From positions 1 through 40,406 of IMG/VR virus record IMGVR_UViG_3300030419_000962: 40,406 nucleotides of DNA; one strand, 5' to 3'. The translations under genes and the position numbers were made by a program. The notes under the pieces were generated by a model. It was not told the origin of the DNA and made no database searches. It saw only the letters and a program-made list of their open reading frames with translations. The stretch comes from a virus. Shown in pieces: positions 1 through 40,406 of this stretch; positions within the stretch are counted from its first letter, which is position 1; each line of letters starts with the position of its first letter.

Positions 1-1146
1 ACCATCACCACCTCGGCCAGTGGTTCCTCCTCCACCACCTCCACCACAAACGGCAACAACATTTCCTTTACGATAAAATACTGATATTCCTCCACCACTA
101 GATTTTCCACCCTGAGGTCCAATATTAGCAGAATGAGGAACTCCTAATTTAACAGTATACTCTACATTTTTCTTCAGAGTAATTTTAAAAACAGATAAAC
201 CTCCATGACCTCTCCTATAACCAGTGCTGGTATCTCCTCTTGATCCAGCCATAGTAATCTTTACTTCAATATCCTTTTCTGAAGGATAAAACATAATAGA
301 TCTAGTAGCAGCAGATGTATCCGCACGGAAAGAAAGTACACCGCTTCCTAAATCTTGGGATCCACTATCATTTAAAGTTGTAGAATTTTCACTAAAACAT
401 TCATATAAAAGAATATCCCTAGGATCTATAACAGTATAATTTACCACATTCGTATATACTGGAGATGGACTAGCCGTAGGATGAGTTAATTTACATCTAA
501 TTGTACTAACACCTACAGTAGATGTAGACATAGTAAGTTGAGTAGTCCCAGATCCAGCAACAGTAGTCCCATCAGTTAAATTACTTCCATCTTCTTGCCA
601 TTTATATACAATATCCCCTGTAGTTCCATTAGTAGCAGTAGCATAAACACTAAAAATAGCAGGAGTTCCAATAGCAACAGTCTTTGCAGAAGGTTGATCT
701 ACAACTGTAATATTAGGAAAAACTGTTACAAAACCTACACCAGAACTTAATGGTTCATTTGGTGCATTTCCTGTCAATACTCCACCAATACTAGTAGATG
801 CTAATCCTACTATAGAGGATGGAACATAATCTGCCTGAACATAATATTCTCCTTCATTTTCATCATCACTCAAATTACTTAAAGTAAGAGTAGTAGTTCC
901 AGATCCACTGATGGTTGTTCCATCACTTAAAGAACCAACTCCAACTCTATACCATTGATAAGAAAGAGATCCCGCATTATCAACAGTGTTAGTAACTACT
1001 CCTACTGTTGAAAAAGTAGCAGTCGCAATTCCACTAAGAGATATTGTCGCTCCAGTAGTAGTTGCCACCCCAACAGGCTGTGTTGTAAATGACAGATAAG
1101 GACCGTTAAGATCTAAACCCGTTGGAACTGAGGGAAATAATGACAT
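1..1146 (-). CDS. Fibre-type virion protein with Ig-like domains and glycine-rich tail (3' end missing)
   Basis: 382 codons are visible from ATG at 1146; the reading frame is still open at the left edge of the window. The N-terminal half has two Ig-like sandwich patterns: a YQWYRVG segment followed by GTTTLTLSNL and EGEYYVQADY, then a second KWQEDGSNL segment followed by GTTQLTMS. The last visible part turns glycine-rich, with a run of seven glycines after VVAVC. That combination is typical of phage fibre or adhesin proteins displayed on the virion. The gene follows the 1971-residue protein after only five bases, so the two are probably co-transcribed late. Host receptor binding is an inference. 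No specific family can be named without the missing C-terminus. Confidence 0.75.
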   Translation of the reverse strand, partial: MSLFPSVPTGLDLNGPYLSFTTQPVGVATTTGATISLSGIATATFSTVGVVTNTVDNAGSLSYQWYRVGVGSLSDGTTISGSGTTTLTLSNLSDDENEGEYYVQADYVPSSIVGLASTSIGGVLTGNAPNEPLSSGVGFVTVFPNITVVDQPSAKTVAIGTPAIFSVYATATNGTTGDIVYKWQEDGSNLTDGTTVAGSGTTQLTMSTSTVGVSTIRCKLTHPTASPSPVYTNVVNYTVIDPRDILLYECFSENSTTLNDSGSQDLGSGVLSFRADTSAATRSIMFYPSEKDIEVKITMAGSRGDTSTGYRRGHGGLSVFKITLKKNVEYTVKLGVPHSANIGPQGGKSSGGGISVFYRKGNVVAVCGGGGGGGTTGRGGDG

Positions 1147-1151
1147 TTATT

Positions 1152-4100
1152 TTACTGGAAGTTTTGACCCGTAATGACTCCGAAGATACCCTGATTTCCT
1201 ACATCTGCACCATCAAAGAGTTTGAAGGAGTAAATATCCGTTCTTGATGCAGTAGTTGTGACTCCTGGAACAACACCACCTGGCCAATAAACTGGGAAAG
1301 CAGCATTATCACCATCATGGAAGGTATTAATTCCAACCCCATATCCACCAGTACTATTTTGAGTTAACTTCAAGGTAAAGGATGTTGCAGAAGTCTTATC
1401 GGCATTATAAAGTCTAAACCTAGTAATATCATCTGTTACTGTGCAAATAAAGGTATTTGCATCGTTAAGATAAATCTTAACCTGATTAGAAGCAACAGTA
1501 ACAATACCAACTTCTTCAGAAACGGACTTCAATCTCGTATGAGCAGTTACATCCAATTCTGCCCGTGGTGTAACAGTTCCTACTCCAACACCACTAGTAG
1601 TGGTCATTAGTATAGTTGAACTACTACCAACCTTAATATTAGTTGCAGTAAGAATACCAATACTTAAATTACCACTAGTAACCTCAATGTTTGCAGCAGT
1701 AATAATACCACTAACATTAACGTTCTTAGCATTAACATAATCAGCAAATCTTGCCTCTCCATTGACCCACAATGAAGTGGTTCCCATCCCCACATAACCA
1801 ATTTCTGCATAGTATCTTGGTGATGCAGTTCCTAATCCAACACTATCAAGGTCAGTATTATACAATCCACCCGTTATGTTAGTCCAACCAAAGAGTGAAG
1901 TAGTAAGACCTGTTAATCCAGATCCATCACCAACGAAAGCAGTTGCAGTAACAGTTCCTACAACATTAGTGCTTCCTTCAATATAAACTTTATAATTAGC
2001 AGCACTTGTTGTTGCAAGTCCAACATTTCCACTTGTATCTACAGACAATCCTGTAGATCCTGCACCTATTTGAAGAACATTAGAACCAGGATTAGTAGAT
2101 GCAATACCTACTTGATCAAAAGTGTAAATATCACCTTCTTTAGCCAAACTAATATTACCAAAACGTCTCCAATCATTTTCTAGAGTATAAACCCAACCAG
2201 CGTATCCACCTTCATCAGGGTTAGCAAAGTAATTAACATCTCCTGGGTTAGCAGCCAGAGTTGGAGTTCCTAAACCAACACTATATCTTCTTGAAACAGT
2301 TGCATCACCTTGAATGTATACATTTTGAGATTCAACACCCTTCGAGGAATTAATAGTTAATTTGTTATTAACAATAACTGGACCATTAAATTCAGATGAA
2401 ACTTTATTATCAGATCCACCATCAACTCTAATTGAACGATCAAATACACCCTCAGTAACTTGAGAAACATTTAATTCTGGAAGATTTCCAATATCTTCAC
2501 CGGTTACAGTTTGAATAGGAGTATCAATAATCTCCTCTTTTCCAGTAACTGTACTTACCTTCTTATTACCAGCATATGCAATACCTTTATCATTCATACC
2601 GGTGTAGAAGTTAACACCACCTTCTTGCTTAGTAGATTGTGCTAATCTTTCTTCTATTGGAGTAATATCACGATTCTGCTTATCTGGGAATGCAGTTGAG
2701 TAGTTACCTGGACCAAATCCAACATACTCAAATGTATGACCAGAAGCACGAATAATAGAATGCCTTCTAAGTTCAATAGGATCAACTTTAACTCTTCTAA
2801 TAACAGAATTAATATCATGACTATCTGCCTTAGATCCTAAAACACCACGGAATACACTTACCGATGTATCAGTAGATTCCACAGTAGTCTTCACTCTCAT
2901 CATTTCCTCATCAACCATGAGGTAATCACCAATGTTGACATCTAGATTTCCATTGGCTAAATCCTGAAGAGAAACTGTAGCAGTAGTAGAATTGTCTACT
3001 GCAGCGGATAATGTAGTAGTAATTCCAGCATAAGTGGGAACCATTCTACCGTTTAAGTTCTCATCTTCTGCAGTAATTACACCATCATTAGAAGCAAATC
3101 CTTCACGATATGCATACATCGTCCCTGCTTTGGTGGGATTAGTAGTTCCCGTTCCCATATTAACAGCAAACGAAGTCAAACTAATGTTCTTCGTAACTAC
3201 AAAACTACCATTATATTGAGCCTGTGCAGCACCAACAAACTGAACCTTAGTATTGACACCCAATCCATGGTTACTTGTGGTAGTTACAGTAGCAATACCA
3301 GAAGTAAAGTCATAATTCAAAGTGTCAATAGGAACAGATTCACCAGTTAGATAAAGATATGAATTCTCAGTTAGAGTTTGACCTACACCAAGATTACCAA
3401 CCGTGGAGAATCCAGAGATTGTAGAAGCAGAAGCAACCGTAATACTTGTAGCAGCACCAGTAGCAACATCAGTAATCCTATAAAGATCATTATATCCAGC
3501 ATAAGATTCTGAAGATACTCCAGAAATCCTAATTACATCTCCAACATTACTATAAATTTTCTCAACTTCAAGAACAGCATCAACATATGTTCCACTAGTA
3601 GTAACACCAACAACATTTAAAGTATTACCTATACCATAGGCACTACCACCATCCATTATCTTAACGGCAGTAATGGTTCCACTTCCATTAACAGTTAATT
3701 TAGCAGTTGCATTCTTACCAGTAACAGAGTTGCCAATAGAAACTAACTCTGCATTATAGATATCTCCTGCACTACCACCACCAAAACCAGCACCACCAGA
3801 AGAAATACCAACTTTAGTAATCCTATTCAGACCATGATCCAGAATAGTAGTGATTGTGTGAGCAGAACCAGTATGAGAAACAATATTTGTAATTCCAATA
3901 CCAATCTCAGCATCACTAATATACTTGTTTAATGTCTCTCTTGTAAGACTATTTTGAGGATTGTTGACTACAACTTGACCAATAGTTCCTGGTAAAGCAA
4001 AAGATTTTGTCTCTGCAGGGTCAGAAACTGGAGTGTCTCTATTTGTCTGAGGATAAAGATCTTTTACGGGTTGAGAGAACTTCTCATCTTTAAATGGAGT

Positions 4101-7067
4101 AACAGTTGGTTTGTTGGATGCATTAACAACAGTTAAGTAATAAACACCATCCTGTTTTCCTGCCACATAATCTTGTGCTTCCTTACTAGAATAGATGTAG
4201 TAAGTATCGTTATATCTCTTCCTCTTAAAGTATGGAAGTGAAGTATTTCTTGCAGAAGTGTCACTAGTAAATGTTCCAGGATCTGTTGTTAATCCAACAG
4301 AGAAACATCTTTGACTACTAATACCAGTAACTTCATAATACCTATTAAATCCAGTTCCTGCAGTACCAGTTGTATTCGCAGTACTAACAATATTAACCAG
4401 TTCAACCTTAGATCCTACTGATAAATGGTGAGGAAGTTCTGTGGTGACATTAACACTAGTATTATCCCAATTGGCATCAGCAATGAAACTAAAATTCCTT
4501 TGTTCATTTACATTAGCAAGTGATCCACTTCCAAAATAAGTCTGAACTTCACCATCTGTTGCACCAATACCAGTTCCAGATTCTTGAATAATGTATCCAT
4601 CAGCAGGTGGTCTTGCTACAGTAATACCTGTTGTAGATGGAATAACATATCTCATCCTATAGAGAGTATCTACCGCATTTCTATTATCTGTCTTTCTTTC
4701 AATATAAGATCTTGTAGTTGCACTACCTAATCCAGTTGAACCCAATCCCACCATTGTAGACTGAATTGTATTCTCAGTAGAAGCAGTAGCAACATTAACA
4801 TACCATTGAGACTTACCAGAACCCCACTGAATTGGGTGACCTTTATCACCAGGAAGTTTATCAGATACCCTACTAATAACTTTTAGAAGACCACCTTTAT
4901 TGTTAATAGCAACAGCAGTGTCATTTAATGCTTCATTTAAGGTCTTACCAACCTTAATATTAGTGTTTGTTGCAATACCAGATCCAGCAGTAATAGCATA
5001 ATATACAGTATTTGATTCTAATCCATCAGGAATTTGACCAGTATCACCAATTATACGAACAGATTCTCCATTAATAAAGGAGTGTGGTGCAGTAAAGGTA
5101 ATAACATTATCATTACCACCCTCACTATTCTCACCAATACTATTAATACCAGTTGCACTCTGCTTGACAGTAAATATTTTCTCCGAACTGACCTGAGTTA
5201 AATCCTCTCCACTGGTGGCTTTATAACCATCCATAATAATACGAGAACTATACTCAGTTACCGTGCCACCATAAGAAACTAGAAGTTTTAATTGATCACT
5301 CTCTTTGGCACCTATGCGATATCCTTCAAGAACGTTCTCAGGTTTAACCGCTTGGTTAGTTTGATTATAAAGATATAGATTTCCATCAGATCCAACACCA
5401 GCAGAAACTGAATTAAGAGTTTGAATAACATCTAATGATTCAAATTCAATAGCATTTTGACTTAAAGGAACTTCTTTTGGTGGGATAATATGTGTAATAT
5501 ATCCTACATCATCCTGATTATATGAAGTATCTCTAAATCCTTTAGAAGAAAGTGCTACTGCACCAAAGTTAGAGTTAGAGTTGGTAAGACTGATATCTCC
5601 ACCATTCTCTGTTAAGAAATGCTGTGCATAACCAATAGCAAAGACAGAAACTGCCTGAATAACTGCATTATTGGTTACTTTAATATGGAAATTCCTATAA
5701 GATGGCTTATAAATTGCCTTAGAATCAGTACTTAAGTTAGAAACTGTTAAACTGGTATCATAATTACCAGAAGGAACATCACTGTCATTAAATTTAACAA
5801 AAGCATTATCATCTTTCTGAAGACCGATGCCGGTAAATTGTGCCACAACCATGGATTTAAATCCAGTGGCTTTCTTACCATCAGCAATCATACCACACAT
5901 ACCATATACTGATCTCAGTGAACAGTTAAAGATATATGGTGAAGATGATGTAACAGTATCAGAGGATAATGTTAATGTTGCACCTGTTGCAGATGGATTT
6001 GCGGTAGATGGTGTATTCTGAACAGTATATTCCACTGTAGTAGTGGTAGGTCTTCCAGATACAACAAATTTACCATCATACCCATCAGCAGAAATGCCAG
6101 ATACACGGAATGGAGTATCTACATCCAAACCTGTGATGGCACTATCCATCGTGACCGTAATTGTGGTATTTGCGGTTGTTCCGTCTCCTGCACGAATACT
6201 GGTAATACCAACAGATTTACCAGTAGAACCAACAATACGATATTCATCAATTTTTGGTTGAATATCAATATTAGTGGAAGGATAATCCGGTTCAATGGCA
6301 CGACCTGAAGACTGTCCATATGCCAAACCGACCTTCTCATAATACATTTCCAGATCAGTTCTGTCAGTCGTAAAATCTGTTATAAATTCATCATTGATCT
6401 TAACATCATTAACACCATCAGCATACTCAAAGCATGTTAGTTTATGGTGGGAGAAATTAGGTACAAACTCATTAGTTGTGTAGTCTTTATATACTTTTCC
6501 ATTGGGATCTCCATCAAACATGGAGAATTGCCACAAATACGACCCGCCCGTAACTCGGAATAAACAGGATCTCCCAATATTGTCATTTTCTGGGTTAGGA
6601 ACATACTTAGGTCTTATCTTTGTCTTTCTAAGGTCTAAACCAACTATTGAAGTTCCACGAGGAAGAATAACACCCCCGTAAATACTATTTAATTTGTATA
6701 ATTCATTATTTGGGGAAGATAAGTCAAAATTAGAAGTAAGGTCAAAAGGAGGAAAATCATTAGAAGAAGATCCATTCCTTAATTTAAAATTATTCTCTCC
6801 ATCTGGTATCCATCCAGGTCTATTATCTACCGTATGCTCACCTGGATACAACAATACTGTAGTTTTACCAAATCTATCGTTATCTAATCCTTTCTGATAT
6901 GAAAATCTTGATGCCTCAACCAATGCACGTTGAATCGTCTTAAACGGACGAGTAAGGGAATTACCCTGATTTTCTATACTATCAGTTGCATCCAAATCAT
7001 TTGGATTTACATACAGTATATTTCCTCTAGTTGACTTCAGGAAATTATCTAATCTGGAGAGACCCAT
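1152..7067 (-). CDS. Large fibre/adhesin-like virion structural protein, 1971 aa
   Basis: The N-terminus (about residues 15-75) reads NILYVNPNDLDATD, then RPFKTIQRALVEASRF, then VLLYPGEHTV. This is the start pattern of right-handed beta-helix (pectin-lyase-fold) proteins. The middle carries several diverged copies of a module with an HGL or HxL turn, a VxxxG strand and a YNGxFVV-like strand. The C-terminal 350 residues have fibre-type patterns such as VGLGTASP, WVNGEARFAD and VGVGTVTPRAELDV, which resemble trimeric phage fibre shafts. It is likely a tail fibre or other exposed virion protein. A late-promoter motif (7098-7104) lies about 30 bases before the ATG. I cannot assign a T4 gene number; cyanophage relatives are usually called only structural proteins. 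Confidence 0.8.
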   Translation of the reverse strand: MGLSRLDNFLKSTRGNILYVNPNDLDATDSIENQGNSLTRPFKTIQRALVEASRFSYQKGLDNDRFGKTTVLLYPGEHTVDNRPGWIPDGENNFKLRNGSSSNDFPPFDLTSNFDLSSPNNELYKLNSIYGGVILPRGTSIVGLDLRKTKIRPKYVPNPENDNIGRSCLFRVTGGSYLWQFSMFDGDPNGKVYKDYTTNEFVPNFSHHKLTCFEYADGVNDVKINDEFITDFTTDRTDLEMYYEKVGLAYGQSSGRAIEPDYPSTNIDIQPKIDEYRIVGSTGKSVGITSIRAGDGTTANTTITVTMDSAITGLDVDTPFRVSGISADGYDGKFVVSGRPTTTTVEYTVQNTPSTANPSATGATLTLSSDTVTSSSPYIFNCSLRSVYGMCGMIADGKKATGFKSMVVAQFTGIGLQKDDNAFVKFNDSDVPSGNYDTSLTVSNLSTDSKAIYKPSYRNFHIKVTNNAVIQAVSVFAIGYAQHFLTENGGDISLTNSNSNFGAVALSSKGFRDTSYNQDDVGYITHIIPPKEVPLSQNAIEFESLDVIQTLNSVSAGVGSDGNLYLYNQTNQAVKPENVLEGYRIGAKESDQLKLLVSYGGTVTEYSSRIIMDGYKATSGEDLTQVSSEKIFTVKQSATGINSIGENSEGGNDNVITFTAPHSFINGESVRIIGDTGQIPDGLESNTVYYAITAGSGIATNTNIKVGKTLNEALNDTAVAINNKGGLLKVISRVSDKLPGDKGHPIQWGSGKSQWYVNVATASTENTIQSTMVGLGSTGLGSATTRSYIERKTDNRNAVDTLYRMRYVIPSTTGITVARPPADGYIIQESGTGIGATDGEVQTYFGSGSLANVNEQRNFSFIADANWDNTSVNVTTELPHHLSVGSKVELVNIVSTANTTGTAGTGFNRYYEVTGISSQRCFSVGLTTDPGTFTSDTSARNTSLPYFKRKRYNDTYYIYSSKEAQDYVAGKQDGVYYLTVVNASNKPTVTPFKDEKFSQPVKDLYPQTNRDTPVSDPAETKSFALPGTIGQVVVNNPQNSLTRETLNKYISDAEIGIGITNIVSHTGSAHTITTILDHGLNRITKVGISSGGAGFGGGSAGDIYNAELVSIGNSVTGKNATAKLTVNGSGTITAVKIMDGGSAYGIGNTLNVVGVTTSGTYVDAVLEVEKIYSNVGDVIRISGVSSESYAGYNDLYRITDVATGAATSITVASASTISGFSTVGNLGVGQTLTENSYLYLTGESVPIDTLNYDFTSGIATVTTTSNHGLGVNTKVQFVGAAQAQYNGSFVVTKNISLTSFAVNMGTGTTNPTKAGTMYAYREGFASNDGVITAEDENLNGRMVPTYAGITTTLSAAVDNSTTATVSLQDLANGNLDVNIGDYLMVDEEMMRVKTTVESTDTSVSVFRGVLGSKADSHDINSVIRRVKVDPIELRRHSIIRASGHTFEYVGFGPGNYSTAFPDKQNRDITPIEERLAQSTKQEGGVNFYTGMNDKGIAYAGNKKVSTVTGKEEIIDTPIQTVTGEDIGNLPELNVSQVTEGVFDRSIRVDGGSDNKVSSEFNGPVIVNNKLTINSSKGVESQNVYIQGDATVSRRYSVGLGTPTLAANPGDVNYFANPDEGGYAGWVYTLENDWRRFGNISLAKEGDIYTFDQVGIASTNPGSNVLQIGAGSTGLSVDTSGNVGLATTSAANYKVYIEGSTNVVGTVTATAFVGDGSGLTGLTTSLFGWTNITGGLYNTDLDSVGLGTASPRYYAEIGYVGMGTTSLWVNGEARFADYVNAKNVNVSGIITAANIEVTSGNLSIGILTATNIKVGSSSTILMTTTSGVGVGTVTPRAELDVTAHTRLKSVSEEVGIVTVASNQVKIYLNDANTFICTVTDDITRFRLYNADKTSATSFTLKLTQNSTGGYGVGINTFHDGDNAAFPVYWPGGVVPGVTTTASRTDIYSFKLFDGADVGNQGIFGVITGQNFQ

Positions 7068-7097
7068 CTTAACAGCACTATAGTTCGTGTTATGGAT

Positions 7098-7104
7098 TAT
7101 TTAG
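7098..7104 (-). promoter_or_regulatory. Late-promoter motif CTAAATA
   Basis: CTAAATA on the minus strand overlaps the stop codon of the 60-aa gene and lies about 30 bases before the ATG of the 1971-aa gene. It resembles the T4 late -10 element TATAAATA recognised with gp55/gp33. The same motif and spacing recur across this window. Confidence 0.5.
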
Positions 7105-7283
7105 CTTTCGTATTGTCCCTCATATTCGCGACTTTCCACCATATGTTCCACAGTAGCCGCAACATCACTCATTGCTTCACGTAAATCATATTGCTGTCCA
7201 GACTCTTGCCTACCACTTACGGGATCCACAAAGGTCCAACGCCATTGCTTCATAGTCTTAGAATACCAGAGCTTTATATCCAT
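7101..7283 (-). CDS. Small conserved-type phage protein, 60 aa
   Basis: Sixty residues starting MDIKLWYSKTMKQWRWTFVD. It is rich in aromatic and charged residues, with no signal peptide or membrane segment. The first half (KLWYSKTMKQWRWTF) suggests a short two-stranded sheet, and the second half (REAMSDVAATVEHMVESR) a helix. The gene sits between the 89-aa gene and the 1971-aa structural gene. Its stop overlaps the late-promoter motif of the latter, and another CTAAATA lies at 7288-7294 immediately before its own start. No function is recognised; small proteins of this type are common between structural genes of T4-like cyanophages. Confidence 0.65.
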   Translation of the reverse strand: MDIKLWYSKTMKQWRWTFVDPVSGRQESGQQYDLREAMSDVAATVEHMVESREYEGQYES

Positions 7284-7299
7284 ACATTATTTAGAGATA

Positions 7300-7569
7300 T
7301 TAATCCACCGGCATCAACTCCGGATTCTCTAATTCTAACTCAAAATTTAGTGGATGACACTCTTCGGTCATCAAATACTGATATGCCTTATAAAGATCTT
7401 CTTCTTTCCATCTTTTTTCACTATTTGCCATTTCAACTATTTCTGGATCATCCTTAGCAATGGAAGGAAGTTCATCAAATGTAAAAGGCATATTTTGTAT
7501 GAAATACATTAAGACAAGTTTATCTCCCTTGTCATACCAACAATACTTTGTGTGTATGAGGTATTTCAT
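7300..7569 (-). CDS. Hypothetical acidic protein, 89 aa
   Basis: Starts MKYLIHTKYCWYDKGDKLVL and ends in an acidic proline-containing tail (ELELENPELMPVD). The ATG at 7569 is preceded by a strong GGAGG (minus strand, 7584-7588), 14 bases upstream. An intervening ATG at 7577 would give only 14 codons. A late-promoter motif at 7593-7599 precedes it. No transmembrane segment or known domain is visible; the central part (FTFDELPSIAKDDPEIVEMANSEKRWKEEDLYKAYQYL) looks helical. Function unknown. Confidence 0.65.
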   Translation of the reverse strand: MKYLIHTKYCWYDKGDKLVLMYFIQNMPFTFDELPSIAKDDPEIVEMANSEKRWKEEDLYKAYQYLMTEECHPLNFELELENPELMPVD

Positions 7570-7592
7570 TTTTCATGCTTTTCCTCCGAACT

Positions 7593-7599
7593 TATTTAG
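7593..7599 (-). promoter_or_regulatory. Late-promoter motif CTAAATA
   Basis: CTAAATAAG on the minus strand, 24-30 bases before the 89-aa gene. It overlaps the stop codon of the 28-codon membrane peptide. The position relative to the downstream start matches the other late motifs in this window. Confidence 0.45.
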
Positions 7600-7682
7600 T
7601 GTGGGTTATACCAATTCATTAAGAGAACTGTAGCAAAAATGCCGATAACAACACCAAGACCAATCCAAGATAAAAATGCCAT
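7596..7682 (-). CDS. 28-residue single-span membrane peptide
   Basis: An ATG at 7682 opens a 28-codon frame whose product starts MAFLSWIGLGVVIGIFATVL and ends LMNWYNPH. It is essentially one transmembrane helix with a tryptophan at each end and a short polar tail. It fills the gap between the repeat element at 7726-7768 and the 89-aa gene. No strong ribosome-binding site is seen, though a weak purine stretch (GAAG) lies upstream. The size resembles the small single-helix subunits found around photosystems and other membrane complexes, but I do not recognise it as any of them. A longer competing frame across 7606-7848 has poor composition and overlaps the better 67-aa gene. Confidence 0.5.
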   Translation of the reverse strand: MAFLSWIGLGVVIGIFATVLLMNWYNPH

Positions 7683-7725
7683 AATAAAACTTCAGCAAAA
7701 GGGTAATTGGGTAAAAAAATTTGGA

Positions 7726-7768
7726 AGATTTTTTTCCGACTTTTTTGAAATTAAAAGTCGGTTTTCCC
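7726..7768. repeat. 43-bp hairpin repeat, copy 1
   Basis: This block matches 28842-28884 at 41 of 43 positions. Its core is an inverted repeat with arms CCGACTTTT (7736-7744) and AAAAGTCGG (7753-7761). A seven-T run lies on the left and TTTTCCC on the right, so on the plus strand it looks like a weak intrinsic terminator. The stop codon of the 67-aa minus-strand gene lies inside the right arm. Confidence 0.7.
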
Positions 7769-7954
7769 TGGCATAAGAGGATCTGAATAAGATAACCTCT
7801 CTTCAGGACATGTCTCCCGCACAAACTGGAGAACCCCCATGAACTCATCTACTGTATCACACTTTACGGATTTTTCAACCCCTTCACTAGAATAAAGATA
7901 CACTGTTCTACCTTTAACATCTACCACACACTTACTTAAATACTCATCATCCAT
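7751..7954 (-). CDS. Hypothetical protein, 67 aa, driven by its own sigma70-type promoter
   Basis: Begins MDDEYLSKCVVDVKGRTVYL and has an alternating strand/helix pattern: a V-D-V-K-G-R-T-V-Y-L-Y-S-S-E-G strand pair, then a DTVDEFMGVLQFVRETC helix. No membrane segment is present. A good sigma70-like promoter lies 22-50 bases upstream (7976-8004), which is unusual in this late-gene neighbourhood and suggests early or middle expression. The stop falls within the 43-bp repeat. Function unknown. Confidence 0.65.
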   Translation of the reverse strand: MDDEYLSKCVVDVKGRTVYLYSSEGVEKSVKCDTVDEFMGVLQFVRETCPEERLSYSDPLMPGKTDF

Positions 7955-7975
7955 GAAGACTACTCTTTTTAAGAC

Positions 7976-8004
7976 ACTATAAGGGAAACCATAAAAATAG
8001 TCAA
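7976..8004 (-). promoter_or_regulatory. Sigma70-type promoter
   Basis: Minus strand: -35 TTGACT (7999-8004), 17-base spacer, -10 TATAGT (7976-7981). The -35 box overlaps the end of the upstream gene. It would transcribe the 67-aa gene. Confidence 0.65.
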
Positions 8005-8276
8005 GCAGCCTGAGCTACCTCAGCTACTTGAGCAGTAATCGTATAATAGCAATGAATATTTGCTGCATTACATGATTTAAGAACTATTTTCCTACCCCAC
8101 TCAATCTTATCCACTACTAAATCCTGAACATATCCAATCGGAGTAAGTTGTATATTAATCGTATTAGGATCAATTGTTCCTACCCAATCCTCAGGAAGTA
8201 AAATAGCATTTACCATATGTCTAGGATTATTTGCACTCCCATCCACATTAAAGGTTCCTTTCAATACTTTTTCCAT
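8001..8276 (-). CDS. Fibre-domain protein, 91 aa, paralogue of the 293-aa protein's C-terminal domain
   Basis: The start MEKVLKGTFNVDG at 8276 is preferred over an upstream ATG at 8336. A late-promoter motif (8297-8303) falls inside the longer version, 20 bases before this ATG. The body reads ILLPEDWVG, then NTINIQLTPIGYVQDLVV, then IHCYYTITAQ. This lines up with residues of the 9280-10161 product (IILPKVWKG, NSITVQLQPVGAHQDVIV, IDCFYHVYAE), so it is a stand-alone copy of that domain. A virion or fibre-associated role follows by inference. The gene ends where the sigma70 promoter of the next gene begins. Confidence 0.7.
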   Translation of the reverse strand: MEKVLKGTFNVDGSANNPRHMVNAILLPEDWVGTIDPNTINIQLTPIGYVQDLVVDKIEWGRKIVLKSCNAANIHCYYTITAQVAEVAQAA

Positions 8277-8296
8277 CTTTATAAAGTCGGTGTGTT

Positions 8297-8303
8297 TATT
8301 TAG
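8297..8303 (-). promoter_or_regulatory. Late-promoter motif CTAAATA
   Basis: TCTAAATAAAC on the minus strand, 20 bases before the ATG at 8276. Its position decides the start of that gene. Confidence 0.45.
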
Positions 8304-8356
8304 AAATGTTGTATCCTTACATAGATAATATAACACTATATTAAATCTTTGGCAAG

Positions 8357-8548
8357 ATGGGAATTTATAATCAAAACATTTTAAGAATCAACCTTAATGA
8401 ATTAGTCCAAACTAGAGCATCTCTTCAAGGAAAAAATTTAACATCAGAAGAAGCAGATGACTATGCAAACAAACTTCGTAGACAATTGAATTGGGATTCA
8501 ATGTTTGAACAAATCGATGAGTTTATTAAAAATGGCGTCACCTCTTAA
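8357..8548 (+). CDS. Hypothetical protein, 63 aa, first of two tandem paralogues
   Basis: Plus-strand gene in a minus-strand region. The product starts MGIYNQNILRINLNELVQTR and contains RASLQGKNLTSEEADDYANKLRRQLNWDSMFEQIDEF. The next gene repeats this pattern: IxLNxLVxxRASLxGxxLT, then D-x-x-AN-x-x-R-x-QLN-x-DS. It is mostly helical, charged and without membrane segments. It is divergent from the 91-aa fibre-domain gene, with an 80-bp gap (8277-8356) holding AT-rich promoter-like sequence. No strong ribosome-binding site is seen. Function unknown. Confidence 0.65.
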   Translation: MGIYNQNILRINLNELVQTRASLQGKNLTSEEADDYANKLRRQLNWDSMFEQIDEFIKNGVTS

Positions 8549-8744
8549 TAAATGGTCTATTTACGACTGCTTCTATGTAAGAATTGAACTTAATGATCTA
8601 GTTAAAGAAAGAGCATCTTTACTAGGAATAGAATTAACTGAAGATAAAATAGACGAAATAGCAAATACTTGCAGAACTCAATTAAATTTTGACTCTATTA
8701 TAAGTCAAGCAGATGAAGTATTATACCAGAAAGATAATGCATAA
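8532..8744 (+). CDS. Hypothetical protein, 70 aa, second of two tandem paralogues
   Basis: ATG at 8532 gives MASPLNKWSIYDCFYVRIEL; an in-frame ATG at 8505 would overlap the previous gene more deeply and add nine residues absent from the paralogue. From IYDCFYVRIELNDLV onward it aligns without gaps to the preceding 63-aa protein (IYNQNILRINLNELV), sharing RASLxGxxLT, ANxxRxQLNxDS and QxDE. This looks like an old tandem duplication. Its 3' end overlaps the end of the oppositely oriented 2OG oxygenase gene by 40 bases. Function unknown. Confidence 0.65.
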   Translation: MASPLNKWSIYDCFYVRIELNDLVKERASLLGIELTEDKIDEIANTCRTQLNFDSIISQADEVLYQKDNA

Positions 8745-9283
8745 CGATCTGCACCCACAACTCGTGTAACATGATGCTTATGTTGAGAATTAGAAAATAT
8801 TACTAACTTACCTGCTATTGGTGTTATATCAAAATCTTCAAATCCAGTATGTCCTCCCGTAAACTCATCATTTAAATAAAGAAGTGCTGCAAATAAATCA
8901 TAGATACCATCCTTAGCAGAACTATCATAATGTGGTTTCATAAATGTACCTGGAGTCCATCTTATAACTCCCACATAATCTGGGTTAGCTCTATCATCAA
9001 ATAATTTACATATTCTTGTTACCCTATTAACAACATTAGTATAAAGATCATCAGTTTCTCCTTTCATATCAATAAAATCTGCATGACCTTGATACTGAGC
9101 AGAATCTAACATCTCATCTTGCCTTGCATAATGAGCAGCATAATCATAATCATCTTCTTGTGGCTCACTAGGAGGAACAGTATCTGCCTGATGACCCACT
9201 GCAATCATATCAGCACGATCTATAAGTTTTTTACATTCACTAGGAGATATAAAATTCTCCTCAATATAAATTATTTTCTTCAC
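8705..9283 (-). CDS. 2-oxoglutarate/Fe(II)-dependent oxygenase, prolyl-4-hydroxylase type, 192 aa
   Basis: The double-stranded beta-helix signature is complete. His118 and Asp120 (KPHYD) and His171 (HHVTRV) are the iron ligands, and Arg180 (GADRYALSFW) is the 2-oxoglutarate-binding arginine. The length is normal for the single-domain phage and bacterial members, which hydroxylate protein or nucleic-acid side chains using O2 and 2-oxoglutarate. The substrate is unknown. The start is a GTG at 9283 that overlaps the stop of the 293-aa virion gene (GTGA), indicating translational coupling. That coupling hints at a virion-protein substrate, but this is speculation. Confidence 0.85.
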   Translation of the reverse strand: MKKIIYIEENFISPSECKKLIDRADMIAVGHQADTVPPSEPQEDDYDYAAHYARQDEMLDSAQYQGHADFIDMKGETDDLYTNVVNRVTRICKLFDDRANPDYVGVIRWTPGTFMKPHYDSSAKDGIYDLFAALLYLNDEFTGGHTGFEDFDITPIAGKLVIFSNSQHKHHVTRVVGADRYALSFWYNTSSA

Positions 9284-10161
9284 CCTGTTATAGTATTTCT
9301 ATCTCCTCTATAATCTGGATCATCATATCGTGGATTTACTGTGCCAGGTTTATAATTTGGATCAGGATAATCAAAACATTCATCACCTTCATATTCAGTT
9401 ATAAGAGGATTAATATCTTTTCTCTCAGCATATACATGATAAAAACAATCAATAGGCATTCCACCCATTGCCTGTAAATATATTTTCTCATCATCCCACC
9501 TCTTAACAATCACATCTTGATGAGCTCCTACTGGTTGCAATTGAACAGTAATACTATTCTCATGAACTAAACCTTTCCAAACCTTAGGCAAAATAATTAC
9601 TTTTTCTCTCTTAACTCTCCCTCTACAATATACTCCAACCTCTGGTCCCTCAATACAAGCATAGCGCAATCTCCATCCTTTACCTTTAGTTGGGTGTGGT
9701 ATATCAAAAGGTTTTGGCTTACCATCTGCTTCAGAAAATCTAGCAGATAAAGTTTTACCACTCGTTCCTTTTTCAAAGTATGCCTCACCAGATTTATCAA
9801 TCCAAACAGTTCCATCATCATAATCAAGACATTTAGTTGCACCATTTATTTTGAGTGCAGTAGCAGCATTAGACCAAATCTGAAGAGTTTGAGAAGTACC
9901 TAGATCACCATCTATAGCAACGTTTCCTTTAACAAATAATGATCTATCAGCTGGAACACAATCCTTATCATCATTCCTTGTTCTCCCAATCATTGTAGTG
10001 GCTTTATTAGATGCAAACTCAATGGGTCCACCAAAAACCATAGGACCTTCACAGTGCATAGATCCATTAATCTTAGTCTTACCTTGACCAATTGCAGGAA
10101 CGATCCCAGTACCTACCTGAGCTTGTCCTCCTACAATTACATCATCGAATCCCCACGCCAT
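9280..10161 (-). CDS. Fibre-type virion protein with C-terminal HPTK...EGPE domain, 293 aa
   Basis: The N-terminal half is repetitive and glycine-rich (KINGSMHCEGPMVFGGPIEF, then SLFVKGNVAIDGDLGTSQTL), like a fibre shaft. From about residue 150 comes the motif series KPFDIPHPTKGKGWRLRYAC, IEGPEVGVYCRGRV, then ILPKVWKG, SITVQLQPVG and DCFYHVYAE. HPTK followed by EGPExxVYxRG recurs in C-terminal regions of phage fibre and structural proteins. The tail is proline- and aspartate-rich (YPDPNYKPGTVNPRYDDPDY). A strong AGGAGG ribosome-binding site precedes the ATG. The 91-aa gene at 8001-8276 duplicates the last folded domain. Confidence 0.75.
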   Translation of the reverse strand: MAWGFDDVIVGGQAQVGTGIVPAIGQGKTKINGSMHCEGPMVFGGPIEFASNKATTMIGRTRNDDKDCVPADRSLFVKGNVAIDGDLGTSQTLQIWSNAATALKINGATKCLDYDDGTVWIDKSGEAYFEKGTSGKTLSARFSEADGKPKPFDIPHPTKGKGWRLRYACIEGPEVGVYCRGRVKREKVIILPKVWKGLVHENSITVQLQPVGAHQDVIVKRWDDEKIYLQAMGGMPIDCFYHVYAERKDINPLITEYEGDECFDYPDPNYKPGTVNPRYDDPDYRGDRNTITG

Positions 10162-10171
10162 TTCTTACCTC

Positions 10172-10831
10172 CTATGCTTGATTGTTTTCTTCTAATAATT
10201 TTTGACCACCGACCTTAGAATCTTTATCTTTAACTGCATCCGTCACCCCTCTGATTATAGATGCATACATTTTCAAACAACTATTGGCAGCTAGATTTAC
10301 AATACCAGGACTTGTAATATCAGTCAAGGTTTTTGATTGTAAAATAATTTTCTTAGTTTTATGAACAGTAAAAGTTTCCGTTGCACTACAAGTAATATGA
10401 CCTCTAGCACCACCTTCACCAACAGCAACTAATTCAATATCAGTTGCCTGTAATCTAATCTTACCATTAGTAGCAATAATATCAATGTTACCATTTTCAG
10501 CATTAAACATTATGGTATCATCTGGTTCCTCATTATCCATTCCTGCCACAACTTGATAGTTACCAGGAACAGAATGAGTTGACCATGCTCTTCTTTGGCC
10601 ATCAACATCCATACAGAAATTATGACGACCATCCTCAACATTCTTAAGTGCTATACCAGCAGTTACATCACCTTTCTTATGAATATCACCAAAAATAATC
10701 TCACCCTTATCATTTGACCACTTAACCGCAGTAAAATTTTTCTTTGCAGTATCCGCAGGAGCCGGGGGAGTAGGAGCGTCTTTATTCCTAGGGGTTCTAT
10801 CTAAATTTTGATTACCTGCTGATGTTGACAT
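10172..10831 (-). CDS. Probable beta-helical baseplate spike-type protein, 219 aa
   Basis: Residues 1-30 are a disordered proline-rich lead (TPPAPADTAKK). About residues 105-175 have short alternating strands: NGNIDIIATNGKIRLQATDI, then ELVAVGEGGARGHITCSATE, then FTVHKTKKIILQ. That is the rhythm of the triple-stranded beta-helix in T4 gp5 C-terminal domain and VgrG spikes. The hub protein gp5 encoded at 16882-18738 appears to lack such a C-terminal helix, so this gene may supply the needle as a separate chain. That is inferred from pattern and position only. It is flanked by the 2005-aa and 293-aa virion genes, six and ten bases away. Confidence 0.6.
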   Translation of the reverse strand: MSTSAGNQNLDRTPRNKDAPTPPAPADTAKKNFTAVKWSNDKGEIIFGDIHKKGDVTAGIALKNVEDGRHNFCMDVDGQRRAWSTHSVPGNYQVVAGMDNEEPDDTIMFNAENGNIDIIATNGKIRLQATDIELVAVGEGGARGHITCSATETFTVHKTKKIILQSKTLTDITSPGIVNLAANSCLKMYASIIRGVTDAVKDKDSKVGGQKLLEENNQA

Positions 10832-10836
10832 AATTT

Positions 10837-13800
10837 TTAAGTAAGATTATCAGGAGTTCCTGGGATATTAAGACGAGGATCATTACTATTAATATCAGTT
10901 CCCTGTCTCTGAATAGCAGATGGAGGTGTAGTAACCTGAGCATCGATGCTTTCTTGTAATGTATCATATATCTGAACTAATTTACCAGGGGTTTCATACA
11001 TACCAGCATACCTAACACCATCTTTATAGAAGACAGCACCATAGTATGGTCTACCATCATAGTATCCAGTCTGTTTAAGTCCAACCAAATCAGTAACTTG
11101 AATTAATTTATCAGGATCAGCTTCAATAGGATCTCTTACTATCTTAAATCTAGGTATAAATTTAGCACCAACACCAGTTCCTGTTTTAACTCTTATATTA
11201 GGGTAAGTAATAACTGGTGGTATTGGACCTATAGAAACTCCTGTTATCTCACCAAAAGGACCAGTAGTAATAGGAAAACACTCCTCCTCACCAGTCTCAG
11301 TATTCTCAACACACACTACATCATCTGGACCATAATTAATAGGATCACCACTAGGTTCAACCTCCGTTAACTCTAAAATAACTGGGTATTGAGTTGGTGG
11401 TCCCTCAGGATCATCTGGAGATGGAGGTGGCCAACTATTTCCAGGATCATCTACTACAACATCAGTTACAATACCAACCCCATCTATAACCTTCGGACAT
11501 GGTGGAGGAATAAGAACAGCAGATACTCCAATAGGATTTACTGTCCAAGGTTTACCTAAAGCTGTGCCTGTACGAGGATCAACCTTTGCAACATTTACTT
11601 TCCTCGTAATCTTTACAGCAGTCACATAAGGATTAAGTGCAAAAGTATGAGAAGCTGGTCCAGGAATATTATTTAAAGTTAACTCTATAGTATGCTTTCC
11701 TTTAGGTGCATTAAAACTTGATTTAGTTATCCCTTTATTAACTTGAGCTCTTGCTACTTCTGTTCCATCCACTTTAATAATACACACATCATCTGCTATT
11801 GCTTGAATATCATACTCACCCGTCTCAGGAAAATCAACACCTTTCCATGTCATTGTCCAACTTTTTCCTTGAAAATTCTGAGCAAAATCTTCTTGCCCTT
11901 TATAAGCTGGGCTAATGGTTGGTCCCAACTCAGTCTGAGTATAACTTGCTAGGGAAGGTCCAGAATAAGTAACTCCATTCTTTTCAGCCCCACTTATCAT
12001 TCCTTCACCATATTTTATTACAGTCTTACTAGTACTAGGAACTCGGAACTTACATTTATTTCCCTGAAGATCGAACCACTCTCCTTGCGAAGAAGAACAT
12101 ATAAGGTCATTCCAATCATCACCTCTAGCATCTTCCATCTGAAGAACATTTGAACCCTTTGTTCTTAGCTGTATACGCCCATCATTATTTCCTGATACAA
12201 CATTCCCTCCTGTAGATTGTCCAGATAAAACAATAGTATGAGTTTCACTTCCCCTTCTTACATTCTTCTGTGTCCATGTTGTTGTGCCAATTTTAATACT
12301 CTCTAATGCTTTACTCTTATATCCAGGAATATCATTCCAACTATAAGTTAATGTAATTTTAACATCATTACCTTTAACATCAATCCCTTTACCATCACTA
12401 GAAAATCTAGCAGTTCCTCCATTAACCTTGTCAATAGTAAATGCACCATTAACATCAAAACTCCTACCACCCTCAGAATCATCATCAAATTCAAGTCTGG
12501 TTCCACTTTTAAAACGTCTATCGGTTTCTTCTTTTAATCCAGTATATTGAATTAAAGTACCAGCAAAAGTAGTAACAAGATTTTCTTTTCTACCACTGTT
12601 CAATGTTACATCATAAACTTTTCCTACTTCAACTTTCTTTGTAATCGTGCTCTTAATCTGTGGTCCTTTATAAGTTTTTGATTCTGAAAAAAGACCATCA
12701 ACACTAATTGCATTAGCATAAGCTGCTGAGGAACTGGCTTTAAATGTAACATCTACAACCTTTGGTCCTTCAATAGTTTCTGAAGTTTGAGTTTGTTTTG
12801 ATGCCCAATCTGCTGTACTAAAAACCTTTTGATCTATACTCTGCCAAACAAATTGCTTTTCATTTTCAATTTCAACAATGATTTCATGCAATCCAGCACT
12901 AAGAAATATCATTGTCTTATCAGGAGCAGCATTCTTAAATCCTTGCAATTTATGAACTGGTTTACCATCAATTAAAACTTTTCCAAAATTATCTGCTGTT
13001 CCTTTAATGCCATAGAATCCTTTATATGGAAGATCAACCTCCCAAGAATTTCTATACACAACTCCTGCTCCATCACTTCCCTTGGAAGATAAAGGAGGAA
13101 TAGGAGAAATAGCATATCGATTAGTAAACTTACTCCATGCTTTATCAACTCTAACTGGCCACCATCTAGTTTTAGCAGGACTTCTGGTAGTCCAGAAAGG
13201 ACTAGGAGGACACCTTCCTTCTTGTTCTGGAGGGGGTTCTTGAGGTATAGGTGGCATAGGAGCATCAATAGTCAATGCAACTCCCATTGGATTTTCATTC
13301 CAAGACTTAGCACTAACAATTGAGATTTCTTCTTCTACAAATGCAGTTTTAATTTCAATAGCAAGAGCCATTGGATTTCCTTTTGCCAATGGTTTACCAG
13401 CAATCTGTTCCAAATCTGCCTTTAATGTATAAGTTCCCTCCTTAAAACTTCTTACATCAGTAGTCTTACCTGAAGATATTCCTGGACGAAGAAATCCAAT
13501 CTTTCTTATCACAATATCCTCTTTGCCAGGACTACTAAAGGTAAGAGTTACATTATCATCCACCATAGAAGACACTGCATAATTTCCATTCTTAGGAAAG
13601 CTTATATTATTCCAAATAATAGTATGAGTTCCTTCAAAATCATCTGTAGATGCATTCGGATAGGTAGGATAACTTGATTTAATTTGTTTAATCCTCTTCA
13701 TAAGAGGTTTGGGTTGCTCAATTACATTAACAGAAGTAATTTTAAGATCAGCATTCGTATCAAAACCCCCACTAATATCATCATCATATGCAATAGTTAA

Positions 13801-16800
13801 AGAATCAATCTGTTTAAATCCAGAGTCTGGACTACCACCTAAAGTTTTTATCAGATACTTTTGACCACCAGTAAATACACCCTGACCCTTCTGATGATCT
13901 CTCCTTGAACCTTCTCTTCTTACAAGACTCACTTCACCTTCATCACTCTTTATCCTCACTTCTTTTAAAGCTATCCCTCTATAGTTCCAAATATCATTTA
14001 CATTTAATTCAAAATTAATTTTTACTCTTCCACCTCCAGTAACTTTAAGATAAGTTTTTCCCCCTTCTACTATTATCTTTGCTGTTGGTTTAACTGCTGG
14101 TTTATCAACAACACTCTTCCAAACTTCCTTCTTAACTTCAGCAACCTCAGTAGGATTAAAGGGCAACACGCCATATCGATTTATAAAATTAGCACCTTTA
14201 CCTGCCTCTGGATTAATCTTCCATAATTTTCTATCAGCTTTCTTAATCCAATCAATAGTATTAAAAATAGTTTGGATCCCTGTAAACTTATCAGATTTTC
14301 CTGTGTTCGCCGGAGGAGCATCAACTATAAATTTAGCAACATTTCCTTTTAAATCATAGAACCTTCCTGAAGTAGCAGAGCATACTATATCTTGCCAATC
14401 ATTATCAGTCCACTCCTCCATCTGCAGAACTTTTTCACCTTTAGTTCTTAATCTAATATTAGAATCTAGATTCCCTCCCTGTGTAGTCTTTCCTCCAGAT
14501 AATGTTACAGTATGAGTTTCACTTCCCCTTCTTACATTTAATTGAGTCCAAGTTTTATCAGCAATTCTGATACTCTCTAATGCTTTGCTCTTATATCCAG
14601 GAATATCATTCCAACTATAAGTTAATGTAACTCTAACATTACTACCTTTAACATTAATACTCTTACCACTCCTATCAAAAACTGCACTTCCACCTTGCAC
14701 ATTATCAATAGTAAATGCACCATTAACATCAAAACTCCTACCACCCTCACCATCATCATCAAATTCAAGTCTTTTATTACTTGCCCATCTTCTATCAGTC
14801 TCTTCTTTTAATCCAGTATATTGAATACCACTTCCCCCAACTGCAGAAACATTTCTCTGATTACTACTAGTTAATACTACATCATAAGGTTTACCATACT
14901 CAACAGTTTTAGTAATCGTTTCTTTTATCTGAGGGCCTTTATATGTTTTTGTTATATCAATACCCAATCCTTCTATCTTAATTCCATTAGCAAATTGTGC
15001 AGCTGAACTAATCTTAAATGTAACTACATTAGATTCAGCAGGATTAGAAGGAGTTACTGATGCTAAATTCCTTATTTGTTTTACTTTTTCATACTGTAAT
15101 TTATTAAGAAGATCAATAGTAATTTTATGAACCCCTGCACTCATTGTCTTTTTAATAGGAGTAGGTCCATCTTTCCACCCCTCTAAGTCTGCAATAGGAT
15201 CATTATCAATATACAATTTCGCAACATTATCATTCTGGCCTCGAAAAATATAATCACCATCAAAAGGAAAATCTTCTTCCCATTCAAAAGTATATGTCTT
15301 TCCTGCATTATCAGATCCCTTTACATTTGATGGTGGGACTGGTGATATAGCATGATTATTCATAAATGAATCTTCAATGGTAGTTTTAACCTCTGCTTTT
15401 CGTTTCTTAGGAGTTGGTTTTGCTTTAAATGCCGAAGAATCAGCAAGTTTATAGGTCAATTCAAAACTATCATGGCCATGATCCTTAGTCCTTAATCCTG
15501 CAGCAAAGATTCCTAAGGTCGCTTTAATTTGTAAATCATCGTCATCATCATTTGTACCAATCAAATCTGCAAAAATTGATTGACTTCTACCTTTATCCTG
15601 TTCCTTTCCTCTCTTTCCAAAAGAAGAAGGAGTAAGTAATCCTTGCTCCGTCCCTAAACCTTTTCTATGAGATCCAGTCGATACTACATTATAAAGGGTA
15701 TTTACTTTAACTTTAATCTTTTCTTCTACTGCATGAGCTCCATCTCTATATTTGTCTGCTTTAATTGAAAACTTATGGGATCCATCCTTAGCTGTAAAAT
15801 TAAATGCCAATCCCCTATCATGACCTCCCTGCGTATAGACAAGGAAAGAAACTTCTTTAAAATTACTAGGAGTAGGAGGAGGAGATGCAGATTCTACCCC
15901 AATATCAATCGCACTTACAGTTCTCTTTCCACCCCATGCATAGTGTTGAACATCATACTTTTCTCTTGTTGTTTTATTGGGAGAGGTAACTGCAAGAGGT
16001 GCTTCATACCTAGTAGTCCACCAATTTAAAATCCTATCAGTCTTACGATCATATCTCTGATCTTTCTTTAACTTAGAAAGAATATCTTGATACTTATCAA
16101 TCTCTGCCCTCAAAGGATCTTTTTTCTTTCCAATATAGGAAGAGGGATCCCATGCTCCTAGAGTCTTCCCATCATTACCATACCTATCCCCAAATCCTAT
16201 CTTCTCAATGTCTGGAGCACATTGAATAAGATCATACTCTTCAAAGTCTTCCTCTCGATCAAACTCATCTATAGTAACAGAAGAACCACCACCAACTAGT
16301 GCGCGAACAACAGCACCAGATCCAACACCTTTATCATCATCCACATCAACAATAGGTGCATATTGATATCCATATCCCCCATGCACCAAATCAACAGCTA
16401 AAAGTGATCCATCACTTCCAATAACTGGATTTCCTTGGACCCCTACTCCTCCACCACCATAAAAATTAACCTTTACACTATCTTTCTCAAACTTTCCTCC
16501 CAATAATTTTACTTCTTCACTACTACCACCTACGATTGAAGGAAAATCTCCAATAGTCTCAGAAATATCCTTTGTCGTATCTCCTTGTGGATTTAATCCT
16601 ACAATATTACCACAACTATTATTTCCAGAACGCTGCTGAGGAAGCATATCCTCTGGTTCTAATTTATTAACCTCATTGATATTTAAATATTGTACCTTCT
16701 CTCTATTTCTAAAAATAAATTGAGTTCCTGGATTAACTTTAGCATACTTATTGGCTTCATACACACTAATTCCATCAACAAATCCCGTCTCGGTTGAAAT

Positions 16801-16854
16801 GTAACCGACACGAATATCACATTTAGTAGGAGAACCAAAAAGATCGAATGCCAT
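10837..16854 (-). CDS. Giant modular virion structural protein with PA14-like repeats, 2005 aa
   Basis: Residues 1-60 (MAFDLFGSPTKCDIRVGYIS) form a distinct head. Then come a glycine-rich linker and at least four segments with the PA14-like pattern of a G-x-Y-x-F/I strand, a DN or DD pair and an I-D-G-x-P loop, near residues 540, 1090, 1280 and 1680. Two of them are each followed by a nearly identical ~230-residue domain containing TYKGPQIK, YTGLKEETDRR and GGRSFDVNGAFTID, so residues ~505-865 and ~1245-1600 are a duplication. The last 250 residues are proline-rich with GYYDGRPYYGAVFYKDG. PA14 domains often bind glycans, so cell-surface contact or a baseplate/fibre role is likely. Cyanophages carry similarly large structural genes in this position. 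Confidence 0.75.
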   Translation of the reverse strand: MAFDLFGSPTKCDIRVGYISTETGFVDGISVYEANKYAKVNPGTQFIFRNREKVQYLNINEVNKLEPEDMLPQQRSGNNSCGNIVGLNPQGDTTKDISETIGDFPSIVGGSSEEVKLLGGKFEKDSVKVNFYGGGGVGVQGNPVIGSDGSLLAVDLVHGGYGYQYAPIVDVDDDKGVGSGAVVRALVGGGSSVTIDEFDREEDFEEYDLIQCAPDIEKIGFGDRYGNDGKTLGAWDPSSYIGKKKDPLRAEIDKYQDILSKLKKDQRYDRKTDRILNWWTTRYEAPLAVTSPNKTTREKYDVQHYAWGGKRTVSAIDIGVESASPPPTPSNFKEVSFLVYTQGGHDRGLAFNFTAKDGSHKFSIKADKYRDGAHAVEEKIKVKVNTLYNVVSTGSHRKGLGTEQGLLTPSSFGKRGKEQDKGRSQSIFADLIGTNDDDDDLQIKATLGIFAAGLRTKDHGHDSFELTYKLADSSAFKAKPTPKKRKAEVKTTIEDSFMNNHAISPVPPSNVKGSDNAGKTYTFEWEEDFPFDGDYIFRGQNDNVAKLYIDNDPIADLEGWKDGPTPIKKTMSAGVHKITIDLLNKLQYEKVKQIRNLASVTPSNPAESNVVTFKISSAAQFANGIKIEGLGIDITKTYKGPQIKETITKTVEYGKPYDVVLTSSNQRNVSAVGGSGIQYTGLKEETDRRWASNKRLEFDDDGEGGRSFDVNGAFTIDNVQGGSAVFDRSGKSINVKGSNVRVTLTYSWNDIPGYKSKALESIRIADKTWTQLNVRRGSETHTVTLSGGKTTQGGNLDSNIRLRTKGEKVLQMEEWTDNDWQDIVCSATSGRFYDLKGNVAKFIVDAPPANTGKSDKFTGIQTIFNTIDWIKKADRKLWKINPEAGKGANFINRYGVLPFNPTEVAEVKKEVWKSVVDKPAVKPTAKIIVEGGKTYLKVTGGGRVKINFELNVNDIWNYRGIALKEVRIKSDEGEVSLVRREGSRRDHQKGQGVFTGGQKYLIKTLGGSPDSGFKQIDSLTIAYDDDISGGFDTNADLKITSVNVIEQPKPLMKRIKQIKSSYPTYPNASTDDFEGTHTIIWNNISFPKNGNYAVSSMVDDNVTLTFSSPGKEDIVIRKIGFLRPGISSGKTTDVRSFKEGTYTLKADLEQIAGKPLAKGNPMALAIEIKTAFVEEEISIVSAKSWNENPMGVALTIDAPMPPIPQEPPPEQEGRCPPSPFWTTRSPAKTRWWPVRVDKAWSKFTNRYAISPIPPLSSKGSDGAGVVYRNSWEVDLPYKGFYGIKGTADNFGKVLIDGKPVHKLQGFKNAAPDKTMIFLSAGLHEIIVEIENEKQFVWQSIDQKVFSTADWASKQTQTSETIEGPKVVDVTFKASSSAAYANAISVDGLFSESKTYKGPQIKSTITKKVEVGKVYDVTLNSGRKENLVTTFAGTLIQYTGLKEETDRRFKSGTRLEFDDDSEGGRSFDVNGAFTIDKVNGGTARFSSDGKGIDVKGNDVKITLTYSWNDIPGYKSKALESIKIGTTTWTQKNVRRGSETHTIVLSGQSTGGNVVSGNNDGRIQLRTKGSNVLQMEDARGDDWNDLICSSSQGEWFDLQGNKCKFRVPSTSKTVIKYGEGMISGAEKNGVTYSGPSLASYTQTELGPTISPAYKGQEDFAQNFQGKSWTMTWKGVDFPETGEYDIQAIADDVCIIKVDGTEVARAQVNKGITKSSFNAPKGKHTIELTLNNIPGPASHTFALNPYVTAVKITRKVNVAKVDPRTGTALGKPWTVNPIGVSAVLIPPPCPKVIDGVGIVTDVVVDDPGNSWPPPSPDDPEGPPTQYPVILELTEVEPSGDPINYGPDDVVCVENTETGEEECFPITTGPFGEITGVSIGPIPPVITYPNIRVKTGTGVGAKFIPRFKIVRDPIEADPDKLIQVTDLVGLKQTGYYDGRPYYGAVFYKDGVRYAGMYETPGKLVQIYDTLQESIDAQVTTPPSAIQRQGTDINSNDPRLNIPGTPDNLT
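12231..12552 (-). repeat. Internal coding repeat, copy B (boundaries approximate)
   Basis: This part of the 2005-aa gene is nearly the same at nucleotide level as 14505-14828; for example, long shared stretches occur around 12300-12356 and 14574-14630. It encodes the YTGLKEETDRR to VRRGSETHT domain. Confidence 0.8.
14505..14828 (-). repeat. Internal coding repeat, copy A (boundaries approximate)
   Basis: Partner of 12231-12552. Both encode GGRSFDVNGAFTID, TYSWNDIPGYKSKALES and VRRGSETHT. The close match at DNA level points to recent duplication or ongoing gene conversion. Confidence 0.8.
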
Positions 16855-16875
16855 ATCTTAATTCTTTATAAGAAA

Positions 16876-16883
16876 TATTTATT
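16876..16883 (-). promoter_or_regulatory. Late-promoter motif AATAAATA
   Basis: Minus-strand TAATAAATATTTC overlaps the gp5 stop codon and lies 22 bases before the ATG of the 2005-aa gene. Confidence 0.45.
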
Positions 16884-18738
16884 AGAACATATCAAGAGCA
16901 TCACGAGGATCACTTCCATCATCACTTAAATCTACCTCAGTAGCAGAGGTCTGAGTTAAATTAACATCGGGTGCATTCTTAGGAACAGTAGCAAATCCTG
17001 GCTTATCTTCCTTATCAGGAATAACCCTATCAACTAAGTTAGTTGCTTCAGTAATAGCAGAGAAGCTAGGTAGTTGGGTTTGAGACTGACCAGCACCCCC
17101 ACTACACAAAGTATAATAATCTGACACAGCCTCATTGGGTGGAAGTTCAAAAGGAAAAACATTTTGTTTAATATTTTTAAAGCTCAAAGCAGAAGTTAAA
17201 TTACCTCTAATAGATCCTAATCCAGAAAGTAAAGATGCCATTGAACCACTAACACCTGCTACTTGACTCTGAATATCTCCAATAAAATCATCTATACCAC
17301 CTATCAAATCATTATTAGTCTTCTCAATTTCCTCTCTACTCGCGGCCATTACAGCAGCTACCATATCTTCTGATGCACAAACAGGAACCTTAGGTTTTCC
17401 TTTAAGAGGTTTGGGTTGAGTTGGATCAGAAGAACTTGTATCATTATTATTAAAAGCTTCAAAAGCATCAGTTAACTCATCAAGTTTTAACATTTTATTT
17501 AAAATTCCTTCCATCAATCCACCCATACCCCCCGTAATACCATTGTATTGAGATAAAAGATTCTGTGTCATCAAATCTTTCAAATCAAGCATCTTATATC
17601 TCTGACTCATAGGTAAAGCAGAAACAGCAGAAGTCATTTCCTTATTTAATTTTTTCTGCGTATACTCCATCACATTATCCATTATAATTTTCATATATTT
17701 TGATTGAGTTTTAGATCCATCACTGATTATCTTTTTCAAATTACCCATCTCACGGGTTCTAGAAACTGCATCGGTATAACTTGTTAATGCATTCATACTT
17801 TTATCAATCAACTGCGTCATATTATCCATATCAATTTGGATTGCTTTATTAGCAGACTCAACTAAAGAAGTAGGTTTCATCATCACCCTCTTCTTACAAT
17901 AAACTGCATCCAATTTCAAGTTAGCAGCAGTCTGAAGGTGAACTGCCTCACTTTCAATCGTTGCACCAGGTTGAACCGCAGATCGTGGAGAATTTGCTTC
18001 CTTAGCCCTATTAGCAACTCCTGCAGCAACTCTCTTCCTTATTAACTTCTCTGTTTCTTGTAGAGATAATTCCTGTTCTTCTGCCTCATGTTTTGCACTT
18101 CTAATATCTTTAAGCTGTTGTTTAGTTATAGGTCTTCCTGCAGGTAAACCATACTTATTAAGTCCCTCTCCAGCAGAAGGAGGAGCCTCTTCTTGCTGTT
18201 GTTCTGTAGACTTAGGTTTCTCTACACCCTTATCACTATCCCCAGCCAGTGGAGTCTCTTCTGGTCTAGCAGGTTTCTGACCTTCGGCATATCCACTAGT
18301 TGCTACACTCCCATTCTTGGTGTTAGTAACTCGACTATCACCAATGGCAGTTGCTAATTGAGTCTGAGCATTGTTACCCAGAACTCCCATAATAACAGGG
18401 GTTTGTTGTTCCTTTCCATCTAAAAAGAACCCAAAAACTATGTTACCCTGACGAATATTGGGAGTCTGTCCTGCGTTAGTTTGATATCCTCCAGCAGTTA
18501 CAGGATACATCACATTTGCCCAAGGCAAATTTTTAGAAGGAATAGCCTCCTCACCCAAATCATGAAGACCAAAAATTCTTACCTTATATCGATAACCCCA
18601 ACCCTTAATCTGCTGTTTATTTTTAAATTTTCCGGAGGTTAAATTATCGCGCCAAGTTGAATCATCAGCAATCTGTCCGACCCACCAATTAAAACCTTGG
18701 CCTAGATATCCTTGATTAAATAGAGCTCCTCCTTCCAT
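16882..18738 (-). CDS. gp5: Baseplate central hub protein gp5, OB-fold type without visible lysozyme domain, 618 aa
   Basis: The first ~130 residues match the T4 gp5 N-terminal OB-fold: FNWWVGQIADD, YKVRIFGLHD, IPSKNLPWANVMYPVTAGG, then GNIVFGFFLDGKEQQTPVIM and GVLGNN. In T4 this domain links gp27 to the needle. T4 gp5 continues into a lysozyme and a beta-helix. Here the rest is a proline/glutamate-rich linker (~140-200), long charged and coiled-coil-like helices (~200-480) and a hydrophobic segment around residues 490-540. I see no lysozyme catalytic pattern. The 219-aa gene downstream may provide the missing spike. It belongs to the hub block, four bases after the 84-aa gene. Confidence 0.85.
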   Translation of the reverse strand: MEGGALFNQGYLGQGFNWWVGQIADDSTWRDNLTSGKFKNKQQIKGWGYRYKVRIFGLHDLGEEAIPSKNLPWANVMYPVTAGGYQTNAGQTPNIRQGNIVFGFFLDGKEQQTPVIMGVLGNNAQTQLATAIGDSRVTNTKNGSVATSGYAEGQKPARPEETPLAGDSDKGVEKPKSTEQQQEEAPPSAGEGLNKYGLPAGRPITKQQLKDIRSAKHEAEEQELSLQETEKLIRKRVAAGVANRAKEANSPRSAVQPGATIESEAVHLQTAANLKLDAVYCKKRVMMKPTSLVESANKAIQIDMDNMTQLIDKSMNALTSYTDAVSRTREMGNLKKIISDGSKTQSKYMKIIMDNVMEYTQKKLNKEMTSAVSALPMSQRYKMLDLKDLMTQNLLSQYNGITGGMGGLMEGILNKMLKLDELTDAFEAFNNNDTSSSDPTQPKPLKGKPKVPVCASEDMVAAVMAASREEIEKTNNDLIGGIDDFIGDIQSQVAGVSGSMASLLSGLGSIRGNLTSALSFKNIKQNVFPFELPPNEAVSDYYTLCSGGAGQSQTQLPSFSAITEATNLVDRVIPDKEDKPGFATVPKNAPDVNLTQTSATEVDLSDDGSDPRDALDMF

Positions 18739-18741
18739 ATA

Positions 18742-18996
18742 TTATTCGTCGTAAACTCGACACTCCTCCGCATCAGGATGAATATCACAATACTGATCTA
18801 ACTTTTTATCTTGATGTCTCAAATGCCAATCATTAATACCAGTTTCTGGTTCATCGTCCTTATGATACTCCTCATAATAAGCATGAGCACTTTCTAAGTC
18901 TTGCTTAGTATACTCCATCTTCCCATGGTTAATGTGCTCTTTACCATCTGCTTCAATGTAGACCTCATGATCTAAGTCGTGCTTAATTTCTGACAT
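18742..18996 (-). CDS. Hypothetical acidic protein between hub genes, 84 aa
   Basis: Very acidic and histidine-rich: starts MSEIKHDLDHEVYIEADGKE and contains ESAHAYYEEYHKDDEPETG and KLDQYCDIHPDAEECRVYDE. No membrane segment or known motif is visible; the two C-terminal cysteines with histidines could bind a metal, but the spacing is not a recognised site. It lies between the gp27/gpD-like gene and gp5 with gaps of eight and three bases, so it is part of the hub operon. A chaperone or minor virion role is possible but unproven. Confidence 0.65.
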   Translation of the reverse strand: MSEIKHDLDHEVYIEADGKEHINHGKMEYTKQDLESAHAYYEEYHKDDEPETGINDWHLRHQDKKLDQYCDIHPDAEECRVYDE

Positions 18997-19004
18997 AATT
19001 TCTC

Positions 19005-20480
19005 CTAGGATGTTTTACCGTTGGTAGGACTTCCATCTCGGCCAAAGGAATCTCTAATTAGATTCAACTTAGTAAAAGTTTCTTTGGCAGTAATGTAGTG
19101 GCATAAATCTGATATAATATATAGACCACCATCCTCCTGATTTACTTCATCACCACAAGCTTTATTTTGAGTTTCACCCATCTCAGGAATGTCCATAAAA
19201 ACAGTATCTCCTGCATGTAAAGAAAAATCTCCAGGTATAGTTATGGTTATTTGAGAAGCAAACAATTGATTATATCTCATAACTGCTTGATTGAAAACCT
19301 TTCCATACTCAAAGTTTTCTTTCTTTGACTTTTCCAATTGTTCTTTTGTATCTCCAGTCATTAATTGACCAGTAGAAACAAGATGAAAAGTAGTTCTAGA
19401 AAACTCAGCATCTCCACCTTCCTTAGCAAACTCTTTGTTAAGTTCCGGCAATGCTTTCGCACCCAATTTTAAATACTCTTCAGAAATCTTCTGTCTTCCC
19501 TCTTCACCTAAGATATCACTTGTAGTACATGTCCACTTACAAGTAAAAGGATCGAATAACATACTTCTAGTAGAATATGCACCCATCATCAATTTCTTTT
19601 GAATATTAATACGATTATCCGTTTCTAATGTTAATGCTTTAGCATCATATCCAGGAGGAATACTCTTCTCACCATCAGGAGTTTCATTATAAATGATAGA
19701 TATCTTTTTCTTTCCTGTAAGTAAAGTATCTATAGATTTAAAATGAAATCCATCTGCTGTTTCCCAGAAAAAATATCCAGCAGTATGTCCCTCATCCTTT
19801 GACTCAGCAGACACTGCTTTCTTAGATAACTCATTAATATTATAAAAGGGTTTCTTATTATTACCTATAAAATCTAAAGGTTTCTTAGTCTCCTCCAAAT
19901 CAATATCTTTTTTAGTCTTTAAAACTTTTTCTAACATATGTTCAACATGATCAGAGACTTGACCACCCCTACAATATCGAACTCTTGTCTTTTCATTATC
20001 AATATACTCTCTCGATACTAAATCAAGTTCATAAGATTTATTAGTAGTCTCTGCTGGTGTAGGAATGGGAGTAAGTTTATTAATATACAAACTATTATCA
20101 GACTGACTATTAAAATCTATAGTATTTTTATTATTATCTGTAAATTTTAAATTAACCTTTTCTTCACCTACAATTGGAAGTCCTTCTACTGCTCCAACCT
20201 TCTTAGATCTTGAAACTCTTCTTCCTCTCCTATTAATCTTTGACGTTGATAAAGTATTACCTGCATCAGTAAAGACTACAGATGCTCTGACCGTATCTTG
20301 TAACAGACTCTCATAATATAAAACTCTAACAGTTCCCCCAATCAAACTAACTGTTAAATTCTTATTCTTATTAGAAATAACATCAACTTTCTCAAGAAGA
20401 GCAGGGGTAGCACTCTTTGAAGCTATTTTATTAGCTTTCCTTTGAGAAGTTCTCTTCTTAATAGTTTCTAGTGTTGGCAT
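19005..20480 (-). CDS. Baseplate hub protein, gp27/gpD-like, 491 aa
   Basis: Near residues 40-75 it reads LTVSLIGGTVRVLYYESLLQ followed by DTVRASVVFTDAG. The C-terminal part has DFSLHAGDTVFMDIPEM, then GGLYIISDLCHYITAKETFT and KLNLIRDSFG. That ending, a GDT strand followed by G-x-Y-x-I-x-x-L-x-H and a T-x-L-x-x-x-RD strand, is the hallmark of hub proteins of the T4 gp27 / P2 gpD family, which form the trimeric tube-like socket for the spike. It sits upstream of gp5, its expected partner. The N-terminus is basic (KKRTSQRKANKIASK). It is somewhat longer than T4 gp27. The assignment rests on pattern and position. Confidence 0.65.
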   Translation of the reverse strand: MPTLETIKKRTSQRKANKIASKSATPALLEKVDVISNKNKNLTVSLIGGTVRVLYYESLLQDTVRASVVFTDAGNTLSTSKINRRGRRVSRSKKVGAVEGLPIVGEEKVNLKFTDNNKNTIDFNSQSDNSLYINKLTPIPTPAETTNKSYELDLVSREYIDNEKTRVRYCRGGQVSDHVEHMLEKVLKTKKDIDLEETKKPLDFIGNNKKPFYNINELSKKAVSAESKDEGHTAGYFFWETADGFHFKSIDTLLTGKKKISIIYNETPDGEKSIPPGYDAKALTLETDNRINIQKKLMMGAYSTRSMLFDPFTCKWTCTTSDILGEEGRQKISEEYLKLGAKALPELNKEFAKEGGDAEFSRTTFHLVSTGQLMTGDTKEQLEKSKKENFEYGKVFNQAVMRYNQLFASQITITIPGDFSLHAGDTVFMDIPEMGETQNKACGDEVNQEDGGLYIISDLCHYITAKETFTKLNLIRDSFGRDGSPTNGKTS

Positions 20481-20502
20481 TGTTATCTTCCTCTACTTAT
20501 AT

Positions 20503-22470
20503 TTAACCACCCGCATATAAAGAATCTGTCGAACTGTGAAATCTAGATCCACCAGCAACTACTATAGGTACTAATGATTCTTTAGATTTAGGCTCCGGCA
20601 ATTCCCCACTTGCATCAAGTCCATCAGAATAACCAGCATTATAAGCCTCTTGACTTCCTTCTTCATCACCAACCATCTCATAAGAAGCATGTTTACTAAT
20701 ATCCGATGTCTTCTTAGATACTGCTTTAACATCTAAAGGCATAATCTTCTCACTACCAGCAGGAGAGGTTTCCTTAGATATTACAATATCATCTTTTTGT
20801 GAAGGATCCACGTCCACATCTGTTGTTGAAGTACTTTTATCTGTTGACGCGGGAACTTTATTAGGATCTTTTTCTTTCTTATCACCTCCAGTTAACATTT
20901 TAACTAACTCACCAAGATCAGGTAACTTTGATCCAATGGCATCTATCTTAGATCCCAATGCCATTGCTCCTGGGATCATACCTAGAACTGCTTTCTCTCC
21001 ACCCATCACAGTTTCGGGGAAAAGATCTCTTCCAAACAAATACGCATCTATAGCCATAGACGCAGGTGCTAAACCAGTAATATCTAATATACCCGATCCA
21101 AATTCCAACATTGCACCAAAACTATCTCCACTTGCCAGCCTATCATAGGCAAACAACATGTTAAAGATACCACCAATAATTGGTAAAGCTTTCGCACCAA
21201 ATTTACCTGCCAATTTAGGCGCATCACTTAAAGCATTCAATCCAATCTTCTTAAGAAGATCTCCTACACCTGGTATCTTTAATATATTTTTAAACAAATC
21301 ATCAGCAACTCTACCTAAAGGTCTAATTATAGGTTCTAACCATTTCTTAATAGGTGCAACAACCCCATTCAACAACGCATCTCTTGCTCCTTTCTTCATG
21401 GAATCAAGAGAATTCGTAACCTTCTTGGCAGCATTATCCCATTTAGATTTCAACCCCTTTCCTACATTCTTTACTTTCTTCCAACCCTCACCAGCCAATT
21501 GACCGGCTTGTGCTAATGTTTTATCTGCAAAATCACCCACTCCCGTGAGTGCCTTTTTAAACCAATTAGTTTTAACAGGTTGTGGTTTAACTTTTTTTGC
21601 TTGCTTCAGAGCGTCATTAGCACCAGCACCACCCTGTCTTGCCTTATTATATGCACGAATCTGATCATCATTTAAACCTTGCTTCTGCAATAAATTTTCA
21701 GTCTTAGTTTTAGGTCTGATAGATCCATCACTAGGATCAACTATATTTTTCTTTCTTACTTGTTTATATTTTCCATCAGGAGAAATCCCTTGTCCTGGTT
21801 TGGGTTTGGGTTTGCCTCTAACATCATCCCACAAATTATCACCTTTCATATTGGCAACTTCCATTGCCACAGCAGCAGCAGTCATTCCCAAGATCATGAC
21901 AGTATTCATGAACTTGTTTACAACAGATGTAAAATTATCAAACTTCTCAACACCTTCATCACCAAATATATCTCTTACCTTTTCCCTCGTCCAATCATGG
22001 ATTTTCATTCCCCACTCAAGGAAAGTAGCTAATCCATTTAAGATCTTACCCCCAAAATCAATAACAAAATCTGCAATAGCCGCTAATGGTTTAAGGAACT
22101 TGACTATTGTAGGTAAGAATTTAATTAATCTAAAAGCAATCCAACCAATAAGAATATCACCCAAGAATTTCTTAATTCCACTTAAGAAACTCATCTTAGG
22201 AATTAATTGTTTAGGAGTTTCTGGTTTATCTGGATCAATAGGACCTTCTACCTTATCTTCTTCTTTTGCACGGGCTTCTTTTTCTTTTGCTTTCTTTTCA
22301 TCATCTTGCTGCTTCTTTTTAGCAGCAAAAGATCCTTGCAATAATTTCTCAACTGTTATTATCTTTACACTAATAGTATAAAGAGGCTTAACCAATTCGG
22401 AAGAAGGTTGAGTTACTATATCTCCACCTTTCTTTCCTGCTGGTAAAAATTTTTGAGTATTAATTGCCAT
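20503..22470 (-). CDS. Tape-measure-type virion protein with hydrophobic helices, 655 aa
   Basis: Residues ~50-85 are a lysine/glutamate-rich coiled coil (KKKQQDDEKKAKEKEARAKE). Long amphipathic and hydrophobic helices follow: FLGDILIGWIAFRLIKFLPT near residue 105, MILGMTAAAVAMEV near 190, ALPIIGGIFNMLFAYDRL near 430. The C-terminus is low-complexity and acidic. Lysine-rich helical segments plus membrane-like helices are typical of tape measure or ejected tail-interior proteins. It is four bases downstream of the other candidate (22474-24246). One of the pair, or both together, probably replaces T4 gp29. I cannot tell which from sequence alone. Confidence 0.55.
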   Translation of the reverse strand: MAINTQKFLPAGKKGGDIVTQPSSELVKPLYTISVKIITVEKLLQGSFAAKKKQQDDEKKAKEKEARAKEEDKVEGPIDPDKPETPKQLIPKMSFLSGIKKFLGDILIGWIAFRLIKFLPTIVKFLKPLAAIADFVIDFGGKILNGLATFLEWGMKIHDWTREKVRDIFGDEGVEKFDNFTSVVNKFMNTVMILGMTAAAVAMEVANMKGDNLWDDVRGKPKPKPGQGISPDGKYKQVRKKNIVDPSDGSIRPKTKTENLLQKQGLNDDQIRAYNKARQGGAGANDALKQAKKVKPQPVKTNWFKKALTGVGDFADKTLAQAGQLAGEGWKKVKNVGKGLKSKWDNAAKKVTNSLDSMKKGARDALLNGVVAPIKKWLEPIIRPLGRVADDLFKNILKIPGVGDLLKKIGLNALSDAPKLAGKFGAKALPIIGGIFNMLFAYDRLASGDSFGAMLEFGSGILDITGLAPASMAIDAYLFGRDLFPETVMGGEKAVLGMIPGAMALGSKIDAIGSKLPDLGELVKMLTGGDKKEKDPNKVPASTDKSTSTTDVDVDPSQKDDIVISKETSPAGSEKIMPLDVKAVSKKTSDISKHASYEMVGDEEGSQEAYNAGYSDGLDASGELPEPKSKESLVPIVVAGGSRFHSSTDSLYAGG

Positions 22471-22473
22471 TTC

Positions 22474-24246
22474 TTATACCGATATTCCTAAGACGGCTAT
22501 CTTTTGAGGAGATCTCATAGCAGTTGGACTAAAGCTTGGAATTTCATTCTTTGCATTAGAAATATCTGGTTTTGCATCAGCTTTTTTAAGTTCTTTTTGA
22601 TATGCTTGTGTCGATTTCATCTGAACAGGAGGTGTAATCGAAGGAGATTTTTTAGACCTAGAAAATCTACCACCACCTCTAGTAGGTGTACTACGTTGTT
22701 CTCGAATAACCTTTTCTGCAGCAGATGCAGGTATAGAAGAAGGAGCAACCTTCTCAATATTGGTAGTTTCTTGACTCGTCTCAGATGGAATCTGTATTTT
22801 AGATAAGTCTAAGTCCTTTTTATCAGAATTTACCAATAAATCAATATATTTTTTATCAACTACACTTAAATTGGCAAAAACTTTAGGATTATTATTCGTA
22901 TATTTTATAAGTCCTCTTGTTGCCCTAGCATGTCTTCTCTTTGTGAAATCTACACCCTGCCCACTCTGTATTGCTTCATTTAATTCCTCAGTTCTGTGTT
23001 TATGTCTTATTATCATAGTTTGCAACTCTTGTTCAAAAGTATATGGAACCCCTTCAGCAATACCCGCTATTGCTGAAGGTTCGTTACCCTTGTCAGATAC
23101 TCTTCCACCAGTATTATATCCACCTCCAAGTGGTCTATTAGTTCCTCCACCAGCAGCATTCATTGCTTCCATGGTGCCTACACCAAATTTCTCAACAGCA
23201 CCAGTGGACATAACAAATTCACCAGCAGTTAATTTTGCAGGAACCCTATCTGTTCCAGAAGGTCCTGATACAAAACCACCTGTTTTCATCTCTTTAGTGT
23301 CTGGTTGTTTAGTATCTGGTTGTTTAGTATCTGGTTGTTTAGTATCTGGTTCTGGTTCACCACCATCCGTCATACGACCATGTAACTGGTAAGCACCAAC
23401 TGCAAGACCAGTTAGTTGCATTGCTCTCATTGCTTTCTTTCCACCCAACATCTTAAGAAGCTTACCACCTTTAAGCTTGGCTAAAGCAGCCACCAGTTGA
23501 GGAATTAATTGAGATACAATTTTCACAGTCCACACTCCCACTTTAATCATCATGCCAGCGATGAATTTAGTGAAAGAATTGCCAAAAAGTAAGTAAGCAG
23601 CTAACAATGTTGGCCAAGTATTCTTAAGGAATCCAAAAATTGCTTTTATCTTTCCTTGATTCTCCTTATCACCTAACCATTCAACAAGTTTAAAAAGAAT
23701 TCTTCCCAGAAGAACAGTGGATATAAAGTCCCACAACTTTTGCCAAGCACTCTTAAAAGGTTCAAGAACTTTCTTTGCCGTAGCAGTAATACCTCTTAAA
23801 ATTTTAAATTCTAACTTATCCTCCTTCTTCCTACGTCTATAAGTCTCCATTAAACGTTGAAGCCAATTCTTATGCTTCTCTTCTGCTTTGGCTTCATTTC
23901 TAAGAACTTGAAGTATATTATCTAATGCATTATTAATTGCTATAAGAGGATCATATGCGACCATCTTACCTGGATCAGATTTAACTATTCCCCCAAAAGA
24001 TCCTGGATTAGCAGTAGGAGTACCACGACTACCACCACTAGGTACAGTCTTCTTTCCTAAAAATTTATCTACAAATTTATTAAAATCTATCTTATCATTA
24101 CGTTTCTTAAAACCTTCTTTCCTTTCAGCAGCACTTAAAGGATGCCCGTCAATAGTTCCCTGAGTTGTAAGCTCCTGAACATGACGTTGGTAACTGTCCC
24201 CAAAGAAATTAGAAGCAAAATTTTTACCGGAGATCTTACTAGGCAT
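22474..24246 (-). CDS. Probable tail tape measure protein, 590 aa
   Basis: Hydrophobic helices occupy ~170-290 (FISTVLLGRILFKLVEWLGD, TWPTLLAAYLLFGNSFTKFI). Around residues 315-360 comes GGFVSGPSGTDRVPAKLTAG followed by EFVMSTGAVEKFG. The pattern GGxVxGPGxxDxVPAxLxxGEFV is very common near the C-terminus of phage tape measure proteins. Four PDTKQ-type repeats precede it. The ATG overlaps the stop of the 57-codon ORF, and that ORF follows gp26. The order chaperone, frameshifted chaperone extension, tape measure is the standard arrangement in long-tailed phages. It should set tail length and enter the cell at ejection. The 655-aa neighbour is the competing candidate. Confidence 0.6.
   Translation of the reverse strand: MPSKISGKNFASNFFGDSYQRHVQELTTQGTIDGHPLSAAERKEGFKKRNDKIDFNKFVDKFLGKKTVPSGGSRGTPTANPGSFGGIVKSDPGKMVAYDPLIAINNALDNILQVLRNEAKAEEKHKNWLQRLMETYRRRKKEDKLEFKILRGITATAKKVLEPFKSAWQKLWDFISTVLLGRILFKLVEWLGDKENQGKIKAIFGFLKNTWPTLLAAYLLFGNSFTKFIAGMMIKVGVWTVKIVSQLIPQLVAALAKLKGGKLLKMLGGKKAMRAMQLTGLAVGAYQLHGRMTDGGEPEPDTKQPDTKQPDTKQPDTKEMKTGGFVSGPSGTDRVPAKLTAGEFVMSTGAVEKFGVGTMEAMNAAGGGTNRPLGGGYNTGGRVSDKGNEPSAIAGIAEGVPYTFEQELQTMIIRHKHRTEELNEAIQSGQGVDFTKRRHARATRGLIKYTNNNPKVFANLSVVDKKYIDLLVNSDKKDLDLSKIQIPSETSQETTNIEKVAPSSIPASAAEKVIREQRSTPTRGGGRFSRSKKSPSITPPVQMKSTQAYQKELKKADAKPDISNAKNEIPSFSPTAMRSPQKIAVLGISV
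23294..23353 (-). repeat. Four tandem 15-bp repeats encoding PDTKQ
   Basis: Four consecutive 15-base units, differing only at one base in the first unit and at the end of the last, encode PDTKQ three times and then a fourth PDTK within the 590-aa protein. Such in-frame repeats can expand or contract by replication slippage. Confidence 0.9.
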
Positions 24247-24412
24247 TGCCTGATTGTTGTTTGCGTTTTAATTCTTCCTCTTCTAGGTGTTGTTGAAGAA
24301 GCCCCACATAGATGTCTCGTTCCCAAGGCATCATATTTTCAATCTCTGTTAAGCTATATTTATGATACTGCATCAAGGCGAAATTTAGTCTGAAGTAACT
24401 TTCCAGACTCAT
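24239..24412 (-). CDS. 57-residue tail assembly chaperone extension (expressed alone or as -1 frameshift fusion to gp26)
   Basis: The frame starts MSLESYFRLNFALMQYHKYS and ends EEEELKRKQQSGNA; it is helical and charged with a well-formed MPWERDIYVGLLQQHLEEEE segment. The ATG at 24412 has no evident ribosome-binding site. Upstream the frame stays open to the slippery heptamer at 24430-24436 in gp26, giving the linker RVALLH. A -1 slip there would make a 301-residue fusion. It overlaps the start of the tape measure candidate (ATGCCTAG). This parallels lambda gpG/gpGT and functionally T4 gp26/gp51. The gene has been recognised from its composition, frame and context, not from a database match. 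Confidence 0.75.
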   Translation of the reverse strand: MSLESYFRLNFALMQYHKYSLTEIENMMPWERDIYVGLLQQHLEEEELKRKQQSGNA

Positions 24413-24423
24413 ATGCAGTAGGG

Positions 24424-25143
24424 CTACGCGAAAAAACTTGCTAGACCCTCCAATACTACATCACTCTCAACCTTAGTCTTAGGATTAGTAACTTTAATAG
24501 TATGAGATAACTTAGGCATTGTCTCAAAGAAAGTTTCAATCTCCTTAAACTGAGTAGAATTCATTTGTTCTAAGAAATCCTTTATCTCTTTCTTAGTACA
24601 GTCAGCAGCTGCCCATACCTCATCTTCAGTATAAATCTTATCAATACAAGTTGCAATCAAATCAAATGATTGATCCATTGCATTACTCTCATTAAAATCA
24701 AAATTATTTTTAATGAATTGATCTAATGATGGATACTTCAATTCCATCATAATAGAATTATCCACTTTAATTTTAGTAGTATGATTATCGTCCTTTTGAA
24801 CTTCAATATCATCTAAGAAAATTGTTATAGGAACCTGAGTTTCATTATCATCAGGACAAGTAACATTAACTTCAAGTTCTTCTCCAACAGACTTACCCCT
24901 AATATTAAGAAAAAGAAATTCAATGTCAAAAGTAGGAAGTTGTTCTACTTTCACACCTTTTGTAAGAACACAACTTTTCAATACTGCTTTAATAGCATTA
25001 GTGATCTGTTTAGTATCCTCACTTTCCATAGCAATCACAAGAAGTTTTTCTTCTTTAACTAAGAAAGGTCTATATTTAATAGTCTCGCCAGTCGAGGGTA
25101 ACTCCAACTCGTAGGTCGGAGTCGCAATTTTTGGTAAAGGCAT
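24424..25143 (-). CDS. gp26: Baseplate hub assembly protein gp26, 239 aa
   Basis: The start MPLPKIATPTYELELPSTGE followed by TIKYRPFLVKEEKLLVIAME matches the T4 gp26 type: a conserved ELELPSTGxxxxYRPFLVKEEK opening. The remainder alternates beta segments (LEVNVTCPDDNETQVPITIF) and an acidic helical C-terminus ending VVLEGLASFFA. In T4 the protein acts in hub assembly; members with this fold are regarded as tail assembly chaperones. The penultimate codons form T TTT TTC just before GCG TAG, a canonical -1 frameshift site leading into the 57-codon ORF. A TATAAATA late promoter lies at 25171-25178. Confidence 0.85.
   Translation of the reverse strand: MPLPKIATPTYELELPSTGETIKYRPFLVKEEKLLVIAMESEDTKQITNAIKAVLKSCVLTKGVKVEQLPTFDIEFLFLNIRGKSVGEELEVNVTCPDDNETQVPITIFLDDIEVQKDDNHTTKIKVDNSIMMELKYPSLDQFIKNNFDFNESNAMDQSFDLIATCIDKIYTEDEVWAAADCTKKEIKDFLEQMNSTQFKEIETFFETMPKLSHTIKVTNPKTKVESDVVLEGLASFFA
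24430..24436 (-). promoter_or_regulatory. Programmed -1 ribosomal frameshift site T TTT TTC
   Basis: In the gp26 frame the minus strand reads AGT TTT TTC GCG TAG. The heptamer T-TTT-TTC has the X-XXY-YYZ form with the correct phase. After a -1 slip the ribosome reads CGC GTA GCC CTA CTG CAT ATG and continues through the 57-codon ORF. No downstream pseudoknot was established by eye. Confidence 0.75.
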
Positions 25144-25170
25144 AATAACCTATAGAAATTTCAGTGTATT

Positions 25171-25178
25171 TATTTATA
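25171..25178 (-). promoter_or_regulatory. Late promoter TATAAATA
   Basis: A perfect match to the T4 late -10 consensus on the minus strand, 28 bases before the ATG of gp26, in the 39-base gap after the tail-tube-fold gene. Confidence 0.65.
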
Positions 25179-25182
25179 GGGG

Positions 25183-25968
25183 TTATCGACGAAGAGCTTG
25201 TTGAACCAACCCACCAGCAACATCGCCCAGAAAATCATTCCCTGTTACCCTATCTACTACAGCATCAGCAAACCTACCAGCAAGACCAGATAATCCACCA
25301 GAATTAAAGAGAGATTGTTGAAAAGGATTAGTAGGAGGATATGCTGCCGTCTTATGCAAATTCTTCACCACATATCTTATATAAGTTAATGAAACTGTGC
25401 ATTTTAATAATGAAGAAGAATCATAAGACACAGGCATAGAATTTATTGACAAAGGATATGCTCTAACAAATTCATACTCTAATAGGTTTAAATGATCTTT
25501 CTCAAACTTCCTAACTATTAATCCAGAATTTGCTGAATAATCATCAGGATATCTCAACCTATAATCATAATTAGTTTGCATCAATTCATTATCACTAGCT
25601 CTTCTTTGTTGATTAGAATTCTCAGTATACCTACCATTAGTAATATAACCCATCCACTCTTCAAAGAATTTAATAGGTTGATATAATCCTGCATCTACAT
25701 AAAAAGTTAAATCAATTCTTTCATCAAATACTCGACGATGAACATGTCTTTCTGTAACACCTGTACGATCATTAAAAATTTCAAACGTTGCAAGATTAGA
25801 TCCAGGAAGCAATGCTTCTGAACACATTAGTTGAATCTTATCTTGCTTCCCCACACCCCTCCATCTACCAAGAGGTCCAATAATAGGTACCTCCACCTCA
25901 AAATGAGAAGTGGTTGCTGGCCTTAATAGATTGGCCTTAATGTCTGAAACTCTGGCTACCCTAGGCAT
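25183..25968 (-). CDS. Tail-tube-fold protein, probable gp54-type tube initiator, 261 aa
   Basis: The body has the tail-tube signature: an early SEALLPGSNLATFEIFNDR segment (edge strand plus loop), RRVFDERIDLTFYVDAG, then IKFFEEWMGYITNGRY, a tyrosine-rich YDYRLRYPDDY strand, and the terminal YEFVRAYPLSINSMPVSYDS strand leading to LKCTVSLTYIRYVV. This fold is shared by T4 gp19 (tube), gp54 (tube initiator) and gp48. With gp48 encoded just across the divergent promoter region, the best guess is gp54, although a gp19-like minor tube protein cannot be excluded. About 45 C-terminal residues (GGLSGLAGRFADAVVDRVTG) look like an added amphipathic tail. Confidence 0.6.
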   Translation of the reverse strand: MPRVARVSDIKANLLRPATTSHFEVEVPIIGPLGRWRGVGKQDKIQLMCSEALLPGSNLATFEIFNDRTGVTERHVHRRVFDERIDLTFYVDAGLYQPIKFFEEWMGYITNGRYTENSNQQRRASDNELMQTNYDYRLRYPDDYSANSGLIVRKFEKDHLNLLEYEFVRAYPLSINSMPVSYDSSSLLKCTVSLTYIRYVVKNLHKTAAYPPTNPFQQSLFNSGGLSGLAGRFADAVVDRVTGNDFLGDVAGGLVQQALRR

Positions 25969-25969
25969 T

Positions 25970-25977
25970 TATAAATA
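25970..25977 (+). promoter_or_regulatory. Late promoter TATAAATA at a divergent start region
   Basis: TATAAATA on the plus strand, 23 bases before the ATG of gp4. The same AT-rich block read on the minus strand gives TTTATAAAT next to the tube-protein start, so the short gap may fire in both directions. Confidence 0.6.
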
Positions 25978-26000
25978 ATTTTTAACCTTATATATTATGT

Positions 26001-26429
26001 ATGGCCGAAAGTAAGAAGAGTTTATACAGACCATCTTTTCCAAAGAAATATAAAGGTGATACAAGTAATATTATCTGTCGGAGTAGTTGGGAAAGAAAGT
26101 TCTGTCAATACTGTGATCTCAATGAAAGTATCTTAGAATGGGGGAGCGAAGAATTCTGGATCCCCTATCGTTCCCCTGTAGATAATAAAACTCATCGATA
26201 CTTTCCTGACTTCATTATTAAAGTAAAGGAAAGCACAGGTGAACTTAAAACATATGTGGTTGAAGTCAAACCCAGACGACAAACTAAACCACCTACAAAA
26301 AGATCTTCTCTTTATGAAGCAAAAACTTATGCAGTTAACCAAGCAAAATGGAAAGCAGCAAGAAACTGGTGTGCAGATAGAAGAATTGAATTTAAAATTA
26401 TAACTGAAAAAGAATTGGGTATTAGATAA
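26001..26429 (+). CDS. gp4: Head completion protein gp4, TnsA-like nuclease fold, 142 aa
   Basis: Residues 17-60 read KYKGDTSNIICRSSWERKFC, then LEWGSEEFWIPYRSPVDN and HRYFPDF, the highly conserved T4 gp4 sequence. The PD-(D/E)XK-type residues are visible: Glu31, Asp70 (YFPDF) and Glu88-x-Lys90 (VEVKP). In T4, gp4 (also called gp50) completes filled heads before tail joining. The length is close to T4 gp4. It opens a plus-strand unit, and its stop overlaps the next start (TAATG). Confidence 0.9.
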   Translation: MAESKKSLYRPSFPKKYKGDTSNIICRSSWERKFCQYCDLNESILEWGSEEFWIPYRSPVDNKTHRYFPDFIIKVKESTGELKTYVVEVKPRRQTKPPTKRSSLYEAKTYAVNQAKWKAARNWCADRRIEFKIITEKELGIR

Positions 26430-26821
26430 TGACAGACTCCTTCGGTTTTCAAGAAGAAGATACTGGATTCAATCGTATCGAAGCAGTTAAAGATCAATTA
26501 ACAGCATCAATTAATGATCCAGAAGACTTGATGATTATTATTATGGAAGCTCTTAATAATACTGTTACTCCTATACCAGAAGTAGGAAAATTTTATACCT
26601 TTGTATACAATGCAAAAACTCCAGACATTACTTATGACCAACACCCACTCATTGCTTGCACAGAATTATTAGCATGGGGATTCCGAGGTCTTAACTTTCA
26701 CTGGAGACAATCACGAAATTACACCTGGGAAGAACTAGCAGGTCAACTATATGTGGTTGAATATAATGAACTTGATGACTTACTTGCTATCCCTTATGGA
26801 AAATTCATCCTAAATAAATAA
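26429..26821 (+). CDS. Conserved-type phage protein between gp4 and gp48, 130 aa
   Basis: The ATG overlaps the gp4 stop codon, so translation is probably coupled. Residues ~25-50 form an acidic helix (DPEDLMIIIMEALNNTVTPI). The C-terminal half is rich in aromatics: GKFYTFVYNAKTPDITYDQH, then PLIACTELLAWGFRGLNFHW and YTWEELAGQLYVV. This segment looks like a small compact beta/alpha domain. There is no signal peptide or membrane segment. It is sandwiched between head-completion and tail-tube-cap genes, so a virion assembly role is likely, but I cannot assign a T4 counterpart. Confidence 0.7.
   Translation: MTDSFGFQEEDTGFNRIEAVKDQLTASINDPEDLMIIIMEALNNTVTPIPEVGKFYTFVYNAKTPDITYDQHPLIACTELLAWGFRGLNFHWRQSRNYTWEELAGQLYVVEYNELDDLLAIPYGKFILNK
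26810..26820 (+). promoter_or_regulatory. Late-promoter motif CTAAATAAATA
   Basis: Overlaps the stop of the 130-aa gene and ends 14 bases before the gp48 ATG. It contains two overlapping TAAATA units. Confidence 0.4.
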
Positions 26822-26834
26822 AAACCTTCGTCTA

Positions 26835-28142
26835 ATGGCAGAAGTAACGAGTTCTATAAGTCCAACTAGGGTAGGACCTTCAGTTAGAAATCAAAAAAAT
26901 ATATTCACAGCTACTAAAGTAACTGGTCCTAATGGATCGCCTCCTGTTTATACAACATCTATCATTAAATATGATGATGCTAATGGAACCAATCCTAGAG
27001 TAATTGGAACTAGAAATAGTAATCAAAGTAAGATTCAATGGAATAATAATGCCACTTCAACCGATAAACGATATAGTAATAAAATAAGTCAAACATCATC
27101 CAACCAAGTTCAATCTATAGAAAAAGATCTTACTTCAACAGCCCAACAAAAAGATGCTCTTCGTAATGCATCAGGACAAAAAAATAAAGCAAACAAAGAT
27201 TCAGAAGGAAAAGAGGGAGACAAAGATAAAAGAGAAGGAATATCCTTAAAGGATGCAACACAAAAACTCAAAGATATGACTGCTGAAAGTGCAGTCGGAA
27301 CAAAAGATAGTGGTTTTGGAATTCATGTTTATCCAAAAACTTTAAGACAAGATAATAATGGACAAGACTATATGAAATTTGACATGTTGAAATATGAACC
27401 TACTGATATTAATACAGACAAATTTGCTGTAGCAGATAGAGAGTCTAATAGAAAATCAATAGGAACTGTCATGCTTCCTATTCCTGCTGGTATTCAAGAT
27501 GGATTTTCTGTATCGTGGTCAAATGATAGTATGACCGCTCTCGATCTGGCTAAAGCAAACATTGCATTAGAAACAATAACCGGTGGGCCAGGTGCTGGTA
27601 TAGATGAATTAAGTAAACAAGTTTCCAAAGCATCAGGTGCTTCAGGTGAAGTAGGAGCAGCACTAGCAGCAACCATTGCAGGGATGGCATCAGGTGCAGG
27701 AAATCTTCTCACCAGAACCACTGGTGCAATAATGAATCCTAATATGGAATTACTTTTCACTGGCCCTAACCTAAGAACTTTTAGTTTTCAATTCCTATTA
27801 GCACCAAGAGATGATAAGGAAGCAAAAACTGTTATTAAAATTCTAAGATTCTTTAAACAGGGGATGGCACCAATCAGAAGTAAATCCAGACTCTTTTTAA
27901 AATCCCCTCATACATTTAGATTATCTTATAGAAATAGTAGAGGAACACAACACAAATACTTAAATAAATTTAAAGAGTGTGCTCTGCAATCATTTGGTGT
28001 TGATTATGCACCCAACGGAAACTATTCTACCTATGAAGATGGGATTATGACAGCCTATCGCATGACTATGACTTACTCCGAACTACAACCAATTTACAAT
28101 GATGATTATGGTGTAAATTTCCCTGCAGAAATAGGTTTCTAA
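26835..28142 (+). CDS. gp48: Baseplate tail tube cap gp48, 435 aa
   Basis: The C-terminal 160 residues carry the gp48 signature: NMELLFTGPNLRTFSFQFLL, APRDDKEAKTVIKILRFFKQ, GMAPI, LKSPHTFRLSYRN, then CALQSFGVDYAPNGNYSTYE, DGIMTAYRMTMTYSELQPI. T4 gp48 caps the central hub and nucleates tube polymerisation with gp54. The N-terminal ~150 residues are low-complexity and hydrophilic (KKANKDSEGKEGDKDKREG region), and a glycine/alanine-rich hydrophobic stretch (GAALAATIAGMASGAGNLL) precedes the conserved domain. It is longer than T4 gp48 mainly because of the N-terminal part. Confidence 0.85.
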   Translation: MAEVTSSISPTRVGPSVRNQKNIFTATKVTGPNGSPPVYTTSIIKYDDANGTNPRVIGTRNSNQSKIQWNNNATSTDKRYSNKISQTSSNQVQSIEKDLTSTAQQKDALRNASGQKNKANKDSEGKEGDKDKREGISLKDATQKLKDMTAESAVGTKDSGFGIHVYPKTLRQDNNGQDYMKFDMLKYEPTDINTDKFAVADRESNRKSIGTVMLPIPAGIQDGFSVSWSNDSMTALDLAKANIALETITGGPGAGIDELSKQVSKASGASGEVGAALAATIAGMASGAGNLLTRTTGAIMNPNMELLFTGPNLRTFSFQFLLAPRDDKEAKTVIKILRFFKQGMAPIRSKSRLFLKSPHTFRLSYRNSRGTQHKYLNKFKECALQSFGVDYAPNGNYSTYEDGIMTAYRMTMTYSELQPIYNDDYGVNFPAEIGF

Positions 28143-28143
28143 A

Positions 28144-28815
28144 ATGTCTAATTATTTTAATCTCGTTCCCGACTTTGAATATGTTAGTCGTCTTCCCGAT
28201 GCAAAGATAGGGGATTATATTACTGTCAAAAACCTTTTTAGAAAAGTTGTATTAAGAGAAGATATCTATCAAAATCTAACCTTCTTTACTAAGTATAATA
28301 TTAAAGGAGATGATAGACCGGATAATGTATCCTATAACGTATATGAAGATTCTAATTTAGATTGGGTTATTCTCTTAGCAAATAATATTTTGAATGTACC
28401 TAACGAATGGCCTCTAACTCAAGAAGATTTTAATAGATATCTTTTAGATAAGTATAATGATGATTATGATAAAATCTATAATGGAGTTCACCATCACGAA
28501 ACTATTGAAGTAAAGGATAGTAATGATATTATTATATGTAAAGAAGGATTAGAAGTCAGTCCTGATTTTAATGTTACTTATTATGATTACTTCCTCAGTG
28601 GAATGACTACAGCTAATAATATCACTAGACCTGTAACGAATTACGAATATGAAGAGAAGATAGAAAATAAAAAAAGAGAAATATTTATTCTTAAACCAGA
28701 ATACTTATCAGTTGTTATAGATGATATTAATGATATCATGCCATATAAAAAAGGATCCACTGAATATATCAATGAATCCCTTAAGAGAGCAGAAAATATT
28801 AAATTGTTTCAGTAA
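28144..28815 (+). CDS. gp53: Baseplate wedge protein gp53, 223 aa
   Basis: Opens MSNYFNLVPDFEYVSR and has the gp53/LysM-like hallmark DNVSYNVYEDSNLDWVILLA followed by NNILNVPNEWPLTQEDFNRY. The YNVYxDxxLDWVILLxNN strand-helix is the conserved core of gp53 and its relatives in other contractile tails. The C-terminus (NKKREIFILKPEYLSVVIDD) matches the usual K-R-x-I-x-I-x-KP-x-Y end. In T4 it holds wedges together around the hub. It starts one base after gp48 stops (TAAAATG) and ends the plus-strand unit at the hairpin repeat 28842-28884. Confidence 0.85.
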   Translation: MSNYFNLVPDFEYVSRLPDAKIGDYITVKNLFRKVVLREDIYQNLTFFTKYNIKGDDRPDNVSYNVYEDSNLDWVILLANNILNVPNEWPLTQEDFNRYLLDKYNDDYDKIYNGVHHHETIEVKDSNDIIICKEGLEVSPDFNVTYYDYFLSGMTTANNITRPVTNYEYEEKIENKKREIFILKPEYLSVVIDDINDIMPYKKGSTEYINESLKRAENIKLFQ

Positions 28816-28841
28816 AACCTAACGTAAGGATTTTTTACTGG

Positions 28842-28884
28842 AGATTTTTTTCCGACTTTTTTGAAATAAAAAGTCGATTTTCCC
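28842..28884. repeat. 43-bp hairpin repeat, copy 2
   Basis: Matches 7726-7768 at 41 of 43 positions. Arms CGACTTTTT (28853-28861) and AAAAAGTCG (28868-28876) enclose a six-base loop, with TTTT after the right arm. It lies between the convergent ends of gp53 and gp32, where a plus-strand terminator for gp53 would be expected. Confidence 0.7.
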
Positions 28885-28892
28885 CTGAGTAA

Positions 28893-29798
28893 TTACTCCT
28901 CAGCAAGTTTCTGAAAATAACTTAGTGCATCATCTTCCTCAGCAGAGGATGATCCTACTGGTGCTGCAACAGGTTCCTTACTCTTAAAATCTGGAGTAAA
29001 TGTTCCACGACCTTCACTTTCATCTTCCAACTCTTCATCGAATACACGACGAGTAGCAGGCTTAGCACCTAGAACATAGTCAAGACGCTTCTTAAGATCA
29101 TCATAAGATTTAAATTGATCTGACGCAGTTAATGCAGAAAGAGAATATTCTCTCTTCCATACTGCCTCTAATGCATCATCATCTTCTTGAAGAGGAGTTA
29201 CTGAATCGAACTCTGACTTATCATAGTTCCAGAAACCATCCTTCTTAACAATCTTCAACTTGAAGTTTGCACCTTGCCAGAAATCAAAAGGATTAATTGG
29301 AGTTTCATCCTCAAACTCTGGTTGCATTGCTTCCATAACCTTATCAAAGATCTTCTTACCATACTTGAATAAGAAAACCTTACCTTCATTATGAGGATTG
29401 CTTGGATCTTTAACAACATAGATGTTACTGTAATAAGAAAGCTTACGCTTCTGCTTACGAACAGTATCCTTATCAGATTCATTACCACTGTTCCAGAGTT
29501 CACGATTGTGTTCTGAGACAGGATCCTTACCCCCATTAGTAGTTAAGGAATTTTCAATATACCATCCACCAGGACCTTGAAATGCATGTGAATACATTTT
29601 AGCCCAAGGGAGTTCTTCATTCTCAGGAGCAGGAAGGAAACGGATAACAGCATAACCGTTACCAGTCTTATCAAGTTCTGGTTTCCACAGACGCTCATCA
29701 GCACCTGCACCTGTATTATTCATCTTCTCTACTTCTTTGACTAACTTCTGGGTCAGTGAACCAAGAGAAGACTGCTTCTTAAGGTCTTTAAAAGACAT
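28893..29798 (-). CDS. gp32: Single-stranded DNA-binding protein gp32, lacking zinc cysteines, 301 aa
   Basis: The N-terminal LAST-type basic segment (KKQSSLGSLTQKL) mediates cooperative binding. The OB-fold core reads GYAVIRFLPAPENEELPWAK, GGWYIENSLTTNGGKDPVSE, KRKLSYYSNIYVVKDPSNPH and NEGKVFLFKYGKKIFDKVME, all matching T4 gp32. T4 gp32 binds zinc through one His and three Cys; this protein contains no cysteine, so the zinc subdomain has been remodelled. The C-terminus is acidic (SSSAEEDDALSYFQKLAEE), as needed for partner binding. A perfect-consensus sigma70 promoter lies just upstream, with a GAGG ribosome-binding site. It coats ssDNA during replication and recombination. Confidence 0.92.
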   Translation of the reverse strand: MSFKDLKKQSSLGSLTQKLVKEVEKMNNTGAGADERLWKPELDKTGNGYAVIRFLPAPENEELPWAKMYSHAFQGPGGWYIENSLTTNGGKDPVSEHNRELWNSGNESDKDTVRKQKRKLSYYSNIYVVKDPSNPHNEGKVFLFKYGKKIFDKVMEAMQPEFEDETPINPFDFWQGANFKLKIVKKDGFWNYDKSEFDSVTPLQEDDDALEAVWKREYSLSALTASDQFKSYDDLKKRLDYVLGAKPATRRVFDEELEDESEGRGTFTPDFKSKEPVAAPVGSSSAEEDDALSYFQKLAEE

Positions 29799-29840
29799 TA
29801 GATTACCTCGGATTAATTGGATTTGGCTTGTGTCGTATCT

Positions 29841-29869
29841 ATTATAAAAAATTTAATCATCAATGTCAA
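29841..29869 (-). promoter_or_regulatory. Perfect-consensus sigma70 promoter for gp32
   Basis: Minus strand: TTGACA (29864-29869), 17-base spacer, TATAAT (29841-29846). The -35 lies in the last codons of the 111-aa gene; the predicted leader is about 35 bases. Confidence 0.8.
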
Positions 29870-30188
29870 GTTGGTCCCTCATTGCTCCCACCATCTTATC
29901 CATTTGACTGAATAAGATATTCATATCCATATTAGCAGGGAGTCCCATCATGGATGCTGATTGAGTGATCTCTTCTTTCATTCTCTTAGCAGCAGGATCA
30001 TCGGATAAACTCAAACGAGTATACATAATCCGCTGCTTCTCAAGAAGTCTCTCTAGAACTTCAATATGATATCTTTGATCTTCCTTATTCATAGTAGGAA
30101 ACTTAAAGACATTAGTATAAATCTCCTCTTGGAGTTCACTAATCTCTGCCATCTCCGCACGAATGACATCGGATTGAAAAAAGCTCAT
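29853..30188 (-). CDS. DUF1825-like protein, 111 aa
   Basis: Starts MSFFQSDVIRAEMAEISELQ and continues with a helical body: KEDQRYHIEVLERLLEKQRI, MYTRLSLSDDPAAKRMKEEI, then MMGLPANMDMNILFSQMDKM. The order of features (FF at the N-terminus, HIExLExLLEKxRIxxxRLxLSDD, then a G-x-x-P/M-LFxxM segment) resembles the small DUF1825 proteins that are widespread in cyanobacteria, whose function is unknown. The gene lies between gp59 and gp32, overlapping gp59 by four bases. A role in DNA replication is suggested only by position. Confidence 0.7.
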   Translation of the reverse strand: MSFFQSDVIRAEMAEISELQEEIYTNVFKFPTMNKEDQRYHIEVLERLLEKQRIMYTRLSLSDDPAAKRMKEEITQSASMMGLPANMDMNILFSQMDKMVGAMRDQLDIDD

Positions 30189-30772
30189 AAGACAGTTTCT
30201 TGAAGGATCTTTTTATAACGTGATACATCTATATTTAGGAAAGGTCCATACTTTTTTATCTTTCTACTGACGGTTTCCCATACAGGATCATTCAGTTTCT
30301 GATCAAAGTTCTTTCCATATCCTAATATCATATCACATATTACTAAAGTTTCAAGTGAGGTATTCCCACCAAGATAACTTCTAAGGATAGGAGGATGACC
30401 CTCTGTACAATCAAAGACTTCATCAACTTTATTACCATCAAAAAGATTATTAACTTCCTCCTTAAAAATATAAGTAAGTGATTGAGTTTTCTTTTTCCAC
30501 TCTTGATATCTCCCTTCCCCTTCCTTTATCATCTCACCAATCCAAATTGTTCCTGGATCAGTAGAGTATATAAAATTTGATACAAAAAAATCTACTATTT
30601 CTTTATCATCCTTCTGTCGTGCAAACTTTTCAAACCAAAACCTATCCTTTCTCTTATAGAAGGCAGCATTAGTTGCTCTAGTCTTACCACGATACTTGTG
30701 ATAATCATAATGATCTTTAGTAAAGTGATTTTTTAAAGCCAAATAACAACGGTAAGCATCAGCAGGCATCAT
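30185..30772 (-). CDS. gp59: Helicase loader gp59, 195 aa
   Basis: Opens MMPADAYRCYLALKNHFTKD and continues YDYHKYRGKTRATNAAFYKR, KDRFWFEKFARQKDDKEIVD, FFVSNFIYSTDPGTIWIGEM. It ends RKIKKYGPFLNIDVSRYKKI. These match T4 gp59 in order (the KRRDKYFFQKLSxK pattern, the WIGE segment and the final KYxxFLNID helix). gp59 binds gp32-coated forks and loads the gp41 helicase. The ATG overlaps the upstream oxygenase stop (ATGATG with TGA). It is adjacent to gp32 with one gene between, close to the T4 order. Confidence 0.85.
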   Translation of the reverse strand: MMPADAYRCYLALKNHFTKDHYDYHKYRGKTRATNAAFYKRKDRFWFEKFARQKDDKEIVDFFVSNFIYSTDPGTIWIGEMIKEGEGRYQEWKKKTQSLTYIFKEEVNNLFDGNKVDEVFDCTEGHPPILRSYLGGNTSLETLVICDMILGYGKNFDQKLNDPVWETVSRKIKKYGPFLNIDVSRYKKILQETVL

Positions 30773-31365
30773 TCACTTTCTTTCTGTATAATATTAAATG
30801 CAAGAGTAATTCTTTCTTTATTAGCAGTCTGCTCTTTTACATGATGCAAAACACTAGAAGGAAACAATACCATCGATCCATCCTCACCCGTATATGCTAC
30901 ATTATACTGATCAAAAAATGTAGGATGCTTATGATTCTTATAATATATCACACCTGAAAGAAATCCTGCATGGTTATGTGTAGGATTATCGTCTCCTTTG
31001 TAGGCAAAGTTAGTCCAGATATCATATCCATCAAAATGTCCATCCCACTTTCTCAATTTAAAACTTCTATTACTCTTTCCCATTCCCCAATACTTTGCAG
31101 ACAATCTTATCACCCATGCCATCCAAAAAGATTGTTCAATTAAATGAGGAGAGATAGAACACTGATAAGAATTATGTGCCTTTCCATCACCATCAAGATA
31201 ACCAACATTTTGGTGTCCTTTAAGTGTTGCTAATGGACTATTCTTAAACTTCTTACTTTCATTTACCCAAACATCAAGTTCTTTCTGGATTTGTTTAGGA
31301 ATTCTAGTCACCATTACAGGACATCCTTCCTGTAACTTTTTCATTTCTAAAAATTCATTCATCAT
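30769..31365 (-). CDS. 2OG-Fe(II) oxygenase-like protein (2OG-FeII_Oxy_5 type), 198 aa
   Basis: The core is WTNFAYKGDDNPTHNHAGFL followed by SGVIYYKN, then GSMVLFPSSVLHHVKEQTAN and ERITLAFNI. This is the pattern of the putative 2-oxoglutarate/iron oxygenases with a PxHNHxxxxLSGVxYY block, an FPSxxxHxV block and an R-I-x-x-x-FN end. His in the HNH block and His in LHHV are likely iron ligands; the Arg of ERITLAF probably binds 2-oxoglutarate. The substrate is unknown. It is inserted between gp33 and gp59 in a chain of overlapping genes. Confidence 0.75.
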   Translation of the reverse strand: MMNEFLEMKKLQEGCPVMVTRIPKQIQKELDVWVNESKKFKNSPLATLKGHQNVGYLDGDGKAHNSYQCSISPHLIEQSFWMAWVIRLSAKYWGMGKSNRSFKLRKWDGHFDGYDIWTNFAYKGDDNPTHNHAGFLSGVIYYKNHKHPTFFDQYNVAYTGEDGSMVLFPSSVLHHVKEQTANKERITLAFNIIQKESE

Positions 31366-31541
31366 CTACCTTCCTTAGATTTATTTCTAATAGTAATATG
31401 ATTACCTTCAATTGAAATCTCAAGATAATCTCTATGACTCCAATCCAATTCTTCATATAAAGCATTAAGTTTAGCCATATCTTCCCATAAATCAGTGGGG
31501 GTTGGTTCTCCCCAAAACGGATTGTCATCTGGATCAATCAT
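31362..31541 (-). CDS. Hypothetical acidic protein, 59 aa
   Basis: ATG at 31541 gives MIDPDDNPFWGEPTPTDLWE, then DMAKLNALYEELDWSHRDYL and EISIEGNHITIRNKSKEGR. Both ends overlap neighbours by four bases (ATGA), a strong sign of a real coupled gene. A frame in the same place with isoleucine- and leucine-rich composition (31355-31537) is its shadow. The C-terminal half looks like a small beta hairpin (YLEISIEGNHITIRN). No function recognised; position between gp33 and the oxygenase suggests late-transcription or replication timing. Confidence 0.7.
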   Translation of the reverse strand: MIDPDDNPFWGEPTPTDLWEDMAKLNALYEELDWSHRDYLEISIEGNHITIRNKSKEGR

Positions 31542-31795
31542 AATGGTAGTTTGGCTCGTGAAGTTTTCTTTAAAAAATTTAACTCCTGTGCTTCATATTT
31601 AATCTTTTCTTTCAAAGGTTTTGATATAAGTTTAGGAACTGATTCTACATCTATATTATTCTGTTCACAAAAATGAATAATCGCATCAATATAATTCATC
31701 TCAGAATTATTTAACACCAATGCCTCAATCTGTTCCGCAAAACGAGAAGGACAAAAGAACTTTTTCTCTAATACTTTTTCGAGTTCATTCTCCAT
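31538..31795 (-). CDS. gp33: Late transcription coactivator gp33, 85 aa
   Basis: The ATG at 31795 (MENELEKVLEKKFFCPSRFA) is chosen; the longer frame would need a TTG at 31822. The core SEMNYIDAIIHFCEQNNIDV followed by ESVPKLISKPLKEKIKYEAQ and LNFLKK parallels the T4 gp33 segment MSYLEATTAFLEENSI...IIEKIQSEAIDENLL. T4 gp33 bridges RNA polymerase, the gp45 clamp and late-sigma gp55, activating TATAAATA promoters, which are abundant in this window. It overlaps the nuclease gene upstream by 11 bases and the 59-aa gene downstream. Confidence 0.75.
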   Translation of the reverse strand: MENELEKVLEKKFFCPSRFAEQIEALVLNNSEMNYIDAIIHFCEQNNIDVESVPKLISKPLKEKIKYEAQELNFLKKTSRAKLPL

Positions 31796-32468
31796 TCTCT
31801 GACCCAATATTGTGAGATACAAATTCTTTTATATACCGAACTAATAATTTAATATAATCCCCTTTGTTCCTTTTGTCAAATACTTTTACATCACCATTAG
31901 GTGTTACCATAATAGTGATAAGTTTCTTTACGGGGATCCCAGTTAATTCAAAATAAGCAGCTGCATAAAAAGTTTCTTGGACGAAATAATTTTCCAGCCA
32001 CTTCTCCGGTTTAATTTTTTCTGAAGTCTTAAAGTCTATTACTGCTAGTTCACCCTCATACTCTGCTATGCAATCAACTCTTCCAGCAAGACCAAGGTAC
32101 TCGGAGTAAAGGGTTCTTTCTATAGCGTGTATATTATTTATCTTGTCCAGATATGGTGTAGCATGATGAAACATAAACCTAGTAGCAGGAAGGTAATCCT
32201 CCCACACCAAATCTCTATTCTCCAAGTATGCTTGAGCAGCTTCGTGAAAATCTGTGCCACGGGCAGTTGCCTTCTTTGTTATACGGTTTGCTTCCTCAAT
32301 ACCAATTCGCTTACGCCAGTCAATAAAGATCTGTCGATTATAAAAGGAAGTAACTGATGTAATAGAAGGAACCCACTGACCATCGGGAAGATGATACAGT
32401 CGGCATCCAGGGGTTTCTTTCTTTTCTAATTCAAGATCACCTAAGAAATTACAATGAGTAAAGGTCAT
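31785..32468 (-). CDS. PD-(D/E)XK family nuclease (RecB/Cas4-type exonuclease-like), 227 aa
   Basis: The catalytic series is clear: His75 in ARGTDFHEAAQAYL, then Asp132 in LAGRVDCIAEYEGELAV, then Asp145-x-Lys147 in VIDFKTSEK, followed by a Q/Y-rich helix (YFVQETFYAAAYFELTGIPV). This is the RecB-like nuclease layout (H, GxxD, DxK, QxxxY). Length is typical for single-domain phage exonucleases. It is four bases overlapped with phoH upstream and with gp33 downstream. It probably processes DNA ends in recombination, repair or host DNA breakdown. Confidence 0.8.
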   Translation of the reverse strand: MTFTHCNFLGDLELEKKETPGCRLYHLPDGQWVPSITSVTSFYNRQIFIDWRKRIGIEEANRITKKATARGTDFHEAAQAYLENRDLVWEDYLPATRFMFHHATPYLDKINNIHAIERTLYSEYLGLAGRVDCIAEYEGELAVIDFKTSEKIKPEKWLENYFVQETFYAAAYFELTGIPVKKLITIMVTPNGDVKVFDKRNKGDYIKLLVRYIKEFVSHNIGSENGE

Positions 32469-33223
32469 AAACTAACTTCCATCTTAGATAGAAGATACTC
32501 TTTCACAAATCCTGATCGAACTATATCCTCAATTCCAAATTCAATAAGATCAACTGATGGCATAATGCGAAGGATCCTCATAAAATCACTCACACCATTT
32601 CTCTCATTAGTCTTAATCAAATCTGACTGAGTAGCATCACCACAAAACATAATCTTAGAATCTTGTCCTACTCTTGTTATTATACTATCAAGTTCATGAA
32701 AATTCAAGTTCTGATATTCATCAACTAAAACAATTGCTTTATCTAAAGTTGTTCCTCTAATAAATGATGTACTCCAAAAAGAAATAGTTCCTTGAGTCTT
32801 AAGATTACCATAAAGCATCTCAAAATCTGCTTCAGTGGGCATCTCAAACATAAACTTGACCATATTTTTATATGGTATCTGATATAATGAAGACTTATCT
32901 TCATGATCCCCAGGAAGGAAACCAATCTCTCTTGTAGAAACAAGTGACCTTACAATATAAATCTTCTCATAAGGAGTCTTCTCATCCAAGACATCTTTTA
33001 ATGCATTATAGAGAGTGATAAAGGTCTTACCAGTTCCTGCACACCCATATGCTACAAGATTTTTATTGTCATTATAAGAATCAAAAAGTATTTGTTGATT
33101 GGCAGTGAGGGGTGTTATCTCCCTCATTAATTCGGTATTGATAGGTTTTTTTCTTTTCATCTGCTTAGCTGACATTCCATAAGGAATAATTGTTTTTGAT
33201 CTTTGTCTTGTTTTAGTTGGCAT
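32465..33223 (-). CDS. phoH: PhoH-like P-loop ATPase, 252 aa
   Basis: Walker A is GCAGTGKT (residues 60-67), preceded by LTANQQILFDSYNDNKNLVA, the usual PhoH lead. Walker B is AIVLVDEYQNL with Asp168-Glu169, and CGDATQSD follows as the third motif. PhoH proteins are phosphate-starvation-linked ATPases related to helicase cores and are found in nearly all marine T4-like phages; the biochemical role in infection is unclear. The nuclease gene overlaps its stop by four bases. No phosphate box was recognised upstream. Confidence 0.92.
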   Translation of the reverse strand: MPTKTRQRSKTIIPYGMSAKQMKRKKPINTELMREITPLTANQQILFDSYNDNKNLVAYGCAGTGKTFITLYNALKDVLDEKTPYEKIYIVRSLVSTREIGFLPGDHEDKSSLYQIPYKNMVKFMFEMPTEADFEMLYGNLKTQGTISFWSTSFIRGTTLDKAIVLVDEYQNLNFHELDSIITRVGQDSKIMFCGDATQSDLIKTNERNGVSDFMRILRIMPSVDLIEFGIEDIVRSGFVKEYLLSKMEVSL

Positions 33224-33230
33224 ATGAAAA

Positions 33231-33473
33231 TTAAATTGGTTTTACTGTAGCTCCAGGTGCTTTAGATGCTTTATAAAGAACATCATTCCATCCAGGGTGA
33301 GACTTCTTTAATTTATCTTGAAAATCTCCAACCTCTCCAACTCCGGCTACTCCAGCTGACCAATCCTTGTCCCACTCTGGATTTTCTTTTCTCCATTCAT
33401 CATAAGCTTTCATTGTCATAGAAAGTTCTTTCTTCTCTTTAGTCTTGAGATTAATAACGGGATAAGTAGGCAT
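33231..33473 (-). CDS. Conserved-type small phage protein upstream of phoH, 80 aa
   Basis: Starts MPTYPVINLKTKEKKELSMT, then MKAYDEWRKENPEWDKDWSA, and ends SHPGWNDVLYKASKAPGATV. The opening MPTYPVxNLKTxExKELSMTM resembles FmdB-like zinc-ribbon proteins, but the cysteines of the ribbon are absent. The middle is glycine-rich (AGVAGVGEVGDF), the end basic. A perfect TATAAATA late promoter lies 25 bases upstream, so this gene, with phoH and the genes downstream, can be expressed late. Function unknown. Confidence 0.7.
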   Translation of the reverse strand: MPTYPVINLKTKEKKELSMTMKAYDEWRKENPEWDKDWSAGVAGVGEVGDFQDKLKKSHPGWNDVLYKASKAPGATVKPI

Positions 33474-33497
33474 ACAATTTCTAATAATCTGTAGGAA

Positions 33498-33505
33498 TAT
33501 TTATA
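33498..33505 (-). promoter_or_regulatory. Late promoter TATAAATA
   Basis: Perfect T4-type late -10 element on the minus strand, in the 39-base gap between thyX and the 80-aa gene, 25 bases before the latter's ATG. Confidence 0.65.
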
Positions 33506-33512
33506 TACACAC

Positions 33513-34148
33513 TTACCATTCTAAAGATTCTGCTACTGTAGGAAATTCTTTCACAAAAATATCCTTACATGCATTTGCAATATCCATATGTTCTTTCTGA
33601 GTTCCATGACCACTACGCAACTCAATATAATGAATCCAAGAACGAATAGATCCTGTCATATACAATCTAGTAGGAGTAGCAAGAGGTAAAACAAACCTTG
33701 CACATTCTTTTGCGACTCCACATTCAAGCATCTGATTGTATAAAGCAAAAGAAGAACCAAACAAAGTTTTCATTTGCCTATTCAATTTCTCTACCAACTC
33801 AGGATCCAAATCATCAATAGAATTCTGACGATTCTTTTTATCCTGTCTACGCAACTCAGGCAATTGAACTGTTTCTAAAAGTTTGGTATCAGCGTACCTT
33901 TGAGAGAACTCTTGATAAGTAAAGCTTCTGTGCCTTAATATTTGAGCAGCAATACCCCTTGTAGTATTAATCTCCAAAGTCATGTGTGCTTGCTCAAAGA
34001 CACTCCAATGACCATGTTGAATACAGTATCTTAATAGACCAGCAAACTTCTCATTCTCCTGGTTCTGAGGGTTACTAACGCGAGCAACATATGCTATGTG
34101 TTTCTCCGCATCAGGAGTAACACTTACTAATTTAACTTCTGGTGTCAT
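33513..34148 (-). CDS. thyX: Flavin-dependent thymidylate synthase ThyX, 211 aa
   Basis: The ThyX motif RHRX7S is present at residues 72-82 (RHRSFTYQEFS), followed by QRYAD. The C-terminal region has the dUMP/FAD-site pattern AKECARFVLPLATPTRLYMT followed by GSIRSWIHYIELRSGHGTQK. ThyX methylates dUMP to dTMP using methylene-tetrahydrofolate, FAD and NADPH. Length is in the family's normal range. In cyanophages it supports dTTP supply for DNA synthesis. The 56-aa gene precedes it by two bases, and both would be read from the sigma70-type promoter at 34342-34369. Confidence 0.95.
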   Translation of the reverse strand: MTPEVKLVSVTPDAEKHIAYVARVSNPQNQENEKFAGLLRYCIQHGHWSVFEQAHMTLEINTTRGIAAQILRHRSFTYQEFSQRYADTKLLETVQLPELRRQDKKNRQNSIDDLDPELVEKLNRQMKTLFGSSFALYNQMLECGVAKECARFVLPLATPTRLYMTGSIRSWIHYIELRSGHGTQKEHMDIANACKDIFVKEFPTVAESLEW

Positions 34149-34150
34149 AT

Positions 34151-34321
34151 CTAATCAGGGTATCCATCATCATCATCCCACTCTTCATCATAATCAGTAG
34201 GAGGTGCAGAGAATCTCTCAGAAGGTTTATATGCATCTATATCAGAATAAACTTCAACTTCCAATGCATCCACCAACTGCTTAAGATTTCTCACAATTAA
34301 TTTTAATCGTTCTCTTTCCAT
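34151..34321 (-). CDS. Hypothetical acidic protein preceding thyX, 56 aa
   Basis: ATG at 34321 gives MERERLKLIVRNLKQLVDAL, a basic amphipathic helix. It then runs EVEVYSDIDAYKPSERFSAP into a very acidic tail (DYDEEWDDDDGYPD). The gap to thyX is two bases. A sigma70-like -10 lies 21-26 bases upstream. The helix-plus-acidic-tail layout is seen in small regulatory or scaffolding proteins, but no family is recognised. Confidence 0.65.
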   Translation of the reverse strand: MERERLKLIVRNLKQLVDALEVEVYSDIDAYKPSERFSAPPTDYDEEWDDDDGYPD

Positions 34322-34341
34322 GTGACAATGGCTTTCATATA

Positions 34342-34369
34342 ATTATAAGCGAAAAAAAGAAGGGGTCAA
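34342..34369 (-). promoter_or_regulatory. Sigma70-type promoter overlapping a terminator
   Basis: Minus strand: -35 TTGACC (34364-34369), 16-base spacer, -10 TATAAT (34342-34347). The -35 is in the loop and right arm of the terminator hairpin, and the terminator's T-run is the spacer. It would drive the 56-aa gene and thyX. Confidence 0.6.
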
Positions 34370-34376
34370 GCCCCTC
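34352..34376 (-). terminator. Intrinsic terminator after the 42-aa DUF4278-like gene
   Basis: Minus strand: stem AGGGG / CCCCT (GC-rich, short loop of CTTGA), then TCTTTTTTT. It ends the transcript carrying the riboswitch-like leader and 42-aa ORF. Confidence 0.8.
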
Positions 34377-34401
34377 CTTTATGTCTTAGTCCAAGTAAGT
34401 T

Positions 34402-34530
34402 TCACCTTGCACACACAACTTTTGATTCTGTGTGCTTGATGCCTCTGTAAACGAGTTCAGAGACTTGCTTCTGACAAGATTTCTTGTCATCGGTGTTATA
34501 TGTAACACCACGATAAGTGACTTGTGCCAT
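34402..34530 (-). CDS. DUF4278-like small protein under nitrogen-type control, 42 aa
   Basis: ATG at 34530 gives MAQVTYRGVTYNTDDKKSCQ, then KQVSELVYRGIKHTESKVVC and AR. Two YRG units (TYRGVTY and VYRGIKH) are the hallmark of DUF4278, a small cyanobacterial family. As I recall, the PII-interacting regulator PirA of Synechocystis belongs to it. A good ribosome-binding site, CAGGAG (34541-34546), lies ten bases upstream. The leader holds two elements resembling the glutamine riboswitch, whose Downstream-peptide class precedes short ORFs in cyanobacteria. An NtcA-type promoter lies beyond. A role in modulating host nitrogen or arginine metabolism is an inference. Confidence 0.75.
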   Translation of the reverse strand: MAQVTYRGVTYNTDDKKSCQKQVSELVYRGIKHTESKVVCAR

Positions 34531-34566
34531 GGTTTTTACTCCTGAAGTAGTTGGATTTTTAGGCCC

Positions 34567-34604
34567 CGTTCCTTCAGTCGTTTGCGTCCCCGAAGGGATG
34601 AACG
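34567..34604 (-). ncRNA. Glutamine-riboswitch-like aptamer (Downstream-peptide / glnA class), second copy
   Basis: Minus-strand RNA: P1 arms CGTTC and GAACG enclose a TCCC-TTCG-GGGA hairpin, then the conserved-type CGCAAAC and CTGAAGGAACG. This order (P1, CCC/GGG stem, ACGxAA, CUGAAGGAACG) matches my recollection of the glnA and Downstream-peptide RNAs. It is 36 bases from the 42-aa ORF start. CTGAAG (34572-34577) can pair perfectly with CTTCAG (34542-34547), which overlaps the ribosome-binding site, suggesting a switch helix. Confidence 0.7.
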
Positions 34605-34607
34605 ATC

Positions 34608-34649
34608 CGTTCCGCGACTTACTTGCGTCCTCCTAATAGAGAATGAACG
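34608..34649 (-). ncRNA. Glutamine-riboswitch-like aptamer, first copy
   Basis: Minus-strand RNA: CGTTCA, a TTCTC-TATTAG-GAGGA hairpin, then CGCAAGTAAG and a closing GGAACG. It has the same layout as the element at 34567-34604, separated from it by three bases, so the two could act as a tandem sensor. Confidence 0.65.
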
Positions 34650-34672
34650 TATGGATATGCTAACATATCTAT

Positions 34673-34711
34673 ATTATATATGCAAGCAGAACTGTAACAC
34701 TTGATACAGTT
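34673..34711 (-). promoter_or_regulatory. NtcA-type promoter: GTA-N8-TAC box plus TATAAT
   Basis: Minus strand AACTGTA-N8-TACAGTT (34690-34711), a perfect 7-bp inverted repeat containing the NtcA consensus GTA-N8-TAC (34694-34707). A TATAAT (34673-34678) lies 15 bases after TAC, shorter than the usual ~22, so the exact -10 is uncertain. The leader begins just before the riboswitch-like elements. Confidence 0.65.
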
Positions 34712-34712
34712 A

Positions 34713-34886
34713 TTACATATCTTCAATTTTATATGGGCACATTATTCTTTCAGCAATACCTCTGGCATGATTATTATGACTGATTAACTTGTGCATCCAA
34801 ATTCTTTCGGTAAGAGTAACTGTCCTACCAAGTTTAATCCTGCAACAAATCTCTGTCAACCGTAACCTACTATCTTTAGAGAGCAT
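34713..34886 (-). CDS. Hypothetical basic protein downstream of purN, 57 aa
   Basis: ATG at 34886 (MLSKDSRLRLTEICCRIKLG) overlaps the purN stop region and the frame runs to TAA at 34715-34713. The product continues RTVTLTERIWMHKLISHNNH and ARGIAERIMCPYKIEDM. It is basic and helical, with no membrane segment. The stop is one base from the NtcA box of the next unit. I do not recognise a family; the overlap with purN and even amino acid composition support it as a real, translationally coupled gene. Confidence 0.7.
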   Translation of the reverse strand: MLSKDSRLRLTEICCRIKLGRTVTLTERIWMHKLISHNNHARGIAERIMCPYKIEDM

Positions 34887-35391
34887 TAATCACCAGTGGT
34901 AAAAGGTTATGTTCTGCCTGTTGGATTGCTCTCTGTAAAGATTCAACAGTATCTCCTGGCAGAATAGGAACTGTCTGCTGTTTAATAACAGTACCAGAAT
35001 CTAAATGTTCTGTTACCCAATGAACTGAGCAACCAGTCTCAGTATCACCACTCTTTAATGCCTGCTCTACAGCACCCAACCCCTTATACTTAGGTAACAA
35101 TGAAGGATGAAGATTGATAAGTCTCCCTGCAAATGCTTCACAGAACTTCTTAGAGACTATCCTCATCCATCCTGCCATCACCACTAGGTCAACATTATAT
35201 GCATCAAAGAGTGCAATAATCTCGTCTTCATCTTTTGTATAATGACAATTTATATCTAATCTCTCTGCTCTCTTCTTTGCCTTTGCTTTCTTTTTATTAT
35301 AAACCATGAGCACTACTTCATGGTCTGGACAAGAATGGACTATGTTCTCAAAGTTGCTACCATTACCGGAGCACATAATACCAAGTCTCAT
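34876..35391 (-). CDS. purN: Phosphoribosylglycinamide formyltransferase PurN, 171 aa
   Basis: The N-terminal GAR-binding loop is CSGNGSNFENI (residues 7-17). The catalytic triad is complete: Asn93 and His95 in LINLHPSLLPKYKG and Asp131 in TEHLDSGTVI. PurN transfers a formyl group from 10-formyl-tetrahydrofolate in purine synthesis. At 171 residues it is a little shorter than bacterial enzymes (about 200). It supplies purines for phage DNA replication. The gene starts four bases inside the upstream 106-aa gene and overlaps the 57-aa gene downstream. Confidence 0.92.
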   Translation of the reverse strand: MRLGIMCSGNGSNFENIVHSCPDHEVVLMVYNKKKAKAKKRAERLDINCHYTKDEDEIIALFDAYNVDLVVMAGWMRIVSKKFCEAFAGRLINLHPSLLPKYKGLGAVEQALKSGDTETGCSVHWVTEHLDSGTVIKQQTVPILPGDTVESLQRAIQQAEHNLLPLVINAL

Positions 35392-35708
35392 TTAATACTC
35401 CAATCCTCATAAGGTGGTTCTTCTTCACCAACATAATGCTTAAAGTGTTCTGTGTCAAAGTATGAGGGAGGTAATGTTCCCAATTCATCATATGGTCCTT
35501 CCCATCTCCTCTTATACTCCCGTTCATCTAACACCTCATTGATAAGGATCTTAAGTTCCTTAACCATCATCTTAGTAAGAAGTCTCTGAGGAGTAACCGT
35601 AGCAGGCTTATGTTCTACCGGGTTTAACTTTGCCTTAGCAGCCTCTTCCGCACTCATCTTTGGGCTTAGTCCTTGAGTATCGATATAATCAATAGGAGGT
35701 TTAGTCAT
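35388..35708 (-). CDS. Hypothetical protein, 106 aa
   Basis: Begins MTKPPIDYIDTQGLSPKMSA with an extended proline-rich lead, followed by a basic helix (QRLLTKMMVKELKILINEVL, DEREYKRRWEG). The C-terminus is aromatic and acidic (YFDTEHFKHYVGEEEPPYED). There is no signal peptide or membrane segment. It overlaps both neighbours by four bases, as part of a tight series 35388-36785 of coupled small genes leading to purN. Function unknown. Confidence 0.7.
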   Translation of the reverse strand: MTKPPIDYIDTQGLSPKMSAEEAAKAKLNPVEHKPATVTPQRLLTKMMVKELKILINEVLDEREYKRRWEGPYDELGTLPPSYFDTEHFKHYVGEEEPPYEDWSIK

Positions 35709-35923
35709 TCAATAGCCTCAGAATCAATTCCATACTTTTCAATCAATTTATCTACCTTGGTTTTCTTTCCAGAAAGTTTAGCCGCTTGATAAAGACCAGA
35801 CCTCTGAAATTTCTTTAGTCTCTTATACTCCTTAATAATTTTACCCACCTCATCTACATTAAGGTTGAGATTAAACTCATCATCTTCTTCTTTTCTTACA
35901 AATCCTTTAAAACCTTCACTCAT
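35705..35923 (-). CDS. Hypothetical protein, 72 aa
   Basis: Starts MSEGFKGFVRKEEDDEFNLN and then carries a basic helical segment (DEVGKIIKEYKRLKKFQRSG, LYQAAKLSGKKTKVDKLIEK). The first third is acidic and the rest strongly basic, so nucleic-acid binding is conceivable. No motif supports a specific function. The frame overlaps the neighbouring genes by four bases on each side. Confidence 0.7.
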   Translation of the reverse strand: MSEGFKGFVRKEEDDEFNLNLNVDEVGKIIKEYKRLKKFQRSGLYQAAKLSGKKTKVDKLIEKYGIDSEAIE

Positions 35924-36279
35924 TTTCTTCTCTTCTTTTTAGGTGGTGCTTTATATCCCCATTGGCTAGGACTTATTGTACCATGACCATAATCAATCTT
36001 CTTTACATTACCATACTTATCATAATAAAAATCAAAAATATTCACCTGCTTATTAGAACGAGTCACATCTAAACATATTTCACCATCAACTTCATAGGTA
36101 ATATTAAAAGCATCTGTGGGAAAAGACTTGTCATTAGATTTATCCCATGTGGTTTTTTCTAAAAGAATTTCACAAGAATAATCTGAGGGATCAAGTTTAG
36201 ATGCTTCTTCTTTTTTCTTTTCTTCAGCCACTGCAGCTGCTCCTCTACTTATTTCTTTTCCCCCAACATTCACAGTCAT
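35920..36279 (-). CDS. Hypothetical protein with basic tail, 119 aa
   Basis: ATG at 36279 (MTVNVGGKEISRGAAAVAEE) is preferred: GGAGG lies six bases upstream and it overlaps the previous stop as ATGA; a longer version would need GTG at 36294. A lysine/glutamate helix is followed by a beta-rich domain (DYSCEILLEKTTWDKSNDKS, FNITYEVDGEICLDVTRSNK, VNIFDFYYDKYGNVKKIDYG). It ends in a very basic tail (APPKKKRRK). It is probably a small DNA- or RNA-associated protein. Family not recognised. Confidence 0.7.
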   Translation of the reverse strand: MTVNVGGKEISRGAAAVAEEKKKEEASKLDPSDYSCEILLEKTTWDKSNDKSFPTDAFNITYEVDGEICLDVTRSNKQVNIFDFYYDKYGNVKKIDYGHGTISPSQWGYKAPPKKKRRK

Positions 36280-36785
36280 CCTCGACCTCCCCACTTAATG
36301 TCAGGAAATGCTTCAGCAACTATCTCATAAGTAACTTTATACTTGGTTCCTAACTTCTTATCTTTCGTAAGAATAACAATCTCTGCTTCAGCAGGATGAA
36401 GACCCTCAAGCATTTGAATGAACATTGTCTCTCGACGAATACCATTCAATGAATCATTTCCACCCTTCACAAAATGATAAAGATTCTTAGCCTCTCTACG
36501 AAGAGAAGTATGATCTGTTCCCTCTGGAACATCATTAGGTTTAAAAGGAACTGGTCCTTCAGGAATCAATGAAATAACTGTGTCATCAAAATTCCAAATA
36601 AGAATAGAAACAAGAGCAGGATTTCTATACTCTTTTAAAGCTTCTACCTTTGATACTCGTGATCTTTGCTTACTTACATAATCAAGAATCTCATGAACAA
36701 ATGGATTAGGAGGAAGTTCTACCTTCTTAGAAGTCTTTGCCACGACTGTCCTACTCTTCCTCTGAGTCGTCTTCTGTTGTGTCAT
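36276..36785 (-). CDS. Conserved-type phage protein, 169 aa
   Basis: ATG at 36785 (MTQQKTTQRKSRTVVAKTSK) is chosen because the longer frame starts with TTG at 36797. After a basic lead comes a conserved-looking domain: EILDYVSKQRSRVSKVEALK, ALVSILIWNFDDTVISLIPE, GPVPFKPNDVPEGTDHTSLR, then FVKGGNDSLNGIRRETMFIQ and MLEGLHPAEAEIVILTKDKK. This protein type is found in T4-like cyanophages without a known function. It partly overlaps the membrane-protein gene upstream. Expression with purN and the small genes downstream is likely. Confidence 0.75.
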   Translation of the reverse strand: MTQQKTTQRKSRTVVAKTSKKVELPPNPFVHEILDYVSKQRSRVSKVEALKEYRNPALVSILIWNFDDTVISLIPEGPVPFKPNDVPEGTDHTSLRREAKNLYHFVKGGNDSLNGIRRETMFIQMLEGLHPAEAEIVILTKDKKLGTKYKVTYEIVAEAFPDIKWGGRG

Positions 36786-36987
36786 AATTGTTTTCAAATC
36801 GAACTGCTACAATTTCATCAGGAACTAGTTGCCCATTTTCATCAAACATCTCTGGATGAGTATATACAAACTGTGGTGTTGTTTCATAAGAGTGCTGTCT
36901 TGCTAGCCATCCTATCATACCTCCAACTAATAATGCAAGTAATGAAACTACCGTCGTTAAAGTTAAAGTTACTATGGTCATTTCCAT
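36751..36987 (-). CDS. Single-span membrane protein, 78 aa
   Basis: Residues 3-28 form a transmembrane helix (TIVTLTLTTVVSLLALLVGG followed by MIGWLA), then RQHSYETTPQFVYTHPEMFD and a strongly acidic tail ending EDDSEEE. A short N-terminus and positive residues after the helix suggest an outside-in anchor with the acidic tail in the cytoplasm. A strong GGAGG ribosome-binding site lies eight bases before the ATG. Its 3' end overlaps the 169-aa gene by 35 bases. Function unknown. Confidence 0.75.
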   Translation of the reverse strand: MEMTIVTLTLTTVVSLLALLVGGMIGWLARQHSYETTPQFVYTHPEMFDENGQLVPDEIVAVRFENNYDTTEDDSEEE

Positions 36988-37004
36988 GATGCGCCTCCAG
37001 AGTG

Positions 37005-37211
37005 TTATGTTTTTCTAATGTCCAGGTAAACATTTAAATGAAAAACAATTTCTCTATTCCAAAAAGAAATCAACTTTCCAAACTTTACCTGAAAGGTTTT
37101 AGGCTTGTCGGGTTTCTTCCTCCTATTACGCAACAACAATTCCACACCCCGATTGATTTCGGGTTTGTCATTATTTAGAATCCTTTTTTCGTCTTCCTCT
37201 TTTTCTGTCAC
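37005..37211 (-). CDS. Hypothetical basic protein starting at GTG, 68 aa
   Basis: GTG at 37211 is chosen over an ATG at 37229 because GGAGG (37219-37223) sits seven bases before it, whereas it would lie inside the longer version. The product after the start is TEKEEDEKRILNNDKPEINR, then GVELLLRNRRKKPDKPKTFQ and VKFGKLISFWNREIVFHLNV. It begins acidic, becomes strongly basic and ends with beta-like hydrophobic strands. It overlaps the 117-aa gene by 41 bases. No family is recognised and the deep overlap keeps confidence moderate. Confidence 0.5.
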   Translation of the reverse strand: MTEKEEDEKRILNNDKPEINRGVELLLRNRRKKPDKPKTFQVKFGKLISFWNREIVFHLNVYLDIRKT

Positions 37212-37524
37212 TACTATACCTCCACGCATCTTGAAGAATGCTATACAAATAATCTTTTAGCTTTCTTGCCTGAGGCTTAGGAATATGGTGATATGCCTCA
37301 CGCAATTGTTTGTGATCAGAATCTTGACCTCCTTTAATATATTCTTCTAGTTGCAACACCAGATCAGAGAGTTCAGCAGCAGTAGAACTCTCAATAAATT
37401 CATCTACTTCCCACTTTTTAGTCTTACGATCCTTTAAAAAATCATAAAACCTAAGTTGCATGTTTCCTTTTGTAAAAGCATAATCTATGGCATGTTCAAT
37501 CATATCATATACTTCGGGATCCAT
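37171..37524 (-). CDS. Hypothetical helical protein, 117 aa
   Basis: Starts MDPEVYDMIEHAIDYAFTKG and is helical throughout: MQLRFYDFLKDRKTKKWEVD, EFIESSTAAELSDLVLQLEE, YIKGGQDSDHKQLREAYHHI, PKPQARKLKDYLYSILQDAW. The C-terminus is arginine/lysine-rich (RYSSDRKRGRRKKDSK). Nucleic-acid binding is possible from charge alone. The ATG abuts the stop of the glutaredoxin gene. It is likely co-expressed with talC and glutaredoxin. Confidence 0.7.
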   Translation of the reverse strand: MDPEVYDMIEHAIDYAFTKGNMQLRFYDFLKDRKTKKWEVDEFIESSTAAELSDLVLQLEEYIKGGQDSDHKQLREAYHHIPKPQARKLKDYLYSILQDAWRYSSDRKRGRRKKDSK

Positions 37525-37761
37525 TTAAACTAAATCATTTTCTGTGAGATATTTAACAGTTTCAGTACATCCACCAAGATTAGTTCCATCTCTTACCACT
37601 TGAGGAAAGGTAGAACCTTGGCCGAACTGACCGTAAAAACTATCTCTATCAAAATCTCTATCCAATTTATACTCCACATACCTGAGTTCTGCTAACTGCA
37701 AAACTTGTATAATCTTGGTGCAATAAGGGCAACCATCTCTAGAATAAACGGTGAAATTCAT
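37525..37761 (-). CDS. Glutaredoxin, 78 aa
   Basis: The redox motif CPYC is at residues 11-14 after a FTVYSRDG strand. The cis-proline region STFPQVVRDGTNLGGCTETV follows, where the TFPQV and GG-x-T/E-T glutathione-binding residues are conserved. Length matches compact phage glutaredoxins. These reduce ribonucleotide reductase or other disulfides; T4-like phages usually keep one beside nucleotide metabolism genes, often named nrdC. A late-type motif lies 16-22 bases upstream, within the end of talC. Confidence 0.9.
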   Translation of the reverse strand: MNFTVYSRDGCPYCTKIIQVLQLAELRYVEYKLDRDFDRDSFYGQFGQGSTFPQVVRDGTNLGGCTETVKYLTENDLV

Positions 37762-37775
37762 GTGACAGAAAAATT

Positions 37776-38429
37776 TTATTTAGTGGTAGTAGATACTTCA
37801 GCCCAGTCTTTGTCAAACAATTCTAACCCTTTATCAGTAAGAACATGATTATACATCTTGTCAAACACTGATGGTGGCATAGTAACAATCTGAGCACCCA
37901 AGGCAAAAGATTCAGAAACTGCTTTAACTCCACGAATAGAAGCAGAAAGAATCTCTGTCTTAACCCATTGAGTCTGGAAGATCGCAGAGATATCTTTAAT
38001 AGTATCTAAACCATTGATTGAATTGTCGTCAAGTCTACCCACAAAAGGTGAAACATATGCAGCACCTGCCTTAGCAGCAAGGATTGCCTGTGCTGCATCA
38101 AAGATCAATGTGACATTAACCCTAATACCCTCCTTTGAAAGGATCCTACAAGCAGCTAAACCCCCTCTAGTGCAAGGAACTTTAATGGTAGTAATGTCAC
38201 CAAACTTTTCCTTCAGTCTACGACCTTCGGCGACCATCTCTTCACCAGTTCCAACAACTTCCATACTGACATCTGGCACGCCAATTTCTTTAATCTCTTG
38301 ATAAACTTCTTCAGGATCTCTACCACTCTTCCTAATGAGAGTAGGGTTAGTAGTTAATCCATCGATTAAACCAGTAGCAAAACCCTTACGGATTAACTCT
38401 GTTTCAGCAGTATCTAAAAATATTCTCAT
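37776..38429 (-). CDS. talC: Transaldolase TalC, FSA-like short type, 217 aa
   Basis: Opens MRIFLDTAETELIRKGFATG followed by LIDGLTTNPTLI, the short transaldolase / fructose-6-phosphate aldolase signature. The Schiff-base lysine is Lys83 in TTIKVPCT, and the phosphate-site stretch AGAAYVSPFVGRLDDN follows. Cyanophage TalC diverts carbon into the pentose phosphate pathway, giving NADPH and ribose for nucleotide synthesis. The start codon immediately follows the T-run of the psbA terminator, with no visible ribosome-binding site. Base composition looks less AT-rich than surrounding phage genes. Confidence 0.95.
   Translation of the reverse strand: MRIFLDTAETELIRKGFATGLIDGLTTNPTLIRKSGRDPEEVYQEIKEIGVPDVSMEVVGTGEEMVAEGRRLKEKFGDITTIKVPCTRGGLAACRILSKEGIRVNVTLIFDAAQAILAAKAGAAYVSPFVGRLDDNSINGLDTIKDISAIFQTQWVKTEILSASIRGVKAVSESFALGAQIVTMPPSVFDKMYNHVLTDKGLELFDKDWAEVSTTTK
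37777..37783 (-). promoter_or_regulatory. Late-promoter motif CTAAATA
   Basis: CTAAATAAAAT on the minus strand overlaps the talC stop codon and lies 16 bases before the glutaredoxin start. The position parallels the other late motifs. Confidence 0.35.
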
Positions 38430-38458
38430 AAAAAAATGGGGATCGTTTGACCCCCATT
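38430..38458 (-). terminator. Intrinsic terminator between psbA and talC
   Basis: Minus strand: arms AATGGGG (38452-38458) and CCCCATT (38435-38441), then a T-run that runs into the talC start codon. It should end most psbA transcripts. Confidence 0.8.
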
Positions 38459-38480
38459 ATAAGTTTTATTGAGTTGAGTG

Positions 38481-39563
38481 TCAACCAATAGAAGGTGCAA
38501 TAAGTGCGACTTCCGTGACTTCAGCAGCAGCAAGGTCTAGAGGGAAGTTGTGAGCATTACGCTCGTGCATAACTTCCATACCTAGGTTTGCTCTGTTCAG
38601 AACATCTGCCCATGTCGGAACTACCTTACCTGAACTATCAAGGATAGACTGGTTGAAGTTGAATCCGTTGAGGTTGAATGCCATAGTTGATATACCCATA
38701 GAGGTCAACCATATACAAACAACTGGGAAGACAGCAAGGAAGAAGTGAAGTGATCTACTATTGTTGAATGATGCATACTGGAAGATAAGTCTACCAAAGT
38801 ATCCATGTGCAGCAACAATGTTGTAAGTCTCTTCTTCTTGACCGAATTTGTAACCGTAGTTCTGTGATTCATTCTCGGTAGTTTCACGGATAAGTGAGGA
38901 GGTAACTAGTGAACCGTGCATAGCACTGAACAAAGCACCACCGAACATACCTGCGACACCTGCCATATGGAATGGATGCATCAGAATGTTATGTTCCGCC
39001 TGGAATACGAACATGAAGTTAAACGTACCCGATATTCCTAACGGCATTCCATCAGAAAATGATCCTTGTCCAAATGGATAGATGAGGAATACAGCAAATG
39101 CAGCAGAAACTGGTGCACTATATGCTACGCAAATCCATGGACGCATACCTAAACGGTATGATAATTCCCATTGGCGACCCATATAGGCACAGATACCAAT
39201 AAGAAAATGCATGATTACCAACTGGTATGGACCACCGTTGTATAACCATTCATCGAGAGTAGCAGCTTCCCATATTGGATAGAAGTGCATCCCGATAGCG
39301 TTGCTTGAAGGAACAACAGCACCAGAAATGATGTTGTTACCATACATTAAAGAACCAGCAACCGGTTCTCTGATTCCGTCGATATCGACTGGAGGAGCAG
39401 CGATGAACGCTATGATGAAACAAGTAGCAGCAGTTAGAAGACATGGAATCATAAGGACTCCGAACCAACCAACGTATAAGCGATTGTCTGTGGAAGTAAC
39501 CCACTGACAAAACTCGTCCCAATTCTTAAGCGGTGAACTGCTCTGTCTTTGCAGAGTTGTCAT
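38481..39563 (-). CDS. psbA: Photosystem II D1 protein PsbA, 360 aa
   Basis: A full-length D1 protein. Visible landmarks are [20 protein letters not shown], the [20 protein letters not shown] region, [20 protein letters not shown], the [19 protein letters not shown] iron/quinone region, and the manganese-cluster end [20 protein letters not shown]. The C-terminal extension beyond LDLA would be cleaved by host CtpA. Residue 131 (130 in usual D1 numbering) is Gln, as in low-light D1 forms. Phage-made D1 replaces photodamaged host D1 and sustains energy supply during infection. The start overlaps no other gene, and the upstream region holds hairpins and AT-rich promoter sequence. Confidence 0.98.
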
Positions 39564-39645
39564 CTGAATAATAGGGCGATTGATTTACTTGTATGATAAG
39601 ACTAATCCCTAAGGAATCCCCGTGGTCTTGGTTTGGGGTAGTATG

Positions 39646-39659
39646 GACGGTTTCCCGTC
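39646..39659 (-). promoter_or_regulatory. GNRA-capped hairpin in the psbA leader or promoter
   Basis: Minus strand GACGG-GAAA-CCGTC, a 5-bp stem with a GAAA tetraloop 83 bases before the psbA ATG. A GNRA loop suggests an RNA element in the 5' leader. Confidence 0.5.
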
Positions 39660-39706
39660 AATTTATTTATTATAAATGAATGTTAAGCAAATGGCAATAC
39701 CATGTG

Positions 39707-39742
39707 CCACTAGGTGTAGTGGTATCATAACGAACATGATAC
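39707..39742. repeat. Two adjoining perfect inverted repeats
   Basis: CCACTA-GGTG-TAGTGG (39707-39722) is followed, sharing one base, by GTATCAT-AACGAAC-ATGATAC (39722-39742). Both are exact. They lie between divergent genes, where operator sites or structured leaders would be expected. Confidence 0.75.
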
Positions 39743-39764
39743 ATATTTATTATAAGCAATTTTA

Positions 39765-39771
39765 CTAAATA
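39765..39771 (+). promoter_or_regulatory. Late-promoter motif CTAAATA
   Basis: ACTAAATAAGG on the plus strand, 27 bases before the ATG at 39799, in the same position relative to the gene as other late motifs here. Confidence 0.5.
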
Positions 39772-39798
39772 AGGTTACGGTATACTATTTGTAAAAAT

Positions 39799-40293
39799 AT
39801 GAAGAGGATTATTCCTTTCATTATGCTAGTGATGGCAGCTACTCCCATGGCGGCACGTGCTGATCTTACATCAAGAATGACATCGAGTGTTCAGTTGACA
39901 GTTAATGCTGCTGCAACATCTATGAAAAGAATGGGAAACTCTTATAGTATCTCAGGCAATAATGTTGACACAACTGATGGAACGACTGCTAACACGGTTA
40001 GTTCTGGTGCTATTGCCAGTGGTGTCTATGGTCCTGGAACTATTGCGGTAACACAAGACGACCCAGGTGAGTCATTCAGCTTTGCAACTGCATTCACTCA
40101 AGGCGATGCTTTGCATACTGCTGGACCTGATGTAGGTGATGTTTCACCATTTTCTGATCAGTTGTCAACTGCTGCTGGAAGTGCTGGTAACTTAGCTGGT
40201 ACAGTAACTAGTCAGGGTGCTTTGACCGTCACCGCTGGTGGTGCTGGCACAACAGCTACTGGACAATTTGTAACTGAAGTTACTGTTGACTAG
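39799..40293 (+). CDS. Exported or virion-associated protein with signal peptide, 164 aa
   Basis: The first 21 residues (MKRIIPFIMLVMAATPMAAR A) are a classic signal peptide with a likely cut after ARA. The mature part is rich in Ser, Thr, Gly and Ala: VQLTVNAAATSMKRMGNSYS, SISGNNVDTTDGTTANTVSS, SAGNLAGTVTSQGALTVTAG. It has no cysteine or membrane segment and looks like an extended beta protein. Similar serine/threonine-rich signal-peptide proteins occur near psbA in other cyanophages and have been reported as virion proteins, as I recall. A second gene with the same N-terminus follows three bases after the stop. A late-type promoter precedes it. Confidence 0.7.
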   Translation: MKRIIPFIMLVMAATPMAARADLTSRMTSSVQLTVNAAATSMKRMGNSYSISGNNVDTTDGTTANTVSSGAIASGVYGPGTIAVTQDDPGESFSFATAFTQGDALHTAGPDVGDVSPFSDQLSTAAGSAGNLAGTVTSQGALTVTAGGAGTTATGQFVTEVTVD

Positions 40294-40295
40294 AG

Positions 40296-40406
40296 ATGAA
40301 AAGGTTAATCCCTTTAATATTGCTATTAGGTTACGGGACTGCTGCTAGAGCAGTCCCCGTGGTCCCGAACTTTACACAAGGCTCGATGACTACACACACG
40401 GAAACA
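40296..40406 (+). CDS. Second exported protein of the same type (3' end missing)
   Basis: 37 codons are visible before the window ends. MKRLIPLILLLGYGTAARA is a signal peptide closely resembling that of the preceding gene (MKRIIPFIMLV...ARA), with the same MKR-I/L-IP opening and ARA cut site. The mature part begins VPVVPNFTQGSMTTHTET. It starts three bases after the 164-aa gene stop. A perfect 9-bp hairpin lies within its signal-peptide codons (40335-40357). It may be the second in a tandem family. Confidence 0.7.
   Translation, partial: MKRLIPLILLLGYGTAARAVPVVPNFTQGSMTTHTET

Follow-up and report, generated by a model that had tools for sequence, protein, structure and literature searches.

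Layout of the probable tail chaperone locus

The window, which is the whole stretch of 40,406 nucleotides analyzed here, sits within a 41,889-base IMG/VR virus record, and the contig is a fragment. The locus of interest lies on the minus strand and comprises the following features.

25183..25968, minus strand: tail tube protein gene, directly upstream of gp26 (PF23849, phrog_45)
24424..25143, minus strand: gp26 homologue of 239 amino acids, probable short tail assembly chaperone (TAC-N; PF12322 and phrog_150)
24446..24451, minus strand: Shine-Dalgarno-like GGAGGG, 9 nt 5' of the heptamer, probable frameshift stimulator (codon bias and predicted anti-SD duplex)
24430..24436, minus strand: slippery heptamer T_TTT_TTC, in phase with gp26 (from the sequence)
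24424..24426, minus strand: zero-frame stop TAG, one codon past the heptamer (from the sequence)
24239..24430, minus strand: -1-frame C-terminal domain (TAC-C, homologue of the gp51 C-terminal part), probably read as a gp26 fusion (phrog_634, nonsynonymous/synonymous ratio)
24387..24409, minus strand: 3' RNA hairpin, stem II, 8 bp in the window (fold, pair counts, covariation in the clade)
22474..24246, minus strand: 590-aa ORF, probable tape measure protein (weak phrog tape-measure matches)

The gp26 homologue matches Pfam PF12322 (E=1.4e-75, 254 bits for a cut-off of 24.5) and, in the phrog profile search, phrog_150. The gene upstream matches PF23849 Phage_TTP_2 (E=2.4e-15) and the tail tube family phrog_45. 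The matches of the 590-aa ORF to phrog tape measure families are weak (E about 2e-4); it contains a GGFVSGPSGTDRVPAKLTAGEFV stretch resembling a motif that many tape measure proteins share, and an ORF shortly downstream in phiM12 carries an annotation of similarity to tape measure proteins. The gene order is tail tube, gp26, -1 ORF and large ORF, the probable chaperone gene standing between the tail tube and the probable tape measure genes, an order in keeping with the chaperone reading. Two large minus-strand ORFs follow the chaperone locus in succession (22474-24246, then 20503-22470), and the second, of 655 aa, partly matches an endolysin family. On the plus strand, an ORF at 26001-26429 carries a TnsA-like endonuclease domain (PF08722), approximately where other cyanophages have the head completion gene gp4.

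The initial annotation had described T-TTT-TTC at 24430-24436 as a canonical heptamer in phase with gp26. This is confirmed, on the minus strand, which that annotation did not give. The 3' end of gp26 reads CTA GCA AGT TTT TTC GCG TAG, and a -1 slip would read CGC GTA GCC CTA CTG CAT ATG. As claimed, the sequence encodes a -1 fusion of 301 aa that bypasses the gp26 stop (ending in ...QQSGNA), and the 57-codon ORF (24412..24239, minus strand) overlaps the start of the 590-aa ORF (24246..22474), by 8 nt.

Conservation of the slippery heptamer and of the -1 frame

The larger ORFs of the window, 10,848 codons in all, contain 51 in-phase X_XXY_YYZ heptamers (about 0.5% of codons); among these, the T_TTT_TTC of gp26 is alone in standing just before a stop with a -1 frame that stays open for a long stretch (185 nt). 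The placement of this heptamer at the end of gp26 is not due to chance. In the first IMG/VR scan, T_TTT_TTC was in phase in 80 of 80 gp26 homologues. With further IMG/VR scans and GenBank phages, we obtained 331 unique junctions, 326 of which carry an in-phase poly-T heptamer T_TTT_TTN; these junction counts, like those below, are of sequences and not of independent events, so that nominal probabilities overstate the evidence. The motif ranges from relatives of the window to phiM12, KVP40, pf16, Cronobacter S13 and ACP17. In the 326-junction set (325 relatives plus the window), the frameshift arrangement is kept in 325, even where protein identity has fallen to about 25%. Phe-Phe is spelled TTT TTC at 284 of 326 sites, compared to 13 of 366 elsewhere in the same genes, where this is the rarest spelling. 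The spacing from the heptamer to the zero-frame stop is variable; the heptamer is constant.

The five junctions that lack the poly-T heptamer are those of T4, PG7, IME-SM1 and the two Ackermannviridae phiA8-29 and Kuja. In both Ackermannviridae, the PF12322 gene is followed by an open -1 frame (positions 3735-3950 of the phiA8-29 locus and 3735-3940 of the Kuja locus), and neither a canonical heptamer nor a phrog_634 match was found at these loci. IME-SM1 has five T at about position 3740 of its locus, against six in the near-identical Marzo, and its downstream ORF is not annotated. Because the run is one T short, gp26 appears extended in frame. We rejected IME-SM1 as a true in-frame extension given the T missing relative to Marzo, which reflects either a homopolymer error or a mutation. 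The sole exception to the -1 frame among the 326 junctions is S-SCSM1, in which an 11-nt insertion past the gp26 stop (2484-2520 of its locus) closes the -1 frame with both ORFs kept; it may be a real variant or a sequencing error.

All but one of the 326 junctions leave the -1 frame open past the stop. For the stretch from the stop to the ATG, the adjusted nonsynonymous/synonymous ratio comes to 0.07 when read in the -1 frame, as against 2.0 and 9.1 in the zero and +1 frames; by this measure, the -1 frame upstream of the ATG is under strong purifying selection. In tblastn comparisons with GenBank cyanophages, among the matches listed, the -1 match begins at the base where the gp26 match stops. 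The -1 ORF of the window itself matches phrog_634 (E=7.7e-28).

This ORF is annotated in many records as a separate small gene, gp51, which would be translated from its own ATG through re-initiation or coupling, without any frameshift. An ATG at 24412 does open the -1 ORF in the window, so the window alone is compatible with separate translation, and in S-SCSM1 the ORF persists in a frame that a -1 shift cannot reach. However, the first 14 codons of the -1 frame contain no ATG in 75 of 326 junctions and no ATG, GTG or TTG in 51, one of them being S-SCSM1 with its closed frame; in the start-less junctions displayed, S-SCSM1 apart, the peptide is conserved (for example RIALLHTNLQAYYEGNF). Conservation also reaches upstream of the ATG, the heptamer does not drift to synonymous spellings, the GGAGGG stands some 33 nt ahead of the window ATG, too distant to serve it, and the same domain is fused in T4 gp51. 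Taken together, these observations make a separately translated gene very improbable.

In records of Syn9, DSL-LC02, S-B64 and Melnitz-2, the annotated gp51 begins at an internal ATG and loses the conserved N-terminal part; in three further loci (L081, L172 and L173), gp51 is unannotated.

Every comparative test run (heptamer, frame, spacing and coding selection) supported a programmed -1 frameshift, as the initial annotation had proposed. The alignment of junctions that it suggested showed the slippery run and the relative -1 frame to be conserved (with one exception in 326) and the zero-frame spacing to vary; homologues without the slippery run or with the ORFs in other relative frames, which it had listed as contrary evidence, are not what the comparative tests brought out. 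With a probability of roughly 0.93, we propose that a programmed -1 frameshift on T_TTT_TTC makes the long tail assembly chaperone of this T4-like cyanophage-type myovirus, the short form being gp26.

Elements flanking the heptamer

The Glu codon of the Shine-Dalgarno-like element is GAG in 247 of 313 junctions, compared to 30% elsewhere, and elements with GAA more often have the rare GGG as partner. Pairing with the anti-SD sequence is predicted at -7.5 kcal/mol; synonymous versions would reach -6.0, and other in-frame segments of the gene -0.6. Judged by codon choice and predicted pairing, the element is conserved and under selection, and it probably stimulates slippage. In the -1 signal of E. 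coli dnaX, an SD-like element stands about 10 nt before the heptamer and a stem follows downstream. That system differs in that it yields a truncated protein from an A-rich heptamer, whereas the predicted product of the window phage is an extension.

On the 3' side, unusually low folding energy is confined to segments starting +0 to +12 from the heptamer (z about -2). Under a codon-preserving null, the mean z is -2.6 and that of the window -3.0, with controls at -0.5 and -0.8; the same test gave no signal of downstream structure in the Syn9-like and methylophage-like groups. Folding of the junction for a stimulatory structure, as the initial annotation had suggested, returned a hairpin at 24387..24409, stem II (-8.4 kcal/mol, z -2.4), which may stimulate slippage. 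In the window clade, 88% of the stem II cells are paired (17-61% when the stem is slid) with 45 both-side changes (0-10 slid). Stem I belongs to the P-SSM2 type, in which 94% of its cells are paired. The stems were chosen from the same sequences that were then counted, a choice that favours them in these pair counts and in the tree counts below. A further clade-specific hairpin is stem III, and S-N03-type phages have a strong stem of different sequence at a similar place.

Double changes that replace one Watson-Crick pair by another were counted on a tree: stem II has 23 (slid 0-9), stem III has 15 (slid 1-4), and stem I has 8, a figure that is not distinctive because the slid controls reach 1-6. 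RNAalifold gave no consensus structure for the window clade, although pair counting found stem II, and Rfam gave no match. A single universal hairpin for all clades was rejected, the stems standing in three different registers. As judged from folding and pair changes, the downstream hairpins are under selection, clade-specific and covarying.

What the hairpins do can be read in two ways. We lean slightly towards a two-part control, in which a fixed SD-like element 9 nt upstream acts with a downstream hairpin that has been rebuilt in position and sequence in each clade (stems I, II and III and the S-N03 type) and is absent from the Syn9-like and methylophage-like groups; the slip ratio would then be kept by replaceable RNA parts within coding sequence. 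The hairpins could instead hide the internal ATG, preventing production of the C-terminal domain alone, without stimulating slippage; the frameshift itself would be unaffected. Stems I and III do cover the ATG region and stem II begins right past the ATG, about 20 nt from the heptamer, which is farther than usual for a stimulator. Stem I, however, begins about 6 nt past the heptamer, the usual position of a stimulator, and the strong stem of S-N03-type phages stands at a similar place despite its different sequence. We consider such masking of the ATG unlikely, and we infer that the hairpins stimulate slippage.

The T run could also act on the RNA polymerase, which would add or drop a U and give the fusion from mixed messages. 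The run has six consecutive T, and some relatives have seven or eight. However, most junctions have exactly six T followed by C, which is short for polymerase slippage, and the phase of the heptamer, the SD-like element and the downstream hairpins, all specific to ribosomes, would be unneeded. We give transcriptional slippage hardly any credence, even less than separate translation of the -1 ORF.

Relation to T4 gp26 and gp51 and to known tail chaperones

Both gp26 and gp51 of T4 match PF12322. In addition, residues 147-246 of T4 gp51 match phrog_634 (E=1.2e-23), the same family as the -1 ORF of the window, and a similar match to the gp51 C-terminus is recorded in the KVP40 annotation. The link to gp26 and gp51 made in the initial annotation was right, with one refinement: the match of the 57-codon ORF is to the C-terminal part of gp51 alone, the N-terminal part of gp51 being a gp26 paralogue. 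For this reason, T4 gp51 corresponds to the whole fusion. A single PF12322 gene is present in the window contig, itself a fragment, and the 17 genomes compared from outside the T4 group also have one apiece. The number is two in T4 and PG7, the only genomes in this comparison with phrog_634 fused in frame. T4 gp26 is the short form and T4 gp51 the long one, with the same C-terminal domain in frame. Since T4 and PG7 carry short gp26 and long gp51 genes, the preferred reading is that gp26 of the window serves as the short chaperone and that the frameshift product would be its long counterpart. The simplest reading of these homologies is that short and long tail assembly chaperones come from two genes in T4 and from frameshifting here. 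The two-gene feature was found in the T4 group only; the window phage would rely on one gene and a -1 slip.

Structure prediction was run on the window and viral-contig loci. The AlphaFold2 model of gp26 alone reached a pLDDT of 87, and its comparison with the PDB ranked the HK97 tail assembly chaperone 2ob9 first (probability 0.89, E=0.57), in a match of 62 columns that spans only part of gp26. No other PDB entry gave a meaningful match, and this one is suggestive. A sequence search of the PDB returned nothing significant.

In lambda, the slippery heptamer is G_GGA_AAG. By arrangement, the locus is similar to lambda gpG/gpGT, both in lying between the tail tube gene and the probable tape measure gene and in the addition of a C-terminal domain; it differs in its heptamer, T_TTT_TTC, and in the SD-like element and hairpins seen here. 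According to the mechanism that we propose, most ribosomes would end gp26 at the TAG and give the short chaperone (TAC-N, similar to lambda gpG). A minority would slip by -1 on T_TTT_TTC, probably aided by the upstream GGAGGG and by downstream RNA structure, pass the stop and add a -1 domain of 63 codons, giving the 301-aa long chaperone (TAC-NC, similar to gpGT). If the parallel with lambda holds, the N domain may bind the tape measure protein of the next gene, and the extra domain may recruit tail tube subunits.

Frameshifting is reportedly conserved in several T4-like groups, with the T4 group using genes 26 and 51. A review (Atkins et al., 2016; PMC5009743) describes G/GT-type tail frameshifting as widely conserved among long-tailed phages, T4 being the exception. 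The remark of the initial annotation that T4-like phages are not usually described in this way is out of date, as tail assembly chaperones have been identified in T4-like phages (Vladimirov, Gautam and Davidson, 2022, Virology 566:9-15); the principle of frameshifted chaperones in these phages was thus already known. PRFect attributes to the same study the finding that some T4-like phages have a short gene and a fused long one, and PMC12846349 credits it with poly-T slip signals. The gene pair there is of the same short and long kind, and the text available on it does not mention an SD-like element or hairpins. We found no paper on the cyanophage case in the open-access library searched, and, as far as that library shows, the SD-like element and the clade-specific covarying hairpins are apparently new.

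Our results suggest that marine phages of the T4 superfamily use G/GT-type frameshifting, the T4 group differing by its two genes. The annotation of gp51 is corrected for several records of cyanophages and related phages that cut the gene short, omit it or label it a catalyst. The extent and the probable control signals of the chaperone frameshift in T4-like marine phages are given in unusual detail, and hundreds of natural junctions are available to study how slip signals evolve.

Follow-up and report, generated by a model that had tools for sequence, protein, structure and literature searches.

Based on the analysis reported here, we suggest that two glutamine-riboswitch-like sequences lying next to each other in a viral DNA stretch of 40,406 nucleotides (IMG/VR record IMGVR_UViG_3300030419_000962; hereafter the window) probably form one composite, fully nested riboswitch of the glutamine-I type that acts as an ON switch for a DUF4278-like gene. 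In this composite, an outer aptamer would be made of the distal CGUUC, the distal P2, GACGCAAGUA, a shared P3, GAA and the last GAACG, and a permuted inner aptamer would lie within the P3 loop and consist of a GAACG-loop-CGUUC hairpin, the proximal P2, GACGCAAA and the other end of the same P3. The two aptamers would thus be three-way junctions placed back to back via P3, a topology derived from covariation, each retaining the glutamine-contact bases. The nested topology is established for the class; for the window itself, it is very likely, as judged from sequence.

The original prediction described two tandem aptamers spaced by three bases, with stems, common words and a first copy without CTGAAG, and it gave no strand. 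All of these features are present in the letters of the window, and the element is on the minus strand, where 34649..34567 reads CGTTCA-[TTCTC..GAGGA]-CGCAA...GGAACG, GAT, CGTTCA-[TCCC TTCG GGGA]-CGCAA...CTGAAGGAACG. The element, its leader and the downstream gene comprise the following parts:

34657..34685, minus strand: promoter-like TTGCAT-N17-TAGCAT, ending 7 bases before the first CGTTC
34645..34649, minus strand: outer P1, 5' strand (distal CGUUC), partner of 34567-34571
34628..34643, minus strand: distal P2 hairpin UUCUC/GAGGA, covarying in relatives
34625..34629, minus strand: distal core GACG-C, its last base C34625 forming the outer long-range pair with G34566
34620..34622, minus strand: loop-E strand GUA of the outer junction
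34615..34619, minus strand: shared P3, 5' strand AGUCG, partner of 34576-34580
34600..34612, minus strand: inner P1 hairpin GAACG-GAU-CGUUC, in which G34607 forms the inner long-range pair with C34584
34587..34598, minus strand: proximal P2 hairpin UCCC-UUCG-GGGA
34584..34588, minus strand: proximal core GACG-C
34576..34580, minus strand: shared P3, 3' strand CGACU
34573..34575, minus strand: loop-E strand GAA of the outer junction
34566..34571, minus strand: outer P1, 3' strand GAACG, with G34566 of the outer long-range pair
34572..34577, minus strand: CUGAAG, proposed anti-ribosome-binding-site strand, overlapping P3, loop E and the first G of GGAACG
34542..34547, minus strand: CUUCAG, partner of CUGAAG, overlapping the ribosome-binding site (from the leader fold and covariation)
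34539..34543, minus strand: ribosome-binding site AGGAG (by eye)
34402..34530, minus strand: 42-aa reading frame, DUF4278-like by Pfam and PHROGs matches
34352..34379, minus strand: terminator-like hairpin with a T run, closing the unit

The assignment to the glutamine riboswitch family and the presence of two copies were correctly predicted, with Rfam scores beyond chance and a joining block that is shared with cyanophages. In a permissive search, the proximal copy matched RF01739 with 34.4 bits (E 2.7e-6) and the distal copy with 15.5 bits (E 0.47), against a cut-off of 35; a scan of the whole window gave no family at the curated cut-off. The 35-base block that joins the copies (window 34595-34629) is present in 435 of 50,697 phage records, all of them named cyanophages or marine viruses. 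Among the neighbouring genes, psbA, talC, thyX and purN were recognized by eye, and the surroundings resemble those in a T4-like cyanophage. The 42-aa frame matches Pfam PF14105 with 24.4 bits (cut-off 25.3, E 3.9e-5) and phrog_5049 with E 5e-14. Both P2 elements in the window are short hairpins, and there is no embedded reading frame.

Relatives were collected with two IMG/VR patterns, one made of a distal 3' half, a gap and CGTTCA and a second of the GACGG type (at least 120 stretches each), and by scanning one genome per GTDB species (50 stretches); the two patterns and the further pattern scans demanded exact core words and, apart from the scan for P1 variants, also fixed some P1 letters. 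Among the matches listed, 278 loci yielded 256 distal sites, 213 with a proximal copy and 43 without one under the strict pattern, which remain unclassed. Of the matches listed, 182 are composites (174 viral contigs, 5 genome contigs, 2 phage records and the window) in which the distal copy has GUA and lacks GAA and the proximal copy has GAA and lacks GUA. By contrast, 31 units (23 genome contigs and 8 viral contigs, again among the matches listed) are true tandems, in which each copy has its own GUA-P3-GAA. Because the P1 and P2 words are common to tandems and composites, the true tandems serve as a control. Many of the genome contigs with true tandems are from SAR86 or SAR92, and others are from further marine bacteria (L228-L264 range; e.g. 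L256, a SAR86 chromosome), in contrast to PMC6316151, which confines glutamine riboswitches to cyanobacteria. A short P2 is seen in 109 of 115 matches to single aptamers that contain a P3 of their own (among the matches listed); most of the remaining six resemble chance matches, which L331 does not. At ~670-1010 of this locus, a complete short aptamer precedes a second one that itself contains both GUA and GAA and a P2 that seemingly holds a reading frame.

The pairing register of the composites was determined from loci in which P1 varies. A scan for distal 3' halves with a non-G at position 2 of GGAACG gave at least 120 stretches; 51 of 120 variant sites were incomplete, 7 of these lacking the proximal CGTT (among the matches listed). 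An earlier count over the 69 complete rows gave 135/138 pairs in the nested register and 3/138 in the side-by-side register. With the distal 5' half required to pair at the first P2 position, a rule in which P1 plays no part, the three exceptions are gone; for 71 loci, with all composites pooled, nested pairing then holds in 142/142 and side-by-side pairing in 2/142, and for the 44 distinct variants in 88/88 and 2/88, respectively (among the matches listed; paired cells in this and the other covariation counts share descent and, hence, are not independent). Locus L289 is a clear single case, with CGUUU/AAACG outside and CAACG/CGUUG inside.

The long-range pair behaves in the same manner. According to PMC6698751, the base that follows the core G pairs with the one that follows P1 in the glutamine-II structure, and an equivalent pair exists in glutamine-I. 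Among the matches listed, this pair is formed in the nested register in 355/364 cases versus 160/364 side by side in the 182 composites, and in 537/550 versus 338/550 in the larger set of 275 composites, where 13/550 are broken in the nested register. In an alignment of the 60 distinct sequences among 67 short composites, the outer pair is present in 60/60 and the inner pair in 56/60. The P3 strands also covary between the copies, such that the strand after the distal GUA matches the one before the proximal GAA (AGUCG/CGACU, AGUCA/UGACU, GGACGG/CCGCCC and others). Over 28 distinct pairs among the matches listed, the P3 duplex energy is -4.18 kcal/mol versus -2.95 +- 0.32 kcal/mol for swapped partners (0/2000 swaps). 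Five of the 8 P3 columns have changed on both sides in the 60 distinct aligned composites, and two columns are mostly A-C mismatches, with 51/60 and 42/48 cells unpaired. Finally, the P2 hairpins covary in relatives, which bears out the proposal that they are preserved through compensatory change. Thus, the outer aptamer is a three-way junction in which P1, P2 and P3 each covary.

Folding and family models agree with this register. RNAalifold selects the nested P1s, and the Rfam glutamine-I model spans both copies in L150 (47.6 bits), L116 (40.2 bits; here the P3 loop carries a 43-base insert) and L168 (39.6 bits), in each case in the outer register and above the cut-off of 35; in the other composites scanned with Rfam, single copies or none were reported. 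The core of the window has an energy of -20.5 kcal/mol when nested and -13.4 kcal/mol when side by side, and its unconstrained minimum fold (-23.5 kcal/mol) keeps the outer P1 and the distal P2 with the inside rearranged. Because the P1 words are identical in most sequences, the window included, the register in these rests on P3, energy and analogy with the variants.

Since P1, the long-range pair and P3 all form between the copies, neither copy by itself contains a P3 or all of loop E. The original prediction therefore stands with respect to the family, the two copies and their non-equivalence, and fails where it proposed two separate aptamers. The CTGAAG absent from the first copy belongs to the proximal copy, where it supplies the loop-E strand and the 3' side of the shared P3. 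Two independent side-by-side aptamers in series, i.e. a pseudo-cooperative tandem, are also assumed by the published count of glutamine riboswitches (157 doublets and 4 triplets in excerpts of PMC9481103); this count, the 31 true tandems with complete copies among the matches listed and the predominance of single copies in Rfam reports speak for such an arrangement. However, no copy in the window and the 182 composites combines the two loop-E strands or contains a P3 of its own, and side-by-side pairing fails in 140/142 P1-variant pairs and 204/364 long-range pairs (among the matches listed), and we regard this arrangement as extremely improbable. It is somewhat less improbable, and still very unlikely, that the RNA alternates between nested and side-by-side registers with both as functional states: the four P1 strands of the window permit both, but the P1 variants preserve the nested register only (among the matches listed), and nesting is better by 7 kcal/mol in the window.

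A circularly permuted aptamer at gene junctions, with a P2 made of the bases before the distal GACG and after the proximal CGTTCA, was also considered and rejected (3.06 pairs versus 3.09 in swapped partners). The local P1 hairpin of this idea is retained as the inner P1.

One copy varying freely in relatives would have spoken against the original prediction; instead, both copies are conserved across the 60 aligned composites. In these, P1 and the core do not vary at the positions contacted by glutamine in solved structures. The loop-E strands GUA and GAA belong to the outer junction only, and the inner junction lacks both. The nested fold could provide two occupied glutamine sites, and interdependence is inherent in a topology in which two aptamers are built from each other's strands; the inner site, with no loop E, is possibly non-binding. 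The missing loop E of the inner junction and the scores of single copies near or below the Rfam cut-off would also fit a structural RNA or protein-binding leader that has lost glutamine sensing. We consider such a loss unlikely given the invariance of the glutamine-contact bases and an association with DUF4278 that is the one known for glutamine riboswitches (PMC6316151).

Returning to the nested riboswitch, we propose that it controls translation. In the absence of glutamine, CUGAAG would pair with CUUCAG, which overlaps the ribosome-binding site of the DUF4278-like gene. In its presence, the outer aptamer would hold CUGAAGGAACG and the ribosome-binding site would be freed, giving a translational ON switch. 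In its minimum fold, the window leader contains the CUGAAG/CUUCAG pairing, and this is accompanied by covariation at the ribosome-binding site (22/22 vs. 0/23, Fisher p 1.5e-5). The CUUCAG platform is absent from relatives with CUCUUUA (CTCTTTA) after the aptamer and, because it is missing there, CTCTTTA-type leaders must use another platform. The direction of regulation agrees with PMC6316151, which reports activation of DUF4278 genes by glutamine riboswitches of types 1 and 2, and a YRG-bearing, DUF4278-type frame lies downstream in 176/190 relatives. A promoter-like TTGNNN-N15-19-TANNNT is found no more than 22 (mostly 7-10) bases before CGTTCA in 150/180 leaders versus 12.1 +- 3.3 in shuffled sequences and, therefore, the composite is at the probable 5' end of the transcript. 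The promoter-like site of the window, with 3 of 6 matching positions in its first hexamer, was not listed by a separate consensus scan. A search by eye for an NtcA site upstream gave no convincing match. A role like that of PirA or IF17 was also considered for the phage DUF4278-like protein; DUF4278 spans the N-terminal part of IF17 according to PMC6316151, and the word DUF4278 does not occur in PMC8092223.

In many relatives, the aptamer loops contain genes. In 198/275 composites (230 distinct; among the matches listed), a longer stretch takes the place of one P2 hairpin or both. In the first set, these stretches are 185-228 bases long for 55 distal and 139-191 bases for 88 proximal replacements, and a reading frame is present in 55/55 and 87/88 of them, respectively (among the matches listed). 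The proximal frame continues into the aptamer core in 85/88 (among the matches listed), typically ending in DAND or DAKAD with the stop in CUGAAGG or CUAAAGG. P2 nonetheless pairs across the frames, with 5.41 and 5.91 contiguous pairs versus 4.00 and 4.02 in swapped partners (0/2000 each; among the matches listed); for comparison, short P2 hairpins have 5.24 and 6.43. The start codon lies at least partly within the P2 helix in 45/60 distal and 96/103 proximal cases, and GGAG is found in the inner P1 loop in 38/95 composites with a proximal frame and 0/95 without (both among the matches listed). Differences per codon position are 0.285 and 0.524 at the third, 0.187 and 0.359 at the first and 0.137 and 0.174 at the second position; with third positions the most divergent, this is the pattern expected of coding sequence. 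The embedded proteins are mostly of 50-73 aa; hhalign relates the distal ones to the proximal ones (96.4%, E 1.1e-9), and two cysteines are invariant within each group. They match no Pfam family, and PHROGs matches are only to groups of unknown function; for one distal protein, AlphaFold2 predicts a confident two-helix hairpin at ~residues 21-55 (mean pLDDT 79.6).

The inner P1 loop can also hold a frame, which has 192-196 aa in L443 (plus strand), L461 (minus strand) and L294 (minus strand). The L443 protein matches the homing-endonuclease phrog_314 with E 9.4e-9; a GIY-YIG appearance noted by eye was unconfirmed in a Pfam search. In L294, the frame extends through the proximal half and has its stop in CUGAAGG. 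These homing-endonuclease-like frames, the occurrence of frames in any of three loops and the relatedness of distal and proximal frames are compatible with a block that is mainly a DNA feature, i.e. a site of recombination or homing for the exchange of small gene cassettes, with the RNA fold being secondary. On the other hand, the promoter position and the compensation seen in P1, P2, P3 and the long-range pair point to selection on the RNA, and we judge it improbable that the DNA role is the main one; a DNA-site role and RNA-level selection can be compatible.

For the gene-bearing relatives of the nested riboswitch, folding would place the start codons in or beside P2, and ribosomes traversing the core would unfold the aptamer. 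Embedded and downstream genes would, therefore, be used in opposite conditions. By extension, and tentatively, since we hold it to be somewhat less probable than its opposite, these elements may be a class of toggle riboswitches with genes in the aptamer: two mutually nested glutamine sites would share one P3, any terminal loop (the two P2 and the inner P1) would be able to hold a frame, glutamine would silence embedded small proteins of an exported type and turn on the DUF4278 gene, and ribosomes on the embedded frames would unfold the sensor.

The same architecture is found in named cyanophages, of which 14 regions from phage records were compared. In syn9, both loops are filled, by gp196 and gp197, followed by gp198 and then talC; gp198 is DUF4278-like with 22.9 bits (cut-off 25.3). 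The proximal loop is filled in S-P4, S-RSM4, S-SSM4, P-TIM40, P-RSM6, S-SKS1 and DSL-LC02 and, by sequence reading, in P-SSM2 and P-RSM1. ACG-2014b has a proximal-loop frame, and its proximal core is unmatched by the strict pattern. Bellamy, P-TIM68 and ACG-2014f have two short hairpins. The first distal P2 pair is A-U in P-SSM2, P-RSM1 and ACG-2014f, which is why these three fall outside the strict pattern. In P-SSM2 (L284, ~1520-1700), the frame in the proximal P2 is unannotated in the GenBank record. Because the element is present in laboratory cyanophages such as syn9, the model is directly testable.

Glutamine-I (glnA RNA, RF01739) shares with the outer aptamer P1 CGUUC/GAACG, P2, the GACG core, GUA and GAA, P3, the long-range pair and a downstream DUF4278 gene. 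It differs in that the P3 loop of the composite contains a second, permuted core using the same P3 and in that P2 hairpins of relatives are replaced by genes. The tandem glycine riboswitch consists of two complete aptamers that touch; it resembles the composite in that two similar aptamers fold together, whereas each aptamer of the composite is built from strands of both copies. Introns and HEARO-type RNAs carry protein genes in their loops, mostly for mobility proteins, and are mobile; the composite likewise has a gene in a terminal loop of a conserved RNA fold, but its fold is a metabolite aptamer and most of its embedded proteins are of 50-73 aa with two cysteines. Tandem glutamine riboswitches, in excerpts of PMC2864571 and PMC9481103, have the conserved words twice in one leader as well, but doublets are complete, self-pairing copies, and the shared helices of the composite all form between copies. 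Glutamine-II (Downstream-peptide, RF01704) has the same P1/P2 words and, in excerpts of PMC6698751, nearly the same ligand site. Filing the window under glutamine-II was rejected, with 27.0 bits against a cut-off of 33, gaps at the position of the 3' helix and no 3' pseudoknot helix. In some relatives, one copy is near or above this cut-off of 33 (L281, 33.1; L116, 35.7).

In the literature searched, represented in part and including PMC2864571, PMC9964418, PMC9481103, PMC12510878, PMC6698751, PMC6316151, PMC7760959, PMC8092223, PMC9004378 and PMC9602691, we found no description of a nested or gene-containing glutamine aptamer; central papers may lie outside this set, and absence is not proven by it. 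Tandem riboswitches are normally read as separate serial units, and here covariation reveals two aptamers built from one another's strands; nested composites may be among the glutamine doublets counted in the literature. Moreover, coding sequence is housed in a metabolite aptamer with its helices retained, with start codons in or beside P2 and the stops of proximal frames in the core. The element also bears on how cyanophages read the nitrogen state of the host.

Some further features were noted. Directly 3' of the proximal aptamer, AACGGATC-hairpin-AGAAGGTTAA is conserved in L285 (just after 1567), L009, L021, L040, L082, L097, L106 and L283; in L283 and L285, this stretch had no Rfam match up to E 0.5. 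In many composites of the GACGG type (e.g. L018, L037, L084), TTCGCTATTCGCAAATAGCGAA or a near-identical hairpin recurs as the proximal P2 across otherwise different phages, as if it were mobile or favoured. The -10 region upstream of the distal CGTTCA often lies inside a palindrome at many loci, e.g. GGTCTATAATAGACC or GGTATGCTAACATACC. A manA RNA (RF01745, 188 bits) is found a few hundred bases downstream of the composite in L281 (1692-1877) and L103 (586-780). In the viral contig L130, an abiF RNA (RF03085) at 4668-4704 adjoins a run of tRNA genes.
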